The notes under the pieces: generated by a model
What the model saw: only the letters and a program-made list of their open reading frames with translations
Database searches by the model: none
What the model was told of the DNA's origin: nothing
NCBI GenBank assembly: GCA_017613135.1
Contig: JAGAEN010000013.1
Location: forward strand, 1-40,842
DNA length: 40,842 nt
From: Candidatus Saccharimonadota bacterium
Lineage (GTDB): Bacteria > Patescibacteriota > Saccharimonadia > Saccharimonadales > Saccharimonadaceae
Direction of reading: 5' to 3'
Program-made: the position numbers and the translations under genes
In this document: positions 1 through 40,842 of the stretch, piece after piece
How positions within the stretch are numbered: position 1 is the stretch's first letter
Layout of the letters: each line of letters opens with the position of its first letter

Positions 1-1098
1 GACAGAAGAAAGAGTAGCAGAGACTTTACCAGTCGTACTATCATAGGTTGCTGGAGTTAAGCTAGAGCTTGCACAGGAGAATTCTTGAAGAGTACCGGAA
101 GAGGCTACCCAGACTGGGTAGAGTATCATACCTTTTGTAGCGAGAGTGGTAGAAGGTACCGTGAGAGTTTCATTTGGACCATAAATAGTGCTAGCATTTG
201 TAGTAGTAAAATCTGTACTCCAGCCAGCAAAGCCATAACCTTCTCGTTTGTAGTTTGGTGCGATAAGGTTAATGGTGGTGGCGGAAGTGCCCACACTAAT
301 CTTTCCAGCAGTAGGTGAAGAAGAAATAGAGCCGAGTGAGTCCATTGAGCCAACTATATCACTAGCGTTAGGCGCATAGCAGACATAGCCGGCTGGACAA
401 TCTGCTTGATCTAATGGGTCAAATGATATTTCAGGGGCGGGAGCCGAATTTGGGTGGACCAGCGTATATTTCACCTGCCCCACATATGTCCCCGCATGTT
501 GTGTTCGTGAGATATATGCCCGGTAAGTCGTCGTAAAGTTAGATCCTAAAGCTCCCGTCCCTACGTCAGTACTGGACGGATAATATAATACTTTAGTATA
601 TTCATTTGGCACCACTGCATAATCTGAGAAGTCTGGGTCACCCGTCTGTCTCGTAGTATCATCAGTAGAACCCGCGATAATCGGATAATAAGATGAGCCA
701 GCCTTAGTTAGTTTCATCGCCCAATTAGAAGTATTACCCGTCGTCGCAAGACCAGTCACGATATCATTTGTACTATCTAGTGTAGAATCGGCCAGTACCG
801 TCTTACCATATTCGTCATCAGTGTAACCAATGGCATACACTGCATAACCAGAATTATCATTACATACTACCTTAGCATTAGTCGTACCAATATTCTCTTC
901 TAAGTGAGCATTAAGTATCGACTTCGTATGCGCCGTACTCACCGTACCCGTCATCGAACAAGCTACCGGTACAGTAATCTCAACGGTATCCACAGTCCCT
1001 TCTGCTTTTACTCCCGGCAAGGTCAAAGCCACCGCAGAAAAAAGCGTCAAAATTAATAATGCGCTTATAGTTATTTTTTCAATCCTACCAACTTTCAT
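1..1098 (-). CDS. Secreted surface protein, FISUMP-type relative (C-terminus cut by window edge)
   Basis: The frame is open from the ATG at 1098 to the window edge, giving 366 codons without a stop. Residues 1-30 form a signal peptide (charged start, hydrophobic core, VKA/E cleavage region). Residues ~30-220 are a Thr/Ser-rich module closely matching the start of the protein at 25721-27346; both share the run VGQVKYTLVHPN or IGQVKYTLVHPN. Residues ~268-320 contain GYGFAGWSTD and end in ILYPVWV, which fits an InlB B-repeat/Flg_new (Listeria-Bacteroides repeat) domain. The last visible part (EFSC...ATYDSTTGKVSATL) resembles the lead-in to a Fib_succ_major domain, but that domain would lie outside the window. 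The likely role is a cell-surface adhesin; this is inference from domain type. The start is supported by TGC-TATGAT placed 6 nt before the ATG. Confidence 0.85.
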   Translation of the reverse strand, partial: MKVGRIEKITISALLILTLFSAVALTLPGVKAEGTVDTVEITVPVACSMTGTVSTAHTKSILNAHLEENIGTTNAKVVCNDNSGYAVYAIGYTDDEYGKTVLADSTLDSTNDIVTGLATTGNTSNWAMKLTKAGSSYYPIIAGSTDDTTRQTGDPDFSDYAVVPNEYTKVLYYPSSTDVGTGALGSNFTTTYRAYISRTQHAGTYVGQVKYTLVHPNSAPAPEISFDPLDQADCPAGYVCYAPNASDIVGSMDSLGSISSSPTAGKISVGTSATTINLIAPNYKREGYGFAGWSTDFTTTNASTIYGPNETLTVPSTTLATKGMILYPVWVASSGTLQEFSCASSSLTPATYDSTTGKVSATLSSV

Positions 1099-1104
1099 AT
1101 CTCC

Positions 1105-1113
1105 ATCATAGCA
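1105..1113 (-). promoter_or_regulatory. Extended -10 of the 1-1098 gene
   Basis: On the minus strand, TGC-TATGAT is followed by exactly 6 nt and then ATG (1096-1098). No Shine-Dalgarno fits the spacing, so the transcript would begin at or next to the start codon. Confidence 0.55.
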
Positions 1114-1140
1114 CAAGCACAATTTAAGCGCAAGTGTTTT

Positions 1141-2910
1141 TTAATTTCTTTTTAACATTACTGTGAAAGCTTCGCTCGGAATATCAATTTTGCCAAATCT
1201 TTTCATTCGCGCTTTGCCACGTTTTTGCTTTTCAAGTAGTTTTGCCTTCCTATCACGATCGCCTGTGTGAATCTTCACCGTCACATCCTTACGATACGCC
1301 CCGATTGTCTCACGTGCAATCACCCTTGCACCAATCGCCGCTTGAAGTGCTACTTCCCAGTTTTGCCGCGGAATCACTTCTTTTAGTTTCTTTGTCACTT
1401 CCCGACCGATGCCGTCCGCTTCACTTCTGTGAGCCATCACCGACAAAGCATCCATTTTGTGCCCACCCACCAGAAAATCCACTCGCACCAAATCTTCCAT
1501 TCGGTAACCATTTAGTTCATAATTAAACGACGCATAGCCCGAAGTCGCTGACTTTAATTGGTCATAAAAATCCGTGAGAAGATTCGCCATCGGCGCCTCA
1601 AAATCAATCACCGCCCGATCCTCAATATACGACACATTGGTCTGATGCCCCCGCTTTTCATTGATGAGATTTAACACATTTCCAATCATCGGCTTCGGCA
1701 AAATAATCTCGCCCTTGACCCACGGCTCGCGAATTTCTTTAATCTCCGAAGCGTCCGGCAAATCCGCCGCCGATTTAATCTCGCGCACTTCGCCATTATT
1801 CATCACCACTTCATAGTTTGTCGACGGGTTCGTGACAATTAAGTCCAATCCAAATTCTCTCTCCAACCGCTCCTTAATAATATCCATGTGAAGAAGCCCC
1901 AAAAATCCAATCCGAAGCCCAAATCCCAGGACCGGCGAATTCTCCGGCTCGTATCGGAGCGCCGAGTCAGACAATGCTAGTTTTTCAATCGCTTCTTTAA
2001 GCTCCTTATACTGGTCGTTTGACACCGGGAAAAACCCAGCATAGACAAACGGCAAAACATTCTTATAACCAGGAAGCGGTGTCTGCGCTGGAGCCTTCGC
2101 CAGCGTCACCGTATCGCCCACTCGCGCTTCGCGCGTGGTCTTCAAATTTGTCACGATATAACCAATTTCTCCAGTCAAAAGCTTTTCTCTCGGCGACATT
2201 TTTGGCGTCAAAATCCCCACTTCAAGCGCCAAGCCCTTCGTCCCCGCTGCCATCATCAAGATTTCGGAGTTTTTTAGTATTTCTCCATCAAACACCCGCA
2301 CATAAAGCACCACCCCCCGATAATCATCAAAATACGAATCAAATATCAGCGCCCGCGTCTTATCAAAACTATTATTCTTTATATCATCTAGTTCGACTAT
2401 TCTATCCAATATTTTATCCACATTATATCCAGTCTTTCCGCTCACTTCTATTATTTCATCCCTACTGCAACCTAAAAGATTTATTATCTGCTTCGCCACC
2501 CCGTCAACATCCGCCGCAGGCAAATCTACCTTATTAATCACCGGAATAATCGTAAGATCCTGTTCCAAAGCAAGATACACATTAGCCAGCGTCTGCGCCT
2601 GAATCCCTTGCGTCGCATCCACCACCAGAACAGCCGCTTCCACCGCCTGCAAAGACCGCGACACTTCATACGAAAAATCCACGTGCCCCGGCGTATCAAT
2701 CAAATTCAAAGTGTAACCCTTCCACTGCATCGTCACCGGCGTGAGTTTAATCGTAATCCCTTTCTCACGTTCGAGTTCCATCGAATCAAGTAGCTGGTCT
2801 TTCATTTCTCGCTTTTCTACTGTACCGGTCAGTTCCATCATCCGGTCAGCAATCGTCGATTTCCCATGATCAATATGCGCAATAATACAAAAATTCCGAA
2901 TCTTATCCAT
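1141..2910 (-). CDS. lepA: Elongation factor 4 (LepA), ribosome back-translocase GTPase
   Basis: The 589-aa product has the usual LepA length (~600). It carries the translational-GTPase motifs G1 AHIDHGKS (11-18), G2 around REKGITIK (48-55), G3 DTPGH (72-76) and G4 NKVD (126-129). The LepA-specific C-terminus is present, with GHQTNVSYIEDRA and the Lys/Arg-rich KQKRGKARMKRFGK. The family acts on stalled or mistranslocated ribosomes under stress. The start lies 10 nt after the pnp stop, so the two genes are probably one transcript. A closer upstream start would remove part of the G1 region's lead-in, so the ATG at 2910 is secure. Nothing looks degenerate. Confidence 0.97.
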   Translation of the reverse strand: MDKIRNFCIIAHIDHGKSTIADRMMELTGTVEKREMKDQLLDSMELEREKGITIKLTPVTMQWKGYTLNLIDTPGHVDFSYEVSRSLQAVEAAVLVVDATQGIQAQTLANVYLALEQDLTIIPVINKVDLPAADVDGVAKQIINLLGCSRDEIIEVSGKTGYNVDKILDRIVELDDIKNNSFDKTRALIFDSYFDDYRGVVLYVRVFDGEILKNSEILMMAAGTKGLALEVGILTPKMSPREKLLTGEIGYIVTNLKTTREARVGDTVTLAKAPAQTPLPGYKNVLPFVYAGFFPVSNDQYKELKEAIEKLALSDSALRYEPENSPVLGFGLRIGFLGLLHMDIIKERLEREFGLDLIVTNPSTNYEVVMNNGEVREIKSAADLPDASEIKEIREPWVKGEIILPKPMIGNVLNLINEKRGHQTNVSYIEDRAVIDFEAPMANLLTDFYDQLKSATSGYASFNYELNGYRMEDLVRVDFLVGGHKMDALSVMAHRSEADGIGREVTKKLKEVIPRQNWEVALQAAIGARVIARETIGAYRKDVTVKIHTGDRDRKAKLLEKQKRGKARMKRFGKIDIPSEAFTVMLKRN

Positions 2911-2920
2911 ATATAATATA

Positions 2921-5098
2921 TTATTTATCCACCCCTATCATCGACAGTGACAATTTACCATTATCAATCGCCACGAGTCTCACGCGGACCTTATCGCCCA
3001 CATGCAAGACTTCTTCGACTTTTTTCAGCCTTCGCCCTTCCACAATTTGCGAAATATGTAACATCCCGTCAATCCCTGGCATTATATTCACAAATGCCCC
3101 GAAATCTTTAATCGTCACCACTGTACCATTGTAGATTTTACCCACTTCCGGCTCTTCAGTAAGCGACTTCACCCACTCAAGAGCCTTTTTGATGCTCTCC
3201 GGGTCTTTACCGGAAATCGTCACCAACCCCGAATCCTCAATATCCACCTCAGCACCAGTCTCGGTAGTGATTTTGTTAATCATCTCGCCACCTTTACCAA
3301 TCACCGCCCCAATTTTATCTGGATTAATCATCAATTTTTCAATCCTCGGCGCGTACGGCGAAATCTCTGCCCGCGGTTTATCAATCACTTCTAAGATATG
3401 TTTCAAAATAAACATCCGACCTTCGTGCGATTGCTTCAAAGCTTTTTCCATAATCTCTACCGGCAGGCCATGTACTTTCATATCCATCTGAAGCGCGGTG
3501 ATACCTTCCGTAGTCCCCGTCACCTTGAAATCCATATCACCAGCAAAATCTTCCGCATCCATGAGATCAGTTAAGACATATGCCTTATCAATATCCGAAG
3601 CCTCAATCGGCTGACCTTTTGGCACATCCACCATCAGGCCCATCGCCACGCCAGACACTGGTCTTTTAAGAGGCACACCAGCATCCATTAAAGCCATACA
3701 AGACGAACAAGTCGCCGCCATCGATGTCGAACCATTCTGCGACATTATTTCAGTCACCGAACGAATCGCGTAAGGGAACTCTTCCTCACTCGGCAAAACC
3801 GGCAAAAGCGCTCTCTCCGCCAAATACCCGTGCCCAATTTCACGACGCCCAGGCGAACCAATCCGCCCCGGCTCACCTACAGTATAAGATGGCGCATTAT
3901 AGTGATGCATATAGCGCCTTTTACCGTCGGTCACTTCCATTGTATCTACCTCTTGCGCATAAGAAAGCGGCGCCAAAGTCACGATATTCATCGCCTGTGT
4001 CACCCCACGCGTAAAGAGAGAAGAACCGTGCGTTCTTGGTAAAATACCAACCTGCGAAGATAGCGGCCTCACCTCAGTGAGTTTCCGTCCATCCGGCCGC
4101 ACACCTTCCTCTAAGATACCTCTTCTTACTTCCTTATGTACCGCTAATTCAAATGCCTGGTCATACACGTCACGCAAATTCTCATCATACCACTCTACCT
4201 TCTCATTATCTGTCTCACCCTGGCCGTGTTTTAGAGCCATCTCATCGTGCATCGCATATTTAATATCATCGAGCATATGCGCTCTTTCCATCACATTTCC
4301 ACGAATCTTCGAGCCAAATTTCCCCTCAGTCCATTTCGCCACTTCTTCCATCACCGCTTCATCCGGCAAAACTAGTTCATATTCTTGCTCTGGCGCGTTG
4401 ACGTGCTTAGCTAATTCTCTCTGTAAATCAAGCACCGGTTGCACATTTTCCACCGCCCAGTGCATTGCCTCGACAATCGTCTCTTCCGGCACTTCTTTCG
4501 CTCCGGCTTCCACCATCATCACCTTACCATCTTTACATGCCACTACTAAATCAAGCGGCGACTGTTCTCTTTCTTCTGGCGACAAAAATGCCTTAAACTC
4601 GCCACCAATTCGCCCAATTCTCACTCCCGCTACGGGCCCATCAAATGGCACCCCAGCGTTTAAGAGAGCCGACGACGCCGCAATCATCGCCACGCAGTCT
4701 GGCCGAAAACTCGGGTCCATCGATAACACCGTACAAACTACCTGCACTTCTTGGCGATAACCTTTCGGAAACAGCGGTCGAATCGGCCGGTCTATGAGCC
4801 GCCCCACCAGCACTGCTTCATCCGCTGGCTTCCCCTCACGCTTAATAAATTTCGACCCACTAATTTTCCCCGCCGCATAAAACTTCTCTTCATAATCAAT
4901 AGAGAGCGGGAAGAAATCCTGCACTACCGGCTTCGTCCCCACAACTACCGACCCCAGTACCACAGTATCCCCGTAGGTCACTAGTACCGACGAAGTCGTC
5001 CTAAATCCCACCCGATTCACCTCAAGCGTCAACTTTCGCCCCAGCCACTCGGTCGAGACCGCCACCGTCTTCTTGCCATTAGGGTTAATTATATCCAT
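2921..5098 (-). CDS. pnp: Polyribonucleotide nucleotidyltransferase (PNPase)
   Basis: The 725-aa protein matches full PNPase architecture. The first RNase PH core contains FFPLSIDYEEKFYAAGK. The second RNase PH core contains HGSSLFTRGVTQAM and the metal/catalytic DAEDFAGDMDFKVTGT. A KH domain follows with GKGG near residues 601-604, then an S1 domain (~649-725, GTVVTIKDFGAFVNI). It is a phosphorolytic 3'-5' exoribonuclease of mRNA decay. The start is preceded by AAAGGA at good spacing. It has its own promoter at 5179-5207 and a leader of about 75 nt with a hairpin (5123-5149). It is followed after 10 nt by lepA. Divergent from the small gene at 5255. Confidence 0.97.
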   Translation of the reverse strand: MDIINPNGKKTVAVSTEWLGRKLTLEVNRVGFRTTSSVLVTYGDTVVLGSVVVGTKPVVQDFFPLSIDYEEKFYAAGKISGSKFIKREGKPADEAVLVGRLIDRPIRPLFPKGYRQEVQVVCTVLSMDPSFRPDCVAMIAASSALLNAGVPFDGPVAGVRIGRIGGEFKAFLSPEEREQSPLDLVVACKDGKVMMVEAGAKEVPEETIVEAMHWAVENVQPVLDLQRELAKHVNAPEQEYELVLPDEAVMEEVAKWTEGKFGSKIRGNVMERAHMLDDIKYAMHDEMALKHGQGETDNEKVEWYDENLRDVYDQAFELAVHKEVRRGILEEGVRPDGRKLTEVRPLSSQVGILPRTHGSSLFTRGVTQAMNIVTLAPLSYAQEVDTMEVTDGKRRYMHHYNAPSYTVGEPGRIGSPGRREIGHGYLAERALLPVLPSEEEFPYAIRSVTEIMSQNGSTSMAATCSSCMALMDAGVPLKRPVSGVAMGLMVDVPKGQPIEASDIDKAYVLTDLMDAEDFAGDMDFKVTGTTEGITALQMDMKVHGLPVEIMEKALKQSHEGRMFILKHILEVIDKPRAEISPYAPRIEKLMINPDKIGAVIGKGGEMINKITTETGAEVDIEDSGLVTISGKDPESIKKALEWVKSLTEEPEVGKIYNGTVVTIKDFGAFVNIMPGIDGMLHISQIVEGRRLKKVEEVLHVGDKVRVRLVAIDNGKLSLSMIGVDK

Positions 5099-5122
5099 AA
5101 AATATCCTTTCTCGGGAAAACA

Positions 5123-5149
5123 TCAGATATCTACCCCTGTCAGATATCT
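5123..5149 (-). promoter_or_regulatory. Repeat/hairpin in the pnp leader
   Basis: TCAGATATCT occurs twice, at 5123-5132 and 5140-5149, 17 bp apart. Because AGATATCT is itself a palindrome, the pair can act either as a tandem operator or as a 9-bp RNA stem (CAGATATCT with AGATATCTG) around a short G-rich loop. It lies in the transcribed leader between the promoter and the ribosome binding site. In E. coli, pnp is autoregulated through a leader stem-loop; a similar role here is inference. Confidence 0.5.
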
Positions 5150-5178
5150 GCCGTCTTCCCTTTGTTAATGTTGCTTCC

Positions 5179-5207
5179 ATTATATCAAACCTTGACTTTT
5201 TTGGCAA
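5179..5207 (-). promoter_or_regulatory. pnp promoter
   Basis: Minus-strand TTGCCA (5202-5207), a 17-bp spacer ending in TGA, and TATAAT (5179-5184). Its -35 interleaves with the -35 of the opposite promoter at 5192-5220, so polymerase should not occupy both at once. Confidence 0.75.
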
Positions 5208-5220
5208 AGTGTGCTATAAT
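5192..5220 (+). promoter_or_regulatory. Promoter of the 5255 gene
   Basis: TTGACT (5192-5197), a 17-bp spacer ending in GTGTGC, and TATAAT (5215-5220). It overlaps the pnp promoter on the other strand. The AAGTGTGN-TATAAT context recurs at other leadered genes here. Confidence 0.8.
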
Positions 5221-5254
5221 AGTAATAATTATCCATTTTAGGAGGGTAAAATAG

Positions 5255-5578
5255 ATGATTAATATCGTACACGTTGAGTATCACTGCAACGATCAGCGCC
5301 GTATCAGCGCTATCGAAATCAAACTCAAGTCCTTTAACCAGAACGAAAAAGACAAAGTGTTGTCTGGCCACTATCTGGTCGCTACCATCTCTGCCGCCTT
5401 TTTCAAGACTACACTGCTTACCGATTCGGGAAAATCACTGAGAACTACCCCTAATCCTAAGCGTAGCAACATCGCAGATTTGTTCATCGACCTCAAAGAA
5501 AACAGTCTGACATTCACAGACGTCGCCAGATTCCTCGACGCCTTCCAAAAGGCTCTCGACGAAACTAACCTATTCTAG
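5255..5578 (+). CDS. Small protein of unknown function (107 aa)
   Basis: The gene is clearly expressed in design: a near-consensus promoter, AGGAGG at 5240-5245 nine bases before the ATG, and a strong terminator at 5596-5622. The product is soluble-looking, with no signal peptide or membrane span. It is mixed alpha/beta in appearance and contains SFNQNEKDKVLSGHYLV and a C-terminal amphipathic helix (FTDVARFLDAFQKALDE). I do not recognise the family. It sits alone between divergent pnp and convergent rpsO, both RNA/translation genes, which is weak context at best. Confidence 0.8.
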   Translation: MINIVHVEYHCNDQRRISAIEIKLKSFNQNEKDKVLSGHYLVATISAAFFKTTLLTDSGKSLRTTPNPKRSNIADLFIDLKENSLTFTDVARFLDAFQKALDETNLF

Positions 5579-5595
5579 TCTTTGTTCTAACCACC

Positions 5596-5622
5596 AAAAA
5601 CCCGCCTTTATGGCGGGTTTTT
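5596..5622. terminator. Bidirectional intrinsic terminator
   Basis: AAACCCGCC and GGCGGGTTT form the stem around a TTTAT-type loop, flanked by an A-run on the left and a T-run on the right. It therefore serves both the 5255 gene (+) and rpsO (-), whose stop codons lie 17 and 4 nt away. Confidence 0.9.
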
Positions 5623-5626
5623 CCTA

Positions 5627-5893
5627 CTATTTCCTCAGTCCGAGCTTGGCCACAGTCTTCTTATACAGCTCAAAGTCAGTCTCTTCAAGATACTTGAGAA
5701 GCCTTTTTCGCTTCCCGACCATCTGCATCAGACCTCTTTTAGCCATAAAGTCATGTTTATTATTCTTCACATGCTCAGTCACTTCTTTGATGCGCTCTGT
5801 GAGAATAGCCACTTGAACTTCAGGAGAACCAACGTCGTCTTTATTACGAGCAACCTTGGCAATAGCTTTATCCTTATTCTCTTTTGTTATCAT
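5627..5893 (-). CDS. rpsO: 30S ribosomal protein uS15
   Basis: The 88-aa product has the family's standard length (88-89) and signature: GSPEVQVAILTERI, then KDHAS-type region KNNKHDFMAKRGLMQMVGKRKRLLKYLEE, ending LGLRK. It binds 16S rRNA early in assembly of the 30S platform. The extended -10 TGG-TATAAT lies 9 nt before the ATG, leaving a leader of only about 2-3 nt, so ribosome loading is probably leaderless or nearly so. It is divergent from truB, an rRNA/tRNA-linked gene that neighbours rpsO in many bacteria. Confidence 0.97.
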   Translation of the reverse strand: MITKENKDKAIAKVARNKDDVGSPEVQVAILTERIKEVTEHVKNNKHDFMAKRGLMQMVGKRKRLLKYLEETDFELYKKTVAKLGLRK

Positions 5894-5902
5894 AGTACCC
5901 CC

Positions 5903-5931
5903 ATTATACCACGATTTTATGGTATAATCAA
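5903..5931. promoter_or_regulatory. Back-to-back extended -10 elements of rpsO and truB
   Basis: ATTATACCA (5903-5911) and TGGTATAAT (5920-5928) are a perfect 9-bp inverted repeat. Each arm is the extended -10 of the gene on its side. rpsO also has a possible -35, TTGATT (5926-5931, minus), at 17-bp spacing; truB has none. The truB ATG is 6 nt from its -10. The two promoters must compete for polymerase. Confidence 0.75.
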
Positions 5932-5934
5932 GAG

Positions 5935-6786
5935 ATGAAAAAATACATTTCCCACCCCGAATACACCTTCGACCCCAACCAACTTCCAGACACCGAAGAC
6001 GCAGTTATTTTGATTGATAAACCCGCCGGCATTTCTAGTTTTGGTGTCGTCGCCAAAGTTCGTGGCGCCTTAAAACTAAAATTCGGCCACAAAGTCAAAG
6101 TCGGCCACACCGGCACCTTAGACCCTTTCGCCACCGGCCTTTTGATTCTTTTATCCGGCAAAATGACCAAAAAATCTTCCGAATTTCTAAAACTCGACAA
6201 AACCTACGAGGCAACCTTACGTCTCGGCTACACTTCCACCACCGGCGACCCGGAGGGGGAAATTACTGAATTTGTGGCACCAGAGACACACCTTTCGAGG
6301 AGCATAAATGCCGACGGGGCATTTACGGAGCGACCGAGCCCCGTAACGACGGAACAACGCAGCGAGAGAGAACCGAGCTTGCTCGGTTCTCCGAGCAAGG
6401 CAGTTCCGTCACGGAACGAGACGGGAGCGAGGGAGCGTTCCGAGATAGATGTATCCCTGGTGCTTAGCAATTTTATTGGCACCATCCCCCAAACCGTTCC
6501 AAAATTCAGCGCCGTAAAAATCAATGGCGAGCGTGCTTACAGATTAGCCCGAAAAGGAAAAGACTTCGAAACCCCAACCCGGAAAGTCACAATTTATGAA
6601 ATTGATTTATTAAACTATGAATACCCCGAGCTTAAAATCAAAGTCCATTGTAGCTCCGGCACCTACATCAGGACTCTCGCCGAAGACATCGGTAAAGCTC
6701 TCGGCACCGGCGCCTACCTCACGGCACTCCGCCGCACCGAAATTGGCACATTTAGCATCAAAGATGCTATAATAAACTTATGTTAG
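5935..6786 (+). CDS. truB: tRNA pseudouridine(55) synthase with an in-frame inserted segment
   Basis: TruB isomerises U55 of the tRNA T-loop. The core is intact: LIDKPAGISS (27-36), the catalytic loop KVGHTGTLDPFATGLL with Asp63, PKFSAVKINGERAY (~189-202), and CSSGTYIRTLAEDIG (239-253). Between the STTGDPEGEI strand and the helix leading to FIGTIPQ, residues ~118-172 (about 55 aa) have no TruB counterpart I know. They are low-complexity, rich in Ser, Arg, Glu and Pro, and are encoded by a GC-richer, palindrome-packed DNA segment (6277-6463). The reading frame survives, so the gene is probably functional with a surface loop. The 3' end overlaps the next start by 7 nt. The ATG is 6 nt from an extended -10, indicating a leaderless mRNA. 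Confidence 0.95.
   Translation: MKKYISHPEYTFDPNQLPDTEDAVILIDKPAGISSFGVVAKVRGALKLKFGHKVKVGHTGTLDPFATGLLILLSGKMTKKSSEFLKLDKTYEATLRLGYTSTTGDPEGEITEFVAPETHLSRSINADGAFTERPSPVTTEQRSEREPSLLGSPSKAVPSRNETGARERSEIDVSLVLSNFIGTIPQTVPKFSAVKINGERAYRLARKGKDFETPTRKVTIYEIDLLNYEYPELKIKVHCSSGTYIRTLAEDIGKALGTGAYLTALRRTEIGTFSIKDAIINLC
6277..6463. repeat. Palindrome-rich element inserted in frame in truB
   Basis: The segment is bounded by GCACCAG (6277-6283) and its inverse CTGGTGC (6457-6463). Inside are TAAATGCC/GGCATTTA (6305-6312 with 6318-6325), an 11-bp stem with a TT loop (6368-6378 with 6381-6391, core AACCGAGC), and GTTCCGT/ACGGAAC (6403-6409 with 6411-6417). It is GC-richer than the surrounding gene and has no transposase. 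It behaves like a small palindromic repeat that landed in a coding region without breaking the frame; Rickettsia palindromic elements are a known precedent of this type. Confidence 0.65.
6765..6773 (+). promoter_or_regulatory. Extended -10 of the PRC-barrel gene, inside truB
   Basis: TGC-TATAAT in the last codons of truB, followed by exactly 6 nt and the ATG at 6780. This gives the downstream gene a leaderless transcript independent of truB. Confidence 0.65.
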
Positions 6787-7388
6787 TATCTGCAAATCGT
6801 CTTATTGGCACCCCGATTCTCAGTATGCAATCAGCCAGTTCCATCGGCACCATTGCCAATCCTATCGTCGACCCTGACACTTTCAAAATTATCGCTTTTT
6901 ACCTCGATAGTCCTCTCGCTGGTAAAGACACCAACATTTTAGACACTAAATCCATCCGCGAATATTCCCGCTACGGTTGTGTTATCGACTCCATCGAGGA
7001 GCTCATCGGAAAAGACGACGTCGTAAAAATCAGCAAAGTCATCGAACTCAATTTCGACCTCATCGGCCTCAAAGTTGAAACTAAAAAAGGTTCCCACCTC
7101 GGCAAAGTCATCGACTTTACCGTCACCAGCGAAGATTTCACTATCCAGCAAATCATCGTAAAGCGCCCACTTATTAAAAGCTTCTCCGACCCCGAACTCA
7201 CCATTCCAAGAAAGGAAATCGTCGAAGTCACCGACTACAAAATCATCGTGAAAGACGAGGAAAAAGTCATCAAGAAAAAAGCCGCCCACGAAGATTTCAT
7301 TCCAAATTTTGTTAATCCTTTCCGGACTCAAGGACAAGATCTCGCGCCAACTCGTACGAAAACCCCTGCCGAGCAAGATACTGAATAA
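6780..7388 (+). CDS. PRC-barrel domain protein
   Basis: The 202-aa protein has a PRC-barrel-like beta-rich layout. An N-terminal half (LIGTPILSMQSASSIGTIANPIVDPDTFKI..FYLDSP) is followed by a second barrel (~90-165) around LIGLKVETKKGSHLGKVIDFTV and a charged tail. PRC barrels occur in RimM and in photosystem and RNA-linked proteins; here the ligand is unknown. No membrane span. The start overlaps the truB stop by 7 nt but has its own extended -10. The last 77 nt run antisense to the 3' end of recX, so the two mRNAs would be complementary at their ends. Confidence 0.85.
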   Translation: MLVSANRLIGTPILSMQSASSIGTIANPIVDPDTFKIIAFYLDSPLAGKDTNILDTKSIREYSRYGCVIDSIEELIGKDDVVKISKVIELNFDLIGLKVETKKGSHLGKVIDFTVTSEDFTIQQIIVKRPLIKSFSDPELTIPRKEIVEVTDYKIIVKDEEKVIKKKAAHEDFIPNFVNPFRTQGQDLAPTRTKTPAEQDTE

Positions 7389-7989
7389 GTTTATCGTCAT
7401 CATATTTCGCACGTTTCTTTGCAATTATTTTTAAAATTTCTTCTTCTTCATCTCGCCCCGACTCTTTCAAAACTTTTTCAATAATCTCCCGCGAAACACC
7501 TTTTTTCATTAGTTCCATCTGCAACCTTTTTCTCGACACCCCTTTTTTCACAAACCGATTTTCCACATACCACCGTGCAAACTCAGAATCGTCCAAATAT
7601 TCCTTATTTTTTAACTTTTCTATAATTTGATTAATATAGTTTTTATCTAGTTTTTTTTCAAAAATTTTTTTAAATAAATAATCAGAAGTTTCCTTTTCTG
7701 ACCGCGGTCGCACTAGCACCCATTCAAGCGTCCTTTGATAAAGTTTCCCGTATTCCGACTGTTTTTTATATTCTGCCAGTTCTTCCGCCGAAATCACCTG
7801 CCCCACTTTGATTTTAAACTCCACCACCTGTGCCACCGTCAGTGAAAACTCATACTTTTCATTCACAAAAACATTTACCCGCTCCGGATTTTTCACCGCC
7901 TGCTTCAAATTTGATATTACAAGCTCCGCACCAAAATCCTCACCCGTTTTTTTCACCGAAACATTGTCACTAAGTTTATAAATATCCAT
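7312..7989 (-). CDS. recX: RecX, regulatory protein of RecA
   Basis: The 225-aa product contains the RecX three-helix repeats: VLVRPRSEKETSDYL, then FARWYVENRFVKKGVSRKRLQMEL, then LIQYLARQGFSYELARDLV near the C-terminus. RecX binds and modulates RecA filaments, and recA lies two genes upstream. I choose the ATG at 7989, because the longer frame opens only with a TTG at 8019. From 7989 the gene overlaps the Nudix stop by 14 nt, suggesting translational coupling in a recA-nudix-recX operon. The 3' end overlaps the convergent PRC-barrel gene by 77 nt. Confidence 0.92.
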   Translation of the reverse strand: MDIYKLSDNVSVKKTGEDFGAELVISNLKQAVKNPERVNVFVNEKYEFSLTVAQVVEFKIKVGQVISAEELAEYKKQSEYGKLYQRTLEWVLVRPRSEKETSDYLFKKIFEKKLDKNYINQIIEKLKNKEYLDDSEFARWYVENRFVKKGVSRKRLQMELMKKGVSREIIEKVLKESGRDEEEEILKIIAKKRAKYDDDKLIQYLARQGFSYELARDLVLESGKD

Positions 7990-8533
7990 GCTGCGAAAAC
8001 CATTCTCGAAGCGCCGCAAAAGTTAGCCCATCTTTTTTCAGTGGTGCCTTAGCAAATTTCTCACGAAAATCATCGGTTTCATCAAATGGCACCCACTTCA
8101 CTTCCGACACTTCCTCATCATTAAAAGAAAACGCGTCCGGTCTCCCCGTCCAATCCACCGCATATACCCACGCAAAACGATTTTTATTAAACGCCCGTTC
8201 AGTCACAAAACCCAAATCTTCCACCGAAATCTTCGCCCCAATTTCCTCGTCCACTTCACGCACTGCCGCTTCGACCAAACTCTCACCAAGATTAATATGC
8301 CCACCAGCCGAAATATCATAATCCCCCGGGTAGCGATCCACCTTATCAGACCTTCTCTGCCACAGCAGTTCTAGCACGCCATCTTGATTTCGCCGATACA
8401 AAAACACTACCGCCACCCCCACAATCGCATTAGACCCCGTCTTTTCGGGATTATCTAGCGCCGAATCCCAACCCTCACCGATTAAAGCCTCACCATTCGG
8501 CGCATAAATCTGCCACATTTCATCGTGATGCAT
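7976..8533 (-). CDS. Nudix hydrolase
   Basis: The 185-aa protein carries a complete Nudix box: GHINLGE, seven residues, then REVDEEIGA, so the metal-binding REVDEE core is intact. The N-terminus MWQIYAPNGEALIGEGW and the PGDYDISAGGH lead-in resemble the IDI/YfcD-like Nudix branch, whose members hydrolyse nucleoside or isoprenoid diphosphates. The substrate cannot be read from the sequence. I place the start at 8533, one nucleotide after the recA stop, with AGGA inside the recA tail as ribosome binding site; a longer frame from 8578 would overlap recA. Insertion of a Nudix gene between recA and recX suggests a link to damaged-nucleotide cleanup, but that is inference. Confidence 0.9.
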   Translation of the reverse strand: MHHDEMWQIYAPNGEALIGEGWDSALDNPEKTGSNAIVGVAVVFLYRRNQDGVLELLWQRRSDKVDRYPGDYDISAGGHINLGESLVEAAVREVDEEIGAKISVEDLGFVTERAFNKNRFAWVYAVDWTGRPDAFSFNDEEVSEVKWVPFDETDDFREKFAKAPLKKDGLTFAALREWFSQHGYL

Positions 8534-8534
8534 A

Positions 8535-9560
8535 TTAGTCCTGGTCTTCTTTCGCTTTTTCGCGTACTTTCTTTTCAATTTCCGCCATCAATTCTGGCTT
8601 CTCACGGAATAATTTCTTCACCGCCTCGCGCCCTTGACCCAAAGTCTCGCCATTGTATTTAAAGAACGCACCGGCTTTTTCTACCACGCCATACTGCACG
8701 CCAAGGTCCAGCACGTCGCCAGATTTCGAAATCCCTTCGTTATACATAATATCAAACTCCGCCGTTCTAAATGGCGCCGCAATTTTGTTCTTCACCACTT
8801 TAATCTTTGTCCGGTTACCCGAAATATTATCTCCTTCCTTAATCTGTCCAATTCGCCGAATATCAATCCGGACACTTGCGTAAAACTTCAAAGCATTACC
8901 ACCCGTCGTCGTCTCTGGGTTACCAAACATCACACCAATCTTCATCCGAATCTGATTAATGAAAATCACCGTAGCTTTAGATTTAGAAATAATCCCGGTC
9001 AGTTTCCGCATCGCCTGTGACATCAGTCTCGCCTGAAGCCCCATTTGCGCTTCGCCCATTTCGCCGTCAATTTCAGCCTGTGGCACCAAAGCCGCCACCG
9101 AATCCACCACAATCAAATCTACCGCATTTGACCGCACCAATGTTTCACAAATCTCGAGCGCTTGCTCACCATTATCTGGCTGCGAAATCAATAGATTTGC
9201 CGTATCTACGCCTATTTTCTTGGCATAGGCTGGATCAAGTGCGTGCTCCGCATCAATAAATGCCGCCTGCCCACCTTGCTTTTGAATCTCTGCAATCGCG
9301 TGGAGTGCAAGCGTTGTCTTACCCGACGATTCTGGCCCGTAAATTTCGATGATCCGCCCCTTCGGATAGCCACCACCGAGCGCCAAATCAAGAGACAACG
9401 ACCCCGACGGTAAAAGTTCCACATCCATTTTTGGCGTCTCGCCGAGTTTCATAATCGAGCCATCGCCAAATTGCTTCGTAATTTGCGCAATCGCGAGCTT
9501 CAAAGCCTCGCTTTTTCCATCATTTTTTGTATTATCTGCCACCGCATCTTTTTTTACCAT
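8535..9560 (-). CDS. recA: RecA recombinase
   Basis: The 341-aa protein is full length (E. coli 353) and has no intein. Walker A GPESSGKT is at 75-82, followed by Walker B-type [12 protein letters not shown], the L1/L2 loop region ([29 protein letters not shown]) and a short acidic tail. It catalyses homologous strand exchange and LexA-type co-proteolysis. The start has GAAAGG as ribosome binding site and an AT-rich upstream region with overlapping TATAAT boxes at about 9581-9591. I see no recognisable SOS operator. It heads a recA-nudix-recX cluster and is divergent from murB. Confidence 0.98.
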
Positions 9561-9650
9561 AATAGTATTACCTTTCTTATATTATATTATATATTATTTT
9601 ATTAAAAACCACCCTACTTTCTGCATCTCTATTAGCACATAGTCAAAACA

Positions 9651-9680
9651 TTTACAACCCCCCACCCCAAGTGTTATAAT
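9651..9680 (+). promoter_or_regulatory. murB promoter
   Basis: TTTACA (9651-9656), an 18-bp spacer ending in TGT, and TATAAT (9675-9680), then 6 nt and the ATG at 9687. One of the few leaderless-type promoters here with a usable -35. Confidence 0.75.
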
Positions 9681-9686
9681 AAACCT

Positions 9687-10721
9687 ATGAAAATCACTGA
9701 AAATGTACCACTTTCAACACTTACTACTATGCGTCTCGGCGGTCCGACACGCTTTGTCATTGAAGTCGAGAGCAAAGTTGATATTGAATATGCTTACAAT
9801 TTCGCCAAATCTCACGCCCTCCCTACTTTTGTGCTTGGCGGCGGTGCCAACACTCTCGCCCACGACGAAGGGTTTAACGGCGTAATTATCAAAAATGCCA
9901 TGCAAGGCATCACCGAAGAAGAAGGTATCATCACCGCCATGGGCGGCACCGACTGGGACGCAGTCGTCGAATACGCCTGCAAACACGAATACACCGGCAT
10001 CGAAGCCTTGTCCAAAATCCCCGGCTCTTCCGGCGCCGCTCCCGTACAGAACATCGGCGCTTACGGTCAAGATATTTCACAAACTTTCGTTTCCGCCGAA
10101 GTTTACGATTCAGTAACTGGCGTATTTAAAACTATGTCAAAAGACGATTTTCACTTCTCTTATCGTAAATCCATCATGAATACCACCGAAAGGAATCGCT
10201 ATTTTGTAATCTCCATTTCTCTTCAATTAAAAGTCGGTCGGATGGAGCGCCCATTTTATAATTCCATCGAAAAATACATTTTCGACCACAACGAAACAGT
10301 CTTCACACCGATAAACGTCCGCAAAATAGTTTCCGCCATCCGCGCCGACAAACTTCCCGACCCTAAAACCACTCCTAGCGCCGGCTCTTTTTTCAAAAAC
10401 ATCTATATTACTGAGGAAGAAACCTTCGATGTTACCCAACGTGGCATTCCAATTCATCGCGGAAACGATGGCATCAAAATTAACTCAGGCTGGTTAATCG
10501 AAAAATCCGGTCTTGCCGGGCAAATCTATAACGGCATTAGAATCAGCGATAAAGCCGCTCTTGTTCTCATCAACGAATCAGCCAAATCATTCAGTGATCT
10601 CGCCGCCACCCGCGATTTCATTATCACTACAGTCTTTAATGCTTTTGGCTACCGCCTCGAACAAGAGCCTATCGAGCTTGTTAATCAAAGTCAAAAAATC
10701 GACGCGTTATTAAATAATTAA
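9687..10721 (+). CDS. murB: UDP-N-acetylenolpyruvoylglucosamine reductase
   Basis: MurB reduces UDP-GlcNAc-enolpyruvate to UDP-MurNAc with FAD and NADPH, an early cytoplasmic peptidoglycan step. The FAD domain shows MRLGGPTRFVIE and GGGANTL (51-57). IPGSSGAAPVQNIGAYG spans 111-127. FSYRKSIM lies near 157-164. The proton donor serine is in SAGSFFKN (231-238, Ser234). INSGWLIEKSGLAG follows. At 344 aa it matches type I MurB. It is leaderless by promoter spacing and is followed after 12 nt by folD. Its presence argues for a peptidoglycan wall. Confidence 0.96.
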   Translation: MKITENVPLSTLTTMRLGGPTRFVIEVESKVDIEYAYNFAKSHALPTFVLGGGANTLAHDEGFNGVIIKNAMQGITEEEGIITAMGGTDWDAVVEYACKHEYTGIEALSKIPGSSGAAPVQNIGAYGQDISQTFVSAEVYDSVTGVFKTMSKDDFHFSYRKSIMNTTERNRYFVISISLQLKVGRMERPFYNSIEKYIFDHNETVFTPINVRKIVSAIRADKLPDPKTTPSAGSFFKNIYITEEETFDVTQRGIPIHRGNDGIKINSGWLIEKSGLAGQIYNGIRISDKAALVLINESAKSFSDLAATRDFIITTVFNAFGYRLEQEPIELVNQSQKIDALLNN

Positions 10722-10733
10722 AGGATTCTCGTC

Positions 10734-11516
10734 GTGAAAATATTAAATGGAAAGGAACTCGCCGGATTTATCAAAGAGCGTCAAGCTCGCGAAGTAAGAG
10801 CGATGAAGAAAAAGCCTACACTTCTAATCATCCGCGACAGCGACAATCCAGTAATTATAAAATACGTCAATCTCAAGAAAAAATATGGCGATGACATCGG
10901 CATAAATGTCATCGATTATTATGCTAAAAACACTGATGAAATCCGACGAAAAATCCTCGAAGCCAACAATGACCAGACCATCTCTGGCACCATCCTCCAA
11001 CTCCCTATTCTCGAAAAAGGTAAAACCGACGAACTTACCGACCTCATCGCCTCAGAAAAAGACGTCGATGGTTTGTCAAACCACAGTAATTTTGACTCCG
11101 CCACCGCCACCGCCATCAACTGGCTTCTAGCTGGTTATGACATTGACCTAGAGCACAGCAAAATCGCCCTCGTCGGTCGCGGCAAACTCGTCGGCGCCCC
11201 GCTCTACCATATGTTTTTAAATTCCGGCTACAATGTCGCCATCTTTCATCACGGTGATGACTTGACAAAGCTTAACCAATATGATATAATCATTACAGCC
11301 ACGGGCGTTCCGGGGTTGATTTCTAGTTCTATGTTAAAACCCGGCGCCACTCTTGTCGATGCTGGTACCGCTTCCGAAGGCGGGGTTTTGAAAGGCGATG
11401 CTTCTGACGAAGTCCGCACCCGCACCGATCTAAATGCCATTACACCAGAAAAAGGTGGCGTCGGCCCCCTCACCGTCACCTGCCTTTTCGACCACGTCAT
11501 CACCGCCGCTAAATAA
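10734..11516 (+). CDS. folD: Bifunctional methylene-THF dehydrogenase/cyclohydrolase
   Basis: FolD interconverts methylene-, methenyl- and formyl-tetrahydrofolate with NADP. The catalytic Tyr-Lys pair appears in YVNLK (Tyr44, Lys48). KDVDGL is at 109-114. The nucleotide-binding loop is GRGKLVGAPL, with Gly/Lys where many FolDs have Ser. The C-terminal signature is TPEKGGVGPLTVTCLF. At 260 aa it is slightly shorter than the usual ~285, mostly at the N-terminus. It starts with GTG, preceded by AAAGGA at 8-nt spacing, and follows murB in the same transcript. Confidence 0.95.
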   Translation: MKILNGKELAGFIKERQAREVRAMKKKPTLLIIRDSDNPVIIKYVNLKKKYGDDIGINVIDYYAKNTDEIRRKILEANNDQTISGTILQLPILEKGKTDELTDLIASEKDVDGLSNHSNFDSATATAINWLLAGYDIDLEHSKIALVGRGKLVGAPLYHMFLNSGYNVAIFHHGDDLTKLNQYDIIITATGVPGLISSSMLKPGATLVDAGTASEGGVLKGDASDEVRTRTDLNAITPEKGGVGPLTVTCLFDHVITAAK

Positions 11517-11577
11517 TCTTAGCTACAGAATACCAACGATACCCTAGGTAATGCAATCTCAGTACTTCAACAACATA

Positions 11578-14500
11578 TTACTCATAATTATTATCGGCAC
11601 CAGCACCAGCATCAGTACCAGCATCGGGACTGTCACCGTAATTCCTCGGAATTGCATCTCTTGGATCAACTGGTGGAGTCGGTGGCGTTGGCGCCCCACC
11701 ACCATTCCGATGCGGAACATCAAATCTATTACCGCCCATCCCCTCTAAGCTATTTGCAATTCTCTCCACATTACTACTCATCTGGTTTTGCCTATTCTGT
11801 GCCATAGCTGCATTATCTCTTTGTTCCTGATCGTATAATCTAGCCGCCTCTCTGCGATCCAAATTAGTCCCGTGCGTACGATTATAATATTCACCAGCCA
11901 CTTGCTCATACTTCCCATCCTCGCTTCTCAAACCAGATTGAATAGCCGGATCAGTGCTAGTAAGCATTTCTTGAAGTTGCCTTGTAGTAATTACGTATTC
12001 ACCAGCATTATCTCCTTCGGTCCTCTGTGCACCAACAGATCTCTGCAAAGTAGCCGTAGACGCACCAACCCAATCTTTAATCGCCGTAGCAGTATTTTGG
12101 TTGTTTGTAAAGTGTTCTAGATTGGCATAGCTATCGCCAACTCGCGCACCATCGGCGACCATCGAATCAGCATCTGGAGCTTTATTTCTCAGTAATGCCG
12201 CAAAATCCTTATCGTCGCTCCGCACCTGTCTCAAGTCTTGCACGCGATTTCTATGAGCCACATTTTGAGCCCCGTTCCCAGTAACATTCCAATTCCCCAT
12301 CGATCTCGCTATTTGATTAACTGCCGCCGCACCATATCTTGAAACATAGTAGCCAGTAAGCGCTTGGAACTCCTCACTATCAGCATTGGCATCATTAGCC
12401 ATATTATTCCAAGCCGTTCGTAAATCGACCTCTGTCATTTGTCTATAATTATTATCGGTAGCCATTAATGTCTCTCTTTCCTTTATACGCTGCGACCTTT
12501 CATTATCCGCAATCGCCGCCATCCTAGCCTCATAGTTACTACCTCTTCCACTAGCCCTATCTGCCCTTTGCGCCTTCTCATACTCTATCATCGTGTCATC
12601 GGCTTTTCTCAACCTATTAAGCTGTCTCTCCGACAAAGTTTCTCCAGCCTCTTGTCTTCCTCTCAATCTAGCTTGCACTCTCTGTGCTCTCCTCGCTGCT
12701 GCTTGACTTTGTTGATATTGAGTGAAATCTTTATACCTATTAGTACTCTTGATAGTATTCTGTGCAAACCCAGACGCCTTGCGACCCCAACTTCGCCCAA
12801 GCGAAGACAGTTTCGCCCCGACATTCCCCATGAGAGACAAAGAATTTCTAAGCACCATTGGAATGAAGAAGAATGGCGCTACTTGTACAATTGCTGCCGC
12901 CAACTTCATCCCTTCATTATCAATCGACGCCAAAATCGAACCCGCCAACTGCCCGCCACCAATCATCGCCCCACAAATAGGATAGACCAATAACAAGGCC
13001 TTAAATAAATCAAACCACTTCTTTCCTAGTTTTTCCGTATTTGGCAAAGCATAACACACTATCGCTACTGGCGCCAACACTATCGAAAGCACTATCCCTG
13101 CCTCTCGCACTACTAAAGTCAAATACAGGAAAAGCATCGCCACTATAATCATAATTGCAATTCCGAGCACCGCTAAACCAATCCATATCAATGCACCTAC
13201 TGCAGACCCAGCATTTAGTAAGCCCCATAAGAAGGTGCCACCCACTGCGAATATCCCAGTCAGTGTCCAAGCCGCGACTTGACCACCAGTCGACGCCCCA
13301 TCACCAGCTGTCGCCAAATTGCCCGCCAAATTCGACAGCATATTATTAAGACCCATACCAAGTATGTTGCTTAAATCTACCGCTAATTCACAAATGATAT
13401 AGCTTAGATTCACCAAAATCGCCACCACGATTAATCGCGGTAAAATCTTTTTTATTCCATAGTTATCTATTCCCACCCCAGTCAACTGTGAGAAAATCAC
13501 CACCAAAAATAGTATTACGAACAAGACATTTGCAATATCTCTTACTAACCCCCATCCTTTATCAACACCACCACCACTCTTGAACACCTCAGAAGCCGGC
13601 ACAACCATGTGATAAGTCTCAATCTGATTCCACATTTTGTTGCCAATCCCATGGAGCGCCGTAATAATTGGGCACACAATCCACCCTAATGCTCCAGAAT
13701 TCGCATAGCATATATCCGTCTCCCCACTTCCCCCATCCCCTGGTGGCGTCACTGGGTCATCTGGATTATCAGGAGTACCGTAAGAATCGACCCCCACAAA
13801 TTCATCTGGATTACTATAATCCAACTTCCCCATCAATTCAATCAATTCACTCACATTTTTGACCAAATGGTCTAATTTTTTCCTTTCTCCTTCAGAAAAG
13901 ACCGTCAATGTTTTTGGACTCTTAATAGCCTCAAGGCTTAACTTGGCTTCACACCAACCATTGTCCTTAGCCCAAATATAGTATTTATTATTCTCACTAT
14001 CAGCAAGCTTACTTGGTTTATCCTCTTGACAAGTCTGACTATTCACCGATACCTTCCCCCCACCATAATTGGTTGCAAGATATTGCAAATAGAAATCATA
14101 TTTATCGGCATCCGAAAAAGCAACAGAGCCCTTAAATGCATCGCCCGTAATCGTCGATAAAGACTCCGTCCATTTATTAGAATCTTTCTTGTACGTAGTC
14201 TTAACAGAGCCATCTCCAGTTGACTTCTCAGTTGTTATTTTTACATAAAACTTATTATTCCCAAATCCAATTATACGTCCCTCCTCATTCTCATTCACAA
14301 AATTATACTCTTTCCCCACCTCCGGCCAATCAAGAGGAATGGTTTCTCCTCCCCCCGCTCTATTCGCAGTATGCCTAACGCATTGAACATTTGTTGTATC
14401 TGTAGGATCATCCGAACCTTGCGGCCACCAATCATATCTAAAGCAACTCTTGGCCTTAGTCGTAAGCCTAACATTAAAATATGCTTTCCCAACTGAGTTT

Positions 14501-15225
14501 CCCAAATCATCTTCATCCTGTGTATACCCACCTCTAATTTCATACGTACTATCGTATATTTCCCAATTTATAGATTTATTATCGACAGGATAATTATCTT
14601 CGTTTCTGCAATACTTCCCAATCACCTTATCTTCATTAGATGTAGAACCAGTTTCCGCTATGTGTATCTCATAGCAATAATTGGTTTTCGATACATCTTC
14701 TTTGTTTATTCCATACTTTAGAGTAGTCCCCATAAATGTATTGACACTATTGACGCTCGGGGTAGTGCCAGAATCACTATTTGGTGGAGTATTTTCAGTA
14801 GTCTTATAAAACTGGAACAACCCCGACATATTGCCAACTAGACCCTTTTTCCCATTATTATTGTTGTTACCATTAAATAAAGCATAGCAAGACGTTACAC
14901 TTGCCCCTTCCAATCGGAACCCTTCCCCCAACCTACTAGACATACTATTACCCAAACCAGTTGGGACAACGACTACATTTCTTATCTGATCAATTGTAAC
15001 AGATGAGTTAAACCCCTCATTCATTAACGAATCAAAATTCTTATAGCCTTCATAACTCATATCTGTCGTAAGAGCAGCCTGATAACAAAACTCAAAATTA
15101 TTCACCAATATTCGTTTAAATATTTCATCACTAGAAATTGCCGACGCTCTAGACGAAACAATCATGAACGAAAACGCTATTGCCACAACAAACATTATTT
15201 TTCTAATATATTTCATTTTACTCAT
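11578..15225 (-). CDS. Large polytopic membrane protein, VirB6/TrbL-like
   Basis: The 1215-aa protein has three parts. Residues 1-30 are a signal peptide (FVVAIAFSFMIVSSRASA). Residues ~30-500 are an exported, Cys-containing, Thr/Asn-rich domain I do not recognise. Residues ~510-805 contain a dense set of membrane spans, including GWGLVRDIANVLFVILFLVVIFSQ-type and LPRLIVVAILVNLSYIICELAV stretches. Residues ~805-1215 are hydrophilic, Gln/Arg/Ala-rich and partly coiled, ending in a Pro/Asp/Ala tail. The spans resemble the VirB6/TrbL inner-membrane channel family of type IV secretion; that is inference from pattern. No VirB4, VirD4 or other partner is in the window. The start overlaps the upstream gene by ATGA, so the two are translationally coupled. 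Confidence 0.8.
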   Translation of the reverse strand: MSKMKYIRKIMFVVAIAFSFMIVSSRASAISSDEIFKRILVNNFEFCYQAALTTDMSYEGYKNFDSLMNEGFNSSVTIDQIRNVVVVPTGLGNSMSSRLGEGFRLEGASVTSCYALFNGNNNNNGKKGLVGNMSGLFQFYKTTENTPPNSDSGTTPSVNSVNTFMGTTLKYGINKEDVSKTNYCYEIHIAETGSTSNEDKVIGKYCRNEDNYPVDNKSINWEIYDSTYEIRGGYTQDEDDLGNSVGKAYFNVRLTTKAKSCFRYDWWPQGSDDPTDTTNVQCVRHTANRAGGGETIPLDWPEVGKEYNFVNENEEGRIIGFGNNKFYVKITTEKSTGDGSVKTTYKKDSNKWTESLSTITGDAFKGSVAFSDADKYDFYLQYLATNYGGGKVSVNSQTCQEDKPSKLADSENNKYYIWAKDNGWCEAKLSLEAIKSPKTLTVFSEGERKKLDHLVKNVSELIELMGKLDYSNPDEFVGVDSYGTPDNPDDPVTPPGDGGSGETDICYANSGALGWIVCPIITALHGIGNKMWNQIETYHMVVPASEVFKSGGGVDKGWGLVRDIANVLFVILFLVVIFSQLTGVGIDNYGIKKILPRLIVVAILVNLSYIICELAVDLSNILGMGLNNMLSNLAGNLATAGDGASTGGQVAAWTLTGIFAVGGTFLWGLLNAGSAVGALIWIGLAVLGIAIMIIVAMLFLYLTLVVREAGIVLSIVLAPVAIVCYALPNTEKLGKKWFDLFKALLLVYPICGAMIGGGQLAGSILASIDNEGMKLAAAIVQVAPFFFIPMVLRNSLSLMGNVGAKLSSLGRSWGRKASGFAQNTIKSTNRYKDFTQYQQSQAAARRAQRVQARLRGRQEAGETLSERQLNRLRKADDTMIEYEKAQRADRASGRGSNYEARMAAIADNERSQRIKERETLMATDNNYRQMTEVDLRTAWNNMANDANADSEEFQALTGYYVSRYGAAAVNQIARSMGNWNVTGNGAQNVAHRNRVQDLRQVRSDDKDFAALLRNKAPDADSMVADGARVGDSYANLEHFTNNQNTATAIKDWVGASTATLQRSVGAQRTEGDNAGEYVITTRQLQEMLTSTDPAIQSGLRSEDGKYEQVAGEYYNRTHGTNLDRREAARLYDQEQRDNAAMAQNRQNQMSSNVERIANSLEGMGGNRFDVPHRNGGGAPTPPTPPVDPRDAIPRNYGDSPDAGTDAGAGADNNYE

Positions 15226-16163
15226 TGCTTTTCTCCATCAACAATTTGCATCATCTCATCCGCTTTATTAATAATCAATTCAAAAGCCTCCATCGAGACA
15301 TCATATACTTTCGCATTCAATTCACCTTCAGCAATAATCAGCGACGATATTTCCTCGGAATCCACTTCCTCCAAACATATATAATTTACTCCACTATTTT
15401 CTATACACCCCGTCGCAGCAATCTTCTCAAATTTCTCTTTTTCAGTATCAATCAATTGATTAATGATATTATCAAAACCCTGCACTGACTCTTCTGTAGG
15501 CTCTGCAAATGGATAATCATACTCTGACAAAAACCCATTCAAACCTTTATTCTCGATAAAATAAAAATATATCGCATCCGTATTTGCCAGAATTGCTGCC
15601 ACAAAATATCTTGGCAACAGCTCACTAGAACTCTTTGCCAAAGCACTTATTTGCGTATTTTTCGCTTTTTCTATTCCACCCAACGCGTTTTTTAAAGCTT
15701 TATAATACGCTGATCCTCTTTCACTATCATAACCGTCCAACAAATAAAATGTACCGATATTTCTTATAGTTTCTTCCCCTTCATCTCCAGCCATTATTTC
15801 ATCAAGCAACTCGCCATTAAGCTTATTGGTGCTTTCTTTATCATACGCTAACAAATTAATATACTTATTTACAAGGCCTTTCTCTCCGCCGCCCATTCTA
15901 GATAGCAACAATACCACTCCTACTGCCACCCCCAAAAACAACAACGCGACCAAAATCACCACCCACTTCTTAGACCTTCTCCCCCCACCACCATTTAAGA
16001 CTACTGGTCCGCTCGCCATACCGCTCCCCATCGGCATCACGCTATTCTGCCCACCAGAAATGCCACCACCAGAGCTAATTTCACCAGAATATCCGCCAGC
16101 TTGCGCTCCCCCACCCTGGCCATTACTAAAGCTACCAAAAGAATCATTTTGCGACGGATTCAT
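15222..16163 (-). CDS. Single-pass membrane protein with Gly/Ser-rich N-terminus
   Basis: The 313-aa protein starts with about 60 Gly/Ser/Asn-rich residues, then RRSKK and one membrane span (67-87), which implies a cytoplasmic N-terminus and an exported C-terminal domain of ~220 aa. That domain is helical and acidic with one Cys pair (GCIENSGVNYICLEE). I do not recognise the family. Its stop overlaps the start of the VirB6-like gene (ATGA), so it is probably a partner of that protein. The extended -10 TGA-TATAAT is 8 nt before the ATG. Confidence 0.8.
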   Translation of the reverse strand: MNPSQNDSFGSFSNGQGGGAQAGGYSGEISSGGGISGGQNSVMPMGSGMASGPVVLNGGGGRRSKKWVVILVALLFLGVAVGVVLLLSRMGGGEKGLVNKYINLLAYDKESTNKLNGELLDEIMAGDEGEETIRNIGTFYLLDGYDSERGSAYYKALKNALGGIEKAKNTQISALAKSSSELLPRYFVAAILANTDAIYFYFIENKGLNGFLSEYDYPFAEPTEESVQGFDNIINQLIDTEKEKFEKIAATGCIENSGVNYICLEEVDSEEISSLIIAEGELNAKVYDVSMEAFELIINKADEMMQIVDGEKQ

Positions 16164-16171
16164 ATGTTTCT

Positions 16172-16180
16172 ATTATATCA
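16172..16180 (-). promoter_or_regulatory. Extended -10 of the 15222-16163 gene
   Basis: Minus-strand TGA-TATAAT, 8 nt before the ATG at 16163. The leader would be about 1-2 nt. Confidence 0.6.
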
Positions 16181-16236
16181 TAACCATTTTGAATTCAAGC
16201 AAAATCTAAACAAAATATTCAAGCAAAAAACAAAAA

Positions 16237-16266
16237 ACGAGCCAAACTCATAAGAGCTCGGCTCGT
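16237..16266 (-). terminator. Intrinsic terminator of the LPXTG gene
   Basis: On the minus strand ACGAGCC pairs with GGCTCGT, with a small inner CTC/GAG stem, followed directly by a T-run. It lies about 57 nt past the LPXTG stop codon. Confidence 0.8.
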
Positions 16267-16323
16267 CTTTATAACCACCCAAAGCGTCAAGTATTACACC
16301 CGACACGCGCAAGCGGTCAAATA

Positions 16324-17529
16324 TTATTTCTTCCGGCTAGCAATCGCGTAACCAAGCAAAGTTACAATCGAACCTGCACCAAGTGCACCAGCCACAATGT
16401 CAGTAGCACCAGTTACTGGTAGCTCTGGTTCTGGTTCAGGCACGTCTTCACATACCCGATTTACCATCACTGAAGCATCGTCTTTACCAGCCACTTCTGC
16501 TTTCACCGTCACATTGGCCCAGTTCACTAATTGGTTACCACCACAGGCAAGGTTCTTATTTACCACCTTTGCCGTAAAACGTACATAGGCATTACCCTTA
16601 GTAGTATAACTACCAATGTTAATACCAGTCGTGGTCACTGTGTTTTCCACGATTTGTACACCACTTTGATGATTAGCGTTGTAAAGATAAGTTGAATCCT
16701 TGACATATTCCAAATTATTTGGCAAAATATCACGAATCATTACATTCTCTACAGTTTCAGAAGTCAAATTCTTATATTCAATTTGAAATTCTACTTCATC
16801 GCCAATTTTTGCATCCACTGCTTCTTTCCATTCCTTTGTACCTTTGATACGTACAGTCTTAGAAAGTTTCGAGGAAGCTACTTTGTGCACTTTTACATCA
16901 ATGGTCACTTCACCATCATAAGCAAAACAACCAGGGATTTTACCATCTAAGGCTTCGTAGCCAATCTTCGTGCCAGCAGCAACTACTTCATCAGGAAGCG
17001 ACACAGTACCAAGTTTAACATTGGTATACTTAGCCGAACCACTCACATATTCAATGTAGAAATTGTCGTCTGACACAAACTTCACTTCATCCCAATAACG
17101 ATTTGGTGTCGCATTGGAAGAATTGATGTAACCCACTACGGTATGAGTTTTATCAACCGCGGTAGGAAGCGCAAAACTCACCGTCACATTTTCTGCAGTT
17201 TTATCCACACCAAATGGACTGTTGTTGTGCACATAAAGACGAACTGTATAAGTCTTGCCATCTTCCACGCTAATTTCGTTATCTTTCACACTAGTTGTGC
17301 CTGAAAGTTTAGCACCGACGAAATTACGTTCGTCACCAATTTTACCGTTAGTAATTGAGTTAAAGGTAATCGTATCACCAAGAGCACCTTCGTTGATTTG
17401 CTCAATGGTATAAACTGTACGACCACCAGCAGAGTCGCCCCAAGCTAAAACGTTAGCTGGGACTAAAGTAGCACCACCGACAATCGCCGCTGCCGCTACA
17501 CTTAAAATAGTTTTATAAACTTTATTCAT
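16324..17529 (-). CDS. LPXTG-type wall-anchored protein with DUF11 domain
   Basis: The 401-aa protein has a signal peptide (1-29, ending VLAWG), two beta-rich regions, and a DUF11/conserved-repeat domain around residues 225-350 (GDEVEFQIEYKNLTSETVEN, then IRDILPNNLEYV). At the C-terminus come an acidic-Pro stretch (PEPEPE), the sortase motif LPVTG (370-374), a hydrophobic span and SRKK. This order is the classical sorting signal of sortase substrates. No sortase is in the window. The start has AAAGGAG. There is no clear promoter in the 194-nt gap upstream, so it may be read through from the 17724 gene or use an unusual promoter. Confidence 0.9.
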   Translation of the reverse strand: MNKVYKTILSVAAAAIVGGATLVPANVLAWGDSAGGRTVYTIEQINEGALGDTITFNSITNGKIGDERNFVGAKLSGTTSVKDNEISVEDGKTYTVRLYVHNNSPFGVDKTAENVTVSFALPTAVDKTHTVVGYINSSNATPNRYWDEVKFVSDDNFYIEYVSGSAKYTNVKLGTVSLPDEVVAAGTKIGYEALDGKIPGCFAYDGEVTIDVKVHKVASSKLSKTVRIKGTKEWKEAVDAKIGDEVEFQIEYKNLTSETVENVMIRDILPNNLEYVKDSTYLYNANHQSGVQIVENTVTTTGINIGSYTTKGNAYVRFTAKVVNKNLACGGNQLVNWANVTVKAEVAGKDDASVMVNRVCEDVPEPEPELPVTGATDIVAGALGAGSIVTLLGYAIASRKK

Positions 17530-17723
17530 AATTTTCTCCTTTAAAAATTAAAATTTAAAATAAACTTTTTTGCTAGCCGAATTGTTAATATTCGTCTGCA
17601 ACCGAATCGTCCTAAATTTTAACTTGGGTTTGACCCGGCAACACGAAGTTGCCGGGTCGTTAAGGTGCTTGGAGAGACATCTCCATTTGCTAGGTCGAAG
17701 CCTAGTCCATATTCTCTAAATCC
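17530..17723 (-). other. Structured gap upstream of the LPXTG gene
   Basis: No gene. In the transcript direction it holds three hairpins: CTAGG/CCTAG (17689-17704), TGGAGA/TCTCCA (about 17669-17684) and a perfect 11-bp GACCCGGCAAC stem with a 5-nt loop (17632-17658). None is followed by a T-run, so they look like leader structure or processing sites rather than a terminator. The segment then contains two ATTCGG copies (minus) and the AAAGGAG ribosome binding site. Confidence 0.55.
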
Positions 17724-19628
17724 TTAATCCGGCGGGCCACCCCACTCGCCAGCCGGAGGATCCGAAGAAATCGGTTGTGCTTCTCCTCCATCAGGAGGTC
17801 TATATGAACTACCATGGGTAGGAGTTGGATCATCAACGCCACCATGACCAGTACCCTCGTCCGAACTATCGTGAGTAGTACTGCCAGGAGGTGGAGTTGT
17901 AGTCGGGGCGCCAGAGCCACCGTCACCAGTAGCTGGCCCAGGGCCAGGATCATCACCAGGATCCGGAGAAGTACCCACTGTCGGGTCCTTGGTCGGACTT
18001 GGCGTCTTGGTCGGTGCCGGCGTAGGCGTAGGCGTCTTGGTCGGTGCCGGTGTCTTGGTCGGCTCCGGAGTCTTGGTCGGTGCCGGCGTCTTAGTCGGTG
18101 CCGGCGTCTTGGTCGGACTTGGCGTCTTGGTCGGTGCCGGCGTCTTAGTCGGTGCCGGCGTCTTGGTCGGTGCCGGAGTTGGCGTAGGGTTCGACGAAGT
18201 ACCACGCTTCCATTTCCAAGTGCCGCCTTCGCTCATATTAACCCAGGCAGTTCTGCCAACATTCTTCTTTTCATCACCAGCGTCTTTCTTAGTATTGGAA
18301 AGACCCTGTTTACTGGAAACAAAGTTGTTACCCTTAGCATCCAGGAAGGTAAGAAGGATATCAGCATTCTTGCCACTGTCGTCATCACCGTTGTAACGAC
18401 CGTGCACAGCAGGATTCCTGTGATCACCAGCAGTTTCATCTACCATATAGTTTTCCAGAATCCAATTTCTGGACTCTTTGATGGAACCGCCATTCAATCT
18501 CTTATAGAACTCTGCGGCCGTTTCGTTGGCAATACGGTCATACTCTTTTGCCGATACTTTAGTTTCGTCACGCAACTCATTCGCACGGGCGTTTACTCGT
18601 TTTATCGAATTGAGGTCTTCCAACCCCATCTGAACGCGAAGCATTATGATTTGCTCAGGCGAATCCCTAAAGTCCTTGGCCCACTGCGTAGTCATTTCGA
18701 CCGGTGTATTGCCGGCAATCTTCAGACCGTAAGCGTTATCATTCTCATAACCATCTCCATTTTGATGATTAAACATGATTACGCGCGGGTCCCTACTAGG
18801 ATCATAACCACCCTTACGCTCGTAACAGGTGATTATTTTACCATCAGAAAGAGCAATATGCCCAGTTTCCGAAAAGACTACTTTTCCCTTTGGCGCACAA
18901 TTACCTTCACCAGTAAAATGCTTCGTCAGCCATCCCGATATTCCTCCGACCCCGGTAGTAGTCGTCTGAGAACTTCCTAAACCGAGGCCTAAGTTAAAAA
19001 AACACGAGAAAAGCAAGCAAATTACGATGATGGTAACTAGTACCCGTACGACCCAGGACCACACATAGTAAGACCTGGTTTTTGTCTTACGGTAATGATA
19101 AAGTAGTGCATCCACGGCGTAGAAACCCATGCTTCCCCAAAACAGAATTCGGGGGATCAAGAGCAAAAGCTTCAAGTACTTAGTACCAATCACTTTTGCT
19201 GCGATTTCTACGGAGTTGCATGCGCCGGTAAAAAACATCCCTGTCAGCAAGCTGAACACGATGAATTCTTTCCAGCTACTACCTCCTTCGTGCCACCAAA
19301 ACATCAGGTAGGCTATGGCTACGAGTTGGATAACTGCAAAGAAAATTGCTAGAATCCTAACATTTCCTTGCAGGAGATTAATCAAGAATTTGGAAATCCC
19401 CAAAATCCCTGCCAGGGCAAAAGCCCGAATCAGGTCTTCATTCTCTAGCGAGAACTTAGATTTCTCCTTCTTGATGATAGTCCCATCTTCCTTTTCTACA
19501 TAAGTAGGCCGGAAGATATGAGTAGCCCCGTTGAACATGCGCTCAGCACACGCAACGAGACACCACCCGATGAATGCAATAAACACGCACCGGATGAGCA
19601 ACCATGCCAGACTAGCTGTTTGCAACAT
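17724..19628 (-). CDS. Six-TM protein with exported domain and Pro/Thr repeat stalk
   Basis: The 634-aa protein has about six membrane spans in residues 1-210, an exported domain of ~260 aa (Cys pair, NHQNGDGYENDNAYG, NETAAEFYKRLNGG), then ten APTKTP-type hexapeptides (~478-549), and a Pro/Gly/Asp/Thr-rich tail. I do not recognise the exported domain. The repeat would form an extended, possibly glycosylated stalk, so the tail probably projects from the cell. There is no sorting signal; anchoring is by the N-terminal spans. It is driven by a consensus promoter (19794-19822) with a ~159-nt structured leader and AAAGGAGG. Codon choice in the repeat is uniform, consistent with recent expansion. 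Confidence 0.82.
   Translation of the reverse strand: MLQTASLAWLLIRCVFIAFIGWCLVACAERMFNGATHIFRPTYVEKEDGTIIKKEKSKFSLENEDLIRAFALAGILGISKFLINLLQGNVRILAIFFAVIQLVAIAYLMFWWHEGGSSWKEFIVFSLLTGMFFTGACNSVEIAAKVIGTKYLKLLLLIPRILFWGSMGFYAVDALLYHYRKTKTRSYYVWSWVVRVLVTIIVICLLFSCFFNLGLGLGSSQTTTTGVGGISGWLTKHFTGEGNCAPKGKVVFSETGHIALSDGKIITCYERKGGYDPSRDPRVIMFNHQNGDGYENDNAYGLKIAGNTPVEMTTQWAKDFRDSPEQIIMLRVQMGLEDLNSIKRVNARANELRDETKVSAKEYDRIANETAAEFYKRLNGGSIKESRNWILENYMVDETAGDHRNPAVHGRYNGDDDSGKNADILLTFLDAKGNNFVSSKQGLSNTKKDAGDEKKNVGRTAWVNMSEGGTWKWKRGTSSNPTPTPAPTKTPAPTKTPAPTKTPSPTKTPAPTKTPAPTKTPEPTKTPAPTKTPTPTPAPTKTPSPTKDPTVGTSPDPGDDPGPGPATGDGGSGAPTTTPPPGSTTHDSSDEGTGHGGVDDPTPTHGSSYRPPDGGEAQPISSDPPAGEWGGPPD
17983..18195 (-). 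repeat. 18-bp tandem repeat coding APTKTP
   Basis: About ten units of 18 bp (core GTCTTGGTCGGTGCCGGC on the plus strand), broken once by a TPTP spacer. Variants change the first residue to Ser or Glu and the last unit to SPTKDP. Whole-unit slippage would keep the frame and change stalk length. Confidence 0.9.
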
Positions 19629-19793
19629 ATCCGTTGCCTCCTTTATTAATTATTTTTTGGAGGCTCACACGCCTCCAGAGTTGGGGGTGTGTGACTTAGA
19701 GAATATATTATTACTAGGTTGTTAAAACCTAGGATGATTCGGTTGTTAATGGTCTTCTTGTTTAACACACATCGAAAAACTCAGACTAATTAC

Positions 19794-19822
19794 ATTGTAT
19801 CACACTTTAGCTTTTTTGTCAA
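19794..19822 (-). promoter_or_regulatory. Promoter of the 17724 gene
   Basis: Minus strand TTGACA (19817-19822), 17-bp spacer ending AAGTGTGA, TACAAT (19794-19799). The spacer closely matches that of the 20619-20647 promoter, suggesting joint control. Confidence 0.85.
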
Positions 19823-19863
19823 TAGTTTTATCATATTTTCCGCTTATGTCTATATCAAAATGA

Positions 19864-19891
19864 AAAAACCAAGTCGAAAGACTTGGTTTTT
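19864..19891. terminator. Bidirectional intrinsic terminator
   Basis: A perfect 12-bp stem AAAAACCAAGTC/GACTTGGTTTTT closed by a GAAA tetraloop, with T-run in both directions. It ends the 19933 gene transcript about 41 nt past its stop. Confidence 0.9.
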
Positions 19892-19932
19892 AAGGTTCTG
19901 TAGCTGTTTTTCAGAGATAGTAGACTGTACTA

Positions 19933-20550
19933 TCACCTAAGACAGTACATCTGGAGCTCATCCGGGCTCAGCTTGTGGTGAACTTGCCCATTCTCGAACC
20001 AGACGAAGATCTTCTCCCAGTTGTTGCCAGAAGCTTGCCTCGCCACCCAAGGATCAAAAGTGTAGCGATCCTTACCGGTCTTCCAGTCCTTATAGCAGTA
20101 AACCGATCCCGGTCCATCGGCCACAAAGGAGCAACCGGCTACGGGCGCACAGAGGATTTCTGCCTTAGGAGCTACTTCGGCCTTCTTTGCCGCAAGCTTT
20201 GGGCTGAGTTTCAGCTCAGCCTTTCCCGCAGGCTTCGGCTTTGCAGCCGGATCAGGCTTTTCCTCAGGCTTATCGACCGGGCTTTCGTCAACCTTAGGCT
20301 TAGAAACAGCCTTCGGCTTCGCAGCAGGTTTCGGATCAGAGTCTTCGGGCTTTTTCGCCTTCATCCGCTGAACGATCTTATCAGCCAGCGCTTCGAGAAT
20401 GATGTCTACCGAGTCGTAAGAACCCTTGGGGTTTTCAGCTCGAGTGGCATCCTGGTTCACAGAATCAGGAACCGGAGCTTCCGCGTCATTCGATCTTACG
20501 ATCGAAGATTTTGCGGGCTTCACAGGAGACTTGTAAGTATCTTTTGCCAT
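19933..20550 (-). CDS. Lys/Pro/Ala-rich protein with small Cys-containing C-terminal domain
   Basis: The 205-aa protein has no signal peptide or membrane span. Residues 1-130 are charged and low-complexity, with AKPKP/KPKAV-type runs and a short helix (SVDIILEALADKIVQRMKAK). Residues ~132-205 look folded: four Cys (ILCAPVAGC, VYCYKD, MYCLR) and several Trp/Tyr. I do not recognise the domain. The promoter is a perfect TTGACA-17-TATAAT with a leader of about 65 nt and GGGGG as ribosome binding site. Its promoter spacer and leader end resemble those of the neighbouring six-TM gene, so the two are probably expressed together. Confidence 0.75.
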   Translation of the reverse strand: MAKDTYKSPVKPAKSSIVRSNDAEAPVPDSVNQDATRAENPKGSYDSVDIILEALADKIVQRMKAKKPEDSDPKPAAKPKAVSKPKVDESPVDKPEEKPDPAAKPKPAGKAELKLSPKLAAKKAEVAPKAEILCAPVAGCSFVADGPGSVYCYKDWKTGKDRYTFDPWVARQASGNNWEKIFVWFENGQVHHKLSPDELQMYCLR

Positions 20551-20618
20551 GGTGTTTTACCCCCTTATTTATTATTTTTTTGGCAAACAGCAACTCAAAT
20601 TGTTAAGCTACTATCTTC

Positions 20619-20647
20619 ATTATATCACACTTGCGCTAAATTGTCAA
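20619..20647 (-). promoter_or_regulatory. Consensus promoter of the 19933 gene
   Basis: Minus strand TTGACA (20642-20647), 17-bp spacer ending AAGTGTGA, TATAAT (20619-20624). All twelve hexamer positions match the sigma-70 consensus. Confidence 0.9.
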
Positions 20648-20739
20648 TAATTATAACACTTTAATCCGAAAATAAAAGCCACCAAATCGGTCGATTGGTA
20701 CAAACGACCCTCGCTTTTTTAAGTTTTTTGCACAAAAAA

Positions 20740-20814
20740 TGGTGCGGGTAGAGAGGGTCGAACTCTCATCTCAAGTTTGGAAAACTTGCATACTAGCCGC
20801 TGTACTATACCCGC
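20740..20814 (-). tRNA. tRNA-Gly(UCC)
   Basis: The acceptor GCGGGTA pairs with TACCCGC. The anticodon stem CAAGT/ACTTG holds loop TTTCCAA, giving anticodon UCC for GGA/GGG codons. The T-arm reads GAGAG-TTCGACC-CTCTC. CCA is encoded (20740-20742). A T-run directly follows the 3' end, and tRNA-His precedes it by 9 nt in the same transcript. Confidence 0.95.
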
Positions 20815-20823
20815 AGCCGTAAA

Positions 20824-20901
20824 TGGGGCGAGATACCAGGATCGAACTGGTGACCTTCTGGACCACAATCAGACGCTCTAACCAGCTGAGCTAATCTCGC
20901 C
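20824..20901 (-). tRNA. tRNA-His(GUG)
   Basis: The acceptor GCGAGAT/ATCTCGC is extended by an encoded G-1 facing C73, the identity mark of tRNA-His. The loop TTGTGGT gives anticodon GUG. The anticodon stem has one A-C mismatch next to the loop (TCTGA against CCAGA). CCA is encoded. Its promoter is at 20911-20939. Confidence 0.94.
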
Positions 20902-20910
20902 ATATGTTAT

Positions 20911-20939
20911 ATTATACACTGATAAAACTACTTTGGCAA
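20911..20939 (-). promoter_or_regulatory. tRNA-His/tRNA-Gly promoter
   Basis: Minus TTGCCA (20934-20939), 17-bp spacer, TATAAT (20911-20916), 9 nt before the tRNA 5' end. The -35 lies inside the last codons of the upstream coding gene. Confidence 0.75.
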
Positions 20940-21362
20940 GAGTAAGAATGCCACTGTCCCTGCTGCCGCGCCGAGAATAATCGTAATAATAATAGTCACA
21001 ATCAAACCAACTTTAGAATCTTTTTCCGGCTTGTCGATAATCGTCACTGGTGCCGTAGGCTTTTCCTCTTTCGGTACTACCGGTTTTTTCGAATAAACAT
21101 TTTTAGATAGCGGGCGCTTGCGCACCTTTTCGGTGTTCACAAAAGCTGGTCTCACTGGCAATTTTGGCTTATTAGCCACCTTACTCTGAGTTTCTTTCTT
21201 AGCCGCTCCAACTTGAGTCCCTTTCTTCGGCACCATCTTTCTTGGCATCGCTACCGTCTTAACCTCTGTTTTTGGTTTCAGCTCAAGCTTCACCTTCTTA
21301 GACTGAGGTTCTACCTTTTTGGCCGTCTTATTCGGCACGAAATCCATATATTTTTTATTCAT
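20928..21362 (-). CDS. Lys-rich protein with C-terminal membrane anchor
   Basis: The 144-aa protein has ~115 basic, low-complexity residues (Lys, Pro, Val, Ala) and one membrane span at about 120-141, ending LLLPK. With no signal peptide, the basic part should face the cytoplasm, as in tail-anchored proteins. It may bind nucleic acid or membranes, but nothing in the sequence proves it. The start overlaps the tpiA stop by ATGA, so it is translated with tpiA. Confidence 0.78.
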   Translation of the reverse strand: MNKKYMDFVPNKTAKKVEPQSKKVKLELKPKTEVKTVAMPRKMVPKKGTQVGAAKKETQSKVANKPKLPVRPAFVNTEKVRKRPLSKNVYSKKPVVPKEEKPTAPVTIIDKPEKDSKVGLIVTIIITIILGAAAGTVAFLLLPK

Positions 21363-22129
21363 GCTCTCACTCTCTTAGCTACTTCAATTATATCAGTAAA
21401 CTCGCTCAAAATCAAGCTCGAACCACCAATTAAAAGCCCATTCACGCCTGGCACCGTAAGGTATGCCCCGGCATTCGATGGATTTACACTTCCGCCAAAC
21501 AGAATCGGAATCTTTTCCACAGTCTCTTTATCATATAACTCCGCTAGCACCTTCCGAATCAACTTCACCGCCTCGGCAATTTCATCTGGAGAAGCCAGTT
21601 TCGACGCTTTTGTCGACGAAATCGCCCAAATTGGTTCATAAGCAATAATCACCTTATCAATATCTTCCTCTGATACATCGGCAAGGCCACCCAGCACCTG
21701 GTCACGAATCACATCCGCCGTTTCACCAAATGCCCGCTCCGACTCCGTCTCACCCACGCACAAAATCGGCGTAATCTTATTTCGCACCGCCGCTTCCACC
21801 TTTTTCTGAATCATTTTATCATCTTCGCCAAAGATATAACGCCTCTCCGAATGGCCAACGATACAATAATCTACCATTCCCCGAAGCTGTGCAAACGAAA
21901 TCTCTCCTGTATAAGCCCCAAAATCACGGTAAAACGCATTTTGCGCCGAGAGTTTCATTTTGTGACGGTCAATTTGAAGCGACAAAGACTGCAAAGCCAG
22001 CGCCGTCGGTGCCACCACCACCTCTACATCCCTGTAATTTGGTATTTTTTTCTGTAATTTATGAAGATATATGGAAGACTCACCGACCGTAAAATTCAGC
22101 TTCCAATTGCCCACGATATAAGTTTTCAT
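21359..22129 (-). CDS. tpiA: Triosephosphate isomerase
   Basis: The 256-aa enzyme interconverts DHAP and glyceraldehyde-3-phosphate. All active-site elements are seen: NWKLN (Lys), the SAQN segment, the catalytic His in GHSERR, the catalytic Glu in AYEPIWA, and the phosphate-binding GGSVNPSN and LIGGSSL. I start at the ATG at 22129: it begins with the conserved KTYIVGNWK and lies 6 nt from the extended -10 TGG-TATAAT. An in-frame ATG at 22156 would lie upstream of that -10. It is near the aldolase (23151), its glycolytic neighbour, and is coupled to the 20928 gene downstream. Confidence 0.97.
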   Translation of the reverse strand: MKTYIVGNWKLNFTVGESSIYLHKLQKKIPNYRDVEVVVAPTALALQSLSLQIDRHKMKLSAQNAFYRDFGAYTGEISFAQLRGMVDYCIVGHSERRYIFGEDDKMIQKKVEAAVRNKITPILCVGETESERAFGETADVIRDQVLGGLADVSEEDIDKVIIAYEPIWAISSTKASKLASPDEIAEAVKLIRKVLAELYDKETVEKIPILFGGSVNPSNAGAYLTVPGVNGLLIGGSSLILSEFTDIIEVAKRVRA

Positions 22130-22135
22130 AAACCT

Positions 22136-22153
22136 ATTATACCATGCTATAAT
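22136..22153. promoter_or_regulatory. Divergent -10 pair of tpiA and the HAD gene
   Basis: ATTATA (22136-22141, tpiA, minus TGG-TATAAT) and TATAAT (22148-22153, HAD gene, TGC-TATAAT) are only 6 bp apart and form an inverted repeat. Spacing to the ATGs is 6 and 9 nt. No -35 is visible for either, and occupancy must be mutually exclusive. Confidence 0.7.
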
Positions 22154-22162
22154 CAAAGTATT

Positions 22163-22993
22163 ATGAAAAAAGTATTAGCATTCGATATAGACCAAACTTT
22201 AAACGTGGCGAAGACTCCCATTACGGACGACATCGCCGATTTACTCATTAGATGTCTCGACCATTTCGAGATTTGCCCAATTTCCGGCCAAAAATTCGAC
22301 CAATTCTTGGTTCAAATTGTCAATCGTTTAATCGACCGCGGCGTCACGCCAAATGCCCTTTCTCATCTGCATCTCTTTGTCGCCCAAGGCACGCAGTATT
22401 ATCGCTACGAACCCACTGCTGTTAAACTTGGTCCAATTGAAATCACTTCCGAATCCAACAAAATCCCTTACAAAGAAGATGGTTGGCGCCAAATCTACAA
22501 TTATCCCTTGACTGACGAGCAAGTCGCAAAGATCACTGAGACTATAAAGCAAGCCGCCAAAGAACTCGGCTTCTGGGAAGAAGACAAACTAAAAGAAGGC
22601 GACGAAATCATCGAAAACCGCCTTTCCCAAGTCACCTTCTCAGCTCTTGGCCAGAAAGCCGGCACCGAGGAAAAATACGCCTGGGACCCAGATTGCAAAA
22701 AACGTGCTAGCATCGTCGCCCGCTGTAAAGAACTCGCCCCTGAATTTGACTATGAAATCGGCGGCACCACCTCCATTAACGCCATCACCCCTGGTATGAA
22801 CAAAGTTTTCGGTATGACCCATCTCCTAGAAGAATTAAATGTCAAAAAAGAAGACATTCTCTACTTCGGCGATATGACTCAGCCCGGCGGCAACGATTAC
22901 CCCGTCGTCGAAATGGGTATCGACACCATAACCGTCCGCAACCACGAAGACACCGCCTACGCATTACGCGGAATCCTAGGTATCATAGAATAA
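22163..22993 (+). CDS. HAD-superfamily (HAD-IIB, PMM/Cof-like) phosphatase
   Basis: The 276-aa protein has the HAD nucleophile motif FDIDQT (Asp8, Asp10) and motif IV YFGDMTQPGGNDYPV. The middle segment ENRLSQVTFSALGQ resembles the cap of the phosphomannomutase-like HAD-IIB branch, which includes sugar-phosphate phosphatases. The substrate is unknown; a sugar phosphate is likely given flanking tpiA and aldolase. The start is the ATG at 22163, nine nt from its -10; upstream in-frame codons belong to tpiA's side of the promoter. A long hairpin (23021-23098) follows. Confidence 0.87.
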   Translation: MKKVLAFDIDQTLNVAKTPITDDIADLLIRCLDHFEICPISGQKFDQFLVQIVNRLIDRGVTPNALSHLHLFVAQGTQYYRYEPTAVKLGPIEITSESNKIPYKEDGWRQIYNYPLTDEQVAKITETIKQAAKELGFWEEDKLKEGDEIIENRLSQVTFSALGQKAGTEEKYAWDPDCKKRASIVARCKELAPEFDYEIGGTTSINAITPGMNKVFGMTHLLEELNVKKEDILYFGDMTQPGGNDYPVVEMGIDTITVRNHEDTAYALRGILGIIE

Positions 22994-23020
22994 ATTTTTT
23001 GAACATAAAGCAAGCCCAAG

Positions 23021-23098
23021 AATTAAAAAATAATTTCACAGATTTGAATCCTGTACTGGTAATACAGGTGAAAATCTGCCTGAAATTATTTTTTAATT
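23021..23098. repeat. Long hairpin between the HAD gene and the aldolase gene
   Basis: A perfect 18-bp outer stem (23021-23038 with 23081-23098, starting AATTAAAAAATAA) encloses CAGATTT/AAATCTG (23039-23045 with 23072-23078) and CCTGTA/TACAGG with a 7-nt loop. No T-run follows the stem, so simple termination does not explain it. GAACATAAAG (23001-23010) just upstream recurs inside the hairpin at 28796-28898. Confidence 0.75.
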
Positions 23099-23135
23099 CC
23101 TGGCGCGAAGCGTAGAGTGAAAAATTTTTATTTTA

Positions 23136-23144
23136 TGATACAAT
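23136..23144 (+). promoter_or_regulatory. Extended -10 of the aldolase gene
   Basis: TGA-TACAAT followed by exactly 6 nt and ATG (23151). Confidence 0.65.
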
Positions 23145-23150
23145 GTATTC

Positions 23151-24938
23151 ATGAATACTTTAATCGTGGGCAACGTTTTAAAAGACGTTTATCTTAATCT
23201 AGACAACCGTACCGAAAGTTTCGAAACCGATAAGCACCATACCAAATGGCTAAACTTAAGTTTCGACGCTTCCGAACATCATTATTATAATCGCCATAGC
23301 AGTTTCAGTGGCGCCGCCATTTCTTTGCAAGTTTTAGAGCAAATGAGTCTCGCCGCTTCTATTACTAATTCCAAATTTACCTTAAACCAAGGCGACAATC
23401 CGACCAACTTTTTCGCTAACGAACGCCGTTATATCATGATTACAGATGATAGCGTTACTTATTTCACGCCCAGTGACTTTAAAAACACCGAATTTATCGC
23501 TCCTGATACCACAGTAGACTATGTTTATATCGACCGTTCCGCCCACCTAGATCAAGCCACCGCTGCTAAGATCGCCGATTATCTCGAATCTCAAAAAGAC
23601 ACCAAACTCGTAGTCTACCTAAAAGACACTACCAATCCATATTTAAATGATTTAAGTCACCGCGCTCTTCTCGTTTTTACTGAAGAGCCAAAAGATGACA
23701 CAACTTTCGACCCCGAAAAAACCATTTTCCTTACCGATCAGACCTTGACCTATCAAGACATCACCGAAAAAATCACCGTCGATCGCATCGACAAACTCAC
23801 TCATCTTTCGGCTTATTCCATTCTCGCTGCCACTATACTCGGCAGTTTCATTCTCGGTCACACCGTCGAAGAAGGTCTCAAAATGGCCCGCACCAATGTA
23901 GAAAACTCCAATCTCGACTCTACTTTGAGCCTCGACGAGCTTAATTCTCTTCTCACTTTGCCAGAAGAAGATCTTGAGCTCATCGCTGCAAGCCTCGTCG
24001 CCCCGAAAAAAGGCATTCTCGCCGCTGACGAATCCGGCGGCTCCATCCAGAAAAAATTCGCCCATTTAAATATCGAGGATAATTTCAAAAATCGTCACGA
24101 CTACCGTAATCTCTTCTTCTCTACCGAAGATATCGAAAACTACGTCAGCGGCATCATTCTCTTTGACGAAACCGCCCGCGACCTTGCCGACAACGGCCAA
24201 GCTATCCCGGACTATCTCATTTCCCGTCGTATCATCCCTGGCATCAAAGTCGACCAAGGTCTTGAAAAATTTGAAAACTCCGAAGAAACTTACACCAAAG
24301 GCTTAGATGGCCTAGAAAAACGCCTTCGCGAATACTACGAAATGGGTCTTCGCTTTGCCAAATGGCGTGCCGCCTTTAATATCACCCCCGCCACTCCTTC
24401 CGACCACGCTATTTTAGAAAACTGTCGCATTCTTGCCGAATACGCCAAAGCCTGTCAATCCGCCGGTCTCGTTCCTATCGTTGAGCCAGAAGTCATCTAT
24501 GATGGTTATTATTCCATCGAGCAAAGTGCCGATACCACCGGCAAAATCTTAGACCAACTTTTTAATGAACTTAAAAATCATCACGTTAATCTCCGCGCTT
24601 GTATCTTAAAAGTCAATATGGTTCTCGCCGGTAAGCAATCTGAAACTCAGTCTACCGCCGAAGAAGTCGGCAAATCTACCGCCGAAGTCTTAAAAAACCA
24701 CGTCCCCGAGGAACTCGCCGGCGTTGTCTTCCTTTCTGGCGGCCAAACTCCCGAGCAGGCCACCGAAAATCTCGCCGCTGTTTTGCGAAACGGTCCCTTC
24801 CCTTGGCCCGTCACTTTCTCCTTTGCTCGCGCTCTTCAAGACCCTGCTCTCTACGCTTGGGCCGGTAATAACGAAAACAGCGAAAAAGCCCGCCAAGCAT
24901 TTCTTGGCAGGCTTATCGCAAATTCAGAAGTCTTGTAA
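23151..24938 (+). CDS. Class I fructose-bisphosphate aldolase fused to a kinase-like N-terminal domain
   Basis: The 595-aa protein has two parts. Residues ~275-595 are a complete class I aldolase: AADES (291-295, Asp293), IKVDQG (Lys366), KWR (404-406), EPE (445-447), the Schiff-base lysine in ILKVNMV (Lys487), SGGQ (529-532) and FSFARALQ (Arg560). Residues 1-265 begin GNVLKDVYLNLD and later show SFSGAAISLQVLEQM and a helix GSFILGHTVEEGLKMAR, a layout like PfkB/ribokinase sugar kinases; the GAGD catalytic loop is missing (HLSAYS instead). So I infer a degenerate, non-catalytic kinase fold fused to an active aldolase. A normal class I aldolase is about 300-360 aa. It abuts rplY with zero gap, convergently. 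Confidence 0.9.
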   Translation: MNTLIVGNVLKDVYLNLDNRTESFETDKHHTKWLNLSFDASEHHYYNRHSSFSGAAISLQVLEQMSLAASITNSKFTLNQGDNPTNFFANERRYIMITDDSVTYFTPSDFKNTEFIAPDTTVDYVYIDRSAHLDQATAAKIADYLESQKDTKLVVYLKDTTNPYLNDLSHRALLVFTEEPKDDTTFDPEKTIFLTDQTLTYQDITEKITVDRIDKLTHLSAYSILAATILGSFILGHTVEEGLKMARTNVENSNLDSTLSLDELNSLLTLPEEDLELIAASLVAPKKGILAADESGGSIQKKFAHLNIEDNFKNRHDYRNLFFSTEDIENYVSGIILFDETARDLADNGQAIPDYLISRRIIPGIKVDQGLEKFENSEETYTKGLDGLEKRLREYYEMGLRFAKWRAAFNITPATPSDHAILENCRILAEYAKACQSAGLVPIVEPEVIYDGYYSIEQSADTTGKILDQLFNELKNHHVNLRACILKVNMVLAGKQSETQSTAEEVGKSTAEVLKNHVPEELAGVVFLSGGQTPEQATENLAAVLRNGPFPWPVTFSFARALQDPALYAWAGNNENSEKARQAFLGRLIANSEVL

Positions 24939-25619
24939 TTACTCGGCCTTTTCGGAAGCTTCAGCCTCTTCTGGCTTCGCACCATTGTCTGATGGCACAT
25001 CCGCCGCATCCACTACCGGAGCTTCTTCCTCGGCTTCCCGTGCTGCTGCTTCTGCCGCTGGGTCATAGAGTGACGCCACGACCTGCTCAGCATCCATTTC
25101 CTTATCGGCAAATTCTACGCCAGCCGGAAGTTTAATGTCTGCAATCGTCAATTTATCATCAACTTCTTTCAGATTCGTTGCATCAATCACCAGTTCTTTT
25201 GGCAAATCTGCCGGCTTGGCTTTCACATCAATCTCTTCCATCGCCTGGGTCATTGCAAAATGATAAATCTTCGATGCTTCTGACGCCTCGAAATTCACAA
25301 TCACGATTGGCGTGGTGGCTTCTACCACTTCATTCGCCGAAATCGCCTGGAATTCAATGTTGATAATTTTGCGAGACACTGGGTCAATCTGCACATCTTT
25401 CACAATAGCAAGATGCTTCTTCCCCGCAACATCTAGGTCAATCGGTGAGTGATAACCCGCTCCTGACAAAACCTTCTCGGTAGCCACATACTCTGAAGCC
25501 GCCAAGACTGGCTCTTTCCCACCATAAACCACGGACGGAATCAAACCTTTTGCTCTTAAATCTTTTAATTTCTTGCCTGAGACTTCACGCTTCTCAAGGC
25601 TCAACTTATATTCAGCCAT
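24939..25619 (-). CDS. rplY: 50S ribosomal protein bL25 (Ctc/TL5 form)
   Basis: The 226-aa protein has the long CTC/TL5 two-domain form: an N-terminal 5S rRNA-binding domain (LRAKGLIPSVVYGGKEP, then HLAIVKDVQIDP) and a C-terminal beta domain (GVEFADKEMDAEQVVASL), plus an Ala/Glu-rich tail. It binds 5S rRNA in the central protuberance. The ribosome binding site AAAAGGA precedes the ATG, and TGA-TATAAT lies at 25647-25655, giving a ~20-nt leader. Its stop directly abuts the aldolase stop with no base between and no terminator visible. Confidence 0.95.
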   Translation of the reverse strand: MAEYKLSLEKREVSGKKLKDLRAKGLIPSVVYGGKEPVLAASEYVATEKVLSGAGYHSPIDLDVAGKKHLAIVKDVQIDPVSRKIINIEFQAISANEVVEATTPIVIVNFEASEASKIYHFAMTQAMEEIDVKAKPADLPKELVIDATNLKEVDDKLTIADIKLPAGVEFADKEMDAEQVVASLYDPAAEAAAREAEEEAPVVDAADVPSDNGAKPEEAEASEKAE

Positions 25620-25646
25620 TTTAATCCTTTTCTACTAGTTTCCGCT

Positions 25647-25655
25647 ATTATATCA
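25647..25655 (-). promoter_or_regulatory. Extended -10 of rplY
   Basis: Minus TGA-TATAAT, about 27 nt before the ATG, with AAAAGGA between. A leadered gene, in contrast to the leaderless group. Confidence 0.65.
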
Positions 25656-25720
25656 TACTTTTTCGACTTTTACCATACCCGTCACCGGCTCACGCTTACC
25701 ACTCTGTTTAAGAATCGCAC

Positions 25721-27346
25721 TTAGGAGCCTAGGATACAACGCACCGAGAAACCGTAGTTGCTACTACCGCCATAGGACGGATAGGCATAACTAGAACCGA
25801 CGCTGAGGTTCCTCATAGAGTTAGTATTGTTCCACGTAGAGGACCAGAAGCCGCCGCTGATACCCTGATTGTAAGCCTTACCGGAGATGAAGCTGCCGGA
25901 GAGAGGCGTAGAGAGGGCCGTCTGAAAAGCTGCTTCTTGGCTTGGAGTACAACCCCTGTATAGGCCATAAAGGGTTTTGAATTCGCCATACGGAGTATAA
26001 TTAGTATCACTGGTAGGTAATCGCCAGCCACTTGGGCAAATGTCTTCGGTGACGTCTCTTAGAGAAGAGGTATTGGGGTCTGATGATGGGGAACCGGTGT
26101 AGTCGGTACCACTACCATAGCAGTAGGAGCCAGCAGAAGCGGCACAGTAGTTGTAGTAGATGCCAATTTTGCCTTGGGCAACACTAGTGGTGCCATTAAT
26201 AGTGGCCTGCGTAGTAGAGTCACTAGTCCATTTACCACTCTCTGGGTCATTGACACAGTAGGCATTACCACAGTCACCACTGATGGCTATTTTGGGAATG
26301 CTATAATAATCATTACTATCTGCGTAGCCTACTGTTGCAGTAGGATAATTAGTGTCTCCTGTGGTGATATTGCCATCACCGCGTACATGAGTGCCTTTTA
26401 AGTATTCTAGAGTGGTATCAGAAGCATTAGTGTTACCTTTAAGTGTGTTAATGTCTGTCTCTACGATATCTAGGGCGAGGTTGTCTAGCATCCAGAGATT
26501 ACCATCTGCGAGTTTCCCTACACAATATGGTTTACCGTCACGAGAGTCTCTTAGGTAGTAGCGGTTACCAGTAGTCATACCGGCGAGTATTGTGGCTTTG
26601 TTTGATGAGGTGATGTCTTGCATATAAGTTGCACCAGTGACTGGAGTGTTACAGGTAGGAGATGGTGGAATTGGGACAGCGGGAGTGGGAGCCGTATTTG
26701 GGTGGACCAGCGTATATTTCACTTGCCCAATGTAGGTTCCAGCCGGTTGAGTCTGCGAAATATAGGCCCTATAGGTAGTAGTAAGGTTAGAACCAGAAGC
26801 ACCTATACCTGTATCAGTACTGGTTGGGAAGTAGGCTACTTTGGTGTATTCATTTGGAACTTCTGTATATCCTGAGAAATCTGGGTCACCTGTTTGTCTA
26901 TTAGTATCGTCAGTAGAGCCAGCAATGATAGGAAGATAAGTAGAGCCAGTCTTAGTGAGTTTCATGGCCCAGGATGATGTACCAGTAGTTATGGTGGTTG
27001 AAGTAATAATATCGTGAGTAGAACCTAGAGTACTGCTAGTTAGTTTGTTATTACCATATTCATCATTAGTATAGCCAATAGCATATAGTGCATAGCCAGT
27101 ATTATCATTACATGTTACTTTGATATTAGTAGTACCTATTTCATTTTCTGTATTACCATTCTGAATAGTCTTATTATGTGAAGTCATACCAGAAGAAGAT
27201 AGTGAACAGGATACTGGTACATCAATGGTTACTACATCAATGAAGCCATCGTCTGCTAATACGGAAGGGAGAGTGAGTGCGGCAAAGGATAAGGAAGTGA
27301 TAGTTACTAGGCTACCAGTAATTATTTTATTATGATTTGTGCACAT
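25721..27346 (-). CDS. Secreted FISUMP (Fib_succ_major) surface protein
   Basis: The 541-aa protein has a signal peptide (1-32, ending LADDG). A Thr/Ser-rich module (~35-215) is shared with the truncated gene at 1-1098. A Pro linker follows, then a Fib_succ_major domain: RDGKPYCVGKLADGNLWML (~270-290), ICPSGWRLPT near 440, FWSST and the final YGFSVRCI. No membrane or sorting signal is seen, so attachment to the cell is unclear. In Patescibacteria such proteins are common and presumed surface adhesins; function is inferred. It has a TTGCAT-16-TGC-TATAAT promoter (27396-27423) and a ~43-nt leader. Confidence 0.92.
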   Translation of the reverse strand: MCTNHNKIITGSLVTITSLSFAALTLPSVLADDGFIDVVTIDVPVSCSLSSSGMTSHNKTIQNGNTENEIGTTNIKVTCNDNTGYALYAIGYTNDEYGNNKLTSSTLGSTHDIITSTTITTGTSSWAMKLTKTGSTYLPIIAGSTDDTNRQTGDPDFSGYTEVPNEYTKVAYFPTSTDTGIGASGSNLTTTYRAYISQTQPAGTYIGQVKYTLVHPNTAPTPAVPIPPSPTCNTPVTGATYMQDITSSNKATILAGMTTGNRYYLRDSRDGKPYCVGKLADGNLWMLDNLALDIVETDINTLKGNTNASDTTLEYLKGTHVRGDGNITTGDTNYPTATVGYADSNDYYSIPKIAISGDCGNAYCVNDPESGKWTSDSTTQATINGTTSVAQGKIGIYYNYCAASAGSYCYGSGTDYTGSPSSDPNTSSLRDVTEDICPSGWRLPTSDTNYTPYGEFKTLYGLYRGCTPSQEAAFQTALSTPLSGSFISGKAYNQGISGGFWSSTWNNTNSMRNLSVGSSYAYPSYGGSSNYGFSVRCILGS

Positions 27347-27395
27347 ATATTATTTCTTCTCTTTATTAAATATTATGACCTTATAACTATTCTCA

Positions 27396-27423
27396 ATTAT
27401 AGCATGAGCGGGATGAAATGCAA
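27396..27423 (-). promoter_or_regulatory. Promoter of the FISUMP gene at 25721-27346
   Basis: Minus TTGCAT (27418-27423), 16-bp spacer ending TGC, TATAAT (27396-27401). The leader is about 43 nt. Confidence 0.6.
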
Positions 27424-27537
27424 GAGTTATTGACTGAATTTTATTTCAAATCCTAAATAAAAACATACTTTTTAATTCCAGCAACATACTCCCCCATTTT
27501 CCCCCTGTTATCAAAATCATACTCAGGCGTCAGAAAA

Positions 27538-27996
27538 TCATACTTTTCTGACTTTTACCATTGCTTCGCGCAAAACTTCGCCGTCGTAATAGTACCCCGG
27601 GCGCATTGTCTCTGCAATTACTTCCTTTTCGCCATCGCCTTCCACCATCACCGCATTATGAAGGTCCGGATTAAACTCTACACCTTCGCCGGAATCAATT
27701 TTTGACAACCCCAACTCCTGCAAAGTTTTGTCCAAAGATTTTCGTAACGGTGCCAACTGCTCATTATAGCTAACAAAAGCGCGGTCAATATCGTCCAGTA
27801 GTGGCAATACTTTATACACCGTCGCCAGCCTCACTGCTTTTTTCTCATTTTCCTTCTGAATCTCTACTTGCTTGCGATAATTCTCAAAATCCGCTCGCGT
27901 CCTTTGCAAATCATTGGTCAGTTCCGCAATTTTCGCTTCGGCCTTCTTATACGCTTCTGTATTTTTTACATCTAAATTCAAATCTATTTTTGCCAT
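27538..27996 (-). CDS. grpE: GrpE, nucleotide exchange factor for DnaK
   Basis: The 152-aa protein has the long N-terminal coiled coil (ELTNDLQRTRADFENYRKQVE) and the C-terminal beta domain (LHNAVMVEGDGEKEVIAETMRPGYYYDGEVLREAMVKV) typical of GrpE. It releases ADP from DnaK. AAGGAG precedes the ATG. It starts 10 nt after hrcA and shares its CIRCE-controlled promoter. dnaK and dnaJ do not follow; a surface protein does. A 9-bp hairpin GTCAGAAAA/TTTTCTGAC (27529-27552) spans its stop codon but lacks a T-run. Confidence 0.95.
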   Translation of the reverse strand: MAKIDLNLDVKNTEAYKKAEAKIAELTNDLQRTRADFENYRKQVEIQKENEKKAVRLATVYKVLPLLDDIDRAFVSYNEQLAPLRKSLDKTLQELGLSKIDSGEGVEFNPDLHNAVMVEGDGEKEVIAETMRPGYYYDGEVLREAMVKVRKV

Positions 27997-28006
27997 TTTT
28001 TCTCCT

Positions 28007-28750
28007 TTATCTTAAGACCTTCTCCAACATTCTTCCAGATTGACTCACTAGTGTCATTACTCGTGAATAGTTTTGCCGTGTCGGCCCTAACACTCCAATA
28101 TAACTTCGGTCCGAAAATGGCGAACGGAATTTCGAAATAATCAGTGATACTTCCGAATTCTTACCAATCGGATTTTCCTGTCCGATGAAGATATTTAACG
28201 GTTCGCCCGGCGCCGCTTCACGCAGCCACGGCTCAAGATTATCAAGTAATTTCGCCACCGCCTGCACTCGCCTAGTATCGCCAAACTCCGGTTGCGTAAA
28301 TAGCCGTGAAATCCCCGAAAGATATAATTGTCCGCCAATCGTCGCAAGGCCCAAATTCCCTGTCAGTTCTACCAAAATATCCACCGCCCCACGAATCGCC
28401 GCATCCGCCTGCGACTGCGACAAAACTCGCCGTTCAATTGCGTGCAGACCTCTATCGTACCGCCCGTCTTCTATTATTCTCATCTCTGGTACCGCCATTT
28501 CGTCATCCACACCGTTCGCCAAACTATTCACATAAAACCGATACCCAGCATCCGTCGGTACCCGACCCGCCGAAGTATGTGGTTGCGCAATTAAGCCCAA
28601 AGTCTCCAGCCTCGCCATTTCCGCCCGAATCGTCGCTGGCGACACCTTAAAAAGCTTCGCCATCGTCACGCTTCCGACCGGCGACGCCGTCTCCGCATAT
28701 CCCTCTACGATTTGGCATAAAATTTGTTTTTGCCGCTCCGATATTTCCAT
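28007..28750 (-). CDS. hrcA: HrcA heat-shock repressor (short form)
   Basis: HrcA represses heat-shock genes at CIRCE. The winged-helix N-terminus is clear: RQKQILCQIVEGYAETASPVGS, then SPATIRAEMARLETLGLIAQPHTSAGRVPTDAGYRFYV. At 247 aa it is well below the usual ~340; the loss is in the C-terminal inducer/GAF-like part, though the final SYIGVLGPTRQNYSRVM segment is kept. I start at the ATG at 28750, which is 6 nt from TATAAT; an ATG at 28774 would lie upstream of this -10. The promoter is a perfect TTGACA-17-TATAAT overlapped by CIRCE, implying autoregulation. grpE follows. Confidence 0.95.
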   Translation of the reverse strand: MEISERQKQILCQIVEGYAETASPVGSVTMAKLFKVSPATIRAEMARLETLGLIAQPHTSAGRVPTDAGYRFYVNSLANGVDDEMAVPEMRIIEDGRYDRGLHAIERRVLSQSQADAAIRGAVDILVELTGNLGLATIGGQLYLSGISRLFTQPEFGDTRRVQAVAKLLDNLEPWLREAAPGEPLNIFIGQENPIGKNSEVSLIISKFRSPFSDRSYIGVLGPTRQNYSRVMTLVSQSGRMLEKVLR

Positions 28751-28756
28751 AGTTTC

Positions 28757-28785
28757 ATTATATGAAATTAGCACTCACATGTCAA
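28757..28785 (-). promoter_or_regulatory. hrcA-grpE promoter
   Basis: Minus TTGACA (28780-28785), 17-bp spacer, TATAAT (28757-28762), then 6 nt and ATG. Full consensus in both hexamers. CIRCE covers the -35. Confidence 0.9.
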
Positions 28786-28794
28786 TAGTGCCAA
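28768..28794. promoter_or_regulatory. CIRCE operator
   Basis: TTAGCACTC (28768-28776), 9-bp spacer, TAGTGCCAA (28786-28794). The left arm is a perfect CIRCE half-site; the right arm matches GAGTGCTAA at 7 of 9. It overlaps the -35 of hrcA, so bound HrcA should block polymerase. Confidence 0.92.
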
Positions 28795-28795
28795 C

Positions 28796-28898
28796 AGGCA
28801 ACTAAATTTTTTAGGACTGTCCTGCGGAACATAAAGACTTGGCCAGAGCGGCTTGGGAGCTGTTGTCCGAAGGACACGCCTAAAAAATTTAGTTGCCT
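28796..28898. repeat. Long hairpin between hrcA and the adenylate-kinase-like gene
   Basis: A perfect 20-bp outer stem (28796-28815 with 28879-28898, beginning AGGCAACTAAATT) encloses TGTCCT/AGGACA (28818-28823 with 28871-28876), a CGGA/TCCG stem and a GC-rich core. It fills the whole space between CIRCE and the next -10 (28900-28908). No T-run follows. It shares GAACATAAAG with the flank of the hairpin at 23021-23098. Confidence 0.75.
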
Positions 28899-28899
28899 A

Positions 28900-28908
28900 T
28901 GCTATAAT
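28900..28908 (+). promoter_or_regulatory. Extended -10 of the adenylate-kinase-like gene
   Basis: TGC-TATAAT followed by exactly 6 nt and ATG (28915). Confidence 0.7.
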
Positions 28909-28914
28909 AACAGT

Positions 28915-29538
28915 ATGGACGACAAGATTTTAAAAATCAAAAACTGGCTCGGTACGGGCTCAATCAACATTTTCGGCTTGCCAATGTCTGGCAAGGACAC
29001 GCAAGGGCTAAAACTTGCGGAAGCTCTGGGCGCTAAGTTTCTATCTTCCGGCCTCATCATCCGCGCCAAAGAAAAAGAATTAAACCAAGACTATTCTGAA
29101 CACGGTGCTCTCATTCCGACCAACGTTTTTTATGAATGGGTTCTACCATATTTTGAACGTCGCGATTTATTTAACTTCCCACTAGTACTCTCTTCTATCG
29201 GCCGCTGGTACGGCGAAGAAACCGCCGTGATGACCGCCGCCGCCGGAGCCGGCCACGACATCAAAGCCGTCATTCTCCTCGATGTCACTGAGCAAGATGT
29301 TGAAAAACGTTTCGAAGCCGCCAAGACCTTAAACGACCGTGGCGACCGAAAAGACGACAGCGACATCAAAACTTTCCGCACTCGCCTTACCGAATTTAAA
29401 ACCAAAACCGTCCCCGTGTTAAATCACTACGACGAACTCGGCCTTCTTATCAAAATCGACGGGGCCAAGTCTCGCGAAGAAGTCTTTACCGAACTCGTCG
29501 AAAAACTTTCCGAAGTAGCTTCCCGATCTCTCGCCTAA
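28915..29538 (+). CDS. Adenylate-kinase-like nucleoside monophosphate kinase
   Basis: The 207-aa protein has a P-loop GLPMSGKDTQ (21-30), an NMP-binding region around LSSGLIIRAK, and an R-rich lid/R-motif segment (DRGDRKDDSDIKTFRTRLTEF). These fit the adenylate kinase family, which transfers a phosphate between ATP and AMP or another NMP. The GLPMSGKDTQ loop differs from the usual GPPGSGKGT, so the exact NMP is uncertain. Its last 53 nt are antisense to the end of the convergent lamin-tail gene. Leaderless by promoter spacing. Confidence 0.85.
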   Translation: MDDKILKIKNWLGTGSINIFGLPMSGKDTQGLKLAEALGAKFLSSGLIIRAKEKELNQDYSEHGALIPTNVFYEWVLPYFERRDLFNFPLVLSSIGRWYGEETAVMTAAAGAGHDIKAVILLDVTEQDVEKRFEAAKTLNDRGDRKDDSDIKTFRTRLTEFKTKTVPVLNHYDELGLLIKIDGAKSREEVFTELVEKLSEVASRSLA

Positions 29539-30781
29539 ACTCGCATATTATATATATAATACCCGCCACCACCACCCCTATTACTAAATTTAGCCCCACA
29601 AAAGACGAACTCTCATTATACACTTCCTTTACTAGGCTATAATTCGCGCCTTCATTTTCCACAACTTTTCGGCACCGCCCCGTTTCTTCATTTAACACAT
29701 ACCCCTCTTTGCAAGTTTTTGCTGTCGCCACTTCAATTTTCCGACATCTTCCAGTCAAAGGGTTTAAATACTGCCCCGCCGGACAAGTTTTCGGCTCCAC
29801 CACCGTCACTTTGACACAATTCCCCGTCGCTTCGTTAATCACCTTCCCCGCTTCGCAAGTCCGATATTCTTGATAATTATTCGGCTCACCCGGCGTCGGT
29901 GCAAAAGTCGTCCGCCAAAACGGCTCGCCCTTTTCATCGTATCCGATTAAAGCCCAGGAAGTCCCCTTTCTTTGCCCATTTGGATAAGTCAGTTTATCCA
30001 CCACTTCGCCATTCACATCAACTAATTCCAAAGTATTGGCATTCGTCGGATTTTTCGTGATGCTAAAATCCGTCAAATATCGCGCAAAATATCCTTCCGG
30101 CTTCATAATTCCACTTAGAGAATAAGTCTTATTTTTATATTTCAAAGCGCACCCATCTAGCAAAATCTGTTCCGCCGCCGTATTATAAAACTCCACAAAC
30201 TGTTCCGCTTGCGAGTCATCATAATAACTTAAAACTTCCGAAAACTTCAACCCCTTACATTGACTCGCCGCCGCGCCATAACCCTCATCTTCTTTCACCT
30301 CCTCCACCACATAATTTGTCGCATCATATTCTGGTAAATACTCCGCCACGTGTTCGAACTCACCCGTCTCCATATTTCGAACCAACACCGTCGGACTCGA
30401 CGACTTAAAAGCCACCGCACACCCCTCACTCCCATCCCAGCACACGCTGTCTATCACCTCCTCGCCCCGCTTCAAAACCAACGGCCCAGCCTTAAAAGCC
30501 AAGGTCTTTGTATAATTCACGGCGGCCAGTTCGTGTTCCGGCGAACTGGCCAAACGAAGAAGGATTTTCTCGCCAGCAAAATAACTGTTCTCGGGAAATT
30601 CTACCAAGACTGTTTCTTTCCCGCTTGAATTAGTATAGCCGACAGTTAGGCCAGCGAGCAAAATCGGTGCGCCGGAGTCTTTTCTTCCTATCTCAATCAT
30701 TTCTCCGACATTACTAACCCCATCAATGGTATACCCGGGGTTCAGGGCTTTGATATAGATTTCTGGTATTTCGTTTTTCAT
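29486..30781 (-). CDS. Lamin-tail-domain protein with Cys repeats and C-terminal membrane anchor
   Basis: The 431-aa protein has two lamin-tail (LTD)-like beta domains: ~6-115 (PEIYIKALNPGYTID..NVGEMIEIGR) and ~165-310 (LKFSEVLSYYDDSQAEQFVEFYN, ending TFAPTPGEPNN). Three Cys repeats follow, of the form C..G..(I/L)N..TG.C.K (CEAGKVINEATGNC and two more). A membrane span (~394-415) and a basic tail (RREIGKLLRKVFRRVR) close it. LTD proteins in Patescibacteria are usually exported; here no signal peptide precedes the first domain, and an in-frame stop lies 7 codons upstream of the ATG (TAA, plus-strand 30803-30805). So export is uncertain. The 3' end overlaps the kinase-like gene by 53 nt. Confidence 0.85.
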   Translation of the reverse strand: MKNEIPEIYIKALNPGYTIDGVSNVGEMIEIGRKDSGAPILLAGLTVGYTNSSGKETVLVEFPENSYFAGEKILLRLASSPEHELAAVNYTKTLAFKAGPLVLKRGEEVIDSVCWDGSEGCAVAFKSSSPTVLVRNMETGEFEHVAEYLPEYDATNYVVEEVKEDEGYGAAASQCKGLKFSEVLSYYDDSQAEQFVEFYNTAAEQILLDGCALKYKNKTYSLSGIMKPEGYFARYLTDFSITKNPTNANTLELVDVNGEVVDKLTYPNGQRKGTSWALIGYDEKGEPFWRTTFAPTPGEPNNYQEYRTCEAGKVINEATGNCVKVTVVEPKTCPAGQYLNPLTGRCRKIEVATAKTCKEGYVLNEETGRCRKVVENEGANYSLVKEVYNESSSFVGLNLVIGVVVAGIIYIICEFRREIGKLLRKVFRRVR

Positions 30782-30826
30782 GAGCCAAAGGCTAACAAAG
30801 TCTTACTAGAATTGCAACCCCCCACG

Positions 30827-30835
30827 TGGTATAAT
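30827..30835 (+). promoter_or_regulatory. Extended -10 of the six-TM gene
   Basis: TGG-TATAAT followed by exactly 6 nt and ATG (30842). No -35 is seen. Confidence 0.7.
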
Positions 30836-30841
30836 TAAAGC

Positions 30842-31546
30842 ATGAGCGTTTTGGTATCTGTGATTATTCTCTTTCTGGCTATGCTTATCCAAGCTTTTAT
30901 GCAGCTATCACCCGGCATTTTCGCACTTTTTTATCATTATGCTCTTGGTAAAAAATCCCGTAAAAAAGCTGACGACCTAAGCCCTTACTATGTTTTAGGC
31001 TACGAACTTTTCATCGCCGCCGTATTTTTCATTCTTTGCATTTTTATTTTTACTCTCGACTATTATTCGTTCATTAATTTTCAGTATCTTTCTTTTGCTC
31101 TTGCCGGTATTTTTATCGCCGAAGCATTCGTCAGTCTCTTTTTCTATTACAGAAAAGGCAAAACCACCGCGCTTTTTCTCTCTCGCAAATTCGCTAGCAC
31201 CATCGAGCATCGCGCTAAAAATATCAAAACCAAACCCGACGCTTTTATTCTTGGCTTTCTTTCTAGCCTTCCAGAACTGATTTTTACTTTACCACTTTAT
31301 CTTGCTGTAATAATCGCTCTTCTTGATTTTACTATTTTGCCTCGCTCCGCAGTTTTGATTTTCTTTCTCCTCATTTCCTTGATGCCACTATTTTGGATTT
31401 TTGGCTTTTATCACACCGATCATCATTTCGCCGATCTTCTCCGTCTCCGACTTAAACTAAAACCCGTTGTGAAAACTGTTTTCTTCCTTTGCTTTCTTTC
31501 TCTTTCTGCTATCATAATCTTTGGAGCTTTAAACTATGGACGATAA
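30842..31546 (+). CDS. Six-TM membrane protein of unknown function
   Basis: The 234-aa protein has about six spans in a 3+3 layout. A Pro-containing first helix of each half (AFMQLSPGIFALFYHYAL at ~17-35 and GFLSSLPELIFTLPLYLAV at ~136-155) suggests an internal repeat, as in LysE- or CcdA/DsbD-type carriers. A basic loop (~105-130) separates the halves. A HTDHH cluster (~192-196) could bind metal. I do not recognise the family. It overlaps the next gene by 11 nt and forms a cluster with the FAD/NAD oxidoreductase, so a membrane redox or transport role is possible but unproven. Confidence 0.78.
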   Translation: MSVLVSVIILFLAMLIQAFMQLSPGIFALFYHYALGKKSRKKADDLSPYYVLGYELFIAAVFFILCIFIFTLDYYSFINFQYLSFALAGIFIAEAFVSLFFYYRKGKTTALFLSRKFASTIEHRAKNIKTKPDAFILGFLSSLPELIFTLPLYLAVIIALLDFTILPRSAVLIFFLLISLMPLFWIFGFYHTDHHFADLLRLRLKLKPVVKTVFFLCFLSLSAIIIFGALNYGR

Positions 31547-31775
31547 AACTATCAATAATCTTCGCCGCGAACTCAAAATTCACGCTCACGCTCTTGATAT
31601 TCCCGAAGGGGCCGCCGAATCATTCATCGATGCCACCTTAAAATCCGTCCAAAAATCTTTGAGCAAAAAATCCATCATCACCAAAGCTGACCTTTCTCGT
31701 TTCGTCACTAAGGAACTTAAAAAATATCATGCCGATTTAGCTTATGTTTATAATAATTGTGATACAATAATATAA
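31536..31775 (+). CDS. Small helical protein (79 aa)
   Basis: The start ATG lies inside the last codons of the six-TM gene (11-nt overlap), indicating coupled translation. The product is soluble and mostly helical: NLRRELKIHAHALDIPEG, then AESFIDATLKSVQKSL, then ITKADLSRFVTKELKKYHADLAYVYNNCD. The end faintly resembles the last helices of ATP-cone domains, but the beta part is absent, so I make no claim. A likely accessory of its neighbours. Confidence 0.7.
   Translation: MDDKTINNLRRELKIHAHALDIPEGAAESFIDATLKSVQKSLSKKSIITKADLSRFVTKELKKYHADLAYVYNNCDTII
31760..31768 (+). promoter_or_regulatory. Internal extended -10 before the oxidoreductase
   Basis: TGA-TACAAT in the last codons of the small gene, 17 nt before the ATG at 31786 with AAAAGGG between. 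It would allow separate, leadered expression of the oxidoreductase. Confidence 0.5.
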
Positions 31776-31785
31776 AAGGGTAAAA

Positions 31786-33147
31786 ATGGGCAAAAAATAT
31801 AATTTCGATTACATCATTATTGGCGGCGGTCCTGCTGGATACACAGCTGCCTTCACATTAGCAAAAACTAAAAAGCGTATCGCCTTGGTCGAGGAAAGTA
31901 TTTACGACGACAATTTCATTTCTCGCGACATTCCTTATGCCACTAGCTTGGATTTCGCACATACATTTTTCAAGTTTACTCACTATCCCGAGATGAGCGG
32001 CCAAGATTTGCATTATAATTTCCCTACTATCGTCGCTCATCAAAACACTGTGATTAATTCTTTTCTTGAAAAACAAAAAACCCTTCTTGAAAAGAATAAT
32101 ATCACCCACATTGAAGGACACGCTCATTTTCTTAATTCTCACACTATCGCCGTAAACGATGTCCAATACTCTTCCGAAACCTTTATTCTCGCCACTGGCT
32201 CCGAGCTTAAAACTACCGGCATCGCTGGTCTTGAAACGTCAAAATATCTCACCCCCACTACCGCTATCCGCATCCGTCGTCTACCAAAATATGCTTTCAT
32301 CATTGGTGGCGGTCCAACTGGTTGCGAAATTGCTACCTACTACGCCGAACTTGGTGCCAAAGTCATCATTATGGAAAAAGAACCCCGCCTTCTCCCTCGC
32401 GAAGACGAAGAAACTAGCGCTTGTCTCACTGAATACTTCACTCACAAACTTGGTATTCTTGTTGTTGCCAACGCTGAAGTCGTCGCCATAGAAGAAGACA
32501 AGGTTAGTAAACAAGTTATTTACAAAACCTGCAACCAAGAAAAATCTGTCCGTATTGATAATATTATTCTCGCCACCGGCTTTAAACCACGTCTCGACTG
32601 CGGCCTTGAAAATGCTGGCGTCAAAGTCAAACCTAACGGCGTCATTGCAACTAATAATTCTTTCCAAACCACCGCAAAAAACATCTACGCCATTGGCGAT
32701 TGTCTTGGCAACGAATCATCTACCGAACGCGTCGAGTATCAAGCCTCGCTTCTTGCTAGCAACCTCATCAAAAAAGGAAAAAGCCTGCCTAGTTACCACG
32801 GTTTTGCTCGCGTCACTAATACTTCGCCCGAAATCGCTACTGTTGGTTTTTCCGAAGCTAGATTAAAAAAGCTAAAACGCAAGTATAAAAAATCTATCGT
32901 CTATTTCAAAGACTTACCTATCAGCAAAATCACGCGGTCTTCCTATGGCTTTGTTAAAATCCTTACCGACCGTAAAAACCACGTCATTGGCGCCACCATC
33001 GTCGCGCCTCACGCCGGTCTTATGATTGGTGAATTATCCGTTGCCGTCCGTCACCGTCTCACCGTACTTGAGCTCACCGGTACTCCACATATTTCCAACG
33101 ATTACCCACTCGCCATCAAACTCGCCGCCAAAAATCTTGTCAAATAG
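31786..33147 (+). CDS. FAD/NAD(P) oxidoreductase of the disulfide-reductase fold, without redox cysteines
   Basis: The 453-aa protein has the fold's landmarks: FAD loop GGGPAG (13-18), NAD(P) loop IIGGGPTGCEIA (~171-182), second FAD motif IYAIGDCLG (~300) and the C-terminal interface domain. However, where family members have GGTC....C-IPSK it reads DDNFISRDIPYATS (41-54), with neither Cys. The C-terminal HPT-E dyad is also replaced (PHISNDYPLAIK). So it cannot reduce disulfides in the usual way; a flavin-only NAD(P)H oxidase, dehydrogenase or SthA-like transhydrogenase is possible. It is followed by a strong terminator and sits in a cluster with a six-TM protein. Confidence 0.88.
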   Translation: MGKKYNFDYIIIGGGPAGYTAAFTLAKTKKRIALVEESIYDDNFISRDIPYATSLDFAHTFFKFTHYPEMSGQDLHYNFPTIVAHQNTVINSFLEKQKTLLEKNNITHIEGHAHFLNSHTIAVNDVQYSSETFILATGSELKTTGIAGLETSKYLTPTTAIRIRRLPKYAFIIGGGPTGCEIATYYAELGAKVIIMEKEPRLLPREDEETSACLTEYFTHKLGILVVANAEVVAIEEDKVSKQVIYKTCNQEKSVRIDNIILATGFKPRLDCGLENAGVKVKPNGVIATNNSFQTTAKNIYAIGDCLGNESSTERVEYQASLLASNLIKKGKSLPSYHGFARVTNTSPEIATVGFSEARLKKLKRKYKKSIVYFKDLPISKITRSSYGFVKILTDRKNHVIGATIVAPHAGLMIGELSVAVRHRLTVLELTGTPHISNDYPLAIKLAAKNLVK

Positions 33148-33157
33148 ACAATAATAC

Positions 33158-33199
33158 AAAAATCAGCCTAAGTTAGGGGGGTAACTTAGGCTGGTTTTT
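33158..33199 (+). terminator. Intrinsic terminator of the oxidoreductase cluster
   Basis: A perfect 12-bp stem CAGCCTAAGTTA/TAACTTAGGCTG (33164-33175 with 33082+100 = 33182-33193) with a G6 loop, preceded by an A-run and followed by GG and T5. Confidence 0.93.
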
Positions 33200-33221
33200 A
33201 CTCTAAATGTACTTTAGAACT

Positions 33222-33298
33222 TGGTGGCGGGGGTTCGATTTGAACGAACGACCTTTTGGTTATGAGCCAAACGAGCTACCAGGCTGCTCTACCCCGCG
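33222..33298 (-). tRNA. Initiator tRNA-Met(CAU)
   Basis: The anticodon loop CTCATAA gives CAU. Initiator marks are the unpaired C1-C72 end of the acceptor (then GCGGGG/CCCCGC), and the A11-U24 pair in the D-stem GAGC/GCTC. The anticodon stem ends in only two G-C pairs (TTTGG/CCAAA) rather than the usual three. The T-arm is GTTCG-TTCAAAT-CGAAC. CCA is encoded. 77 nt. Confidence 0.92.
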
Positions 33299-33308
33299 AC
33301 GTAAGTCT

Positions 33309-33337
33309 ATTATACACCAATTTCTATTTTTTGTAAA
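33309..33337 (-). promoter_or_regulatory. tRNA-fMet promoter
   Basis: Minus TTTACA (33332-33337), 17-bp spacer, TATAAT (33309-33314), 10 nt before the tRNA. Confidence 0.8.
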
Positions 33338-33341
33338 GTTT

Positions 33342-34790
33342 TTACCAATTGCTATAGCTTGGATAATCACCATTGCTTGCTTCGCTTGTTACTTCCAACG
33401 TTTTATCGAATGGATCATCCACCTGCACTGCATAAAGCGGGAAGCCAAAGGTGCTTTCGCCCGGATCTAATCTAATCTCTAGTCTTCTAAACAAGTCGTT
33501 TGCTCGACCAGTCGAATCAATTATTACCTGCATCTTATCTAGCATAGCAACTGAATCGCCTACTGGGTTTCCTGCTGTATCCAACTCCTGGTTTGTGCAT
33601 TTAGGATTTAATGGTTTACCATCAGAGCCTACCTTGCAAACCATCTGCAATGCAAAGGTAGTTGGTTCACCATAAGGAACCGACACCACAAATACAAAAG
33701 TTTCATTACTACGAAGCCCATTTACACTTATTGGTTCCGGCAAATCTATTTTTGCAGAGCACACAAAACCAATGCCACTAATCCCTTCCTCGTTGCACTT
33801 CACCATAAATGGATAATCCTTACCGTGGTCATTTGTGCCTGCAGCCTGCACGGATGTAATTACATTATTCGTCCCATCAAATGTTCTGATAAAGTTCTCC
33901 TTTTCACCTTCGCCTTTTTCCCCTATCTGTGCAAGGCTAGAATCTTCAGTGGGGACCAAATAAACCGTCATTCTATCAGTCTGACCGCTATCTTTTGTTC
34001 TACTGTTCAAATCACTCAAAGTGAACTCCTTTGCCGTCTGAATCATTTGGACTGCAATCATTGGTGGTATTACCGGCCTATTAGTATCTTTTTGTTTAAA
34101 TGCAACTTGGCGATTTTCGATATTATAATTAAAACCAACCCCACCATCCTTTCCTTCATCTTCGCTTTTCTCTTTATGCCAGCTTATCTTCACCGATCCA
34201 ATATCGCTTGCACTGATATCTTTTCCTAATCGAATTTTTACAACCCGATAAGGGCTTGTTGCAGAAAGACTACCTACATATTTACTATCACTGGTTTTAA
34301 CAATCACACAAGTATATGCTTGTTGCATATTATTGTTCGTGCTAGCATCAGTCGTTTCAGCTATCTGCACTTCTCCGGTATCACCGTCAGGAATTCTACC
34401 TAAAATATGCCCTACCATATCGCAGTCATTTATTTTTTTACCATTCACCGTATCATCAGCATCGTACACATCCTCTCTATCCCTAGCGTGTTCCATCCAA
34501 TAGACTATTTCGCTACAAGTCACCATCCCATCGCCATCCGGTCTCTTAGGCTTGGCAGACTCACCTCCCGCCGCTAGGCAGTTCTGGTAGTTAATAAAAG
34601 CAGCCTTAGCGTCTTCTATACCAGCTAGCGCCGCATCATAAGCTGACTGTGCCAAATCACTATTAGACGATCTCGTAATCTCCGCAATAATTGCTGATGC
34701 AAAACTTGCCGCAATAATCACTAAAATCAAGGTCGAAAACGCAACTATATAAAACGAAGCCGCACCAGATTTGAATTTGCTTTTTATCAT
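33342..34790 (-). CDS. PilX-like minor pilin/pilus assembly protein
   Basis: The 482-aa protein has an N-terminal hydrophobic helix after KSGAASFYIVAFSTLILVIIA (8-28) followed by an amphipathic continuation (NSDLAQSAYDAALAGIEDAKAAF), the N-terminal layout of PilX-type minor pilins. No canonical GFTLIE is present. The exported part is large, beta-rich and Cys-containing (MVTCSEIV, DCDMVG, CKVGSDGKPLNPKC). It overlaps the upstream prepilin by ATGA, so it belongs to the same pilus unit. Role in the pilus tip is inference from the family. Confidence 0.8.
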   Translation of the reverse strand: MIKSKFKSGAASFYIVAFSTLILVIIAASFASAIIAEITRSSNSDLAQSAYDAALAGIEDAKAAFINYQNCLAAGGESAKPKRPDGDGMVTCSEIVYWMEHARDREDVYDADDTVNGKKINDCDMVGHILGRIPDGDTGEVQIAETTDASTNNNMQQAYTCVIVKTSDSKYVGSLSATSPYRVVKIRLGKDISASDIGSVKISWHKEKSEDEGKDGGVGFNYNIENRQVAFKQKDTNRPVIPPMIAVQMIQTAKEFTLSDLNSRTKDSGQTDRMTVYLVPTEDSSLAQIGEKGEGEKENFIRTFDGTNNVITSVQAAGTNDHGKDYPFMVKCNEEGISGIGFVCSAKIDLPEPISVNGLRSNETFVFVVSVPYGEPTTFALQMVCKVGSDGKPLNPKCTNQELDTAGNPVGDSVAMLDKMQVIIDSTGRANDLFRRLEIRLDPGESTFGFPLYAVQVDDPFDKTLEVTSEASNGDYPSYSNW

Positions 34791-35707
34791 TTTATTTCTC
34801 CTCCATTTACCTGCATGGTAAAATTAAATTTGTTAATCGCACAATAGTTTGAACTTCCTGATACCAAATCTTTCGGCGCCGCACAATTATTCCCATTCGC
34901 TAGAATATCCGCCCCACCAGTAGCCGTCCCCAACACAAAAGAAACGGAATAAAACAAGTTATCATCAGTTACACTTATCGCTGGTTCCGCCACATACAAA
35001 TCATAAATCGCCAAACTGTTTCCCCCGTCATTCGGTAATAAATCTATTGGTTCACCACCTAATTTCCCATCACCAATCTTCTCAACCATTACTATATTTG
35101 TTACTCCATCATATCTATGTTCCTTCACATTTCTCATCGCCACGCAAACCGACCGGCTAACATCTTTAACCTTAATTAATCTAAAATATTTGTTTTCATT
35201 AAACTGAACTGTCTGAGATTTTCCATTATCCAGCGTTATTGAATACGACAGCCTTATCCATTCATCACCCAGGTTCATCCCGTCACCTGAAATAAAATAC
35301 CCACTATTCCACATATAAGAATAATTACCAGTACAAAACGCCCCGTAAATCGGAATTGTCCTGCCACCCCCAATATTCTTATTTTTAACCACATATGTAT
35401 AGTTATACGCATTATTATTCTTACAAGCTACAATATCTCCATCAGACAATGATGCCGCACCGTTCTCAAACATTTTTGTCTCGCAGATTCTCATCATTCC
35501 ACTCGCCGACGAACCACCTATTGACAATCTCATATCATTTGCTAAGTCCGTCCCTACACTATTTACCCGCGTAAGCGTCAACCCACGTTGATAAGCCGAT
35601 ACCGTATTACTAATAATCAAAACTATAGATATCGAAAGCACCCCCACAAAAGCCATCGCTAACGCTAACTCCACTAAAGTAAACCCTTTGACAAATCTTA
35701 CCAACAT
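34787..35707 (-). CDS. Type IV prepilin-like protein
   Basis: The 306-aa protein starts MLVRFVK, then the prepilin-peptidase motif GFTLVELALAMAFVG with cleavage after Gly and Glu at position +5, followed by a ~20-residue hydrophobic helix. The C-terminal globular part is beta-rich with several Cys (MRICET, VACKNN, NCAAPKD, YCAIN). I choose the ATG at 35707; one 9 nt upstream overlaps the -10. The extended -10 TGG-TATAAT lies 7 nt before 35707. It is coupled to the PilX-like gene. Confidence 0.9.
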   Translation of the reverse strand: MLVRFVKGFTLVELALAMAFVGVLSISIVLIISNTVSAYQRGLTLTRVNSVGTDLANDMRLSIGGSSASGMMRICETKMFENGAASLSDGDIVACKNNNAYNYTYVVKNKNIGGGRTIPIYGAFCTGNYSYMWNSGYFISGDGMNLGDEWIRLSYSITLDNGKSQTVQFNENKYFRLIKVKDVSRSVCVAMRNVKEHRYDGVTNIVMVEKIGDGKLGGEPIDLLPNDGGNSLAIYDLYVAEPAISVTDDNLFYSVSFVLGTATGGADILANGNNCAAPKDLVSGSSNYCAINKFNFTMQVNGGEIK

Positions 35708-35714
35708 ACTATCC

Positions 35715-35723
35715 ATTATACCA
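35715..35723 (-). promoter_or_regulatory. Extended -10 of the 34787 prepilin gene
   Basis: Minus TGG-TATAAT, 7 nt before the ATG at 35707. Confidence 0.65.
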
Positions 35724-35743
35724 TAACCATTTCAAAAAAACTA

Positions 35744-36559
35744 CTACTTGTTTACACAGGCATTTCTCGAATCATTCACTAAATCAATAATTTCTACTCC
35801 GGAAGCATTTCTCGCATTTTTTACTAATCTAATATCTCGCCTTAGTGTTCCCGTCTGTCCAGTTCCGTACGGGTTTAAACAAAAGTCAATGTTTTGCACC
35901 TTAAAAGCATTCTCTTGCCTAGAATCTAAGCTCAACACAGAAGCCAATAGATTTTTCACTTTTTCATAATTATCTGACTTATTCTTCATCTCTTCATTAA
36001 CATTAATTATCTTCTTGCTCACTAAAGTATTAATTAATCCCGTATTTGGATTTCTCACTACTAAAATCGTCCCACCATAATTTGTGCCCGGTACCGTTCC
36101 TTCAATCGCTGCTCCCCATATCGGCGTGTAACTCTCTACAATCCCTGCGTATTCTGCTCCACCATTTTCTGTTTTCATTAGTACATTCACCTTCAACGAT
36201 GCTAAAGCGTCATAAATACTGTCCCCATTACTTCCAGCCGCATCACCTACTACATCATACACAAAAATCACCTGTTGACCATCCTGAATATTCGTTCCGT
36301 CTAATCTCACCGTCTGTCCAAATGAAATCATCTTCCCATAAATTGCTTTGTCGCTTCTTCCATCGCTCACCCCTTGTATACTCGATGCTTCCGCATAAAT
36401 ATTTCTCAAAAAATCTGCAAAATTCTGCACCGAGTCATTATATCTTTGCTGCCAAATCGAACTCTGCGTCCCCGCAATAATCCCAACAAATAAAAGTCCT
36501 GTAATCGCAATAAAGAACGCTACTTCAATCAGGGTAAAACCAAACGATTTTTTCTTCAT
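35744..36559 (-). CDS. Type IV prepilin-like protein
   Basis: The 271-aa protein has a short basic leader MKKKSFG, cleavage site G/FTLIEVAFFIAITGLL with Glu+5, and a hydrophobic helix. The globular part holds a C-terminal Cys pair (NIDFCLNPYGTG, NDSRNACVNK), a D-region-like loop that often closes pilin C-termini. It has its own promoter 6 nt from the ATG, even though it lies 36 nt from the next pilin gene. Type IV pili in Saccharibacteria-type parasites are linked to host attachment and movement; the role here is inferred. Confidence 0.92.
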   Translation of the reverse strand: MKKKSFGFTLIEVAFFIAITGLLFVGIIAGTQSSIWQQRYNDSVQNFADFLRNIYAEASSIQGVSDGRSDKAIYGKMISFGQTVRLDGTNIQDGQQVIFVYDVVGDAAGSNGDSIYDALASLKVNVLMKTENGGAEYAGIVESYTPIWGAAIEGTVPGTNYGGTILVVRNPNTGLINTLVSKKIINVNEEMKNKSDNYEKVKNLLASVLSLDSRQENAFKVQNIDFCLNPYGTGQTGTLRRDIRLVKNARNASGVEIIDLVNDSRNACVNK

Positions 36560-36565
36560 ACCTTG

Positions 36566-36574
36566 ATTATAGCA
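36566..36574 (-). promoter_or_regulatory. Extended -10 of the 35744 prepilin gene
   Basis: Minus TGC-TATAAT followed by exactly 6 nt and ATG (36559). Confidence 0.7.
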
Positions 36575-36580
36575 TAAGTT

Positions 36581-37018
36581 TTAATTATTTGGAAATAGAT
36601 ACATCATCCATTTTTTAAAATTAGAATACGTTTTCTCTTCTTGCAAAACTGCAACTTTTTCTTGATACTTGTTCTTGGCAATTTCCGAGTTTTCCGGCAA
36701 ATACACCATACGCTCACCAGGTAATTGTTTCCCGGCAAATTTCCTTGCCGCCAACTCCCTATACTCATCAGATGCATAGTACTCATTTTCAAGTTCCGCA
36801 GCTTCAACCTCAATTGTCAAAAGTTGCAAAGCTTTTTGTTCTTCGTTTAATCTTTCTACTAATTCCCAGTTCCTCGTCATCGCTTTAATCGATTGGTAAG
36901 TCCAAGTAAGGCACAATGCAATAGCAACTACCAACACCACATTTTCAACCGACAAAAAACCATGCTTTAGCCAGTATTTTATCTTTCTCCATCTTGCACC
37001 TATTTTATCCATCATCAT
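36581..37018 (-). CDS. FtsB/DivIC-like septum protein
   Basis: The 145-aa protein has a basic cytoplasmic start, one membrane span (~24-42), a coiled coil (~50-80: WELVERLNEEQKALQLLTIEVEAAELE) and the DivIC/FtsB end YYASDEYRELAARKFAGKQLPGERMVYLPE. These proteins join FtsL in the divisome. Three ATGs in a row (37018, 37015, 37012) open the frame, 5 nt after the encoded CCA of tRNA-Ile, and no promoter or ribosome binding site fits between. So the message is probably released by tRNA 3' processing and read without a leader. Confidence 0.88.
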   Translation of the reverse strand: MMMDKIGARWRKIKYWLKHGFLSVENVVLVVAIALCLTWTYQSIKAMTRNWELVERLNEEQKALQLLTIEVEAAELENEYYASDEYRELAARKFAGKQLPGERMVYLPENSEIAKNKYQEKVAVLQEEKTYSNFKKWMMYLFPNN

Positions 37019-37023
37019 ATATA

Positions 37024-37100
37024 TGGTCGGGGTACTTGGACTCGAACCAAGGACACTGCGTGTATAAGACGCATGCTCTAACCAACTGAGCTATACCCCG
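37024..37100 (-). tRNA. tRNA-Ile(UAU)
   Basis: Acceptor CGGGGTA/TACCCCG, D-stem GCTC/GAGC, anticodon stem TGCGT/ACGCA with loop CTTATAC, giving anticodon UAU for AUA codons. T-arm CTTGG-TTCGAGT-CCAAG. CCA encoded, discriminator A. Most bacteria read AUA with a lysidine-modified CAU tRNA instead, so this gene is unusual. Promoter -10 at 37109-37117. Confidence 0.9.
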
Positions 37101-37108
37101 CTCTCTAT

Positions 37109-37117
37109 ATTATAGCA
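37109..37117 (-). promoter_or_regulatory. Extended -10 of tRNA-Ile
   Basis: Minus TGC-TATAAT, 8 nt before the tRNA 5' end. Confidence 0.65.
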
Positions 37118-37195
37118 CATCTAATTCGCAAGAAAAATCGCGTAGATTGCCATTTTCTCGGGCCGACGCGCTTATCTATCTGGCTAATTCTTAAC

Positions 37196-37281
37196 AAAAA
37201 CCCGCCAGGTTGGTGTTTTATCCGTGCGAAGCGCTATTATTGATAGAACGAGCACGGAAAAACGCCAAGATGGCGGGTTTT
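37196..37281 (-). terminator. Very long hairpin terminator of the 37295 gene
   Basis: ACCCGCCA/TGGCGGGT (outer) continues into TTGGTGTTTT/AAAACGCCAA (one G-U), then TCCGTGC/GCACGGA, leaving a ~24-nt loop with a small CTAT/ATAG stem. On the minus strand a T-run follows the stem, so it can terminate, but about 25 bp of stem is far more than termination needs. Confidence 0.75.
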
Positions 37282-37294
37282 AGTAAAAATTAGC

Positions 37295-37498
37295 TTATTT
37301 TTTCTTTAAGGTAAGGAACCCGTTGCGTGGATTCTCACAAACCTTGCGATCTGCTGGCAAATCACATGGAGTACCCTTGCCACCTTTTTCATTCTTGGTG
37401 AAGAAATAAATCGTCTGAGCCTTGCCACCACGAAGGGTCACTTCAGATTTGTGAAGATAGTATTTTACACCTTTACCGTTAGTATGTTCGTAAGCCAT
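37295..37498 (-). CDS. Small basic protein (67 aa)
   Basis: The product is compact and basic: MAYEHTNGKGVKYYLHKSEV, then LRGGKAQTIYFFTK, then PADRKVCENPRNGFLTLKKK. It has no signal peptide or membrane span. It is not bL33 or another ribosomal protein I can name. Expression looks strong: TTGACA-17-TAAGAT promoter, AAGGAGG ribosome binding site, and a very long terminator. A nucleic-acid-binding or ribosome-associated role would fit, but is a guess. Confidence 0.85.
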   Translation of the reverse strand: MAYEHTNGKGVKYYLHKSEVTLRGGKAQTIYFFTKNEKGGKGTPCDLPADRKVCENPRNGFLTLKKK

Positions 37499-37530
37499 TT
37501 CAGCTTTCCTCCTTAAGTTAATATACTTCT

Positions 37531-37559
37531 ATCTTATGACCCCGAGAAAAAAATGTCAA
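37531..37559 (-). promoter_or_regulatory. Promoter of the 37295 gene
   Basis: Minus TTGACA (37554-37559), 17-bp spacer, TAAGAT (37531-37536). Leader of about 25 nt with AAGGAGG. Confidence 0.75.
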
Positions 37560-37565
37560 GGGGTT

Positions 37566-38300
37566 TTATACAAATAATAGTGAAATTCTTAAGATTACCC
37601 AGATAATCATCCGAATAAAAATTACAACAATCACAATCCCAGTCAAAAGAAGCAAAAACCCTAGGGGTGTCGGCGCCCAAACCGGCGAAGCATAGTTCTT
37701 CCGATAAAGCTCTGTCGACGGCAAATTCGCAATAATCGTATCCTGTATCTCATCCGATGCCGGGTATTTCTGGATTTCACCCATCATACAGTTAATATAA
37801 CCCGCCGAATTCCACCGCCAACCATTCGCAATTGCTATCGGCTGACACACCGCACTCGCCATCGCATAAATATTTCCATTCGGGTTACTATCTGACGCCA
37901 TATTCTTTTCTGCCTCATTGAGAGCCTTGGTCGCCGCCCTTAAATATTGATGCTCCAAATAAAACGGTCCCGTACCAAAAGTAATCCTCTGAATCCCATT
38001 TTCTTCTACTACGTTAATCACAATATGCGAAAACATAAACTCCTTCAAATTCACTAACGCTTCCTTTAATTCCTCGTCCGTCGCCTGCATTTCTTCATCG
38101 CTCTCGTCCTCGCTAATTTTCGCATCAACTGCTAGCACCGCATCCCTAAGTTCTGTCATTTTGATATGATTTAATCTCATCAAAGTCGCATCTGCCACTA
38201 AAAGCGGAATTAAAAAAACAAGAAGTACCCAAGTCTTAATCTTAATCTTCCACTTGCGCTGTCTAATAATTTCCTTAAGTTTGCCACCCAATTTTGCCAT
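37566..38300 (-). CDS. Two-TM membrane protein of unknown function
   Basis: The 244-aa protein has a basic start, a first span (~23-42), an exported domain of ~170 aa with one Cys pair (SAVCQPIAI, YINCMMGE) and an acidic region (DAKISEDESDEEMQ), and a second span (~212-240). The domain is helical in its first half and contains GIQRITFGTGPFYLEHQYLRAA. I do not recognise it. TATAAT lies 6 nt before the ATG and overlaps the region next to the aspS stop, so it can be expressed apart from aspS. Confidence 0.8.
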   Translation of the reverse strand: MAKLGGKLKEIIRQRKWKIKIKTWVLLVFLIPLLVADATLMRLNHIKMTELRDAVLAVDAKISEDESDEEMQATDEELKEALVNLKEFMFSHIVINVVEENGIQRITFGTGPFYLEHQYLRAATKALNEAEKNMASDSNPNGNIYAMASAVCQPIAIANGWRWNSAGYINCMMGEIQKYPASDEIQDTIIANLPSTELYRKNYASPVWAPTPLGFLLLLTGIVIVVIFIRMIIWVILRISLLFV

Positions 38301-38306
38301 ATTTAT

Positions 38307-38312
38307 ATTATA
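38307..38312 (-). promoter_or_regulatory. -10 of the 37566 gene
   Basis: Minus TATAAT followed by exactly 6 nt and ATG (38300); no TGN extension. It fills the gap up to the aspS stop at 38313. Confidence 0.55.
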
Positions 38313-40109
38313 TTATTCTTCTGGAATAATCGCAAGATGCGCTTCATCTAATTGTATTTGATCTACTGGTGATGGTGAATTCATCATCAAATCCACGCCA
38401 TTACCATTTTTCGGAAATGCCACAATATCACGAATGTTTTCTTCATCCTCCAAAATCATAAAAATCCGATCCAGCCCCGGCGCCGCACCAGCGTGTGGTG
38501 GTGCGCCAAACTTAAATGCCGACAACATCCCACCAAACCGTGCTTCCACATATTCATTATTGTATCCTAAGATATTAAACACTTTATACATAATTTCTGG
38601 ATTATAATTTCTTACCGCACCCGACGCCACTTCGTACCCATTCATCACCATATCATACTGGTCCGCCACAATTGCAAGTTTATCTTCTACCGTCTCTGCC
38701 TCTTCGAGAGCCTTCATTCCACCCTTTGGCATACTAAATGGATTATGCCCAAAATCTAGTTTTCGGTTCTTATCATCCCATTCGTAAAATGGAAAATCCA
38801 CAATCCAGGTTAGCGCCACTTCATCATTCTTTTTAAGTCCGAAATGATCCGCAAACAAGATTCTCAGCTGTCCCAACACCTTATTGACCTTTTCACGCTC
38901 ATCCGCACCAAAGAATACTGCATCACCATCTTTCGCTCCTGTCCTCTCGCGCACCGCGCTAATTTCCTTCTCACTCATAAACTTCAGTATTGGTGATTTC
39001 TCTTCGCCGTCACTATATAATATATATGCTAACCCGCCAGCACCCAACTTCCGCGCCTTTTCGGTAAATTCATCAATCTCCCGACGTGTTAATTTTGCTC
39101 CGCCCTTCACACAAAGTGCCTTCACGCACGGCTGCTTAAATACTTTGAAGTCTGTTTCCGAAAACACATCCGTAAGTTCAATTAGCTCCATTCCGTAACG
39201 TAAATCTGGCTTATCCACACCGTAGTTTTCCATTGATACCTTAAATGGCATCCTCGGTATCGTTTCGCCTTTCGGAATAAACTTTTTCGCTATTTCCGAT
39301 CTACATACCAACTTTTTATTTGCAAATTCTGTCGCCAGTTTCTCATACAAAGGCTGAATTTCTTTCCGCACAATTTCACCATCATCCACAAAACTCATTT
39401 CAAAATCTAGTTGGTAGAAATCCCCATATAATCTATCCGCTCGCGGGTCTTCATCACGAAAGCATGGCGCGATTTGGAAATACTTATCTACTCCACCCAC
39501 CATCAATAATTGCTTAAATTGCTGTGGTGCCTGCGGAAGAGCATAAAACTTCCCTGGGTGAAGCCTAGATGGCACCAGAAAATCCCGCGCCCCTTCCGGC
39601 GAAGAGTTCGCTAAAATCGGCGTCGTCACTTCCGTAAACCCGTGGTCGTACATATAATTTCTGATAAAACGATAAAATTCAGAGCGTCTTTTCAGTCTCC
39701 TCTGCATCTTTGGACGCCTAAGGTCCAAGAAGCGATATTTAAGCCGTAATTCTTCTGACGATTCCGGACCATCATCGTGTGTATTCACCGGCAAAGGCTC
39801 TGAGCGGTTCAAAAGCTCCAGCTTATCTACCACTAGCTCAATCTTACCAGTCGGAATATTCGGGTTAATCAGTTCTGGCGCTCTTTCGCGCATTTTACCA
39901 GTCGCTCTCAAAACATATTCATCCCGTACCGACTCCGCTAGCTTAAAAGACTCTTCTGTGTCGGGCGTCACTACTAACTGAATTATCCCCGCATGGTCAC
40001 GAAGATCAATAAAAATCAATCCACCGTGGTCGCGTCGTGAATTCACCCAGCCTTCCACCGTTACTTCTTTGCCCAAAAAATTGCTTAGTTTATCGCTTAA
40101 AATTCTCAT
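38313..40109 (-). CDS. aspS: Aspartyl-tRNA synthetase, probably non-discriminating (Asp/Asn)
   Basis: The 598-aa enzyme is a bacterial-type AspRS: anticodon-binding OB fold (VEGWVNSRRDHGGLIFIDLRD), class II motif 1 region, motif 2 FRDEDPRADR, the GAD insertion (~290-410) and motif 3 GAAPGLDRI. The OB-fold residue His28 in RRDHGG matches the His of non-discriminating AspRSs that also charge tRNA-Asn; E. coli has Leu there. That would require GatCAB, not visible here. I start at 40109, six nt from the extended -10; an ATG at 40127 would lie upstream of the -10. Confidence 0.96.
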   Translation of the reverse strand: MRILSDKLSNFLGKEVTVEGWVNSRRDHGGLIFIDLRDHAGIIQLVVTPDTEESFKLAESVRDEYVLRATGKMRERAPELINPNIPTGKIELVVDKLELLNRSEPLPVNTHDDGPESSEELRLKYRFLDLRRPKMQRRLKRRSEFYRFIRNYMYDHGFTEVTTPILANSSPEGARDFLVPSRLHPGKFYALPQAPQQFKQLLMVGGVDKYFQIAPCFRDEDPRADRLYGDFYQLDFEMSFVDDGEIVRKEIQPLYEKLATEFANKKLVCRSEIAKKFIPKGETIPRMPFKVSMENYGVDKPDLRYGMELIELTDVFSETDFKVFKQPCVKALCVKGGAKLTRREIDEFTEKARKLGAGGLAYILYSDGEEKSPILKFMSEKEISAVRERTGAKDGDAVFFGADEREKVNKVLGQLRILFADHFGLKKNDEVALTWIVDFPFYEWDDKNRKLDFGHNPFSMPKGGMKALEEAETVEDKLAIVADQYDMVMNGYEVASGAVRNYNPEIMYKVFNILGYNNEYVEARFGGMLSAFKFGAPPHAGAAPGLDRIFMILEDEENIRDIVAFPKNGNGVDLMMNSPSPVDQIQLDEAHLAIIPEE

Positions 40110-40115
40110 AGCGAT

Positions 40116-40124
40116 ATTATACCA
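40116..40124 (-). promoter_or_regulatory. Extended -10 of aspS
   Basis: Minus TGG-TATAAT followed by exactly 6 nt and ATG (40109). It lies in the 19-nt gap after the CBS gene. Confidence 0.7.
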
Positions 40125-40128
40125 CATT

Positions 40129-40695
40129 TTACCCGATTAGGTAAGCCAGTAGCATCTGTATTGTAAAGAATCCTGCAAGTTCTTCACTCTCATCTAGCAC
40201 CAAGAAATAGTATCCGTTCGTTCTGTCGATTTCTTCCACCGCAAATTTCAGAGAATCCTGGGTGTGCAAATAATTCACCGTCTTATCAACATACTTTTCC
40301 GCTAAATCCGTCTTCTTAATTTCAAGAGCATTCAAAGCCTCCGTGTGAATAATCCCCTTAACTTTGTTTCTCGCATCCACCACCGGGAAATTTGTAAAAC
40401 CAGATTTATACAGTTTATCTAAAACCAGTGGTCCTAGCACTTCTTTATCTTTTACAAACACCATTTCTTTTTTTGGCACCATCAAATCCGCCACTTTCCG
40501 TTCATTAAAGCTCATCACCGCCGCAATACGTTCGCGATCACTTAAACTTAACACCGATTTTGGTGTCCGCCTAAGCACGTCTATAAACTCTTCCAAAGTC
40601 TTTGGAGTATATTTTACCTCAGCTTTTTTCTCACGATATTTTTCCAACCTCGGATCAATCGCTTTTACAATTCTTTGTAAAAACTTTTGCCACAT
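40129..40695 (-). CDS. CBS-domain pair protein
   Basis: The 188-aa protein has an N-terminal helical stretch and two CBS motifs: ~65-120 (KVADLMVPKKEMVFV, then GFTNFPVVDARNKVKGII) and ~130-185 (NYLHTQDSLKFAVEEI, then YFLVLDESEELAGFF). The layout resembles the CBS part of CorC/HlyC-type proteins, but the CNNM membrane domain and the C-terminal CorC_HlyC domain are absent. CBS pairs sense adenine nucleotides or Mg; here the ligand is unknown. Leaderless by promoter spacing. Confidence 0.88.
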   Translation of the reverse strand: MWQKFLQRIVKAIDPRLEKYREKKAEVKYTPKTLEEFIDVLRRTPKSVLSLSDRERIAAVMSFNERKVADLMVPKKEMVFVKDKEVLGPLVLDKLYKSGFTNFPVVDARNKVKGIIHTEALNALEIKKTDLAEKYVDKTVNYLHTQDSLKFAVEEIDRTNGYYFLVLDESEELAGFFTIQMLLAYLIG

Positions 40696-40701
40696 AATCT
40701 C

Positions 40702-40710
40702 ATTATATCA
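40702..40710 (-). promoter_or_regulatory. Extended -10 of the CBS gene
   Basis: Minus TGA-TATAAT followed by exactly 6 nt and ATG (40695), in an AGTGTGATATAAT context. Confidence 0.7.
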
Positions 40711-40712
40711 CA

Positions 40713-40842
40713 CTAATATCTCGGCGCTAATTCATTAATGTAGACTTGATGTAGTTTTTCAAAGTCATCCTTGTCAGTCTTACCCTTTGCCCAAAGAATA
40801 ATGGAAGCATCGTAGTTAATAATCTCGGCAGGAATCTTGGAA
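40713..40842 (-). CDS. C-terminal end of an unidentified gene (start beyond the window)
   Basis: Forty-two codons run in from the window edge to a TAG at 40713-40715, reading SKIPAEIINYDASIILWAKG and ending VYINELAPRY. The stop lies 2 nt before the CBS gene's -10. The codon use resembles its neighbours. The family is not recognisable from this fragment. Confidence 0.7.
   Translation of the reverse strand, partial: SKIPAEIINYDASIILWAKGKTDKDDFEKLHQVYINELAPRY

Follow-up and report, generated by a model that had tools for sequence, protein, structure and literature searches.

A dispersed family of gene-invading palindromes with locus-specific arms in a Saccharibacteria genus, identified from an in-frame insert in truB

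The window analyzed here, a stretch of 40,842 nucleotides from a Candidatus Saccharimonadota bacterium (contig JAGAEN010000013.1), contains a truB gene interrupted in frame by a palindrome-rich segment. The question raised by this locus is whether the segment is a mobile palindrome that has invaded a coding gene, as proposed in an earlier note made from the sequence, and how such a palindrome might enter a gene. We found that proposal to be largely right. Absent from it were three features described below: arms that are specific to each locus, a second palindrome nested within the first, and a concentration of copies in genes of tRNA biology.

The 187-bp segment edged by GCACCAG and CTGGTGC is located at positions 6277-6463 and is inserted in frame, without a stop, in the truB open reading frame (Table 1). 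It lies between two conserved TruB blocks, as had been noticed; the Pfam match to TruB_N is split by the insert, and its best stretch covers residues 166-245. The higher GC content reported for the insert was borne out (60%, versus 46.5% for the rest of truB). Three inner inverted repeats had been listed; these are real, and we measured four (11/11, 9/9, 8/8 and 8/8). The outer arms are 25 nt long and 76% complementary. An estimate of about 55 added residues stood as to the addition and not as to its size: 187 nt make 62 codons, and relative to insert-free congeners the TruB protein is longer by ~42-51 residues. The distance from the TGD motif to the FIG..Q motif is 84 residues in the insert-bearing TruB, compared with 33-42 in insert-free congeners. 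As one strand, the truB insert folds at -88.5 kcal/mol, versus -55.9 ± 4.3 kcal/mol for shuffled sequences (z -7.6). In an AlphaFold model the pLDDT of the insert is about 42-59 and that of the TruB catalytic domain mostly >90, and the insert is predicted to be a disordered, low-confidence loop between conserved blocks of a well-predicted TruB.

Table 1. Positions of the palindromic insert, its parts and its host gene, and of a copy of a second palindromic family, in the window.
Feature	Positions	Strand	Evidence
truB (tRNA pseudouridine synthase B), host gene	5935-6786	+	Pfam TruB_N 1.2e-46, TruB_C_2; PDB TruB matches
Whole palindromic insert, both locus-specific arms included	6277-6463	+	Inverted repeats, fold, absence from TruB of 8 congeners
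Left arm, locus-specific (partner 6444-6463)	6277-6296	+	Inverted repeat; other copies lack this sequence
Core, left part: hairpin A (6305-6312/6318-6325) and 5' half of hairpin B	6297-6344	+	
Second palindrome within the apical loop of hairpin B	6345-6420 (boundaries ± 3 nt)	+	
Core, right part, ACGGGAGCGAGGGAGCGTTCCGA	6421-6443	+	Second block of matches (query 181-213)
Right arm, locus-specific	6444-6463	+	Inverted-repeat analysis
Second palindromic family (unrelated core), one copy, immediately 5' of an ATG	28794-28900	+	

Copies of the central part of the insert, its core, were found in 13 places in the 0.73-Mb genome of origin by DNA search, and about 22 copies were detected there with a covariance model (R1) built from 46 full-length copies. 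The left part of the truB core is 80-86% identical to the other full-length copies of that genome, and R1 matches the truB copy at 6285-6377 with 50.6 bits. The DNA query matched 40 of 60 congeners and nothing beyond the genus. Among 198 genomes sampled from the order, 15 were congeners, of which R1 matched 14; outside the genus it gave weak matches in only three genomes, from other genera of the family. A scan for the core pattern across the genomes of 84,980 species yielded at least 80 loci, and all of the matches listed were in Candidatus Saccharibacteria; they came from metagenome-assembled genomes (MAGs) of ruminant gut and also, as we take the isolate codes to indicate, of termite gut and other sources. 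By sequence, the truB insert belongs to a dispersed palindromic family in one Saccharibacteria genus, for which all copy counts over species, here and below, include copies inherited by several species.

The core (about GAGGAGCATRTTTGSCGACGGGSCAAAYACGGAGCGACCGAGCCCCGTAACGACGGGAGCGAGGGAGCGTTCCGA) is conserved over ~75 nt and folds as a Y-shaped hairpin, with GGAGC/GTTCC as its closing stem, an 8-bp hairpin A and helix B (GC-CC-...-CCCCGT). Its helices are separated by tandem G-A mismatches, which form conserved internal loops and can be replaced by paired bases (GCGACC..GGGAGC becoming GCAAGC..GCTTGC). Double-sided change was found in 27 of the 36 core pairs, and the covariation score was 0.413; shuffles scored 0.144 and slid controls about 0.1. 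More diverged copies (C8, C3 and C10) keep the same structural plan. The Rfam covariance models gave no match to the core.

Most copies lie within genes. We found 138 of 149 distinct copies inside open reading frames of at least 150 codons, on either strand of the DNA, with 104 of these genic copies in the sense and 34 in the antisense orientation. Most of the host genes encode aminoacyl-tRNA synthetases or tRNA-modification enzymes. Copies avoid those core frames in which a stop occurs (combined log10 P about -34) and, judged from the open reading frames, are read through in the frame of the host. The same core occurs in some 25 unrelated genes. Hosts named by NCBIfam include argS and ileS (two sites each), valS, leuS and pheT; queA, dus, tsaD, miaA, mnmA, trmD, tsaE-tsaB, rlmD and the gene for a TIGR01177 methyltransferase; and obg, der, orn, tatD, rarA, pcrA, polA and genes for a cysteine desulfurase, a P-type ATPase and a FemX-like protein. 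Further hosts outside this naming are truB and uvrB, the latter assigned by our reading of the translation. In ArgS or ValS the predicted insert peptide contains ...GATEPRNDGSEGAFRE.... In the genome of origin, 14 of 20 genic copies are in aminoacyl-tRNA synthetase (aaRS) or tRNA-modification genes. Such genes make up roughly a tenth of a genome of this kind, and measured against that approximate share the enrichment looks large.

Sites occupied in one species can be empty in another. Using joined flanks as the query, we found that TatD, ValS, ArgS, QueA and Dus each have congeners with no insert and congeners with several insert types at the same place. The insert-free form of QueA reads RGKLHDGD(K)LSIDNHTIIISKILGNGIAEVE, and filled QueA genes gain 81-87 nt as a rule, with one exception of 72 nt and two longer ones (114 and 231 nt). 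The TruB loop is short in 8 of 29 congeners and carries varied inserts in the others, many of them matched by the covariance model on either strand; truB is a re-used insertion site. The orientation of the core can also differ at one site: in tatD it is sense in two genomes (G000 and G003) and antisense in a third (G055; L019 versus L006/L091), and in argS the copy of G007 is antisense, flipped relative to a copy at the same site (L024 versus L007). No direct repeat indicative of a target-site duplication was seen at the edges, in comparisons of filled and empty sites made between species rather than between very close strains. Searching the genome for more copies and aligning TruB with that of relatives, both suggested in the earlier note, thus gave many copies and congeners without exactly this block. 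The two outcomes it had named as speaking against mobility, no other copy anywhere and the same insertion as diverged, non-palindromic DNA in all relatives, did not appear. As a separate observation, the TruB and Dus loops of some congeners (L052, L053, L054 and L190) hold unrelated inserts (..PEPGKARxSAxRP.. and ..EEHKGKICQ.QILAAEGA.QCDKISD..), which suggests that the genus has more palindromic families.

The flanks immediately outside the core are complementary to each other over a median of 22 nt (interquartile range 20-27 nt), and the sequence of these arms differs at every site, each arm pairing solely with its own partner. Among the 149 distinct copies, arms scored 11.35 when paired with their own partner and 5.08 when the partner was taken from another copy. 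The GCACCAG/CTGGTGC arms of the truB insert are accordingly a property of the truB locus and no fixed end of the element. At sites filled in more than one species (argS, queA, dus, P-type ATPase, rlmD and others), arms paired better within a species than between species (16.0 versus 8.0, p = 1e-12); therefore, the arms drift yet remain complementary. Orthologous sites that have no insert showed no inverted repeat above the level of shuffles. Read in the mRNA sense, arm mismatches comprised 70 G-U and 68 A-C pairs. Selection on an mRNA stem should favor G-U, whereas templated repair at the level of DNA should not; with no excess of G-U, arm pairing therefore looks to be maintained at the DNA level, the simplest route being that one flank is copied as a template across the hairpin.

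Several accounts of how the arms are built were tried. Progressive growth with age was rejected: arms are not longer in copies with more diverged cores, which suggests that they form during insertion or shortly afterwards. In most copies the left arm, in core orientation, carries one extra unpaired base (53 copies left-only, 12 right-only), 8-16 nt out from the core and regardless of the strand of the gene (for example L007, L008 and L010). Repair of the reading frame was rejected as the sole cause of these bulges, since the extra base belongs to the core's left arm whichever strand the gene is on. By eye, tatD, valS and miaA agree with the idea that the right arm always arises by adding an inverted duplicate of the left flank; queA does not, and neither do the antisense tsaD copies, where, in gene orientation, it is the right side that is native. 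In QueA both arms occupy native codon positions and the net gain for an element of the truB type is only 84-87 nt, so that in this gene the copied arm took the place of host sequence instead of adding to it. We found no known mobile element in the literature whose closing stem is built from the sequence of the host gene.

The extra length of the truB copy relative to most others is due to a second palindrome, located in the apical loop of its helix B. This cassette (AACGACGGAACAACG...GGCAGTTCCGTC) recurs in the same helix B loop of elements in two congeners, in obg (L098) and tsaE-tsaB (L099) of G055 and in uvrB (L100) of G054. The two innermost palindromes of the truB insert are part of a second, nested element, a palindrome living in palindromes and an element that parasitizes elements.

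The window also holds a copy of a second, unrelated palindromic family (Table 1), with a conserved 63-bp core (TGTCCTAAGGAACATAAAGACTTGGCCAGAGCGGCTTGGGAGC...CCGAAGGACACG) and nearly perfect locus-specific arms of about 20-22 bp. This family was found in 23 of 60 congeners and in about seven places in the genome of origin, both in genes (peptide ..SAEHKDLARAARSVSEGHA..) and between genes. The mean arm score over 29 full copies was 17.4, and 19 of these copies lie in open reading frames of at least 150 codons, on both strands. A tRNA origin of the second core was rejected, as ARAGORN finds no tRNA in it. That an unrelated core has the same kind of arms argues that the arms stem from the process of insertion or repair, and not from the core.

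We think it likely that the truB insert is a selfish palindromic element of the non-autonomous kind, which enters genes in frame and works like the Rickettsia palindromic element (RPE). For such an element we infer the copying step, its timing and present-day mobility. The core would enter as a hairpin-forming single strand, or as a DNA end carrying the core. The polymerase may then fold back over the hairpin and copy the host sequence next to it inversely, which yields flank-core-flank', before it resumes the normal template. Later, repeated template switching would re-homogenize the arms and sometimes flip the core. Selection would spare only stop-free insertions with a length of 3n in tolerant surface loops, and in truB the second palindrome would have entered the loop of the first. 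Homogenization of arms and inversion of the spacer are known signs of template switching, and both are present in the Saccharibacteria copies. The narrow range of arm lengths goes beyond what plain template switching predicts and hints at a measuring step. Neither the sense bias (104:34) nor the enrichment in tRNA-related genes is predicted by a neutral selfish model alone. A further proposal, which we hold tentatively, is a mobile-DNA mechanism of its own kind, in which a hairpin core inserts and the same event copies ~22 nt of the neighboring gene inversely to the far side of the core, which would furnish every copy with terminal inverted repeats tailored to its site. Two or more unrelated cores of the genus would use this mechanism, and it would load translated loops into enzymes of tRNA biology.

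If the palindromes were instead functional structured RNAs in the mRNAs of the translation machinery, for example tRNA-like decoys for autoregulation with a fold under selection, then the strong compensatory evolution of core and arms, the conserved tandem G-A internal loops, the sense bias and the 14 of 20 genic copies in aaRS and tRNA-modification genes would all be expected. We consider this unlikely, because a quarter of the copies are antisense, even where another species has a sense copy at the site, and because the arms have no G-U excess in the mRNA sense, congeners have the same genes without any insert, the hosts also include polA, uvrB, pcrA and the P-type ATPase gene, and Rfam gave no match. 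Removal of the insert from the mRNA, or its skipping by the ribosome, as in an intron or a translational bypass element closed by the arms, is very improbable. Site-specific arms would juxtapose the flanks, and bypass elements with hairpins are known; the avoidance of stop-holding frames and the lengths that keep the frame would be pointless without translation, and antisense copies would give a different RNA. An ordinary low-complexity expansion of the TruB loop with a chance palindrome is refuted, with next to no probability left to it: the length of the TruB loop does vary across congeners, but the core recurs with covariation in some 25 unrelated genes, and the fold is far more stable than in shuffles.

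The remaining alternative is a known transposase acting in trans, either a REP/RAYT-like Y1 transposase or that of an insertion sequence of which the element would be a MITE, with the arms produced by its reaction. The substrates of HUH transposases are hairpins with bulges, which the bulged hairpin found here resembles, the bulge being mostly in the left arm. A Y1 transposase (TnpA_REP) was found in only 2 of the 60 congeners and was absent from the other 58 and from the genome of origin, and a reverse transcriptase was absent from the element-bearing genomes G000, G003, G036 and G026. Both enzymes were ruled out as general mobilizers by their absence from element-bearing genomes. As the ends also vary between copies, unlike those of MITEs, and known REPs are extragenic whereas the Saccharibacteria copies are genic, we regard a known transposase as quite unlikely.

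The selfish in-frame element that we favor has its closest likeness in the RPEs (Ogata et al. 2000/2002, reviewed in PMC10969869). Both are palindromic repeats of ~100-190 bp that lie in frame in unrelated genes, give a recurring peptide and add tolerated extra segments to proteins of host-associated bacteria with small genomes; insert-free orthologues, another mark of RPEs, exist for the Saccharibacteria element. The comparison drawn in the earlier note thus holds in the sense of "works like", with no membership claimed. The phylum is different, with none of the loci listed in the core-pattern scan in Rickettsiales, and the core appears unrelated; the Saccharibacteria element has site-specific co-varying arms, a nested palindrome and a concentration in tRNA biology, with RPEs compared by description only. 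The RPE literature covered (review PMC10969869) yielded no description of locus-specific arms or of nesting. The earlier statement that no such element is described in Patescibacteria also agrees with our search, in which we found none in the literature on Saccharibacteria or Patescibacteria.

Other known systems share some features with this family. Template-switch (quasipalindrome) mutation makes or keeps arms identical and inverts spacers, also in coding DNA, as described in yeast (PMC8604942), and it can create and maintain hairpins (PMC8794818); it is, however, a mutational process and no element, and it leaves the dispersal of the core and the narrow arm length unexplained. REP/BIME sequences with RAYT (Y1) are likewise short palindromes, dispersed in the genome and folding as single strands, but they are extragenic and the Saccharibacteria element is mostly genic, in a genome without a Y1 transposase. 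MITEs are also short, non-autonomous repeats with inverted ends, but their ends do not vary and have a counterpart in an autonomous transposon, whereas here the outer inverted repeat differs at each site. In Nematomorpha mitochondria long inverted repeats code for conserved protein in both arms (PMC6649704); coding arms are the feature in common, in animal mitochondria and without a dispersed core.

Palindromes that invade genes in frame have so far been a peculiarity of Rickettsia and its relatives, and are now found in a distant phylum of ultra-small parasites, where essential genes are hit at high density. The many sister genomes make it possible to follow sites with and without an insert, changes of orientation and nesting. 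The locus-specific arms offer a handle on how palindromes insert, a question standing since 2000, and show co-evolution of the host codons that flank an insert. Annotators of Saccharibacteria should expect translated palindrome inserts of 25-60 residues in aaRS and tRNA-modification enzymes.

Three other hairpins were observed in the window. An AT-rich 23-nt inverted repeat with a 42-nt loop lies at 23016-23103, in a short open reading frame or intergenic stretch. Strong terminator-like hairpins are found at 33158-33199 (AAAAATCAGCCTAAGTTA/TAACTTAGGCTGGTTTTT) and at 37191-37287 (TTAACAAAAACCCGCCA../..TGGCGGGTTTT), the latter with a long structured loop.
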